Shown piece by piece: positions 1 through 39,720 of a stretch of 39,720 bases of DNA. Below the pieces are notes generated by a model, which was not told the DNA's origin, did not search any database, and saw only the letters and a list, made by a program, of their open reading frames with translations. Each line of letters starts with the position of its first letter. Within the stretch, counting starts at the first letter, position 1. The translations under genes were made by a program, and so were the position numbers. This DNA is from Patulibacter medicamentivorans (GTDB taxonomy: Bacteria > Actinomycetota > Thermoleophilia > Solirubrobacterales > Solirubrobacteraceae). The stretch lies in assembly GCF_000240225.1 (NCBI RefSeq), contig NZ_AGUD01000201.1, positions 1 to 39,720 of the forward strand, read 5' to 3'.

Positions 1-70
1 CGGGCGCTCCGGCGGCCGCGGCGGCCAGGGCCAGGGCCAGGGCTCGCGCGGCGGCCGCGGCGGGCGCTAG
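1..70 (+). CDS. C-terminal RGG-rich tail of a protein cut by the left edge
   Basis: Reading from base 2, the frame is open to a TAG at 68-70 and encodes about 22 residues made almost only of Gly, Arg, Gln and Ser (repeated RGG, GQG and SRGG). Such tails are typical of the C-termini of actinobacterial DEAD-box RNA helicases and some other RNA-binding proteins, where they contact RNA without sequence specificity. No catalytic domain is in view, so the family assignment is an inference from composition alone. The gene is convergent with the MFS gene that ends at 215, and the gap between them is filled by a structured repeat element. Confidence 0.5.
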   Translation, partial: GRSGGRGGQGQGQGSRGGRGGR

Positions 71-79
71 CCGGCACGC

Positions 80-203
80 AGCTGACGCCGCGCCGTACGG
101 CGTGGCGTCAGCTCTCCGCACCCCGCGGCAGCTGGCGTCAGCTTGCCCCGCCCAGCGCGGGAAGATGACGCCACCTGCGGTCGGGGCCCGGCACGTGACG
201 CCA
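80..203. repeat. Structured intergenic repeat element, copy A
   Basis: Five copies of an 8-bp core lie at 83 (TGACGCC, forward), 103 (TGGCGTCA, reverse), 133 (reverse), 166 (TGACGCCA, forward) and 196 (forward), so the steps are 20, 30, 33 and 30 bp. The first two cores form a near-perfect palindrome at 80-113: a 10-bp arm AGCTGACGCC (80-89) pairs with GGCGTCAGCT (104-113), with CGCCG/CGGCG nested inside. Cores three and four can pair as a second stem with 8-bp arms. The same spacing and orientation recur at 15265-15384 and, partly decayed, at 38953-39072. All three copies sit between convergent genes. The role is unknown; a bidirectional 3'-end or terminator structure, or a phased protein-binding array, both fit. 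Confidence 0.8.
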
Positions 204-214
204 CCCGCCCCGGC

Positions 215-1696
215 TCAGGACTCGGCGGTCGCCACGCCGTCCGGCAGCGTGTCCCCCACCGGCTCGACGTCGTGGCGTGCCCGCCCGATCCCGGCGGCCG
301 CGACGGCGCCGAGGCCGGCGGCCACGATCATGAAGGTCCAGCCGGCCCGGAAGGCGTCGAGCAGCTCGTCCGGCGCCGGATGGCCGTAGAGCGCGACCAG
401 GATCGCGATCCCGAGCACCGACCCCAGCTGGCGGGCGGCGCCGAGGATCGCCGAGCCGGTCGCCAGCCGCTGCGGCGGCAGCGTCGTCGCGACGGCGGCC
501 GAGACGCTCGGCAGCAGCAGCCCGACGCCGACCCCGGTGATCATCATCCCGGGCAGGATCGCGCCGGCGTAGTTCGGCTCGAGGTCCGCGCGCCACAGCC
601 ACCAGGCGCAGCCGAGAGCGAAGATCGCACTGCCGGCGGTCGCGATCGGGCCGGCCCCGTGGCGCTGCGCGAGCTTGCCCGCGGGGACCGCGAACGTCGC
701 GGCCATCAGCGGCCCGGGCGCGACCGAGAGCCCCGCGGTCAGCACCGACTCGTGCCACGGGCCCGTCAGGAACAGGACCAGGCCGAGCAGCATCGCGGCG
801 AAGGCGGCGGTGAACAGCAGCGCCGCGAGCGAGGCCAGCGCGAACGGCCGCACCCGCAGCATCTCGAGGTCGATCACCGGCACCCGGCGTCCCTCGACCC
901 GCGCCGATCGCCAGACCACCAGCGCCAGCGCCACGATCCCGGCCGCGAGCACGCCGAGCGTCCGCGCGCTGCCCCAGCCGTGGTCGGGCGCCTCGACCAG
1001 CGCCCACGAGATCGCGGCCACGCCGGCCAGCAGCAGCAGCGTGCCGACCCCGTCCGGCCAGCGGCGGTCGGACTCGTCGCGCGACTCGCGCAGGACCCGC
1101 AGGCCGACCACCAGCGCGGCGATCCCGACCGGCAGGTTGACCAGGAAGACCCAGCGCCAGGAGGCCTCGACCAGCAGCCCGCCGAGCGGCGGCCCGAGCG
1201 CCGCGGCGACCCCGCCGACCGCCGCCCAGGCGCCGATCGCCGCCGGTCGCTTGGCCGGCGGGAAGGCGTCCAGCAGCAGCGCCAGCGAGGTCGCCATCAG
1301 CAGCGCCGCGCCGACCGCCTGGACGACGCGGAAGGCGACCAGCGCGCCGACCGACCACGCCGCCCCGCAGGCGGCCGAGGCCAGCACGAAGACCAGCAGG
1401 CCGGCCAGGAAGACCGCCCGACGGCCGACCCGGTCGGCGATCCGCCCCGTAGGCACCAGCAGCGCGGCGAAGACGATCGCGTAGCCGTTGAGGACCCACG
1501 AGAGCGTTCCGACCGAGCTGCCGTCGAAGCTCGCCTCGATGTCCGGGAAGGCGATGTTGACGATGAACAGGTCGAGGCTGGCCAGGAAGACGGCGGCGGC
1601 GACGACCAGCAGCACCACGCCGGGCCTGGCGACCCCGGCGGGCGGTGGCGCGGTCGCGGGGGGCGGCGTCGGCGAGGGCATCGGCGAATCGGTCAC
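215..1696 (-). CDS. MFS drug/solute exporter, DHA2 (14-helix, EmrB/QacA-like)
   Basis: A 493-residue integral membrane protein, probably a proton-driven exporter of toxic compounds. The N-terminal half holds the typical DHA2 features: a first helix with LDLFIVNIAFPDI, then GRIADRVGRR between helices 2 and 3, and a GPPLGGLL-type motif C near residue 160 that marks antiporters. Helices continue to the C-terminus with a hydrophilic tail of about 25 residues. I chose the GTG at 1696 because a GGAG lies 6 nt upstream of it; an ATG five codons later (1681) is possible. It is divergent from an HxlR regulator, with two inverted repeats in the gap, so local regulation by that protein is likely. The substrate cannot be told from sequence. 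Confidence 0.93.
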   Translation of the reverse strand: MTDSPMPSPTPPPATAPPPAGVARPGVVLLVVAAAVFLASLDLFIVNIAFPDIEASFDGSSVGTLSWVLNGYAIVFAALLVPTGRIADRVGRRAVFLAGLLVFVLASAACGAAWSVGALVAFRVVQAVGAALLMATSLALLLDAFPPAKRPAAIGAWAAVGGVAAALGPPLGGLLVEASWRWVFLVNLPVGIAALVVGLRVLRESRDESDRRWPDGVGTLLLLAGVAAISWALVEAPDHGWGSARTLGVLAAGIVALALVVWRSARVEGRRVPVIDLEMLRVRPFALASLAALLFTAAFAAMLLGLVLFLTGPWHESVLTAGLSVAPGPLMAATFAVPAGKLAQRHGAGPIATAGSAIFALGCAWWLWRADLEPNYAGAILPGMMITGVGVGLLLPSVSAAVATTLPPQRLATGSAILGAARQLGSVLGIAILVALYGHPAPDELLDAFRAGWTFMIVAAGLGAVAAAGIGRARHDVEPVGDTLPDGVATAES

Positions 1697-1742
1697 GGCG
1701 GGCTCCAGAGGGGGTCGATCGCGACCGGCCGGCACCCCGGCT

Positions 1743-1791
1743 AGTCGCTTGACGCGACTGACCGTAGCAAAGCAAGTCGCTTCAAGCGACT
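1743..1791. promoter_or_regulatory. Tandem operator pair between the MFS and HxlR genes
   Basis: Two 17-bp inverted repeats of the same design lie here: 1743-1759 (AGTCGCTTGACGCGACT, one mismatch between arms) and 1775-1791 (AGTCGCTTCAAGCGACT, perfect 8-bp arms around one base). Their centres are 32 bp apart, about three helical turns, so two dimers would sit on one face of the DNA. HxlR-family proteins bind such pairs in the gap between themselves and a divergent target. Binding by the adjacent protein is an inference. Confidence 0.7.
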
Positions 1792-1798
1792 CATGCGC

Positions 1799-1804
1799 TA
1801 GACT
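1799..1804 (+). promoter_or_regulatory. Likely -10 box of a leaderless promoter for the HxlR gene
   Basis: TAGACT lies 6 nt before the GTG start at 1811, which would place transcription initiation at or near the start codon. There is no Shine-Dalgarno sequence before that GTG. The downstream operator (1775-1791) overlaps the -35 zone. Confidence 0.4.
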
Positions 1805-1810
1805 GGGATC

Positions 1811-2302
1811 GTGCTTGGCCGGGAGTACGACACGCAGCTCTGCTCGATCGCCCGCTCGCTCGAGGTCGTCGGCGAGCGCTGGTCGCTGCTGGTCGTCCGC
1901 AGCGTCTTCCTCGGCGCCCGCCGCTTCGACGAGCTGCAGGAGATGCTGGGGATCACCCGCAGCGTCCTGACCACGCGGCTCAACCGGCTGGTCGACGAGG
2001 GCGTCCTGGAGCGGCGGCCCTACAGCCAGCGTCCGCCGCGCTACGAGTACCACCTGACGCCCAAGGGCCGCCAGCTGTGGCCGGTCCTCCACTACCTGAT
2101 GCGGTGGGGCGACGAGCACTACCCCGAGCCCGAGGGATCGCCGCGGGTGATCGAGCACCGCGGCTGCGGCGGCCATCCGGACGACCACCTGACCTGCGAC
2201 CGCTGCGGCACCCGGCTGGAGGGCCGCGACCTGCGCTCGCTCCCGGGTCCCGCGATGACCGCCCGCGGCCTGACGACGCCGCGGATCCCGGCGACGTCCT
2301 AG
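1811..2302 (+). CDS. HxlR-family winged-helix transcriptional regulator
   Basis: A 163-residue DNA-binding protein. The HxlR domain spans about residues 5-105: a start like YDTQLCSIARSLEVVGERW, followed by LLVVRSVFLGARRFDELQ, the recognition helix region TRSVLTTRLNRLVDEG, and the wing with YEYHLTPKG. A Cys close to the N-terminus (Cys11), as here, senses redox or electrophiles in some family members. The C-terminal third has Cys residues in a CGGHPDDHLTCDRCG arrangement, which could bind a metal ion; this is an inference. The gene is divergent from the MFS exporter, and two inverted repeats lie between them, so it is the likely repressor of that exporter and of itself. It ends 9 bp before the convergent LtrA gene. 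Confidence 0.92.
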   Translation: MLGREYDTQLCSIARSLEVVGERWSLLVVRSVFLGARRFDELQEMLGITRSVLTTRLNRLVDEGVLERRPYSQRPPRYEYHLTPKGRQLWPVLHYLMRWGDEHYPEPEGSPRVIEHRGCGGHPDDHLTCDRCGTRLEGRDLRSLPGPAMTARGLTTPRIPATS

Positions 2303-2311
2303 CCGACGCGA

Positions 2312-3505
2312 TCAGCCGCCGGACGGCGGCTCGAAGGCCAACTCGTGCCGCATCTTGTCCCGGAGGGCGGCGAAGCGGACGGTCTCGTAGGCGATCAGCC
2401 CGACCAGCAGCGCGGTCACGATCGCCAGCGTCGCCAGCGCCGGCAGCTCGACCGCGGCCGGCAGCAGCGCCAGCAGGACGAGCGCGACGATCAGCCGGTG
2501 GCTGCTGAAGCGGTGGACGTTGCGCCAGCGGAAGGCGACGTGCGCCAGCAGGTAGAGGGCGACGCCGCCGAGCAGCGCGAACGCCGGCACCACCTTCAGC
2601 GGGTCGTCGACGTGGCCGAGCGTCTTCTTCAGCCCCAGCGCCAGCAGCACGATCCCGGCGACCATCGGGAAGTGCAGGTAGGAGAACGAGTCGCGGGCGA
2701 TCTCGTTGCGCTCCTTGCCCGCCGCCGCGTGGTGCAACCGCCGTTCGGCGACCAGCGCGACGACGTCGAAGTACGCCCACCAGAGCGCGGCCGCGACCGC
2801 GATCCCGAGCGCCGCGGCCGCCACGATCCCGGCGTCGACGTGGTTCTCGGCGCCGACCCCGATCGCGACGATCGACTCGCCGAGGGCGATGATCACGATC
2901 AGCCCGTGGCGCTCGGCGAAGTGGCCGGGGATCAGCTTCCATCCCTCGCTGCCGAAGATGTACGGCTCGCCCATGTCGAGCAGCAGCGCCAGCGCCCAGA
3001 GCGCGCCCTGGGCCGGGCCGTCGAGGAACGACGCGACGACCAGCAGGCCGACGCCGACCGCAGTCCCGATCGCCAGCCCGGTCACGGAGCGCCGCAGGTC
3101 GGGATCGTCGCGGCTGCAGCTGATGAAGAGCAGGATGTGCGAGGCCCGCACGATCAGCAGCATCCCCGCGAACAGCAGCCCCAGGTCCCCGAAGGCGTCG
3201 TGGACGCTGAGCGCCGCGACCAGCAGCGCCGCCATCGAGACGAAGAAGACGATCCGGACGATCCCCTCCTCGGGGTCGATCACGCTCGTCAGCCAGGCGT
3301 AGCCGACCCACGACCACCAGAGGACGCCCAGGATCAGGACGCCGCGGGCCAGCCCCTCCCAGGTCGGCTGGTCGGCCATCAGCGCCGTGCACTGGGTCAG
3401 CGCCAGCACGAAGACCAGGTCGAAGAACAGCTCCAGCGGCTTGACCCGAGCCTCCTCGCCGCGCAGGACCGGGTTCACGCGTGGTCGGGCGTCGCTCGTG
3501 CTCAC
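2312..3505 (-). CDS. Low temperature requirement protein A (LtrA) family membrane protein
   Basis: A 397-residue integral membrane protein of the LtrA family. Its signature is clear at the N-terminus: RVKPLELFFDLVFVLALTQ near residue 20, then about ten hydrophobic helices. The central segment with HFAERHGLIVIIALGESI is another family hallmark. The name comes from a Listeria mutant unable to grow in the cold; the biochemical activity is not established. I take the GTG at 3505 as start because it lies just before the conserved region; an ATG at 3542 would add 12 residues, and neither has a good ribosome binding site. It is convergent with the HxlR gene (9-bp gap) and shows no other functional link to it. 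Confidence 0.88.
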   Translation of the reverse strand: MSTSDARPRVNPVLRGEEARVKPLELFFDLVFVLALTQCTALMADQPTWEGLARGVLILGVLWWSWVGYAWLTSVIDPEEGIVRIVFFVSMAALLVAALSVHDAFGDLGLLFAGMLLIVRASHILLFISCSRDDPDLRRSVTGLAIGTAVGVGLLVVASFLDGPAQGALWALALLLDMGEPYIFGSEGWKLIPGHFAERHGLIVIIALGESIVAIGVGAENHVDAGIVAAAALGIAVAAALWWAYFDVVALVAERRLHHAAAGKERNEIARDSFSYLHFPMVAGIVLLALGLKKTLGHVDDPLKVVPAFALLGGVALYLLAHVAFRWRNVHRFSSHRLIVALVLLALLPAAVELPALATLAIVTALLVGLIAYETVRFAALRDKMRHELAFEPPSGG

Positions 3506-3603
3506 GGCGTCATCTTGCCAACCGCCACGGCGAACGCCCATGCGCCAGATGCAAGCCGGATCGTCCGTCCGTCCAGAAACGCGGTCCGCAGACGGTCCCG
3601 TGC

Positions 3604-3664
3604 TGGACAGCGTACGGGGGGACCCGTAGCCTGCTCGCGCTTTGCCCCCATCGGTAGGAGAGGA
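3604..3664 (+). promoter_or_regulatory. Promoter and ribosome binding site of the secreted modular protein gene
   Basis: TGGACA (3604-3609) and TAGCCT (3627-3632) are 17 bp apart and resemble sigma-70-type -35 and -10 boxes. The ribosome binding site AGGAGAGGA (3656-3664) follows, and its GGAG is 8 nt before the ATG at 3669. This binding site decides the start against the in-frame upstream codon at 3642. Confidence 0.5.
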
Positions 3665-3668
3665 CGCG

Positions 3669-6600
3669 ATGCGCGTGGACGTACTTGGAGATGGCAGCGG
3701 CTGTCGGAGGCGGACGCGGCAACGCCGCCTCACCGCCCTGCTGGCCGTGCCGCTCGTCGGCCTCGGGCTGGCGGGAACGGCGCAGGCCTACGAGATCGAC
3801 AACTTCTCGGCCAAGATCGTCCAGCAGGACGGGACCACCTTCGAGGCCCAGGCTGGTGGGCACCCGTACCAGGGGATCATCAGCTTCGACACGACGAAGC
3901 TGGCGAACGGCAACAACGACGGCCAGACCCAGACGATCCGGGTCGACACGCCGCCCGGGCTCGTGCCCAACCCGGAAGCGGTCCCGCACTGCGCGCAGAC
4001 CCAGCTCGAAGCGAATGCCTGCCCGCCGGCCAGCCAGGTCGGGTCGGTGGCCCTGCGGCTGAGCAAGGTCCTGAGCGCTCCTGGCACCGGCAACAATCCG
4101 TTCAACCTGCCGTTCGGCACCCGAGGGGATCTGGTCCTGACGGCCAGCCTCTACAACATGGAGGTCGAGGCGGGACAACTGGCCCGCTTCTCGTTCAACC
4201 CGACCCAGGCGCCGAACGGCAGCGGCCACATCGTCGACATCGAAGGCGCCATGCGCCCCGGCGACAACGGCCTCTACTTCACGATCAACCACGTTGCGCG
4301 CCCGACGGCCGACGATCCGGCGACGCCGGAGAACGAGGCCGCGACACCGACGCTCACCGGCTCGACCCTGACCTTCTGGGGCACCCCCGGGGCAACGGCT
4401 CATGACGGAACGCCGGCCCCCGGTGACACCGCTGGCCGCGGTGAGGCGCGTGTCGACATCGTGTCGATCGATGGGGGAGCCCCGCGACCAGCACAGGTTC
4501 CTCCGATCATCGGCTACCTGCCCCCCACCGGTGCCACCGGCATCACCGACACCACCTCGGCCTTCCTCAACAACCCCACCGTCTGCGACGGCCCCAAGCA
4601 GGCCACGCTGACTCTCGACTCCTACCAGGGCGATCGCGACACGCAGGACTACACCGTCGAGTCCGCCCCCGGCGTCGGCCTGACCGGCTGCGACCAGGTC
4701 CCGTTCAGCCAGACCACGACCTTCGGCCCGAGCGCGGTCCAGCGCGACGCGCCGGCGCCGCTCGGCGTCACGCTCGACGTGCCGCAGACCAGCGACACCG
4801 GCACCCTGGCGACGGCCCACGTCAAGAAGGTCGCCGTCACGCTGCCGCCCGGGATGACGATCAGCCCGTCGGCCGCGACCGGTCTCGAGGCGTGCACCGA
4901 CGCGCAGTTCGGCAAGGGCACCAACGACCCGATCGCCTGCTCGGCGGCGTCCAGGATCGGCGTCGTCTCGATCAAGAGCCCGGCGCTGGCCAACCCGCTG
5001 ACCGGCGCGGTCTACGTCGGGCAGCCGCAGGCCGGCAACCGCTACCGGCTGTTCGTCAACGCCGACGGCTACGGCATCAGCGTGCGGTTGAAGGGCGACG
5101 TCCGTCCCGACCCGGTCACCGGTCAGGTGACCGCCGTCTTCGACGACAACCCGCAGCTGCCGTTCTCGCAGTTCAAGCTCGACTTCGACGGCGGGTCGAA
5201 GGCGATCATCGCGACGCCGCAGACCTGCGGCACCGCGACCGGATCCAGCACCCTGACCCCGTGGTCGGGCAACCCGGCGTCGAGCAGCGCGCCGTCGGTC
5301 TCGGTCGTCGGCTGCGACGGCTTCCCGTTCGCCCCCGGCTTCGGCGCCACGGCGGCGTCCACGAAGTCCGGCGCCTACGCGCCGCTGAAGGTCGACTTCA
5401 CGCGCCCCGACGGCAACCAGTTCCTGAGCGGGATCAGCGCCAAGCTGCCGCCCGGGATGCTGGCCAAGCTCAAGGGCGTGACCCGCTGCAGCGAGGCGCA
5501 GGTGGCGGCCGAGGCCTGCCCCGAGTCCTCGCGGATCGGCACCACCTCGGTGACCGCCGGCCCCGGTGACTCGCCGTACCCGCTGTCCGGCCCGGTCTAC
5601 CTGACCGGCCCCTACAACGGCGGCTCGTTCGGCACGGTCAACATCATCCGCGCCGTCGCCGGCCCGTACGACCTCGGCAACGTCGTCGTCCGCCAGGCGC
5701 TGAAGATCGATCCCGACACCGCACAGGTGTCGGTCGTCAGCGACCCGCTCCCCCAGATCAAGGAGGGCATCGTCCTGCGGCTGCGCAACCTGCAGCTGAA
5801 CGTCGACCGGTCGGGCTTCATGCGCAACCCGACCTCGTGCGGCACGGGCCAGATCACGACCGACCTGACCTCGGCGCTCGGCGCCGCGGCCCAGCGCTCG
5901 GCCAGCCTGACCTTCGGCGAGTGCGCCTCGCTGCCGTTCAAGCCGAAGATCGCGCTGTCGTTCCGGGACAACCGCGAGATGCGCAAGCTGCGCCATCCGC
6001 GGGTGGTCGCGACCGTCACGCAGCGCGAGGGCGAGGCCGGCGTCAAGTCGACCAGCGTCGCGATGCCGCTGGCGGTGGCGCTCGCGGCCGACAACGCCAA
6101 CGGGCTGTGCGAGAAGGCCGACGCTGCCCGCGACGCGTGCCCGGCCAACTCGATGGTCGGCACCGCGGTCGCCGAGACGCCGATCCTCGACAAGCCGCTG
6201 AAGGGCCCGATCTACTTCGTCAAGGGCATCCGCACCGACCCCAAGACCGGCCAGCAGATCAAGACCCTGCCGACCCTGTTCGTGCCGCTGCGCGGCGAGA
6301 CCCAGATCTACCTGCGGGCGACGACGGCGGTCAGCCGCAACCGGCTGGTGACGACGTTCGCGAACGTGCCGGACGCCCCGATCACGAAGTTCACGCTGAC
6401 GATCAACGGCGGCAAGCACGGCATCATCGCGGCGGCCCGCGACATCTGCGCGACGCCGACGTGGAAGGCCAGCGTGCGGATGGCGGGCCACAACGGCAAG
6501 GCCGCCCCGACCGCCAAGCCGACGATCGCTACCGCCTGCGGTCCGACGCCGAAGCTGCGGCTCGGCAAGGTCCGCCGCAGCGGCGCGACGCTGACCGTGC

Positions 6601-6824
6601 CGGGCACGCTGGTCAAGACGGCCAAGAAGCGCGTCAGCGTCCGGGTGACCTGCGGCAAGAGCGTGGCCCGCGGATCGGCCAAGCCGCGCAAGGGCCGCTA
6701 CAGCGCCCGCGTCCGCCTGACCGGCGCCTGCGCCCGCGCGAAGACCGCGAAGGTCGCGGTCTCGGTGCCCAAGGACGGGCGCTACCGGGCGGCGACGGTC
6801 AGCAGGACGGTGCGGCTGCGCTGA
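3669..6824 (+). CDS. Large secreted modular protein with repeated 'LPPG/C..S.IG/GPVY' units
   Basis: A 1051-residue exported protein. A basic n-region (CRRRTRQRRL) and hydrophobic core end at a TAQA-Y signal-peptidase site near residue 39. The mature part repeats one unit about four times: a proline-rich strand (TPPGLVPNP, LPPGMTISP, LPPGMLAKL, a variant in the fourth), a Cys-containing segment of the type C..AQ...ACP..S.IG, and then L.G.(V/I)Y followed by beta-strand-like sequence. Paired cysteines suggest disulfides. The last 90 residues are very basic (KVRRSGATLTVPG, KPRKGRYSARVRL) and may hold it to anionic wall polymers. I recognise the type as a family abundant in Solirubrobacterales genomes but know of no experimental function. 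A surface or matrix role is an inference. A strong hairpin follows the stop. Confidence 0.85.
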   Translation: MRVDVLGDGSGCRRRTRQRRLTALLAVPLVGLGLAGTAQAYEIDNFSAKIVQQDGTTFEAQAGGHPYQGIISFDTTKLANGNNDGQTQTIRVDTPPGLVPNPEAVPHCAQTQLEANACPPASQVGSVALRLSKVLSAPGTGNNPFNLPFGTRGDLVLTASLYNMEVEAGQLARFSFNPTQAPNGSGHIVDIEGAMRPGDNGLYFTINHVARPTADDPATPENEAATPTLTGSTLTFWGTPGATAHDGTPAPGDTAGRGEARVDIVSIDGGAPRPAQVPPIIGYLPPTGATGITDTTSAFLNNPTVCDGPKQATLTLDSYQGDRDTQDYTVESAPGVGLTGCDQVPFSQTTTFGPSAVQRDAPAPLGVTLDVPQTSDTGTLATAHVKKVAVTLPPGMTISPSAATGLEACTDAQFGKGTNDPIACSAASRIGVVSIKSPALANPLTGAVYVGQPQAGNRYRLFVNADGYGISVRLKGDVRPDPVTGQVTAVFDDNPQLPFSQFKLDFDGGSKAIIATPQTCGTATGSSTLTPWSGNPASSSAPSVSVVGCDGFPFAPGFGATAASTKSGAYAPLKVDFTRPDGNQFLSGISAKLPPGMLAKLKGVTRCSEAQVAAEACPESSRIGTTSVTAGPGDSPYPLSGPVYLTGPYNGGSFGTVNIIRAVAGPYDLGNVVVRQALKIDPDTAQVSVVSDPLPQIKEGIVLRLRNLQLNVDRSGFMRNPTSCGTGQITTDLTSALGAAAQRSASLTFGECASLPFKPKIALSFRDNREMRKLRHPRVVATVTQREGEAGVKSTSVAMPLAVALAADNANGLCEKADAARDACPANSMVGTAVAETPILDKPLKGPIYFVKGIRTDPKTGQQIKTLPTLFVPLRGETQIYLRATTAVSRNRLVTTFANVPDAPITKFTLTINGGKHGIIAAARDICATPTWKASVRMAGHNGKAAPTAKPTIATACGPTPKLRLGKVRRSGATLTVPGTLVKTAKKRVSVRVTCGKSVARGSAKPRKGRYSARVRLTGACARAKTAKVAVSVPKDGRYRAATVSRTVRLR

Positions 6825-6833
6825 GAAGCGGTG

Positions 6834-6862
6834 GGCGGGACGGACCGTCGGTCCGCCCCGCC
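6834..6862 (+). terminator. Hairpin terminator after the secreted modular protein gene
   Basis: Arms GGCGGGACGGACC (6834-6846) and GGTCCGCCCCGCC (6850-6862) pair over 13 bp with one mismatch around a 3-nt loop, ten bases after the stop codon. There is no T-run, as is usual at high GC. Confidence 0.75.
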
Positions 6863-7569
6863 AGATGTCCTTCGTGGACGGGTTGCGTTGCAACTCCCAG
6901 CCTCTACCAAGGACACCCGGATGAACAACCTCCCTAGCCACAACCGCAGTGACATCGGTTCCGTCGGTAGCGGTCTAGGAGCCGCGAGCAGATCGGTTCC
7001 AGTGGTGATGCTCGGCGGGAGCCGGAGGCGACTCCACCGGAAGGGCTCATCGTCGAGGACGGGTGAACGTCGTGCGTGCCACGAGTTGGTGGTCGTGTCG
7101 ACCAATGGTGACGTTCTGTGTCCGCTGGGAATCCCGAGATCGATCGCGGCGATGAGGTACTCGTGAGCGCGAAGACCACCCGCCGCGGTCGACGAGCCTC
7201 GGACCGACAAGATCGACCTGATACACGTCACCGGAACCGTTGCGATCGGCGCGGGGTACACGGGCGACCGACTGCCGACTTTGCCCCAGCGAATCTGCCG
7301 ACCTGCTCGGGCGACTCGCCCGCCAATCGCCGCCGGACTGCCTCACGACGAACGTCCTACTCGGTCTTCGCCACGCCAGGCCGTCAAACAGGCCTTCGCC
7401 GCGATCAAGGTTGCCGCAGGGAACCGATCCCTACGGCTACAGGGAACCGATGTACATGCGGCTGACACCTAGGAGTTACGCCTAGGCTGGTCAGGCTGCC
7501 ACACTCGCACTGCGATGCGGACCTGTCGTCTCTGCAGACGGCATATATATGCAGCGGCAGTTCGGTTGT
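6863..7569. other. Degenerate 0.7-kb stretch without an intact gene
   Basis: Base composition drops here relative to the flanking genes and no open frame looks like a working gene. Short coding-like fragments survive on the plus strand in different frames: one ending ELVVVSTNGDVLCPLG...MRYS at 7166, and another in a shifted frame with DLIHVTGTVAIGAGYTGDR around 7215-7270 that continues to a TAG near 7472. This is what a frameshifted, decaying gene would look like, but I cannot name a parent family. Small palindromes are present (CCTAGG at 7468-7473 and 7481-7486; GCATATATATGC at 7541-7552). The stretch separates the secreted protein gene from the RHS locus and may be debris of earlier cassette exchange; that is an inference. 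Confidence 0.4.
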
Positions 7570-7824
7570 CTATTCGTCGGAGTTCCCTCTGCCCACCGCG
7601 CGGTCGCTGGGCGCTTGAGCCGGCGGTACCGAAAACCAGATCGCAAGAACGAAGTACAAGGGGATGGCCACTGCGATGATCAAACCGACATCGACACCGA
7701 TCGACTCAATGGTCGATAGACCGTGCGGCTCGATCCAGTCGATTACTCGGTAACTGACGACAGACAGCGCGATCGTGAAGACCAAGTAGCCGTTCTGCGT
7801 CAGGCCACGGAGCTTCAAATGCAT
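7570..7824 (-). CDS. Small two-helix membrane protein, candidate immunity to the RHS tip
   Basis: An 84-residue protein with two clear membrane segments, roughly GYLVFTIALSVVSYRVIDWI (residues 12-31) and VGLIIAVAIPLYFVLAIWF (45-64), and a charged C-terminal tail. I know no family for it. I chose the ATG at 7824 because AGGTG lies 6 nt upstream; GTG codons at 7827 and 7833 are in frame. It sits about 40 bp downstream of the RHS gene on the same strand, shares its lower GC, and occupies the place where polymorphic-toxin loci carry the cognate immunity gene. A membrane-embedded immunity protein would suit a toxin tip that is itself hydrophobic. Function is an inference from position and topology. 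Confidence 0.6.
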   Translation of the reverse strand: MHLKLRGLTQNGYLVFTIALSVVSYRVIDWIEPHGLSTIESIGVDVGLIIAVAIPLYFVLAIWFSVPPAQAPSDRAVGRGNSDE

Positions 7825-7864
7825 CACAGTCACCTACTGGCTCGGGCCGAGCGCCATGGGTTCC

Positions 7865-10800
7865 TCATACGGCGCTGCAATTTATGGTCTTGAGGAATCC
7901 TCGCCCATTCTTGATGAGATCAATGATAGGTCCGACTCCAGGTACAGCCAACAGCAGTGAGAAATTCCTACCGAGCTCCAAGCACTTGCCCTTCTTCAAG
8001 ACGGCGTTCACGACGCTAGCGGTGAGCTTGTTTGCGATGAAGGCTCCGCCAAGCGCACAAGCAACCCTCCCCGCAGGCGATCTCCCGGCCACCTTGCAGA
8101 CCCAATTGCCAGCGGCTCCTGCCCCTGCTGAGGTAACAGTCTCGATTAGGGTCTTCGAGTAGCTACGTCCGAGTTGGATTCCCAGACGCTTGAGGAAGGG
8201 CGTCATGCGATGGAAGACCACCACCGTATCGATTGCCTTCAGTCCGTCGAGGTCGAGGCAGTTGATGGGGTCCTGGTTGCAGTAGTCGTAGGCGTTCGCG
8301 GAGCCGCCCTCCACAGGATCCATTTGGAGGAAACGGCCGCTGGCGGGGTTGTAGACCCTCGCACCCATATGGATCAGACCGCCGGGGGTGAACGCGGTGT
8401 GCTTGCCGTAGCCGCCGAGCCACCCGTGGCGCAGCCCCTTCGGTGTGCTGGTGCCGGTGGTGTCTGCGGTGGCGCCGAACTCGTCGTACTCGATCCCGGT
8501 GCTGGGGCTCGTCGCGGTCGTCGGCGCGCTCGCCACGACATCGCCGTGGAGGTCGGTCAGCTCCCAGGTTGCGGTTCCGCCATCGGTCGAGGTCGCAAGC
8601 TGAGTGCCATCAGCATCAGCGACGTAGCGCTCCCATCCCCACGACCCGGTCCTCGCGACCGGTGCGTCCTGGTCGTCGGCGTAGCGCAGCACGCTGGTCG
8701 TCAACGACAGCCCCGTGTTCTGCGACGCATCCGACCGCAGACGCCGCAACGGATCCCGCGTCAACGTCTGCTTCGCCGGACCAGCCTCGATCGACGCCAC
8801 GAGATCATCGGTGTCATAGGTCAACGTGATCGCGCTGCCATCCGGACTATCGCCCGCCGGGACCGTCGTGGTGCGACCAAGATCGTCGTAGGCGTAGCCG
8901 GTGTTGCGCAACCGGTCGGCACCGTCGAGGGTGTTGCTCTTCGATGTGCTCGTCCCGGTGCCACAGGCACCACCCGAGCCCGAGGTCTTCGCCGTCAACG
9001 AGGTCCGGTTGGAGTTCTTGTCGAACGCATAGCCACGCGTCTTGCAGACCGTGCCGCGCTGCTCATCCGTCCCCGACAACCGGCCCACGGTGTCGTAGCG
9101 ATACGTACTGGAGGACTTCTCCGACGCACTCGTCGCGAAGCGGCCCAGCGCGTCCCGAGTCGCGGTGCTCGACGCCCACACGCACGCAGAACCGGTGCAC
9201 CCGGTGGTGCGCTCCCACTTCTGCGCCACCGGATCACCGTTCTCGTTGACTGTGCGCGTCAACTTCAGGTTGCCGGGCAACACTTCCTCGACCAACGCGC
9301 CATCAGCGTCACGATCGGCGGTGATGATCCCCGCTAGCGTCGAGTCGGTGACCCCGGAGACCTCGTCGCGCTCGTCATAGGCAACAGTGCGGCTGCCCCG
9401 CGAGTCCGTCGCCGTCGTCTGCCGACCATTGAGGTCGTACTCGTAGCTCGTCTGGCCGCTGTCAGCATCGGTGTAGCTCGCCAGACGGCCGTTGTCATCC
9501 CACACCCGAGTCACGGTCCGTGCCGGATCTGAGCCGATCGCCGCACTTGTCGTCGTCGTCGGCCGACCCGTGTTGGCGTCATAGACCGTCGTCACATCCG
9601 GGATCGCCCGACCAGTCGACGAGCTCGTGATCCGCTTCGTCTCACGCCCCAACCCGTCCCGCTCAATCGTCGTCGTCCGGGACGCCGGATGAATGCTGTC
9701 CGACATCAACTGCTGAACCGGATCCCACAACAACGAATACCGAAACCACTTGCCCGGATTCTGCCCCGACGCCGGCTGCGCCACCGGCAACGCGATGCAC
9801 AACGAGCCCCCGGCCGCGGCCGGCACCGGCAACCAGGTCGCGCTGTCGCACCACTCCGCACCGCTGATCCCGGAGTACATGTACCGCATCGCGTGGGAGT
9901 CCGATCCCGACGCCTTCGGCATCCACTTCTCCACCAGCAACGGATAGCTCGCGTGGTACCAGTACGTCGTCGTCGCCGCCTCAGTGCCCTCACCGACCGT
10001 CGTCCTCAACGGCTTCTTCAACTCCCAACCACGATCACTACCGCTGTTGCTGTAGGCGTAGCGGGTCACCCGCTCATCGATCACGTGGCTATCCGACGTG
10101 CGATACGCACCCTGCCTGGCCTCGGTCACCAGATGCTGATCACCCGAGAAACTGGTCGGCTTGCCCTGGTCGTAGGACATCGTCTTGTACTGCCGCGCGT
10201 TGGTCAACGCGCCACTGGCCTGACGGATCTCGTGCTCCGGGCCCATCTGACTCAACAGATCGACACCGTTCGTGGCATACACGTACTGCGTATCCAACGC
10301 CTGTGAGCGCGCCGCGGTCGATCCCGACGCCGCCAACGCGCGTTCGCGGTTGCGGGCCGTCAGTTCGCGGACCGTGTTGCCGTTCTGGTCGTACTCCGCG
10401 GTCGTGATGTTGCCTTCGGGGTCGGCAACGTTGACGGTCTTGCCGTGCACGCCGAGGTAGTTGATCGTCGCCCGGGTCCACGACGACGGCATCCCGCTCC
10501 CCGACGGCACCGCATCCGGCGGAAACACCGCCGTAGCAGTCTGCGGCCGATCAGTCTGCCCCCACGTCGCAACCGCCGACGGCGACAGATCACGCGGCGC
10601 ACCGGACCCCGACAACGGCACGTCGTAGACGAACGTCGTCGTCGCATCCGTCCCCGCCGGGTTCTTCCGCGTGATCGACCTGACCCGACCGGTCCCAGCA
10701 TCACCGGTGATCGCCTGGTAAGCGAACGTCCATGGCTTCTCGCCGGGCGGGGTGTACTTCGACAACCTGCCCTCGCTGTCGTACTCGTACTGCACCGGCA

Positions 10801-13477
10801 ACCCGGTCGAGGTCCGCGGATCGGACACCTTCTTCAACCGACCCGAGCTGTCGTACTCATAGGTCTTGATCGTGTGGCTGTCCCCGGACACGACTCCGGA
10901 CGGATCGACCGCCCTGAGCTTCACCGCGACGACGCGATCCTCCGTCTTGCCCGCCACCGTGATCGTGCCCCACTGCAACTCCAACGCCCGACACCCAGCC
11001 GTCCACGTCGAACCCGAGCACGACACGCCCGCCAGCGCCGGCGCGACGATCCGCGACAACCGCCGACGGCCACCCACCGTCACGTACTGATACGTCGTGT
11101 CCTTGCTGCTCCCCGCCTCGCTATAGCTCACCGGCCGATAGTTCGGCGACCCCGCACTATCAGGCTCAAAGACGGTCACGCCACCCTTGGAGTCCGTGAC
11201 CTTGAACCCGCTCGAGGTCTTCTCGACCTTCAGATCCATGTGCTCAGCGTCGAGCACCCAGTTGGATCCGTCCTTACGGAAGCTGATCTTCGACCCATCC
11301 GCCTGCTCCAACACCGCATACTCGGTCTCAAACCGCGTCGTCTCAAAGAGCGGCTCGACATCGAGATCGTTGAAATCGAACGTCTCCCAGAACGCCTCGG
11401 TCTCGTTCACCGACCAATCCACCAGCTCCTGGCTCTCCTGGACGTCAGTGAAGTTGTAGATCCCGCGAAACGGCATCTCCCCACCATCAGCCTCGAAGCT
11501 CGAGACCCAGCCCGGACCGAACATGTCCATCGTCCGCGGCGACCCACCCCGCGAGTGATACGTCCGCGACAACGACAGATCGTCCAAGAACGCCTTCACA
11601 TCAGCATCCGACTCCGTCACCGCGACGTCACCGGTCAACAGATCCACACTCGCCGGACCAACTTGCCCCTGCGACGACGTCTCTGGGTTCTTGCGGTCCA
11701 GCCGGAAGTTCCGCTCCGGCGTCATTCCGCCACCCACGGCTTCACCCGAGTCCAGCAACGCTCGGACGTGGATCGGCCCATCGACATCCCCGCCCGGCGT
11801 CTTGTTCAGATCCCAGATCAACCTCGTCGAACGACCATCGGCCACATCGATGGCCGCCGACGACGGCTGCGCGCCAGTCGACTTGAACCGCAAGGCACCC
11901 AGCGGGACCGGCTTCCAATCACGCGAATCGCCTGCTACGTACTCGAAGTTGGCCGACGTCACATCTTCGCTCGTCGCGTGTGCGCGCAGCTCCACGAAAC
12001 GGCTCGTCAGCTTGCCCTCGGCCGGTGCCTCTACCTCGCTCCCAGCCTGTGCCGGAGGCGCGGTGTAGATGTCGAGGTAGGGACGCTTCTCAACATCCGG
12101 ATGGAGATGCGTCGCTACCGACAGCCACGCCTCACCGTCTTCGCCTGGCAAGGGAAAGCTCGGACCGCCTTGCAGCAGGTGAAACCCCCAACCGGCGGAG
12201 GGGACCTGGCCCGGAGCCGTCCCACCTGGCGGGACGGTCCAGTTGTGCACGTCGCTCGTGACATCGAAGTCAACGGTCCCTGGAACGGCTCCCACATCCT
12301 TGCGCGTCTCAAAAATCCAAATGCCACCACCAGGGAGAGCCTTAATTCCTGTACCGATCAGGGCAAGCTTCGAGAAGCCGTAGAACTGGCCGGTCGTCGT
12401 GACTCTGAAGATCGCCTGCTTGATATTGGTTCCGGCTACTGACCCAGGCAATACGAACCCCCGGATGGCCAGCGCGTCCATCCCGGACCAGGGATCACAT
12501 CCGGGCGTCCCGGTGCAAGAGGGAGGCGTATATCCGATCTTCGCCGTTTCTCCGACCGGGGTCGTTGGATCACATCGCGCGTCCAGCGGACTGACCAGGT
12601 CGAGGGGGATGGTCCGGCACACCGCAGGCGCGCCAAGTCTGTAGATGACGACCGTCGGGTCTACGACGACGGGCCAGCGACGCCCCGCGTCCCGAAGCCA
12701 CGAGCCGCTTGCGGCAACGGTCAGGCGCCATCGGTCGCCGCCGACCCGGACCACGTCGTATCGGCCAAGGCCAGTCGCCTTGCCAGCGGTTCCTGCCTCA
12801 TACATCGACCCCCGCGGAATCGTGAAGACAACCGTCGTCCCACGTCGCACGACGACATCACCAGCGTCCGAAACAGACGGCACCAAGCCGCCGGACAGTT
12901 CGAGGCGGTACGAGAACCTATGCGGCGCCTTCGGGCCATCGAGGACGAGTTCCTCCTTCACCCCCGACTGCGTCACGGTGGCTCGCTGCGTCACGCCCGG
13001 CAGGACGTCGCGCCACTCGCGCACGTTCGCCTTCGTCCGCGCCGCACGACGCGCTTGAGCGCCTTCGAGCGTCATCCGCACCTTAGCGCCGCGGCCATCG
13101 CTGACCACGATCTCCCGGCTACCACTCTCGGTCACGGGAAGCGCTACCTGTCCGTCGGCGACCGACGCGATGTCCCTCTTGCCGCTCCGACTCCGCCGGA
13201 GGCCCAGATCGAAGGGGCGCCACTTCCCGGAATCATCCTTCCAGCGCACCGGCGATGACGAGACCCGCGTGACGAGCCGACCGTCCCTTGTGAGCCAGGA
13301 GGACGACGACGCGGTCTCCTCGCCCTGGAGCGGCGCGACCGAGCGAGTTCCCGGTGGTCGGGGAATCGCCTGGCTCGCAGCGTCCGTGCTCGCCGCCGCC
13401 AGAGCGGCTGGCGCCCCGAGAAGCCCGCTGGTACCGAAGGCGACCGCGAAGACGCAACGGCGGATGGAAGACCTCAT
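7865..13477 (-). CDS. Secreted RHS/YD-repeat protein with a variable C-terminal tip (polymorphic-toxin-like)
   Basis: A 1870-residue exported protein. An AGGAG 5 nt before the ATG at 13477 supports the start, and a signal peptide (RRCVFAVAFGTSGLL...APAALA) follows. Residues about 290-470 resemble a DNRLRE-type beta domain; 600-680 resemble the N-terminal Rhs module (DLLTGDVAVTESD, FGPGWVSSFE); YD repeats such as YEYDSSGRL and YEYDSEGRLSKY run from about 870 to 1650; the RHS core lies at 1700-1745 (GARVYNPASGRFLQMDPVE, then YCNQDPINCLDLDG). After DLDG come 125 residues with no similarity I recognise, rich in hydrophobic and Gly-Ala stretches (AGAGAAGNW, GGAFIANKL, LLLAVPGVGPIIDLI) and four Cys. 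RHS shells encapsulate and release such tips as toxins. The tip-coding DNA is visibly lower in GC than the core, as expected for an exchanged cassette. Toxicity is untested. Confidence 0.92.
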   Translation of the reverse strand: MRSSIRRCVFAVAFGTSGLLGAPAALAAASTDAASQAIPRPPGTRSVAPLQGEETASSSSWLTRDGRLVTRVSSSPVRWKDDSGKWRPFDLGLRRSRSGKRDIASVADGQVALPVTESGSREIVVSDGRGAKVRMTLEGAQARRAARTKANVREWRDVLPGVTQRATVTQSGVKEELVLDGPKAPHRFSYRLELSGGLVPSVSDAGDVVVRRGTTVVFTIPRGSMYEAGTAGKATGLGRYDVVRVGGDRWRLTVAASGSWLRDAGRRWPVVVDPTVVIYRLGAPAVCRTIPLDLVSPLDARCDPTTPVGETAKIGYTPPSCTGTPGCDPWSGMDALAIRGFVLPGSVAGTNIKQAIFRVTTTGQFYGFSKLALIGTGIKALPGGGIWIFETRKDVGAVPGTVDFDVTSDVHNWTVPPGGTAPGQVPSAGWGFHLLQGGPSFPLPGEDGEAWLSVATHLHPDVEKRPYLDIYTAPPAQAGSEVEAPAEGKLTSRFVELRAHATSEDVTSANFEYVAGDSRDWKPVPLGALRFKSTGAQPSSAAIDVADGRSTRLIWDLNKTPGGDVDGPIHVRALLDSGEAVGGGMTPERNFRLDRKNPETSSQGQVGPASVDLLTGDVAVTESDADVKAFLDDLSLSRTYHSRGGSPRTMDMFGPGWVSSFEADGGEMPFRGIYNFTDVQESQELVDWSVNETEAFWETFDFNDLDVEPLFETTRFETEYAVLEQADGSKISFRKDGSNWVLDAEHMDLKVEKTSSGFKVTDSKGGVTVFEPDSAGSPNYRPVSYSEAGSSKDTTYQYVTVGGRRRLSRIVAPALAGVSCSGSTWTAGCRALELQWGTITVAGKTEDRVVAVKLRAVDPSGVVSGDSHTIKTYEYDSSGRLKKVSDPRTSTGLPVQYEYDSEGRLSKYTPPGEKPWTFAYQAITGDAGTGRVRSITRKNPAGTDATTTFVYDVPLSGSGAPRDLSPSAVATWGQTDRPQTATAVFPPDAVPSGSGMPSSWTRATINYLGVHGKTVNVADPEGNITTAEYDQNGNTVRELTARNRERALAASGSTAARSQALDTQYVYATNGVDLLSQMGPEHEIRQASGALTNARQYKTMSYDQGKPTSFSGDQHLVTEARQGAYRTSDSHVIDERVTRYAYSNSGSDRGWELKKPLRTTVGEGTEAATTTYWYHASYPLLVEKWMPKASGSDSHAMRYMYSGISGAEWCDSATWLPVPAAAGGSLCIALPVAQPASGQNPGKWFRYSLLWDPVQQLMSDSIHPASRTTTIERDGLGRETKRITSSSTGRAIPDVTTVYDANTGRPTTTTSAAIGSDPARTVTRVWDDNGRLASYTDADSGQTSYEYDLNGRQTTATDSRGSRTVAYDERDEVSGVTDSTLAGIITADRDADGALVEEVLPGNLKLTRTVNENGDPVAQKWERTTGCTGSACVWASSTATRDALGRFATSASEKSSSTYRYDTVGRLSGTDEQRGTVCKTRGYAFDKNSNRTSLTAKTSGSGGACGTGTSTSKSNTLDGADRLRNTGYAYDDLGRTTTVPAGDSPDGSAITLTYDTDDLVASIEAGPAKQTLTRDPLRRLRSDASQNTGLSLTTSVLRYADDQDAPVARTGSWGWERYVADADGTQLATSTDGGTATWELTDLHGDVVASAPTTATSPSTGIEYDEFGATADTTGTSTPKGLRHGWLGGYGKHTAFTPGGLIHMGARVYNPASGRFLQMDPVEGGSANAYDYCNQDPINCLDLDGLKAIDTVVVFHRMTPFLKRLGIQLGRSYSKTLIETVTSAGAGAAGNWVCKVAGRSPAGRVACALGGAFIANKLTASVVNAVLKKGKCLELGRNFSLLLAVPGVGPIIDLIKNGRGFLKTINCSAV

Positions 13478-13633
13478 TCGAACTCCTGGGAGCGGCCCTC
13501 ACACGCACGAGGAACCTATGGCGACAACGCACTCAGAGATACATACGGCTCTCTGACGTGGGCGAAACCTAGCATGCGCCTCACAGGGCGCCAAAGCATT
13601 CGTTGGGCGGCTGGCCGCTTGATCGACGACCGC

Positions 13634-13680
13634 AAGAAGTGAAGTCACTTCTTGACTCGAGAGGCATCGGCGAGTAGAAC
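13634..13680 (+). promoter_or_regulatory. TetR-type operator over a leaderless promoter
   Basis: AAGAAGTGAAGTCACTTCTT (13634-13653) has perfect 9-bp arms around two bases. Its end overlaps the -35 box TTGACT (13652-13657), which is exactly 17 bp from TAGAAC (13675-13680). The ATG of the crotonase gene starts 8 nt downstream at 13688, so the mRNA would begin at or next to the start codon. The TetR gene two cistrons down is the obvious binder; that link is an inference. Confidence 0.75.
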
Positions 13681-13687
13681 CCCCGCC

Positions 13688-14590
13688 ATGCCCGCCCCGA
13701 CCTTCGAGACCCTGCTCTACACCACCGACGGCCCGGTCGCGACGGTGACGCTCAACCGGCCCGAGCACCTGAACACGATCGTGCCGCCGATGCCGCAGGA
13801 GCTGGAGGCGGCGATCGCTCGGGCGACGTACGACACGACGGTCAAGGTGATCGTGGTCCGCGGGGCCGGGCGGGCGTTCTGCGCCGGGTACGACTTCGGC
13901 GACGGGTTCAAGCACTGGGGCGAGGCGCTGGAGACCGACGGCCGCTGGGATCCGGGCAAGGACTTCGTGATGGCGACGGCGCCGCAGATCTCCCCCACCC
14001 AGCAGTTCATGAGCGTCTGGCGCTGCCCGAAGCCGGTGATCGCGCAGGTCCACGGTTGGTGCGTCGGCGGCGGCAGCGACTTCGCGCTCTGCGCCGACCT
14101 GGTCGTCGCCAGCGAGGACGCGGTGATCGGCACGCCCTACAGCCGGATGTGGGGCGCCTACCTGTCCGGCATGTGGCTGTACCGCCTGGGCCTGACCAAG
14201 GCCAAGGAGCACGCGCTGACCGGCCGCCCGTTCACCGGTCGCGAGGCCGCCGACGTCGAGCTGATCAACCGCGCGGTGCCCTTCGCCCAGCTCGAGGACA
14301 CCGTCGCCGCGCTCGCCGCCGACCTGGCCCGGATCCCGAGCAGCCAGCTGGCCGCCCAGAAGCTGATCGTCAACCAGGCCTACGAGAACATGGGCCTGGC
14401 CTCGACCCAGACCCTCGGGCCGATCCTCGACGGGCTGATGCGCAACACCCCCGACGCACTGGCCTTCATCGACCGCGCCGAGCGCGAGGGCGTGCGGGCC
14501 GTCGTGACCGAGCGCGACGGGGCCTTCGGCGACTACAGCCAGGCGCCGCCCGAGCGGCGGCCGAATCCCGAGCACGTGATCGTCCCGTGA
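13688..14590 (+). CDS. Crotonase-fold enoyl-CoA hydratase/isomerase family protein
   Basis: A 300-residue crotonase-superfamily enzyme acting on an acyl-CoA thioester in the cytoplasm. Visible features are TVTLNRPEHLNTI at the N-terminus, the first oxyanion-hole segment GRAFCAGYDF (about residues 60-70), and the second, HGWCVGGGSDFALCADL (about 123-140). At the two positions that carry catalytic glutamates in classical enoyl-CoA hydratase, this protein has Asp/Ser (GGGSD rather than GGGCE) and TPYSRMWG (no Glu). It may therefore not be a standard hydratase. An internal insertion around KHWGEALETDGRWDPGK makes it longer than the usual 260 residues. The start is the ATG 8 nt after the -10 box; the upstream in-frame codon at 13652 lies inside the promoter. 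The stop overlaps the start of the TetR gene, so the two form an operon. Confidence 0.87.
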   Translation: MPAPTFETLLYTTDGPVATVTLNRPEHLNTIVPPMPQELEAAIARATYDTTVKVIVVRGAGRAFCAGYDFGDGFKHWGEALETDGRWDPGKDFVMATAPQISPTQQFMSVWRCPKPVIAQVHGWCVGGGSDFALCADLVVASEDAVIGTPYSRMWGAYLSGMWLYRLGLTKAKEHALTGRPFTGREAADVELINRAVPFAQLEDTVAALAADLARIPSSQLAAQKLIVNQAYENMGLASTQTLGPILDGLMRNTPDALAFIDRAEREGVRAVVTERDGAFGDYSQAPPERRPNPEHVIVP

Positions 14591-15267
14591 GCGATCGGAC
14601 GAGCGCCACGCCGGTCGAGGCCACCCTGACCCGTAAGGGCCAGGCCACGCGCGCCCGGCTGCTCGCCGCCGCCGCCGAGGAGCTGCGCCGTCACGGCAGC
14701 GTCGAGGTCGCCGCCGCCGCCGCTCGCGCGGGCGTCGCCCAGAGCGTCCTCTACCGCTACTTCGCCGGCAAGGACGGCCTGGTCGCCGCCGTCGTCGACG
14801 ACTTCTACGACCAGTACGCCCGCGAGGTCTTCGACGACGCGCTGACCGACGACGCCGAGCTGCCGGCCGGCGCCACGTGGCCCGAGCGCGAGGCGCTGCG
14901 GCTGGTCCGCGAGGTCGAGTTCCTCTACGCCCACCCGCTCGGGCGCCCGATCGCGACCGGGCTGCTGCACGACGCCGCGGCCACCCGCGCCGACGCCGCC
15001 CGCCTGCGCGAGCACGTGGCGGCCGCCACCCGCAACATCCGCCACGGGCAGCGAACCGGCGAGCTGGATCCCGCCGTCGACGCCGGGCTGGCCGCCGCCG
15101 CGATCATCGGCGGCCTGCGGACGATGCTGGCCGAGGCGCTCGCTCGCGACCCGCCGCCGCCGGCGACGCAGGTCGTCACCGCGGCGCTGCGGGTCGGGCG
15201 GGCGCTGCTGGATCCGGACGGGACGGCGCCGTGGCCGACGCCGCCGCGCCGCGACCCGGCCGATTGA
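14587..15267 (+). CDS. TetR-family repressor of the crotonase operon
   Basis: A 226-residue regulator. The N-terminal helix-turn-helix domain (about residues 15-65) shows ATRARLLAAAAEELRRHG, then VAAAAARAGVAQSVLYRYFAGKDGL, the typical 'YRYF..K' end of the recognition helix. The C-terminal ligand domain is Ala-rich and not assignable to a ligand. It starts with GTG at 14587, overlapping the crotonase stop (GTGA), so it is translationally coupled. It very likely represses the promoter at 13634-13680 and is relieved by an acyl-CoA or related molecule; this is inferred from arrangement and from the perfect palindrome there. Its own TGA stop is the first three bases of core 1 of repeat element B. 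Confidence 0.88.
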   Translation: MSDRTSATPVEATLTRKGQATRARLLAAAAEELRRHGSVEVAAAAARAGVAQSVLYRYFAGKDGLVAAVVDDFYDQYAREVFDDALTDDAELPAGATWPEREALRLVREVEFLYAHPLGRPIATGLLHDAAATRADAARLREHVAAATRNIRHGQRTGELDPAVDAGLAAAAIIGGLRTMLAEALARDPPPPATQVVTAALRVGRALLDPDGTAPWPTPPRRDPAD

Positions 15268-15384
15268 CGCCACCGGTGCCGAGGTGGCGTCATCTCTGCC
15301 CACCTCGCCGGCGGTGGCGTCATTCGACCGCGCCGTGCGCAGGCAACTGACGCCGCCTCTGGGAGCGGCAGGCGAAATGACGCC
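15265..15384. repeat. Structured intergenic repeat element, copy B
   Basis: Cores lie at 15265 (TGACGCCA, forward), 15285 (TGGCGTCA, reverse), 15315 (reverse), 15348 (TGACGCC, forward) and 15378 (forward): steps of 20, 30, 33 and 30 bp, identical in spacing and orientation to copy A. TGACGCCACC (15265-15274) pairs perfectly with GGTGGCGTCA (15283-15292). Core 3 pairs with core 4, with two extra flanking G-C pairs. The first core contains the TGA stop of the TetR gene. The gap lies between the convergent TetR and carboxyltransferase genes, and the remaining 75 bp to the latter's stop hold nothing I recognise. Confidence 0.82.
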
Positions 15385-15459
15385 GCTGCCCCGCGACGGC
15401 GCCGTCGCCGGCCCCGCCCGCCCCCTCGCCGCCTCGCCACTGCCCCCCGGCCCACCGCC

Positions 15460-17157
15460 CTACATCCGGAACAGCGGCCGTCGCACCGGCTCCAGCGGGG
15501 CGTTGGCGCAGGCGTCCAGGGCCAGGCCGAGCACCCGGCGGGTGTCGCGCGGGTCGATGATCCCGTCGTCCCACAGCCGCGCCGAGGCGTAGACCGGATT
15601 GCCCTGCTGCTCGAACTGCGCGCGCACCGGGTCGGCCATCGCCGCCCGCTCCTCCTCGGAGAAGTCGATCCCGCGCGCCGCCAGCTGCTGCTCGCGGACG
15701 GTGGTCAGGACGGTCGCGGCCTGCTCGCCGCCCATCACCGAGATCCTGGCGTTCGGCCACATCCAGAGGAACCGCGGCTGGTAGGCCCGACCGCACATCC
15801 CGTAGTTGCCGGCCCCGTGCGAGCCGCCGACGATCACCGTCAACTTCGGCACCCGGGCGCAGGCGACGGCGGCGACCATCTTGGCGCCGTCCTTGGCGAT
15901 CCCGCCCGCCTCGTACTCGCGGCCGACCATGTAGCCCGCGATGTTCTGCAGGAACAGCAGCGGGATCCCGCGCTCGTCGGCGAGCTCGATGAAGTGCGCC
16001 GCCTTCAGCGCGCTCTCGCGGAAGAGGATCCCGTTGTTGGCCAGGATCGCCACCGGGTGGCCCATGACGTGCGCGAAGCCGGTCACGAGCGTGTCGCCGT
16101 AGAGCGGCTTGAACTCGTGCAGCCGGCTGCCGTCGACGACCCGCGCGACCAGCTCGCGGGCGTCGTAGGGCTCGCGGGTGTCGACCGGGACGACCTCCAG
16201 CAGGGACTCGGCCGCGGCCTCCTCCCCCTCCGCCGGCGGCTCGGGAGCGCGCACCTCCCACGGCGCGGCTGCGGCGGTGCTGATGCCCGCGATGCCGTGC
16301 CCGTCGGGCGACGACGCGCCGCCCGGCGAGCCCCCGCCGACCGCGTTGCGGCTGCGGGGCAGCGTCGCCACGATCCGGCGGACCAGCTGCAGCGCGTGCT
16401 CGTCGTCCTCGGCCAGGTGGTCGACGACGCCCGAGGTCCGTGCGTGCAGCTCGCCGCCGCCCAGCTCCTCGGCCGAGACCTCCTCGCCCGTGGCCGCCTT
16501 CACCAGCGGCGGGCCGCCGAGGAAGATCGTGCCCTGCTCGCGGACGATGATCGTCTCGTCGCTCATCGCCGGCACGTAGGCGCCGCCGGCGGTGCACGAT
16601 CCCATCACCGCGGCGATCTGGGCGATCCCCTCGCGCGACAGCCGGGCCTGGTTGTAGAAGATCCGGCCGAAGTGCTCCTTGTCGGGGAAGACCTCGTCCT
16701 GCTTGGGCAGGAAGGCGCCGCCGGAGTCGACCAGGTAGACGCAGGGCAGCCGGTTCTCCAGCGCCACCTCCTGCGCGCGCAGGTGCTTCTTGACCGTCAG
16801 CGGGTAGTACGTGCCGCCCTTGACCGTCGCGTCGTTGGCGATGATGAGGACCTCGCGGCCGTGGATCCGGCCGATCCCGGCGATCAGGCCGGCCGCCGGA
16901 ACGTCGTCGTCGTAGACCTCCTCGGCGGCCAGCGGCGCCAGCTCCAGGAACGGGCTGAAGGGGTCCACCAGGCGGTCGATCCGCTCGCGCGGGAGCAGCT
17001 TGCCGCGATCGACGTGGCGGGTCCGGGCCCGCTCGCCGCCGCCGTCGGCGATCCGCGCCAGCCGCGCCCGCAGGTCGCCGATCAGCGCCAGGTGCTGCTC
17101 GCGGTTGCCGGGGGCCGGCGCTTCCGCGCCCGCCGCCGCGCCGTTGGTGCCGCTCAT
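15460..17157 (-). CDS. Acyl-CoA carboxylase beta (carboxyltransferase) subunit, methylcrotonyl-CoA type
   Basis: A 565-residue biotin-dependent carboxyltransferase that would move CO2 from carboxybiotin to an acyl-CoA. N-terminal half-site residues are visible in [18 protein letters not shown] and [12 protein letters not shown], and the C-terminal half in [15 protein letters not shown] and [18 protein letters not shown]. These match the 3-methylcrotonyl-CoA carboxylase group (LiuB/AccD1) better than acetyl- or propionyl-CoA carboxylases. Between the two halves is a Gly/Ser/Ala/Glu-rich linker of about 50 residues (from [15 protein letters not shown] to [10 protein letters not shown]) that most family members lack in this length. 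The ATG overlaps the stop of the biotin-carboxylase gene (ATGA), so the two subunits are coupled. It is the last gene of the operon and converges on repeat element B. Confidence 0.92.
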
Positions 17158-19241
17158 GCCGCGTCCTCCTGCTCGACCGCGGCCAGGACCTGGCCGCGCT
17201 GGACGTGCTCGCCGACCGCGACGTCGATCGTCTGGACGATCCCGTCGTAGGGCGCGGTGACGTCCAGCTCCATCTTCATCGACTCCAGCACCACCACCGA
17301 CGTGCCCGCGGTGACGGCGTCGCCGGGCACCGCCTTGACCGCGATCACCACGCCCGGCAGCGGCGCCTCGAGGCTGCCGGACCCGTGGGCCGCGGCCGCG
17401 GCCGCCTCGGGCGCGTCGCGCCACGACCAGGTGCCGTCGGGGCCGTGGACCCACAGCCACTCGCCGTCGCGGGCGACCGACCAGCGGGCGGCGCCACGAT
17501 CGTCGGCGACCTCGAAGCGGCGCAGCGCCCCGTCGGCGGATCGCGGCTCGATCGCGACCGCCAGCCGCTGCGGATCCCCGTCGTCGACGGTCACCTCGAG
17601 CCCGCCGTCGATGACCCGCGCCGCCAGCTCCAGCGGCGCGTCGTCGGCGTCGAGCAGCCGCAGCCGCGCCCACGCCGGCGGACCGATCCGCCAGCCGTCG
17701 CGGCGGTCGAACGGCCCCGCGTCGGCCCCGCCGGAGCGGTCGTCCAGCTCGTGGTGGCGCCAGGCGGCGGTCGCCCGCGCGGCCTGCGCGGCGGCCGCCG
17801 CCGGGGGCCGGCGCAGCTCGCCGGCGGCCGTCGCGTCGGCCAGCAGCGCCTCGACCATCGTCGTCGTCTGGCGGCCCTCGACCACCTCGGGACGCGCCAG
17901 CAGCCGCCGCAGGAACGCGGCGTTGGTCTGGACCCCGAGCACCGTCAGCTCGTCGAGCGCCCGGTCGAGCCGCTCGCGGGCCTGGGCCCGGTCGCGCCCG
18001 TAGGCGATCACCTTCATCAGCATCGGGTCGAAGGCGGTCGAGACGACGCTGCCGGCGACCAGGCCGGAGTCGACCCGCACGCCGGCGCCACGCGGCTCGG
18101 CGTAGCCGACGACCGGGCCGGTCGCGGGCAGGAACTGGACCGCGGCACCGTCGCCGCCGGCGATCCGCTCGGCGCAGATCCGCGCCTCGATCGCGTGGCC
18201 GACCGGCTCCAGGACGCGCCCGTCGGCTCCGTCGTCGCGAGTCGCGGCGGCCAGGTCGATCTGCGCGCCGTCGGCGATCCGCAGCTGCAGCTCGACCAGG
18301 TCGAGCCCGTGGACCAGCTCGGTCACCGGATGCTCGACCTGCAGCCGGGCGTTCATCTCGAGGAAGTAGAAGCGCGGGGACGCGACGCCCGACTCGACCA
18401 GGAACTCGACGGTGCCGAGGTTGCGGTAGCCGGCCGCCGTCGCCAGCCGCACCGCCGCCGCGTGGAGGTCGCGGCGCAGCTCGTCGGAGAGGTGCGGGGC
18501 GGGCGACTCCTCGATCAGCTTCTGGTGGCGGCGCTGGAGGCTGCACTCGCGCTCGCCGATCGCCCAGACGCCGCCGTGGGCGTCGGCGGCGATCTGGACC
18601 TCGACGTGGCGGGCCGGCTCGACCAGCCGCTCGACCAGCAGCTCGGCGCGTCCGAAGGCGGCCTGCGCCTCGCGCCGCGCCGCGTCGACGGCGGACCCGA
18701 TCTGGCCCGCCTCGTCGACCCGCCGCATGCCCTTGCCGCCACCGCCGGCGGAGGCCTTCAGCAGCAGCGGCAGGCCGGCCTCGGCGGCGAACGCCGCGAC
18801 CTGGTCGGCGTCGACGCCTGGGTCGGGGGGGATCGTCTCCCCGGGAACGACCGGCACGTCGGCCTCGGCTGCCGTCCGCTTCGACGCGATCTTGTCGCCG
18901 AGCAGGTCGATCGCCTGCGGCGACGGCCCGATCCAGGCGATCCCGGCGTCCTCGAAGGCGCGGGCCGCGTCGGCCCGCTCGGCCAGGAAGCCGTAGCCGG
19001 GGTGGACGGCGTCGCTGCCGGTCCGGCGGGCGATCTCGACCAGCTGGGCGACGTCCAGATAGGGCGAGCGCTCGCCGTCGGCGCGCAGCGCGACCGCGTG
19101 GTCGCAGGCGGCGACGTGCGGCGTGCCAGCGTCCTGCGGGGCGTGGACGGCGACCGACTCGACGCCGAGCCGCCGCAGGGTGGCCGCGATCCGAACGGCG
19201 ATCTCGCCGCGGTTGGCGATCAGGACGCGATCGAACGGCAC
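17154..19241 (-). CDS. Acyl-CoA carboxylase alpha subunit (biotin carboxylase plus biotinyl domain)
   Basis: A 695-residue protein that carboxylates its own biotin using ATP and bicarbonate. The biotin carboxylase region (residues 1-450) shows [14 protein letters not shown], the ATP-loop [27 protein letters not shown], and [17 protein letters not shown] middle region of about 120 residues (470-600), with little recognisable sequence, probably bridges to the beta subunit. The biotinyl domain ends the protein with ESMKME, whose Lys (about residue 656) is the biotin site. Length and order match MCC/AccA1-type subunits. The start is a GTG at 19241, preceded by GGAGAGGCAGG. It begins 2 bp after the HMG-CoA lyase stop, within the same operon. 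Confidence 0.94.
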
Positions 19242-19243
19242 GA

Positions 19244-20197
19244 TCAGCCTGCCTCTCCGGTCGCGCTCGGCGCGACGTCGCGATGCCAGTCGATCGGCCC
19301 GGCGACCAGGGTGTGCGAGCCGAGCGAGCGACCGAGCACCTGCTGGACCGCGCGGCTGGCGTCGAGCAGCGCGCCCAGGTCGATCCCGGTCTCGATCCCC
19401 ATCTCGTGCAGCATCGAGACGAGGTCCTCGCTGGCGATGTTGCCGGTCGCCCCCGCCGGCACCGGGCAGCCGCCCAGCTCGCCGAAGCTCGACTCGAACG
19501 ACGTGCAGCCCGCCTCCAGCGCCGCGAGCACGTTGGCCAGCCCCTGCCCGCGCGTGTTGTGGAAGTGCGCGGTCAGCTCGACCGCGTCGCCCAGCGCCGC
19601 TGCGGCGTCGGCGAAGAAGCGCCGGACCTGCAGCGGGTTGGCCATCCCGGTCGTGTCGCCGAAGCCGATCTCGACGGCGCCGAAGTCCCGCAGCCGCGCA
19701 GCGATCTCGAGCACCCGCTCGACCGGGACGTCGCCCTCGTAGGGGCAGCCGAACGAGGTCGCGATCACGGCCTCGACCCGCAGGCCGGCCTCGCGCGCCC
19801 GGGCCACGACGCGCTCGAGCCCGGCCAGCGACTCGGCGATCGAGCGGTTGACGTTCTTGCGGTTGTGGGTCTCCGACGCGGACAGGAAGACCGAGACCTC
19901 GTCGAAGCGGTCGCGCAGCTCGAGCGCGTTGTCGAGCCCGCGCTCGTTCGGGATCAGGACCGAGCGCGAGACCCCCTCCGGGATCTGGACCCGGCGCAGG
20001 ACCTCGGCGCCGTCGGCCAGCTGCGGGATCACGTCGGCGCGGACGAACGAGGTCAGCTCGATCCGCCGGACGCCGGTCCGCGCCAGACGGTCGATCAGCG
20101 CGACCTTGTCGTCGGTGGCGATCGTCTCGGGCTCGTTCTGGAAGCCGTCGCGGGGACCGACCTCGCGGACCCGGACGGCCTGGGGCAGCTCGCTCAT
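19244..20197 (-). CDS. Hydroxymethylglutaryl-CoA lyase
   Basis: A 317-residue TIM-barrel enzyme of the HMGL-like family that splits 3-hydroxy-3-methylglutaryl-CoA into acetoacetate and acetyl-CoA, the last step of leucine/isovalerate breakdown. The N-terminal catalytic segment [15 protein letters not shown], the metal-binding HFHNTRGQG, and the glycine-rich loop with the active-site Cys ([20 protein letters not shown], Cys near residue 243) are all present. The gene starts 4 bp after the dehydrogenase stop and ends 2 bp before the biotin-carboxylase start, so it is cotranscribed with them. No Shine-Dalgarno sequence is evident; coupling to the upstream gene is likely. Confidence 0.94.
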
Positions 20198-20201
20198 CGA
20201 T

Positions 20202-21350
20202 CTAGCTGAGCAGCGCGCGGGAGATGACCATCTGCTGGACCTCGTCGGTCCCCTCGCCGATGGTCAGGATCTTGGCGTCGCGGTAGAAGCGACAGACCGG
20301 GTACTCCTCCATGTAGCCGTAGCCGCCGTGGATCTGGACCGCCTCCTCCGACGCGCGGACGGCCAGGCGACCGGTCTTGTACTTCGCCTGGGCGGCGGTC
20401 AGCGAGAAGTCGCGACCCTGGTCCTTCAGCCACGCGGCCTTGTAGGTCAAGAGCCGCGCGGCCTCGATCTCGGTCGCCATGTCGGCGATCTTCACCTGGA
20501 TCGCCTGGTAGCTGGAGATCGACTTGCCGAAGGCGTTGCGCTGCTTGCTGTAGGCGACCGCCTCGTCGAGCGCGCCCTGCGCCAGCCCGAGCCCCATCGC
20601 GGCGACGCCGATCCGTCCGCCGTCGAGGATCTGCAGGAACTGGCGGAAGCCCTGGCCGCGCGGCCCGAGCAGGTTCTCGGCCGGGACCTGGCAGCCGTCG
20701 AAGCTGAGCGGGCGGGTGTCCGAGGCGTTCCAGCCCATCTTGCGGTAGGGCTCGCCGGGCTCGTAGCCGGGGGTGCCGTTCTCGACGATCAGGTTCGAGA
20801 TCTCGGGCTTCCCCGACGGCGTCTCGCCGGTGACCGCCGTGATCGCGACGTGGCCGGAGATGTCGGTGCCGGAGTTGGTGATGAACTGCTTGGCGCCGTC
20901 GATCGTCCACGTGTCGCCGTCGAGCGTCGCGCGGGTCTTGACGTTGCCGGCGTCGCTGCCCGCCTCCGGCTCGGTCAGGCCGAACGCGCCGAGCTTGCGG
21001 CCCGCGCAGAGGTCGGGCATGTAGCGCTCGCGCTGCTCGTCGTTGCCGAACAGGTAGACCGGCTGGGTGCCGAGCGAGGTGTGGGCGCACATCGTGATCG
21101 CGACCGAGGAGTCGATCCGCGTCAGCTCCTCGACCGCGACCGCGTACTGCAGCGTCGTGCCGCCGGCGCCGCCCAGCTCCTCCGGGAACGGGATCCCCAT
21201 CCAGCCGAGCTGGCCCATCTTCGCCACGAGCTCGTACGGGAACGACTTCGTGCGGTCGAGATGCTCGGCCACGGGCGCCACCTCGGAGACCGCGAAGTCG
21301 CGGACGATGCGCTGCAGCTCGCGGGTGTCGTCGGGCAGATCGAGATCCAT
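20202..21350 (-). CDS. Acyl-CoA dehydrogenase (isovaleryl/branched-chain type, FadE19-like)
   Basis: A 382-residue FAD flavoenzyme that introduces an alpha,beta double bond into an acyl-CoA. Family signatures are FGLTEPEAGSDAGN (FAD/substrate region, about residues 124-138), QAIQVKIADM, and the C-terminal IHGGYGYMEEYPVCR followed by GEGTDEVQ. The Glu of that last motif (about residue 365) is the catalytic base position of medium- and short-chain enzymes; classical isovaleryl-CoA dehydrogenase uses another Glu and has Ala/Gly here. The operon (HMG-CoA lyase and methylcrotonyl-CoA-type carboxylase) points to isovaleryl-CoA, but another branched acyl-CoA is possible. It is the first gene of the operon, divergent from a TetR gene, with its ATG about 40 bp from that start. 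Confidence 0.9.
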   Translation of the reverse strand: MDLDLPDDTRELQRIVRDFAVSEVAPVAEHLDRTKSFPYELVAKMGQLGWMGIPFPEELGGAGGTTLQYAVAVEELTRIDSSVAITMCAHTSLGTQPVYLFGNDEQRERYMPDLCAGRKLGAFGLTEPEAGSDAGNVKTRATLDGDTWTIDGAKQFITNSGTDISGHVAITAVTGETPSGKPEISNLIVENGTPGYEPGEPYRKMGWNASDTRPLSFDGCQVPAENLLGPRGQGFRQFLQILDGGRIGVAAMGLGLAQGALDEAVAYSKQRNAFGKSISSYQAIQVKIADMATEIEAARLLTYKAAWLKDQGRDFSLTAAQAKYKTGRLAVRASEEAVQIHGGYGYMEEYPVCRFYRDAKILTIGEGTDEVQQMVISRALLS

Positions 21351-21389
21351 ACTGGACTTGTACCGAACGAACGGTCTAAATTGCAAGCC
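21351..21389. promoter_or_regulatory. Divergent promoter/operator region of the branched-chain acyl-CoA operon
   Basis: Only 39 bp separate two divergent start codons. For the TetR gene, TAAATT (21377-21382) is 7 nt before the GTG. On the other strand TACAAG (plus 21357-21362) is 6 nt before the dehydrogenase ATG. Both transcripts would be leaderless. Between the boxes lies ACCGAACGAACGGT (21362-21375), with 4-bp inverted arms and a CGAA direct repeat, the best operator candidate for the TetR protein. One bound dimer would block both promoters. Confidence 0.5.
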
Positions 21390-22025
21390 GTGGCGCAACC
21401 TCCAGCCCGCCCCAAGCTCCGCGAGCGCTACGACGAGCGCCAGCAGCAGGTGATCGACGCCTGCGCCCGGGCGTTCGCGCAGCGCGGCTACCACGGCACC
21501 TCGATCGACGACCTGATCGCGGCGACCGGCCTGGCCCGCGGCGGGCTCTACCACTACATCGGCTCCAAGCAGGGCGCCCTGACCCGGATCCTCGAGGACC
21601 TGATGGCGCCGCTGCTGGAGGATGCCTCGGCGGTCGTCGACGGACCCGACGCGGCCCCGGCCGCCGAGCAGCGGCTGCGGTCGCTGGTCCGCGTCTGGAT
21701 GCGCCACGTCGAGCAGCACCAGGCCCACGTCCGCGTCTTCCAGCAGGAGCGCCACACGATCGAGGCCGACCCCGGCTGGGACGACGTCCGCCGCGACCGC
21801 GACGCCTTCTCCGCGCTCCTGACCCGGGTCCTGCGCGACGGCGCCGCATCCGGCGAGTTCGCGATCGACGACCCCGCCCTCAGCGCGCTGGCGCTGCAGG
21901 GCATGGTCAACCACGCCGCGACCTGGTTCGACCCCGCCGGCCGCCTCAGCGCCGACCAGGTCGCCGACGGCTTCTGCGACCTGGTCGTGCGCGGGATCGA
22001 CGGGAGCGAGCCGGGCGCCGTGTGA
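21390..22025 (+). CDS. TetR-family repressor divergent from the branched-chain acyl-CoA operon
   Basis: A 211-residue regulator with the helix-turn-helix at about residues 15-60 (VIDACARAFAQRGYHGTSIDDLIAATG, split here only by reading, then ARGGLYHYIGSKQGAL). The C-terminal domain contains RVWMRHVEQHQAHVRVFQQE, as in TetR proteins that control fatty-acid and branched-chain acyl-CoA genes and bind acyl-CoA ligands. The start is the GTG at 21390, 7 nt after a -10-like box; no ribosome binding site precedes it. Position makes it the likely local repressor of the dehydrogenase-lyase-carboxylase operon. A GC hairpin follows the stop. Confidence 0.88.
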   Translation: MAQPPARPKLRERYDERQQQVIDACARAFAQRGYHGTSIDDLIAATGLARGGLYHYIGSKQGALTRILEDLMAPLLEDASAVVDGPDAAPAAEQRLRSLVRVWMRHVEQHQAHVRVFQQERHTIEADPGWDDVRRDRDAFSALLTRVLRDGAASGEFAIDDPALSALALQGMVNHAATWFDPAGRLSADQVADGFCDLVVRGIDGSEPGAV

Positions 22026-22063
22026 CGTTCCGGTCGCTGGCCGACCGCAATGTGACAGCCGGT

Positions 22064-22082
22064 GGCGGCTCGCTCAGCCGCC
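22064..22082 (+). terminator. Hairpin downstream of the TetR gene
   Basis: GGCGGCT (22064-22070) and AGCCGCC (22076-22082) pair around CGCTC. A smaller hairpin, CGGTCG/CGACCG, precedes it at 22031-22047. No T-run follows. Confidence 0.45.
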
Positions 22083-22116
22083 GCGCCCTGCCTACCGCGG
22101 CCGATGGTCCTGCCTG

Positions 22117-22154
22117 TTGCCCGGCGACCTCTGCGGCCGTACGATGGCCGTACG
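22117..22154 (+). promoter_or_regulatory. Promoter and twin CGTACG palindromes of the toxin-antitoxin operon
   Basis: TTGCCC (22117-22122) and TACGAT (22140-22145) are 17 bp apart. Two CGTACG palindromes, at 22138-22143 and 22149-22154, are 11 bp apart centre to centre (one helical turn). They cover the -10 box and the expected start of transcription, 3 nt before the antitoxin ATG. This is where a ribbon-helix-helix antitoxin would bind to repress its own operon. Confidence 0.6.
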
Positions 22155-22156
22155 TC

Positions 22157-22435
22157 ATGCCGCCCGTTCGAGCCCGCACCACGCGCCTGGAGATCCGCAC
22201 CACGCCCGAGGAGCGACAGCTGCTCGATCGCGCGGTCGACGCGGAGGGCACCGACCTCACCACGTTCGTCCTCGCGCACACGACCGACGCCGCCCGTCGG
22301 GTCCTCGCCGACCGCGACCGGTTCGTCCTGTCGCCCGAGGCCGCTGCGGCCTGGGACGCACTCAACGACGCGCCCGCGCGCGATCTGCCCAGCCTCCGCG
22401 CCCTGCTCGATCGCCCGTCGCCCTTCGGCCCCTGA
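22157..22435 (+). CDS. DUF1778 (TacA-like) antitoxin
   Basis: A 92-residue protein of the DUF1778 ribbon-helix-helix family. The N-terminal strand and helices are seen in TTRLEIRTTPEERQLLDRAV (residues about 7-26) and LTTFVLAHTTDAARRVLADR. A C-terminal segment, FVLSPEAAAAWDALNDAP and beyond, resembles the toxin-wrapping tail of TacA/AtaR. Such antitoxins block the acetyltransferase active site of the partner and, with it, repress the operon. The ATG lies 11 nt after a -10 box. The GNAT gene begins 3 bp after the stop. Confidence 0.87.
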   Translation: MPPVRARTTRLEIRTTPEERQLLDRAVDAEGTDLTTFVLAHTTDAARRVLADRDRFVLSPEAAAAWDALNDAPARDLPSLRALLDRPSPFGP

Positions 22436-22438
22436 CTG

Positions 22439-22969
22439 GTGACAGCGTCCCGGCAGCTCGTCTACCGCCCGCCGGCGCCGCTCGGACCGGCGCACGACGT
22501 CGCGGGGTTCGACTGCCGTTCCACGGAGCAGACGGCCTGGCTCCGGCGACACGCCCGACAGGCCGGAGCCACCGGCACCACGCGGACCTTCGTCGTCACG
22601 GCCGGCGACGACGAGCAGCGCGTGGCCGCGTACTACTCCTGGTGCATGGCCCACCTGGCGCACGACGACGCTCCGGTCCGGGCGCGTCGGGGCGCCGGGC
22701 GGTATCCGCAACCGGTCGCGCTCCTCGCCCGCCTCGGCGTCGCCCGCGACCACGAAGGCCGCGGCCTCGGCGCGGGGATGCTCGGCGACGTCGTCCTCCG
22801 CCTGCTGGCGATCTCCGACCAGATCGGCTGCCGGGGCCTGCTGATCCATTGCGAGGACGAGCGGGCGCGGGCCTTCTACCAGCACCTGCTCCCGGAGCTG
22901 GAGCCGAGCCCGACCGACGAGTTGCACCTCGTGCTGCTCACGAAGGACGCTCGCCGGTCGCTGCGCTGA
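22439..22969 (+). CDS. GNAT-fold acetyltransferase toxin (TacT/AtaT-like)
   Basis: A 176-residue GCN5-related acetyltransferase. The acetyl-CoA loop is visible as RDHEGRGLGAGML (about residues 102-114), preceded by the beta-4 strand LLARLGVA, and the catalytic-type Tyr lies in RARAFYQHL near the C-terminus. Together with the adjacent DUF1778 gene this is the type II pair in which the toxin acetylates charged tRNAs and stops translation, as shown for TacT and AtaT; the exact target tRNA here is unknown. It starts with GTG 3 bp after the antitoxin stop and converges on the fusion gene with a 6-bp gap. Confidence 0.88.
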   Translation: MTASRQLVYRPPAPLGPAHDVAGFDCRSTEQTAWLRRHARQAGATGTTRTFVVTAGDDEQRVAAYYSWCMAHLAHDDAPVRARRGAGRYPQPVALLARLGVARDHEGRGLGAGMLGDVVLRLLAISDQIGCRGLLIHCEDERARAFYQHLLPELEPSPTDELHLVLLTKDARRSLR

Positions 22970-22975
22970 CGCCGC

Positions 22976-25900
22976 TCAGGCCTTCGGCTTCGCCGCCGCC
23001 TTGCCGACCAGCTTCGCCCGCCGGGCCGCGGTCAGCGGCACGTAGCGCTGGTGGCCGTCCTCGGCGACCCAGGCGCGGCCGACCGGGGGCAGCCCGGCCT
23101 CGCGCAACGGGCCGGTGATCGGGCGGAACCAGGTCGTCAGGGGGATGTCGTCGACGACGTGGACGACGTCCGGCCGGTGCTCGGGCTCCAGCGACGCGAG
23201 CGTCGCGGTCAGGTCGGCGTCGTCGAGCTCCTGGTCGCCGCGCAGCGTCGCGGCGGCGACGGCGAGCGTGCGCCCGTCGGCGGCGACGACCGGGTAGGAC
23301 ACCGACAGGCCGATCGCCGGCAGGTCGCCGAGCGCATCCTGGATCGGGAACGCGTAGACCGGCCCGTGGGCGGTCTGGATCGCGGCCTGGCCGTGGTCGA
23401 CCAGCCAGTAGTCGCCGTCCTCGTCGACCCGGAAGAGGTCGCCGGTGACGTGCCAGGCGTCGCCGCGGGTGAAGACGCCGCGCAGCGGGTGGCCGGGCGC
23501 GACCTCGACGCCGGTCCGGACCCGGGTCAGCAGCATCCCGACCTCGCCGGGGGTGCACGGCAGCACGAACCCGTCCGGTCCCTCGATCAGCTCGCCGACG
23601 GTCGGATCCCAGGCGGCGAGCCGGACCTCGGCGCTGCCCGGCAGCTGGCGGCCCTTCGCCCCCGGCTTGGCGCCCGAGACGTTGACCAGCACCGCGTCAC
23701 CCTCGGTCGAGGCGTAGAACTCGAGCACCCGCGCCGGCTTGAACCGCTCCTGCACCCGCTTCCAGAGGCCGCGCGGCATGCCCGAGCCGATGAACAGCCG
23801 CACCGGGTGGTGCTGCTCGGCCACCTGCGGCGGGGCCTCGGTCAGCTCGTCGAGCAGCGCCCACGTGTAGGAGACGACGGTCACGCCGTAGCGCCGGACC
23901 TCCTCCCAGAAGGTGCCGGTGTCGAAGTGCCGCGCGAGCGCGATCCGGGCGCCGCTGGCGACGGCTCCGCCGATGCTGGTCAACAGCCCCGACGGGTGGT
24001 GCAGCGGCGTCACCGCGTAGACGGTGTCGGACGGGCTGAGCGCCGCCGAGGACGCGGTGCCGAACGCCGACAGCGCCCAGCGGTGGTTGGTGATCCGCTT
24101 GGCGCGGGTGCGGTCGCCCTCGCCGGTGAAGACGATGAACGCCAGGTCGACCGCGCGGCCCGGGTTGGCCTGGTACCAGGCGGGGACGTCGACCCGATCG
24201 GGGTCGATCCGCTCCATGTCGATCACGTGCGGGCCGAGGTCGCGGGGCTCGCCTCCGCCGCCGAGCACGAGCACCTCGACGCCGAGCGTCTCGGCCGCCG
24301 CCTGGGCCTGCTCCGGATCGGCGATCACGCGCTCGACCTGGCCCAGCTCCGCCTCGCGCTCGAGCGCCCCGTCCGGCCGCATCAGCACCACGACGGCGCC
24401 AAGCCGGCTCAGGGCCGCGACCACCGACAGCGAGCTGGGGCGCGGCTCCATCAGCACGCCGACGTGCTGGCCCTGCCGCACGCCGACGCTGATCAGGCCC
24501 TTGACGATGTTGTCGATCCGGGTCTTGACGGCGCCATGCGCGTGGGCGCGGTCCTCGAACAGGAAGAGCACGTCGTCGGGGGCGCGCTCGGCCTGCTCGT
24601 CGAGCAGCAGCCCCAGCGAGATCTGGGTCTTGGGGCCGATCTGCTCCAGGCGGAACAGCCGCGGCATCTGGCCGGCGGCCTCCTCGGCCAGCTCGCGCAG
24701 ATTGCGGACCGAGCGCCGTGCGCCGCGGGTCAGCGACCGCACCAGGCCGACGCCGACGGTGCCGGCCAGCTCGACGCTGGTGCCGATCGTCGTCCCGGCG
24801 CCGACCTCGAGCTGACGGGGGCCGTCGTCGACGATCGGGGTGACCGCGCCCGGCAGCTCGCCGTCGCCCTCGCGCCACGCGGTCCAGCCGGCGACGGTCG
24901 GCCAGGTCTCGCGACCGGCGCGGCTGCCGACCACGAGCCCGAAGTGGCCCGCCGGCAGCGGCACCTCGTAGGTGTCGGCGCGCGGCGCGGCACGGCGGAT
25001 CGCGCGCACGGCCGACGGCGGCGCGATCTCGTCGACCTCGCCGACGAACGCCAGCACCGGGCAGGTGATGTCGGCCAGCGTGACCAGCCGCTCGTCGATC
25101 ACGAAGCCGCCCGAGACCATCCGGTTGTGCGCCACGAACTGGCGCAGCAGCTCCTGCAGCGCGGGGCCGGACCACGCGACCCAGCCCTCGCCCTGGAGGA
25201 ACCGCCGCTGGCCCTCGCGCGGGAGCAGCGCCTCGCGGTCGTGGAGCTGGAGCAGGAAGTCGATCCGCGAGCGGACCGACTTGACCGGGTCGAGCAGCCG
25301 GAAGCCGGTGCGGCTGGCCCAGGCGGGCAGGCCGCGGCCCTCGAAGACGTGATCGGCGAGGAACATCGCCGTGCGGCCCGCGACGCCGGCGGGGATCCCC
25401 AGCGGGACCGCGTTGCCGACGTCGACCGGGCTGCCGAAGACGACGATGCTGCGCAGGCCGCTGCTGCGCCGGTACGCCGCCGCCTGGTAGCAGAACATCC
25501 CGCCCTGGCTGTAGCCGCCCAGGTGGATGTCGCCGCCGGTCGCCTCGCGGACGCGGTCGATCGCGTCGCTGACCGCCAGCACGTGGTCGGTCAGCGTCCG
25601 CTCGAGGCCGCCCTCCTCGTGCTCCGGCGCCCCGAAGTCGACGACCCAGGGATCGACCCCGAGCGCGTGCAGGTCGCGGACGGCGCTCGAGTTCGGGGAG
25701 ACGTCGTAGATCTCGGCCGCCAGCATCAGCGGCGGCACCAGCAGGATCGTCGGTCGCTGCACCCCGTCGTCCGCGGCGTCGGCGAAGTAGTGGCGCAGGC
25801 GGTAGACGCGCTGCTCGGCGACGACCTCGAACGGGGCCGGCTCCTCGCCGGTCTCGAGGCCGCCGAAGCGCGCCACCTCGAGCGCGTTCTGGGCGATCGC

Positions 25901-26026
25901 CCCGACCCGTGCGCTGGGACGCGCGATCGCGTCCGGCACGAGCTTCATCGCCGGCCCCCCCGGGCGGCGGTCGCCTGTTCCTGCTGCAGCCGCCCTGGTG
26001 ACGGTCCTGACCCAACGTACGTGCAT
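22976..26026 (-). CDS. Fusion of an alpha/beta hydrolase (PhaC/LipR-like) with an AMP-binding (acyl-CoA-synthetase-like) domain
   Basis: A 1016-residue, two-enzyme protein. Residues about 30-400 form an alpha/beta hydrolase related to polyhydroxyalkanoate-synthase-like proteins: ILLVPPLMLAAEIYD, the nucleophile elbow GGYSQGGMF (near residue 170), and a C-terminal GHFGLVVGS with the likely catalytic His. Residues about 460-1000 are an ANL-superfamily domain with FYASTEG (A5 motif) and WHVTGDLFR (A7 motif). The P-loop is degenerate (FTGEGDRTRAKR), and the C-terminal motif reads IPLTTWFRPITGPLR without the usual Lys. Fusions of this type occur in mycobacteria and relatives; the substrate is not known. 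I take the ATG at 26026 because AAGGGAG lies 5 nt upstream; the ATG at 25948, closer to the conserved part, is the alternative. Confidence 0.85.
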   Translation of the reverse strand: MHVRWVRTVTRAAAAGTGDRRPGGPAMKLVPDAIARPSARVGAIAQNALEVARFGGLETGEEPAPFEVVAEQRVYRLRHYFADAADDGVQRPTILLVPPLMLAAEIYDVSPNSSAVRDLHALGVDPWVVDFGAPEHEEGGLERTLTDHVLAVSDAIDRVREATGGDIHLGGYSQGGMFCYQAAAYRRSSGLRSIVVFGSPVDVGNAVPLGIPAGVAGRTAMFLADHVFEGRGLPAWASRTGFRLLDPVKSVRSRIDFLLQLHDREALLPREGQRRFLQGEGWVAWSGPALQELLRQFVAHNRMVSGGFVIDERLVTLADITCPVLAFVGEVDEIAPPSAVRAIRRAAPRADTYEVPLPAGHFGLVVGSRAGRETWPTVAGWTAWREGDGELPGAVTPIVDDGPRQLEVGAGTTIGTSVELAGTVGVGLVRSLTRGARRSVRNLRELAEEAAGQMPRLFRLEQIGPKTQISLGLLLDEQAERAPDDVLFLFEDRAHAHGAVKTRIDNIVKGLISVGVRQGQHVGVLMEPRPSSLSVVAALSRLGAVVVLMRPDGALEREAELGQVERVIADPEQAQAAAETLGVEVLVLGGGGEPRDLGPHVIDMERIDPDRVDVPAWYQANPGRAVDLAFIVFTGEGDRTRAKRITNHRWALSAFGTASSAALSPSDTVYAVTPLHHPSGLLTSIGGAVASGARIALARHFDTGTFWEEVRRYGVTVVSYTWALLDELTEAPPQVAEQHHPVRLFIGSGMPRGLWKRVQERFKPARVLEFYASTEGDAVLVNVSGAKPGAKGRQLPGSAEVRLAAWDPTVGELIEGPDGFVLPCTPGEVGMLLTRVRTGVEVAPGHPLRGVFTRGDAWHVTGDLFRVDEDGDYWLVDHGQAAIQTAHGPVYAFPIQDALGDLPAIGLSVSYPVVAADGRTLAVAAATLRGDQELDDADLTATLASLEPEHRPDVVHVVDDIPLTTWFRPITGPLREAGLPPVGRAWVAEDGHQRYVPLTAARRAKLVGKAAAKPKA

Positions 26027-26461
26027 CGACGCTCCCTTGTGCCCGCGAACCTACACGCCCAGGCGCGGGAGCGGCACCCCAGCGTACGGCGCAGGCCCGA
26101 CGCTCGGAGGGCGGACGCGCGCGCCGCGAGCGAGGCTCAGGCGAGCCTGCGCCGGCCGGGGGACGCCGGACCACCGTCGCGGCCCGCGGTCGACGCGCAC
26201 GACCCCTGCGCGCTCACCCCCCGCGTCCGCGCCGTGGTGGTCCGGCGTCGGCCTCGTTCCCCCCGGGACGGAGCGCCCCCGGCTGCTGCATCCCCGACCC
26301 GAGGATCGGCGGTGGCCGCTCGCGCGTCGGCGAGCGCGCCCGGACACGCACCGGCCGTGCCCGTTCCGACGTTCGCGTGCAGCCGGCGCTCCATCGATCG
26401 TCGTTCTACGTCGTCGCCGCCACGAGCCGCATCGTGGTGGCGACCACGAACTTTCGGCCGC
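26027..26461. other. Intergenic stretch between the fusion gene and the permease
   Basis: No open frame here looks coding: the possible translations are Arg/Pro/Ser-rich, as expected from random high-GC sequence. It must hold the promoter of the fusion gene, which I cannot pinpoint. Only a small hairpin (AGGCTC/GAGCCT, 26133-26148) and the permease terminator at its right end are evident. Confidence 0.5.
26413..26444 (-). terminator. Hairpin terminator of the permease gene
   Basis: GTCGCCGCCACGA (26413-26425) and TCGTGGTGGCGAC (26432-26444) pair over 13 bp with one mismatch around GCCGCA, 17 bp past the permease stop on the minus strand. No T-run follows. Confidence 0.65.
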
Positions 26462-30012
<3,551 letters not shown>

Positions 30013-30025
30013 CGCTGGGGGCCGA

Positions 30026-31306
30026 TCAGCGGCGATCGAGCCGTGCCGGGACGCTCCGCGGGGGTCGCGAGACGCGCGTGTCGCCGTCCGGGCTCGCCAG
30101 CTGTCGTTCGAGGGCGTTGAACGACTCGATCAGCTCGGGCGCCTCGAAGGCGCGGTTGCGGGCCCCGACCGAGGTCTGCCGCAAGACGCCGGCCGCGAGC
30201 AGCCTCGGGATCGCCTCGTTGACCGCCTGCACGCTGCGACCGGTCAGTGCCGCGGCGCTCTTCACGGTCACGATCGGCGCCCCGGGAAGCGCGTCGATCA
30301 AGCGGTCGACGGAGGAGCCGCTGCGCACGCCCCCGAGCCGCGCCCGCCACCGCTCGGCGATCTCCGTGACCCGTGCCTCGTATGCCTCGGCATCCGTGAC
30401 GGCTCGGCGACACGCCGCAGCGAACAGCGAGATCCATCGATTGAGACCTGCGGCGGCCTCGGGCGCTGCCGGGTCACCGAGGTAGCGGGTGGCGGTCAAG
30501 CCGTCGACGTAGTCCGCCGACCAGGTCGCGAGGACCAGCGACAGCGGCAGGACGACGTGCGGTGCGAGGCCCCGTCGACGGAGGACGACGTGCACCAGCG
30601 CACGACCAGTACGCCCATTCCCGTCGATGAAGGGGTGGATGGTCTCGAACTGGGCGTGCGCGATCGCCGCCTGGACCACGGCGGGAACGCTGTCCTCCGC
30701 CAAGAACGCGCAGAGGTCCTCCAACAGCATCGGCACGTGCTCGGGCGGCGGGGGTACGAACGCTGCGCGGCACGGATGGAAGTCGCTGCCGCCGATCCAG
30801 TTCTGCTCCTCGCGCATCCGGCCGCCGTGGGACTCCAGCGTCGTCCCGGCAAGCAGCCGGTCGTGGATCTGGAGCAGATCGTCGACGGCGATCCGGTCAC
30901 GCGCCGTCAGCGTCGACACCGCCCAGCGCATCGCGTCGACGTTGTTGAGGATCTCGACCGCACCGACGTCATCGGCACCGCCGTCGGTGTCCCGCGCGAG
31001 CTGCGCCCGCAGCAGACGCCGACCGCCGATCTGCAGCCCTTCGATCGTCGACGACGCGACCGCCTCGGCGCGCAGCAGCAACCGAGCGATCGCCTCGGCG
31101 TCGACCAACGCCCGTGCGCCCGCGTTCAGGCCCGCGATCGCACGCTCGGCGTCCGCGACGTCGGCGGCGGTTCCGCCGTCGAGCGAGAACTCGCGACCGA
31201 CCAGCGGATCGGGCAGGTAGGCCCCGTACTCGCAACCCTGCCGCGCCTTCCGCGACAGCCCCGAGGACTGCGTCGGCTCCCAACGAGCCTTGAGGAGGTC
31301 CGCCAC
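30026..31306 (-). CDS. Fic-domain protein (AMP-transferase type) with C-terminal winged helix
   Basis: A 426-residue protein. The Fic core holds HPFIDGNGRTGR (about residues 224-235), the intact HxFx(D/E)GNGRxxR motif needed to transfer AMP (or another nucleotide moiety) to a target hydroxyl. Upstream, SSTIEG (near residue 84) fits the N-terminal inhibitory helix motif (S/T)xxxE(G/N), whose Glu keeps the enzyme switched off (class II Fic). The C-terminal 100 residues (VKSAAALTGRSVQAVNEAIPRL) look like a winged-helix DNA-binding domain. The start is a GTG at 31306 without a ribosome binding site, inside a long palindrome, so the protein may repress its own synthesis. The target is unknown. No separate antitoxin gene is seen, which fits the built-in inhibitor. 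Confidence 0.9.
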   Translation of the reverse strand: MADLLKARWEPTQSSGLSRKARQGCEYGAYLPDPLVGREFSLDGGTAADVADAERAIAGLNAGARALVDAEAIARLLLRAEAVASSTIEGLQIGGRRLLRAQLARDTDGGADDVGAVEILNNVDAMRWAVSTLTARDRIAVDDLLQIHDRLLAGTTLESHGGRMREEQNWIGGSDFHPCRAAFVPPPPEHVPMLLEDLCAFLAEDSVPAVVQAAIAHAQFETIHPFIDGNGRTGRALVHVVLRRRGLAPHVVLPLSLVLATWSADYVDGLTATRYLGDPAAPEAAAGLNRWISLFAAACRRAVTDAEAYEARVTEIAERWRARLGGVRSGSSVDRLIDALPGAPIVTVKSAAALTGRSVQAVNEAIPRLLAAGVLRQTSVGARNRAFEAPELIESFNALERQLASPDGDTRVSRPPRSVPARLDRR

Positions 31307-31358
31307 ATATTCAAGGTTATCCGTAAACCTTGAATATGGAAGCGATCAATTCAAGGTT
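31306..31358. promoter_or_regulatory. Palindromic operator and promoter of the Fic gene
   Basis: CATATTCAAGGTT (31306-31318) and AACCTTGAATATG (31326-31338) are perfect 13-bp inverted arms separated by ATCCGTA. A third half-site, TTCAAGGTT, lies at 31350-31358. On the minus strand TAACCT (plus 31314-31319) can serve as -10 box 7 nt before the GTG, so a bound protein would cover both the promoter and the start codon. Nothing else in the 31307-31397 gap needs this site, so it most likely serves the Fic gene. Confidence 0.72.
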
Positions 31359-31397
31359 GCCGGCCCGTCCCAGACCTCGACTCGACCAGGTCCCGCG

Positions 31398-32381
31398 CTA
31401 CCGGGCCGCGGCGTCCGCCGGTCGCGGCGCGCCCTGCTCGACGGCCGCGACCGCCTCGCGGACCCAGCGGGCGACGGTGCCGGGATCGAGCACCGGCATC
31501 CAGTGCGGCGCGTCGGCGCGCCGGACCCACAGCTCGGGGACCAGGTCCGGCAGGTCCTCGTAGAGGTCGGGCGAGATGAAGTTGTCGCGCAGCGTGATCC
31601 CGATCTGCACCAGCGGGACCTCGACCCGCTCGTAGCGCGGGCGCAGGACGCGCGACAGCATGTTCGCCCGGTAGAGCCCGATCCCGTCGATCCCGTCGCG
31701 GGTGATCGTCGGCGCCGGGTGGCCGGCGGGTGGCGCGACGCCCTCGCTGCGGGCGAAGACCCGCGCCCAGGAGCGCCCGATCCCCAGGCGCCAGGCGAGC
31801 GGCGCGAGCAGCGGCAGGTGGAAGGCGACGATGTACCAGGAGTGCAGGAGCTGCCTGGCGTTCTGGCGGGCGGCGCGACCATCGAGCCGCAGACGGTGGC
31901 GGACCCAGTGGCCGGTCAGGTCGAGGCTCGGCCCGGCGACGGCGGTGAACGACGCCAGCCGCGGGGCGACGGTCGGGCTGGCCGCCGACTCCCAGCTCTG
32001 GATCGCGCCCCAGTCGTGGCCGACCAGGTGGATGCGCTCGCCGGGGTCGGTCGTCGCATCGAGGACCGCCGCCAGGTCCCGCGACAGCTGCTCGAGCCGG
32101 TAGCCGCGGACGCCGCGCGGCCGATCGCTGGCGCCGGCGCCGCGGACGTCGTAGGCCACGACGTGATGGTCGGCGGCCAGCCGCTCGACCACGCCGTGCC
32201 ACAGCTCGGAGGTGTCCGGGTAGCCGTGGACGAGGACCACGGTCGGCGCGCCGTCCGGGCCCCACTCGCGAACCGCGAGCAGCGTGCCGTCGGTCGAGCG
32301 GACACGGCGGGAGACGGCCTCGGGAAGCGCGGATCCAGGGTCGCCCGGGCGGCGGTCGACGGTGCTGCTCGGCGGGGTCAC
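31398..32381 (-). CDS. Alpha/beta hydrolase, epoxide-hydrolase-like
   Basis: A 327-residue alpha/beta hydrolase. VVLVHGYPDTSELWHG (oxyanion region, near residue 48) and HLVGHDWGAIQSW (nucleophile elbow, near residue 117) place it with epoxide hydrolases and haloalkane dehalogenases, where the Asp of GHDWG attacks the substrate carbon. The likely catalytic His is in the C-terminal region (DAPHWMPVLDPG). The start is a GTG at 32381 with AAGGGAG 5 nt upstream. A perfect palindrome 42 bp upstream resembles one before alkB, so it is probably controlled with the alkane-oxidation genes by the TetR protein just upstream. Hydrolysis of an epoxide or ester made during hydrocarbon breakdown is an inference. 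Confidence 0.88.
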   Translation of the reverse strand: MTPPSSTVDRRPGDPGSALPEAVSRRVRSTDGTLLAVREWGPDGAPTVVLVHGYPDTSELWHGVVERLAADHHVVAYDVRGAGASDRPRGVRGYRLEQLSRDLAAVLDATTDPGERIHLVGHDWGAIQSWESAASPTVAPRLASFTAVAGPSLDLTGHWVRHRLRLDGRAARQNARQLLHSWYIVAFHLPLLAPLAWRLGIGRSWARVFARSEGVAPPAGHPAPTITRDGIDGIGLYRANMLSRVLRPRYERVEVPLVQIGITLRDNFISPDLYEDLPDLVPELWVRRADAPHWMPVLDPGTVARWVREAVAAVEQGAPRPADAAAR

Positions 32382-32422
32382 GGAGGCTCCCTTCGGGGGT
32401 TCCGCCGGAGTCGGCGGAGCAA

Positions 32423-32442
32423 TTGCTACGGAACCGTAGCAA
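32423..32442. promoter_or_regulatory. Perfect palindromic operator before the alpha/beta hydrolase gene
   Basis: TTGCTACGGAACCGTAGCAA has exact 9-bp arms around AA. Its core TACGG-N2/4-CCGTA is shared with a site upstream of alkB (34635-34647). It lies between the TetR stop (32479) and the hydrolase start (32381). Confidence 0.75.
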
Positions 32443-32478
32443 ACGGATCGCGCAGGCCCGGCGGCCCCGCGGCCGCGC

Positions 32479-33096
32479 TCAGCCGCCGGCCCCGCCGCCG
32501 AGCACCGCCAGCGCGTAGGGCCGCAGGATCCGCGTCACCCCGTCGACGGTCGGGCGCGGATCGGAGACCGGCAGCACGACGTAGCTGAGCGCCAGTCGCA
32601 CCAGCGTGTCGGCCATGAACCGCGCCTCGCCGTCGGGCACGTGCGGCCAGTGCGAGCGGAGGATCGCCGCCAGCCGCTCGCTGGCGTAGCCGAGCAGCGG
32701 CGCCGCCTGCGAGGTCACCAGCGGCAGCAGCTCGTCACGGCCGTCCTCGGTGACGACCGCGTGGACCAGCGGATCCTCGGCGACCGCGGTCAGGAAGACG
32801 TCGAGCGCGGCCGTCAGGGCCTCCGGCGGATCAGCCGCCCGCTCGGCGACCGCCGCCTCGACCGTCGCGATGAAGCGGTCGACCTCGTACAGCACCAGCG
32901 CCTCGGTCAGGGGACCGCGAGCGCCGAACTCGTTGTAGAGCGTCTGGCGGCTGACCCCGGCGCGCTTGGCGATCGCGGCCATCGTCACGTCGCGCCAGGG
33001 ACGCTCGGCGGCGAGGTCGCGCGCGGCCTCGAGCAGCGTCCGCCGCAGCAGCGACCGGGTCGCGTCGGCGAACGAGGTGCTGGCGCCGCGGCTCAT
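32479..33096 (-). CDS. TetR-family regulator of the alkane-oxidation cluster
   Basis: A 205-residue repressor. The helix-turn-helix (about residues 18-65) shows RTLLEAARDLAAERPW, MAAIAKRAGVSRQTLYNEFG; the YNEFG ending is the same as in AlkX/AlkU-type regulators that follow alkB and rubredoxin genes in other Actinobacteria. The C-terminal ligand domain is about 135 residues. It lies 37 bp after the rubredoxin gene, probably in the same transcript. Two related palindromes, before alkB and before the hydrolase gene, are its likely operators. A fatty-acid or alkane-derived ligand is inferred from those systems. Confidence 0.9.
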   Translation of the reverse strand: MSRGASTSFADATRSLLRRTLLEAARDLAAERPWRDVTMAAIAKRAGVSRQTLYNEFGARGPLTEALVLYEVDRFIATVEAAVAERAADPPEALTAALDVFLTAVAEDPLVHAVVTEDGRDELLPLVTSQAAPLLGYASERLAAILRSHWPHVPDGEARFMADTLVRLALSYVVLPVSDPRPTVDGVTRILRPYALAVLGGGAGG

Positions 33097-33133
33097 CGCT
33101 CGGGAGGGTAGGCGCTCGCGGGTCGCGAGCGCC

Positions 33134-33334
33134 TCACCCGCGGGTCGGCGGGCTCGAGGTCTCCGCGCCGTCGGCGACCGGCTCGAAGTCGACCTTGTCG
33201 CGCACGCCGCAGTCGGGGCAGTTCCAGTGGTCGGGGACGTCGGCCCACGCCGTGCCCGCCGGGAACCCCTCGCGCGGGTTCCCAGTCCGCTCGTCGTAGA
33301 CGTACCCGCACTCCGGGCAGCGGAAGGCGGCCAT
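33134..33334 (-). CDS. Rubredoxin
   Basis: A 66-residue one-iron electron carrier. The two Cys pairs that bind iron are evident: FRCPECGYVYDE and NCPDCGVRDKVDFEPV, with the usual aromatic residues and the WADVPDHW segment between them. The CGY/CGV pattern is that of the electron-transferring (AlkG2-type) rubredoxins that feed AlkB. Its ATG overlaps the alkB stop by one base (TGATG), so the two are translated together. A rubredoxin reductase gene is not in the window. Confidence 0.95.
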   Translation of the reverse strand: MAAFRCPECGYVYDERTGNPREGFPAGTAWADVPDHWNCPDCGVRDKVDFEPVADGAETSSPPTRG

Positions 33335-34578
33335 CAGACCGCCGCCGCCGTGCCGCCGCCCGTGGCCCCCGGCGTCGGCGTGCCGCCGTACTTGCGGAGG
33401 ACCTTCGCGCGCTTGCGGGGCTGGATGTTCGCCAGGGTCACGTCCCCACCGTAGTGCTCGATCACCCGGTGGTCCATCACCCGCCGCCAGAGCGGCGGGA
33501 AGACGGCGAGCACGATCATGCCGGCGTAGCCCGTCGGCAGCTCCGGCGCCTCGTCGAAGTGCCGCAGGGCCTGGTAGCGCCGGAGCGGGTGGGCGTGGTG
33601 GTCGGAGTGGCGCTGGAGGTGATAGAGGAAGACGTTCGAGGCGACGTTGTTGCTGTTCCAGCTGTGCGACGGCTGGGTGCGCTCGTAGCGGTCCTCGCCC
33701 TCGCGCTTCTGGCGCTTGAGCCCGTAGTGCTCGAGGTAGTTGACGACCTCCAGCAGCGAGAAGCCGAAGACCGCCTGGATCGCCAGGTACGGCGCGATCC
33801 CGATGCCGAAGATCGCGAGCAGCGCACCGAACAGCACGACGCTCATCAGCCAGGCGTTGAGCAGGTCGTTCTTCAGCGTCCAGCGGCTGGTGCCGACGCG
33901 CTGCAGACGCTCGCTCTCCAGCTCCCACGCCGACCGCAGGCTACCGCTGACGGTGCGCGGCCAGAACGCGTAGAAGCTCTCGCCCAGACGCGAGCTGGCC
34001 GGATCCTCAGGGGTCGAGACGCGAACGTGGTGGCCGCGGTTGTGCTCGATGAAGAAGTGCCCGTAGCCGGTCTGCGCAAGCGCGACCTTGCTCAGCCACT
34101 TCTCGGCCTTGTCGCGCTTGTGGCCGAGCTCGTGGGCGGTGTTGATCGCGATCCCGCTGACGCAGCCGACCGTCACCGCGAGCCCGATGTTGCCGACGAT
34201 GCCGAGGTCACCGTCGGCCCACAGCCAGGCGGCGAGGACCAGCGACGCGTACTGCAGCGGCAGGTAGGCGTAGGTGCACCAGCGGTAGTAGCGGTCCTGC
34301 TCCAGCCAGGCGAGGACGCGGTCGGGCGGGTTCTCGGCGTCGGTCCCGATGATCAGGTCCAGCGCCGGCATCAGCCCGAAGACGATCATCGGGCCGAACC
34401 ACCAGAAGACGCCGAGGCCCGTCGCCTCGACGAGCCCCCAGGCGATGAACGGCGTCAGGGGGACGATCAGCCCCAGCAGCCAGGCGTAGCGCTTGCCGTC
34501 GGTCCACTCGGGAGCGTTGACCGCGCCCTCCTGGTGGTGATCGTGGTCGTGGGCCTCGTCGGCGGTCACGGAGCTCAT
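33334..34578 (-). CDS. alkB: Alkane 1-monooxygenase (AlkB)
   Basis: A 414-residue membrane-bound diiron enzyme that hydroxylates the terminal carbon of medium-chain n-alkanes with O2 and electrons from rubredoxin. All four His-rich motifs are present: HELGHK (near residue 146), EHNRGHH (near 177), NYLEHYG (near 278) and LQRHSDHH (near 320), with six hydrophobic segments around them. I chose the ATG at 34578; GAGG lies 9 nt upstream, whereas upstream in-frame ATGs at about 34611 and 34635 run into the operator. The N-terminus is His/Asp-rich (DEAHDHDHHQ). Order alkB-rubredoxin-tetR is typical of Actinobacteria. A palindrome like the one before the hydrolase gene lies 57 bp upstream. Confidence 0.96.
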   Translation of the reverse strand: MSSVTADEAHDHDHHQEGAVNAPEWTDGKRYAWLLGLIVPLTPFIAWGLVEATGLGVFWWFGPMIVFGLMPALDLIIGTDAENPPDRVLAWLEQDRYYRWCTYAYLPLQYASLVLAAWLWADGDLGIVGNIGLAVTVGCVSGIAINTAHELGHKRDKAEKWLSKVALAQTGYGHFFIEHNRGHHVRVSTPEDPASSRLGESFYAFWPRTVSGSLRSAWELESERLQRVGTSRWTLKNDLLNAWLMSVVLFGALLAIFGIGIAPYLAIQAVFGFSLLEVVNYLEHYGLKRQKREGEDRYERTQPSHSWNSNNVASNVFLYHLQRHSDHHAHPLRRYQALRHFDEAPELPTGYAGMIVLAVFPPLWRRVMDHRVIEHYGGDVTLANIQPRKRAKVLRKYGGTPTPGATGGGTAAAV

Positions 34579-34634
34579 GGTCGGCAACCTCGTGCGGTTT
34601 GACATCGTGGCGCTCGGTGTCGAGCGATTGGACA

Positions 34635-34647
34635 TACGGTAGCGTAG
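34635..34647. promoter_or_regulatory. Operator-like site upstream of alkB
   Basis: TACGGTAGCGTAG agrees with the operator at 32423-32442 at 11 of 13 positions (TACGGT, two differing bases, CGTAG). This suggests that the same TetR protein acts at both promoters. The exact alkB promoter boxes are ambiguous. Confidence 0.55.
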
Positions 34648-34736
34648 ATGTAAAGCACGGTGGGGATTTCGTGACGCGCCGTCAACCGCGCTCGGCCGGT
34701 CCGACCGCCGGCGACCCGACATGGAACAAGTGACCC

Positions 34737-34766
34737 TTGCCTGTCACCGTGCCCCGGGGGTAGGCT
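34737..34766 (+). promoter_or_regulatory. Promoter of the beta-helix protein gene
   Basis: TTGCCT (34737-34742) and TAGGCT (34761-34766) are 18 bp apart. The GTG at 34773 begins 6 nt after the -10 box, so the mRNA is probably leaderless. Confidence 0.5.
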
Positions 34767-34772
34767 CGCGGC

Positions 34773-36980
34773 GTGATGTTTCAGGCTTGTAACCGTGTCG
34801 GGGCGCGACCACGCCCATCGGGGGCGCCCGGTCGTCCAGCCCACCGTCGGCGGACGCTCGCGGGGTTGACCCTGTCGTTGGCGCTGCTGGTGCCGGCCAC
34901 CGCCGGCGCCCACGTCGAGCGGCCGTCCTACTGGCCCGACCCGGCGCCGGACACGTCGATCAGCCCGCCGGCCGGCGGCAAGGTCCCGGCGATCCGCGAC
35001 CTCTACACCGCGCTCGACGAGGCGCCCGTCGGCACGACCCGCGTGGTCTGCCAGGGTGCGGTGCCCAGCCGGACGGCGGTCGACGCGGCCTCGAGGAAGC
35101 TGGCGAAGACCCGCGCGAGCTACAAGAAGCAGCGCCGCGCCGCGCGCCGCGCCAAGGCGTCCAAGGCCAAGCTGCGCACGCTCGAGCGGCAGTTCCGCAA
35201 GCGCGAGCGCAAGGGCAAGAGCGCCGTGCGGCGCGCCCGGAGCAGCTACGCCGCCGCGGTCGCCGCGCACCCGTCGATCGCTCGCCTGCGCCGCTCGCTC
35301 GACGCCGCCCGCGGAGCCGGCTACAGGTTCCGCCCGTCGGAGAAGGCCCGCCCGTTGAGCGCGGCCGAGGCCGATCGGCTGCTGCGCTTCAACGAGCGGC
35401 TGCTGAGCGCCTGCGCCTACCAGGAGATCCAGCCGGCGGTCACGGCCTCGGGCAACAACGACCGCGTGGTCGTGATGCCGGGCGTCTACACCGAGCCGAC
35501 ATCGCGCAAGAAGCCGAAGTACGACCCGGCCTGCCGCAAGTACCAGACCTTCAGCGACTACCCGCGCCGCGCGGGCGCCGCCACCTACACGTACCACTGG
35601 TACTGCCCCAACGACGCGAACCTGGTGGCCGTGATCGGCCGCAAGCCCGGCACCACCCCCGCGCCCGACCCGCCGCGGCTCAACCGCCGCGGGATCCCCG
35701 ACGTCGGGCCGTGCGTCCGCTGCAACCTGCAGCTGGAGGGCTCGGGCCTGACCGCCGACGACACCGTCGTCGAGGCAGGCGACCCGAAGGCCGGCAACAG
35801 CGGGCCGTCCGCGGCCGGCCACGCCAAGGACGTCGCGATCGGCGCCCAGCGCGCCGACGGCTTCGTGCTGCGCAACGTCAGCGCCCGCCACGCGCTCGAG
35901 CACGGGATCTACGTGATCGAGACCGACGGCTACATGCTCGACCGCTTCAAGGCGTTCTACAACGGCGAGTACGGCACCCTGACCTTCGTCAGCGACCACG
36001 GCGTCCAGCAGCAGTGCGAGGCCAAGGGCCACGGCGACTCCGGCCTCTACCCGGGCGCCCCGCCGGAGACCGGCGAGCAGCGCACCCCGGGCGAGCCGCA
36101 GCGCTACAACCAGGAGGTCCGCTACTGCGACTCGTACCACAACGCCGCCGGCTGGTCGGCGACCAACGGCAACGCGGTCTGGATCCACCACAACCGCTTC
36201 TACGACAACTCGCTCGGCCTGACGACCGACGTCGCGACCTCGGCCGGCCATCCGGGCTTCCCGGGCGACTCGCTGCTGATCGAGAACAACGAGTTCTACT
36301 CCAACAACTTCAACGTCTTCGCCAAGGGCTCGGACGTCAAGGGCAAGCTGCCCTACCCGGTCGGCACCGGCATGTGGATCGCCGGCGGCAACGCCCACAT
36401 CGTGCGCAACAACCACTTCTGGGACAACTGGCGCCGCGGCGCGATGCTGTTCTCGGTCCCGGACGTGCTCGTCTGCGCGCCGGGCAGCGGCAACGTGCAG
36501 GACACCTGCGATCCGCTGAAGCTGTCGACCTCGCACCGCAACCGGTTCTACGACAACACCATGGGTCGCTCGCCCAGCGGCCAGGCGGCGCCCAACGGCC
36601 AGGACTTCTGGTGGGACGCGTTCCCGCTCAGCCAGGCCAACTGCTGGTACCGCAACAGCGGCCCGGGCCCGCTGATCACGAGCCCGTCGCAGCTGCCGTC
36701 CTGCAACGACGGCCGCGATCCGGGGGCCAGCATCGGGATCGCCGACCTCGGCAACGAGGGCGAGCTGCTGAGCTGCATCGTCTCGTTCGAGACCCGCAAC
36801 TACGACCCGGCCCAGTGCCCGTGGTTCTCGACCCCGCCGAAGCCGTCGGCCCGCGCCGCCCAGCGCCAGGCCGTCGCCCGCGCCCAGGCCTCGCCGTTCG
36901 AGGGCAAGATCCGGGACTTCTGCGAGGGACGCCCGGACGCGCCGATCTGCCGCCGGCTCGACGCGGCCCTGGAGGGGTGA
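34773..36980 (+). CDS. Secreted right-handed parallel beta-helix protein
   Basis: A 735-residue exported protein. A basic start and hydrophobic core (LAGLTLSLALLVPATAGA) end in a signal-peptidase site; the mature protein begins HVERPSYWPDP. Residues about 100-180 are a highly charged Lys/Arg/Ala helix (KLAKTRASYKKQRRAARRAK), probably coiled coil. From about 330 to 620 Asn-rich turns recur (HHNRFYDNS, ENNEFYSNNF, RNNHFWDNW, HRNRFYDNT), as in pectate-lyase-like beta-helices that bind or cut polysaccharides. No catalytic set can be assigned. Cysteines suggest disulfides. GTG at 34773 or ATG at 34776 is the start. Its stop overlaps the lipoprotein gene. It is divergent from alkB, which may be coincidence. 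Confidence 0.85.
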   Translation: MMFQACNRVGARPRPSGAPGRPAHRRRTLAGLTLSLALLVPATAGAHVERPSYWPDPAPDTSISPPAGGKVPAIRDLYTALDEAPVGTTRVVCQGAVPSRTAVDAASRKLAKTRASYKKQRRAARRAKASKAKLRTLERQFRKRERKGKSAVRRARSSYAAAVAAHPSIARLRRSLDAARGAGYRFRPSEKARPLSAAEADRLLRFNERLLSACAYQEIQPAVTASGNNDRVVVMPGVYTEPTSRKKPKYDPACRKYQTFSDYPRRAGAATYTYHWYCPNDANLVAVIGRKPGTTPAPDPPRLNRRGIPDVGPCVRCNLQLEGSGLTADDTVVEAGDPKAGNSGPSAAGHAKDVAIGAQRADGFVLRNVSARHALEHGIYVIETDGYMLDRFKAFYNGEYGTLTFVSDHGVQQQCEAKGHGDSGLYPGAPPETGEQRTPGEPQRYNQEVRYCDSYHNAAGWSATNGNAVWIHHNRFYDNSLGLTTDVATSAGHPGFPGDSLLIENNEFYSNNFNVFAKGSDVKGKLPYPVGTGMWIAGGNAHIVRNNHFWDNWRRGAMLFSVPDVLVCAPGSGNVQDTCDPLKLSTSHRNRFYDNTMGRSPSGQAAPNGQDFWWDAFPLSQANCWYRNSGPGPLITSPSQLPSCNDGRDPGASIGIADLGNEGELLSCIVSFETRNYDPAQCPWFSTPPKPSARAAQRQAVARAQASPFEGKIRDFCEGRPDAPICRRLDAALEG

Positions 36981-37390
36981 TCGCCGTACGACGCCCGGGG
37001 CTCGCACTGGCCTGCGCGCTCGCGATCGGGCTCGCCGGCTGCGGCGGGTCCGACGGGGGCGGGCGGACCGGCGGCGAGCGACCGGCGAGCGGCGAGCCGC
37101 CGGTCGGGGGCGCCGGGCCCGCCGGGTTCGACGCCCGGCGGATGGCGACCTACACCTGCGAGGACTGGCGCAAGGCCGACACCGACGGACGGCTGCAGGC
37201 GCTGCAGGCGCTCCACGGCATCGTCGGCGGCGCGATCATCGGCCGCAACAACAACGGCCGCGGCCGGGTCCTGGCCGACGAGGACGCCTACAAGCTGTTC
37301 GACAACATGTGCGGCCCCGACTACGCCGGCGGCTTCCTGCTCTACAAGGTCTACGGTCGCGCGGCCGGCTTCGCCGGGGTGGCGCCGTAG
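36977..37390 (+). CDS. Small lipoprotein with a Cys-paired helical domain
   Basis: A 137-residue protein. The signal sequence ends in the lipobox LAGC (Cys near residue 22), followed by a Gly-rich linker. The mature domain reads YTCEDWRKAD, LADEDAYKLFDNMC and FLLYKVYGRAAGFAG; two Cys could form a disulfide across a small helical bundle. The spacing resembles small periplasmic HdeA-like domains, but I would not name it. It starts with GTG overlapping the stop of the beta-helix gene (GTGA), with GGAGGG immediately before, so the two are translated together and probably act in the same cell-surface process. Confidence 0.78.
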   Translation: MIAVRRPGLALACALAIGLAGCGGSDGGGRTGGERPASGEPPVGGAGPAGFDARRMATYTCEDWRKADTDGRLQALQALHGIVGGAIIGRNNNGRGRVLADEDAYKLFDNMCGPDYAGGFLLYKVYGRAAGFAGVAP

Positions 37391-37445
37391 CGGAAGGGCG
37401 CAAGGGCGGCTCCGGGCCCCGGCGGGCGCATCGGGGCAGCCGGCG

Positions 37446-38933
37446 GTGAGGCGATCGGCCACCGGGTCCCGGGTGGAGCGAACCGCTGCCCGACGCCGGG
37501 CCGTGGCGACCGCCCTCGCCGCCGCGGCCGCCGCGCTGGCCGCCCCGGCGACCGCCGGAGCGCACGGGCTGGTCGTCAGCCGGCGCGACCAGCCGATCCC
37601 CGACTGGCTGTTCGGGTGGGCCGCCGCGATCGTCCTGATCGCCTCGTTCACCGCGCTGGCGGTGGCCTGGCGCCGGCCGCTGCTGCAGGACGACCACTGG
37701 CGACCGCTGCCGTCGCGCGCCGCGCGGCTGCTGCCCGGACGGACGGTGCAGGCGCTGGCCGGCGCGCTCGGGGTCGGGCTGCTGGCGACGACGATCTGGT
37801 CGGGGCTCGCGGGGACCCGCGAGCTGAGCCTGAACTTCGCCCCGACCTTCGTCTTCGTGACGGTCTGGCTCGGGGGCGTTCTGGTGAGCGTCCTGCTCGG
37901 CGACGTGACCCGGGCGCTGAACCCGTGGCGGGCGATCGGGCGCGCGGTCGGCGGGCTGCTGGGGGCGCTGCGCGGCGGCCGTCCGCTCCCCCACCTGCCG
38001 TACCCGCCGTGGCTCGGCCGCTGGCCGGCGGTCGTGGGACTGCTGGGGTTCGTCTGGCTGGAGCTGATCTACGACGCGCCGGGCGACGCGATGCTCGATC
38101 CGGCGACGGTCGCGACGGCGACGATCGCCTACAGCGCCTGGACCCTCGCGGCGATGGCGCTGTTCGGCGTCGAGCGCTGGATCGAGCGGGGCGAGACGTT
38201 CGCCGTCTACTTCCACCTCTTCTCGCGGTTGGCGCCGCTGGAGGTCCGCCGCGGCTACCTCGGTCGGCGGCGCCCGCTGGCCGCGGTCGGCAGCTGGCCG
38301 ACGCCACCGGGATCGCTGGCGCTGGTGCTGACCGCGATCGGGGTGACGGCGTTCGACGGCGCGCAGGAGGGCGCCCTGCGCGAGCCGGGGCGGTGGCTGT
38401 TCGAGCGGCTGCTCGACGCCGGGCTCGGCACCTCCGGCGCGCTGCGCGTGAGCAACACGCTGATGCTGCTCGCCACCGTCACCGTGGTCGCCGCCCTCTA
38501 CTGGCTGGGGATCGTCGGGATGGCGCGGCGGCGCGGCCCGCTCACGACCGGGGCCCTGGCCCGGGACTTCGCCCACAGCTTCGTCCCGATCGCCCTGGCC
38601 TACGTCGTGGCGCACTACTTCAGCCTCTTCGTGTTCCAGATCCAGGCCCAGTTCACGTACCTGCTCTCCGACCCGCTCGGCGACGGCTCCGACCTCTTCG
38701 GCACCGCCGGCGGCGGCATCGACTACGGCCTCTTCGACGCCGAAGGCATCTGGTACGTCCAGGTCGCCGCGCTCGTGATCGGCCACGTCGTGGCGCTCGT
38801 CCTGGCCCACGACCGCGCGCTCGCCCGCTTCGGCGACGCCCGCAGCGCGGCCCGCTCGCAACGGTGGATGCTGGCGCTGATGGTCTGCTTCACGACCGCC
38901 GGCCTGTACCTGATCTCGCAGGCGAACGCGTAG
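37446..38933 (+). CDS. Multi-pass membrane protein, 'fenitrothion hydrolase' annotation family
   Basis: A 495-residue integral membrane protein. A cleavable signal (ALAAPATAGA) would leave an N-terminal HGLVVSRRDQPIPDWLFGW, after which about ten membrane helices follow. Similar actinobacterial proteins are often labelled fenitrothion hydrolase after one cloned pesticide-degrading gene, but the label is probably not the physiological role. His residues in the late helices (RDFAHSF, YVVAHYFSLF, VIGHVVALVLAHD) could bind metal; this is an inference. The start is a GTG at 37446, with an in-frame GTG ten codons later. It follows the lipoprotein gene by 55 bp and could be cotranscribed. It ends in repeat element C. 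Confidence 0.78.
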   Translation: MRRSATGSRVERTAARRRAVATALAAAAAALAAPATAGAHGLVVSRRDQPIPDWLFGWAAAIVLIASFTALAVAWRRPLLQDDHWRPLPSRAARLLPGRTVQALAGALGVGLLATTIWSGLAGTRELSLNFAPTFVFVTVWLGGVLVSVLLGDVTRALNPWRAIGRAVGGLLGALRGGRPLPHLPYPPWLGRWPAVVGLLGFVWLELIYDAPGDAMLDPATVATATIAYSAWTLAAMALFGVERWIERGETFAVYFHLFSRLAPLEVRRGYLGRRRPLAAVGSWPTPPGSLALVLTAIGVTAFDGAQEGALREPGRWLFERLLDAGLGTSGALRVSNTLMLLATVTVVAALYWLGIVGMARRRGPLTTGALARDFAHSFVPIALAYVVAHYFSLFVFQIQAQFTYLLSDPLGDGSDLFGTAGGGIDYGLFDAEGIWYVQVAALVIGHVVALVLAHDRALARFGDARSAARSQRWMLALMVCFTTAGLYLISQANA

Positions 38934-38952
38934 GGCGGGCGGGCGAGGCGGG

Positions 38953-39072
38953 CGAGGCGGGGCCGGGTGGAGTGGCGCCAGTTCACCTCGCTGCTGGTGG
39001 AGTGGCGTCAGTTCGCGTCGGTGGGCGGGGTGAGATGACGCCGGTTCACGGGTGGCGGGGTGAGATCGCCCC
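38953..39072. repeat. Structured intergenic repeat element, copy C (partly decayed)
   Basis: Cores lie at 38973 (TGGCGCCA, one substitution, reverse), 39003 (TGGCGTCA, reverse) and 39036 (TGACGCC, forward), with steps of 30 and 33 bp as between cores 2, 3 and 4 of copies A and B. At the expected place of core 5 (39066) the flank GGGGTGAGA is repeated but the core reads TCGCC, as if GA were lost. Core 1 (expected at 38953) is not recognisable. Like the others it sits between convergent genes. Confidence 0.7.
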
Positions 39073-39077
39073 CGCCG

Positions 39078-39720
39078 TCAGGCCGCGTGTCGCGGCGCCA
39101 GGGCGTCGGCCGCCGCCAGCGTCGCCTCCCCCACCTGCGCCGGCTCCAGGCCGCCGCCGTGCTCGGCGACCAGCGCCGCGACCAGCTGCTCGTGCGAGGG
39201 GGCGGGGACGACGTCGGCGATCGCCCCCGCCGTCTCGGGTCGCCAGGGGATCGAGAGCGCGGCGTAGACGTCGGTCAGCACCGGCCGCACCCGCGGCTCG
39301 TCCTCGAGCAGCAGCATCGCCGTCACCAGCGCCGCGCCGCGCACGACCCGCTGGGAGAGGCCGGCGATCTTGACCCGGCCCCCGACGTTGAGGCTGTGGC
39401 TGCCGGCGCAGTACTCGCCGTCCAGCTCGCCGACGTCGGCCGCGACGCCGACGCGGGCCAGCGCCCGCCGGATCAGGCCGGTCGCCGCCGCGTAGCGCTC
39501 CTGCGTCCCCTCGAAGACCGCCTCGTGGGCGATGACCTCCTCGTAGACCAGCGACCCGGGCCCGTAGGCCGCCGCGTGCCCGCCGCCGAGCCGCACCAGC
39601 GGGGCGAAGCCGCGGGCGCTCGCGGCCGCCGCGGCCCGGGCGAAGCCGGGCGCCCGCGCGTCGAGCTTCGAGAACGCCACCGTCGCCCCGGGCCGGTACG
39701 CCCGGACCAGCGGCGGGCGC
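39078..39720 (-). CDS. Lipoate-protein ligase A family protein, cut by the right edge
   Basis: The visible 214 residues are the C-terminal part of a BPL/LPL-fold protein, beginning RPPLVRAYRPGATVAFSKLD and continuing LVRLGGGHAAAYGPGSLVYE, where lipoate ligases have the substrate-binding R(R)..GG..V motif. Further on, GRVKIAGLSQRV matches the GRKIAGSAQ segment, whose Lys contacts the lipoyl-adenylate. These enzymes attach lipoate or octanoate to lipoyl domains. The frame stays open to the edge, so the true start lies outside; the GTG at 39680 is internal. It converges on the membrane-protein gene, with repeat element C between. Confidence 0.82.
   Translation of the reverse strand, partial: RPPLVRAYRPGATVAFSKLDARAPGFARAAAAASARGFAPLVRLGGGHAAAYGPGSLVYEEVIAHEAVFEGTQERYAAATGLIRRALARVGVAADVGELDGEYCAGSHSLNVGGRVKIAGLSQRVVRGAALVTAMLLLEDEPRVRPVLTDVYAALSIPWRPETAGAIADVVPAPSHEQLVAALVAEHGGGLEPAQVGEATLAAADALAPRHAA

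Follow-up and report, generated by a model that had tools for sequence, protein, structure and literature searches.

A lineage-specific repeat of evenly spaced, protein-site-like units in Patulibacter medicamentivorans and a candidate AbiEi-type partner protein

Why should short cores recur with identical distances and orientations in two intergenic gaps of Patulibacter medicamentivorans when the bases between them differ? The question was raised by an initial annotation of the window, a stretch of 39,720 bp that is contig C153 of genome G000 (5.09 Mb, 353 contigs, approximately 93% complete), in which five such cores had been reported at 15265-15384 and five more in the gap at 80-203. Both the positions and the offsets were confirmed. 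Counted as 7-mers, the cores of the copy downstream of a TetR gene (copy B), with core 1 included, lie at 15265, 15286, 15316, 15348, and 15378 (orientation F R R F F), and those of copy A, again with core 1, lie at 83, 104, 134, 166, and 196, with offsets identical to those of the copy B set. Counted as 8-mers, the core spacings of both copies are 20-30-33-30.

The window copies and the repeat family

Core 1 of copy B (15265..15271, plus strand) does hold the TGA stop (15265-15267) of the TetR_N gene (14587..15267, plus strand), the left gene of a convergent gap whose other side is a carboxyl transferase gene (15460..17157, minus strand). Copy A is faced by the 3' end of an MFS transporter gene (215..1618, minus strand), and the reading frame to its left, cut by the contig end and not called, appears to end near 70. 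A third element of the window, copy C (38969..39077), lies in a convergent gap between a gene without a Pfam match (37503..38933, plus strand) and an LplA-B_cat gene (39078..39680, minus strand); its inner cores (39004, R, and 39036, F) are intact, its outer R core matches at 7 of 8 positions, and its outer F core is worn (4/8). Rfam at gathering scores gave no match in the window, and no described family matching the element was found in open-licence papers, in agreement with the annotation, which had known of none.

The family element comprises four cores, two direct and two inverted (R-30-R-33-F-30-F), and is symmetric about one base. In copy B this four-site element (R2-R3-F4-F5) spans 15281..15389, with 8-mer cores at 15285, 15315, 15348, and 15378 and its center at 15335, and in copy A it spans 99..207, with the last four of the 7-mer cores given above (104, 134, 166, and 196). 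Core 1, which had been counted as part of the element, fell outside the family: in a scan outward from both sides of 35 elements, it was exact at the matching offset in 2 copies only (A and B) and present with one mismatch in 1 more. In copy A, core 1 (83..89, plus strand) forms a near-perfect hairpin with core 2.

Inverted cores (GGCGTCA N12-42 TGACGCC) were found at 28 places in G000, with exactly 25 bases between them at 24 places (reversed-pattern control, 0), and direct cores (GGCGTCA N10-40 GGCGTCA) were found at 62 places, with gaps of 23 in 41, 22 in 10, and other lengths in 11 by hand count from the listing (control, 2). The initial annotation would have given up the arrangement had such pairs lain at random spacings without an intergenic excess; fixed gaps dominated genome-wide, and none of the 35 copies that we aligned lay inside a called gene (single-base overlap in one copy), as expected from the intergenic location claimed at the outset. 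All four 8-bp cores matched at 7 or 8 positions in 31 of these copies, the other 4 having one or two cores with fewer than 7 of 8 matches, and 4 further copies were partial. Among 33 copies (the near-duplicates L089 and the first L092 copy were left out), identity between copies was 0.923 in the cores and 0.365 in the spacers, for which composition predicts 0.351, so that the interior is not homogeneous as in a miniature transposon (MITE) and the cores, approximately 92% identical amid near-random spacers, look selected. The description of diverged filler between conserved cores therefore held, and so did that part of the claim of selection for structure which concerns selection on the cores.

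The unit motif, gcGAGGTGGCGTCAgyTCgCCgCGcc, was derived from 140 units and reads alike in all four positions. The unit is asymmetric, with a weak half (positions 11-14) that varies and a core half that is nearly invariant, and is not a palindrome of 20 to 40 nt of the REP/BIME kind. Evenly phased protein sites, which the annotation had offered as an alternative to stems, gained support, the core lying within an asymmetric unit of approximately 23 bp that resembles a protein site. In 891 kb of G000, the strongest unit matches outside the 35 copies (score of at least 17, n = 8) belonged either to partial arrays or to one copy's extra core, and the other 36 matches above threshold were mostly inside genes. 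Three main-element copies have related filler (L092:9631 and 9847 on C156, which are 216 bp apart, and L089:6820 on C126) and are judged to be recent duplicates within the genome. Among the all-against-all comparisons listed, similarity between copies mostly stopped at the element edge. When direct similarity between the flanks of a copy was compared with that after flanks had been exchanged between copies (z ≤ 0.96 in 33 copies), nothing pointed to target-site duplications. From its sequence, the feature looks like one of approximately 35 copies of a lineage-specific repeat whose evenly spaced sites have the appearance of being protein bound.

Location of the elements and tests for base pairing

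The 35 copies were found in 21 convergent, 10 tandem, and 1 nominally divergent context and at 3 contig edges, where one neighbor is unseen, and the 4 partial copies were found in 2 convergent and 2 tandem contexts. Among gaps of at least 100 bp, an element, complete or partial, was present in 22 of the 37 convergent ones, in 12 of the 153 tandem ones, and in 1 of the 108 divergent ones; these densities are not genome-wide rates, since the G000 stretches were mostly picked for carrying the element. The scarcity in divergent gaps was significant (Fisher P = 1e-6). The single divergent case was the copy upstream of the gene for P0001, a protein described below. The family is thus dispersed, multicopy, intergenic, and mainly 3' of genes, as REP and BIME sequences are. 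Genes were called with a home-made codon-usage caller that may miss small genes, so that some contexts are uncertain, among them L078:3609 and L247, which lie in large gaps and count nominally as divergent. Synteny at the carboxyl transferase gene was uninformative: in 6 congeners, no array was seen in the 420 bases that follow it.

The initial annotation had proposed a conserved structure of two stems (cores 1 plus 2 and 3 plus 4) with an unpaired core 5. Base pairing would make arms of the same copy match better than arms of different copies, and in arm swaps over the whole element there was no covariation beyond the shared motif. For this reason, and given the rarity of core 1, the RNA stem model with core 1 was rejected, and the two-stem part of the earlier claim fell with it. 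The covariation test that had been advised gave nothing over the whole element and a weak, post hoc signal at the innermost pair, where columns 43-46 held 75 of 132 pairs versus 60.3 after swapping (7 of 5,000 shuffles; z = 3.1) in a zone singled out after several zones had been inspected. The count of structure pairs was in marginal excess, 15 to 81 of 500 shuffles equaling the observed measures (15 for percentage paired and 35 for covariation score). Pairing of the outer flanks with each other failed the swap test (z = 2.2 for 12 bases, 1.6 for 20, and 0.0 for 40), and an avoidance of pairing noted by eye at one dyad position in the congener G002 was dropped because the sample was too small. 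Direct and inverted units alike carry the motif, and for that reason recognition by a protein accounts for more of the pattern than a stem does.

Relatives, a candidate partner protein, and a second repeat family

The annotation had also suggested a search of relatives, which was empty for the exact arrangement and positive for a shifted form of it. Among 60 relatives, the exact arrangement was not represented by any family copy, the 3 single matches there having unrelated filler; it gave 5 single matches without the unit motif in the genome collection and none in viral contigs. A shifted motif would escape these exact-core searches. Run on 61 genomes with at most 63 candidates per genome scored under stricter filters, so that weak copies may escape, a covariance model of 33 copies matched in 2 of them, G000 and G002 (11 match rows at 8 places in G002, E down to 2e-6), and in none of the other 59. 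The G002 places have the dyad, the 30-bp step, and the register seen in G000 with a different motif, TGGGGTCGATCSGCGTCG, and a pattern based on this motif was found at 11 places in G002 (9 convergent, 1 tandem, and 1 nominally divergent) and was absent from the other 7 genus genomes. The arrays in G002 vary in unit number, with up to 8 units in a run, and some are near-identical 30-bp tandem repeats. In a core-blind scan, a score of at least 105 was reached at 30 places in G000 (891 kb scanned), at 11 places in G002 (400 kb), and nowhere in G001 or G005 (400 kb each); the stretches of G000 and 10 of the 20 stretches of G002, unlike those of G001 and G005, had been picked around known copies. 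The two array-bearing genomes, G000 and G002, could belong to close sister species, which makes their sharing of the arrays weak evidence.

At a locus common to both species, the array lies between the inositol-1-phosphate synthase (ino1) gene and a gene that separates the array from a PHP-domain gene. The separating gene in G000 encodes P0001, which has AbiEi_4 (Pfam, E = 1.8e-8) and DUF559 domains, and there is an element on each side of it. The syntenic homolog in G002 is 55% identical over 291 residues, has the same two domains, and carries a long array on its 3' side. The two called neighbors of P0001 are a PHP/glycosyltransferase gene and the inositol-1-phosphate synthase gene, and no AbiEii (DUF1814) toxin gene is among them. 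No P0001 match was found at the PHP/ino1 locus in the 4 checkable array-free congeners (PHP and synthase genes adjacent in G004, other DNA or genes between them in G001, G005, and G007); G003 and G006, in which the synthase was not found, were outside this comparison.

The predicted structure of P0001 (mean pLDDT, 86; pTM, 0.62) had as its best PDB match in Foldseek the AbiEi antitoxin 6y8q of S. agalactiae (E = 1.6e-6), and its C-terminal part matched the catalytic domain of I-Bth0305I (3r3p; E = 9e-3). The sequence profile reached 3hrl and 3r3p, and Vsr more weakly, and residues E212, D243, E254, D256, H261, and D270 were invariant in 7 of 7 aligned homologs. In the available excerpt of PMC7319586, AbiEi monomers are described as binding a pair of inverted 23-bp repeats with 3 bp between them at PabiE, and Rv2827c as binding four repeats. 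The inner core pair of our element can be read as 23-3-23, like the AbiEi operator, when the unit is set to run from -4 to 18, a boundary chosen by eye from information content. Among open-licence papers, we found none linking DUF559 or AbiEi proteins to dispersed repeats.

All 8 genus genomes, including the 6 in which arrays were not found, have matches to the P0001 family, 1 to 10 apiece (best homologs in array-free genomes, 47%), and no main-family element was seen within approximately 1.5 kb of the 5 other P0001 homologs in G000; the nuclease family alone therefore does not predict arrays. A plasmid search with P0001 gave no match.

A second family of repeats accompanies one of the paralogs. 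At L208:9058-9158 and 10348-10507 (C331), the palindrome ACGTTYCGGTCGCTSAGCGACCGGAACGT lies on both sides of an AbiEi_4/DUF559 paralog. Its half-site pattern had 21 matches in 954 kb, 19 of them outside genes, a count in which the two halves of one palindrome may figure twice (two shuffled patterns, 1 and 0). When as many as 8 mismatches were allowed, the complete palindrome had 36 matches in the 954 kb, 30 of them outside genes (10 convergent, 13 tandem, and 7 divergent), and was paired 9 times at a distance of 70 to 73 bp (shuffled palindromes, 1, 1, and 0). It was also found 4 times in G002, 3 times in G001, and once in G005, always inside genes. The window itself has a second-family copy at 22025-22053 (4 mismatches; ACGTTCCGGTCGCTSAGCGACCGGAACGT), which lies between a TetR gene, directly preceding it, and the gene for a TacA1-like antitoxin.

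A gene flanked by its own repeat, with dispersed copies of that repeat elsewhere, as in a REPtron, is thus seen twice, for P0001 with the main family and for the L208 paralog with the second. The second family also flanks the L208 neighbor gene and genes unrelated to the nuclease (L103:8763-9446, L193:4886-6196, and L113:4284-4754), and with 7 of its 36 matches being divergent, flanking alone is weak evidence. As a control, 303 genes with both gaps of at least 40 bp were compared for a dispersed repeat common to the two flanks. When such a repeat had to have 3 or more partners in common, it was found for 2 of the 5 AbiEi/DUF559-type genes that could be tested and for 3 of the remaining 298 genes (Fisher P = 0.002); when any shared repeat was accepted, the counts were 2 of 5 and 5 of 298 (P = 0.004); the idea for this test arose from P0001 itself, so that the P value is flattering. 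The 3 other genes were the L208 neighbor, L103, and L193, L113 having 2 common partners. A shared dispersed flank was lacking in 3 of the 5 testable homologs; L148, without a second called gap of 40 bp, was outside the 5, and no dispersal was shown for the repeats near the paralogs L205, L206, and L207.

Repeats of other kinds were observed beside further members of the protein family. Inverted GGGGCRAACGTCACTCACC pairs, 95 bp apart, lie upstream of a third DUF559 gene (L148:1789-1906, C87), and a similar GGGGCRAACGTCACTCACC pair (2 to 3 mismatches) at an equal distance lies in a convergent gap at L199:17038-17151. Just upstream of a fourth AbiEi_4/DUF559 gene is a perfect 21-nt inverted repeat, 1 nt apart (L146:1387-1429, C290), which looks like an autoregulatory operator, and tandem repeats of approximately 25 bp with the core GGTCGGGTGGCGCTGGC precede another DUF559 homolog (L145:922-1149, C332) and were seen nowhere else in 954 kb.

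Explanations for the arrays

We give a probability of roughly 0.48 to the reading that the element is a REP/BIME-like repeat whose units are recognized by a predicted AbiEi-type nuclease fusion protein. That the arrays are protein-recognized composite repeats and not simple stems is quite probable and better supported than the identity of the protein, for which P0001, predicted to be DNA binding and endonuclease-like and so far unstudied, is the likeliest candidate. Four asymmetric units of approximately 23 bp (up to eight in a run in G002) would make up the composite repeat, two or more standing head to tail at 30-bp steps with the inverted units opposite them on the other side of a fixed dyad, and each unit would be bound by one AbiEi-type monomer, P0001 or its G002 homolog. 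Protein and arrays would coevolve, and the nuclease, or recombination at the arrays, may have helped the arrays to spread. They would persist at gene 3' ends either because they are harmless there or because they aid bidirectional transcription end, with transcription ended by bound protein, strong hairpins, or both; the role most likely played by the arrays would be that of tolerated or useful bidirectional boundaries at gene ends. We put forward more tentatively the generalization that fusions of an AbiEi-type winged helix with a homing-endonuclease-like domain act as partners of REP-like repeats in this group, with individual paralogs recognizing approximately 23-bp units of their own repeat family in arrays of fixed geometry, spreading or maintaining these throughout the genome and mostly at gene ends, and with sites and protein changing together between species.

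It seems rather unlikely that the arrays are bidirectional terminators, which would fold as hairpins in both convergent transcripts and owe their shared motif to descent and RNA structure. The elements do stand at the 3' ends of genes, and 20 convergent gaps (60 to 350 bp) with elements folded far below shuffles (mean z = -5.0), as did 33 such gaps without elements (z = -2.9); each of the three window copies, too, lay below its shuffles in folding energy on either strand (z from -2.8 to -6.4, the weakest value being that of the minus strand of copy C). Because these gaps fold strongly, hairpins may contribute. A hairpin, however, needs neither an exact 30-bp direct spacing nor a motif common to direct units, the arm swaps gave no covariation apart from the marginal excesses described above, 33 of 53 convergent gaps of 60 to 350 bp held no element in DNA that had been picked for elements, and ino1 appears, from its sequence by eye, to own a hairpin beside the array. 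A gene adjoining one array in G002 (L246:10196-11464) encodes Rho_N and Rho_RNA_bind domains, an observation relevant to the terminator reading.

The arrays might instead serve some unrelated DNA-binding protein, concerned with the nucleoid, supercoiling, or replication, as an operator or architectural element with four cooperative sites. The phased 30-bp spacing, the dyad symmetry, the conservation of the cores, and the shift of motif between species would also fit this reading. We consider it unlikely, since a distribution of 2 in 61 genomes by the model would be odd for a housekeeping factor, and neither the lack of strong isolated sites in 891 kb nor the near absence from divergent gaps (1/108) favors it. 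A decaying MITE, or a RAYT-driven REP family with no present function, would be consistent with the recent duplicates on C156 and C126, with species specificity, and with a location at 3' ends such as the excerpt of PMC3733652 describes for REPs, and is nonetheless improbable: decay affecting cores and filler alike would have fitted, whereas the cores are conserved and the filler is near random, and target-site duplications gave no sign. Moreover, the Y1/RAYT transposase (PF01797) was absent from all 8 genus genomes in a search whose control was positive in 5 of 14 named genomes, the G000 assembly being approximately 93% complete.

REP repeats are widespread. In the available excerpt of PMC3733652, they are short repeats scattered through intergenic DNA, where they occur in opposite orientations and chiefly downstream of genes, with convergent and tandem gaps predominating and some families being species-specific; REPtrons are described as a gene flanked by repeats. 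As far as that excerpt goes, the P. medicamentivorans arrays resemble the REP/BIME and RAYT system in being dispersed and intergenic, in their opposite orientations, in lying mainly downstream of genes, in being species-specific, and in having a repeat-flanked gene. They differ from it in their asymmetric unit of approximately 23 bp, in the fixed 30-bp step and fixed dyad, and in the genus having no Y1/RAYT gene and a candidate partner of the AbiEi type with a homing-endonuclease-like domain. With the CGTC-tagged REPs, which according to the same excerpt are apparently without a dedicated transposase, our core shares the tetranucleotide CGTC, perhaps by chance, but our unit does not have the form of a tagged palindrome. 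A search of the main text of PMC3733652 did not find the word Actinobacteria.

The predicted AbiEi fold and the 23-bp inverted pairs recall the AbiEi operators (S. agalactiae PabiE and the Rv2827c promoter) as presented in the excerpt of PMC7319586. P0001 departs from AbiEi in lacking an adjoining AbiEii gene and in having a nuclease-like domain added, and its approximately 35 putative target arrays lie throughout the genome, mainly at 3' ends, whereas AbiEi has one promoter operator. P0001, a predicted nuclease, is like homing endonucleases of the I-Bth0305I/Vsr type in the profile and fold match of its C-terminal part and in its invariant acidic and histidine residues, but differs from them in being encoded by a chromosomal gene between metabolic genes. 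If the proposed recognition of the arrays by P0001 is true, the AbiEi-nuclease family, of unknown function according to Pfam, would gain a testable role in binding or spreading such arrays, and the two species with their shifted motifs would offer a natural test of protein-site coevolution. The system would then be a counterpart of RAYT and REP built from different parts.
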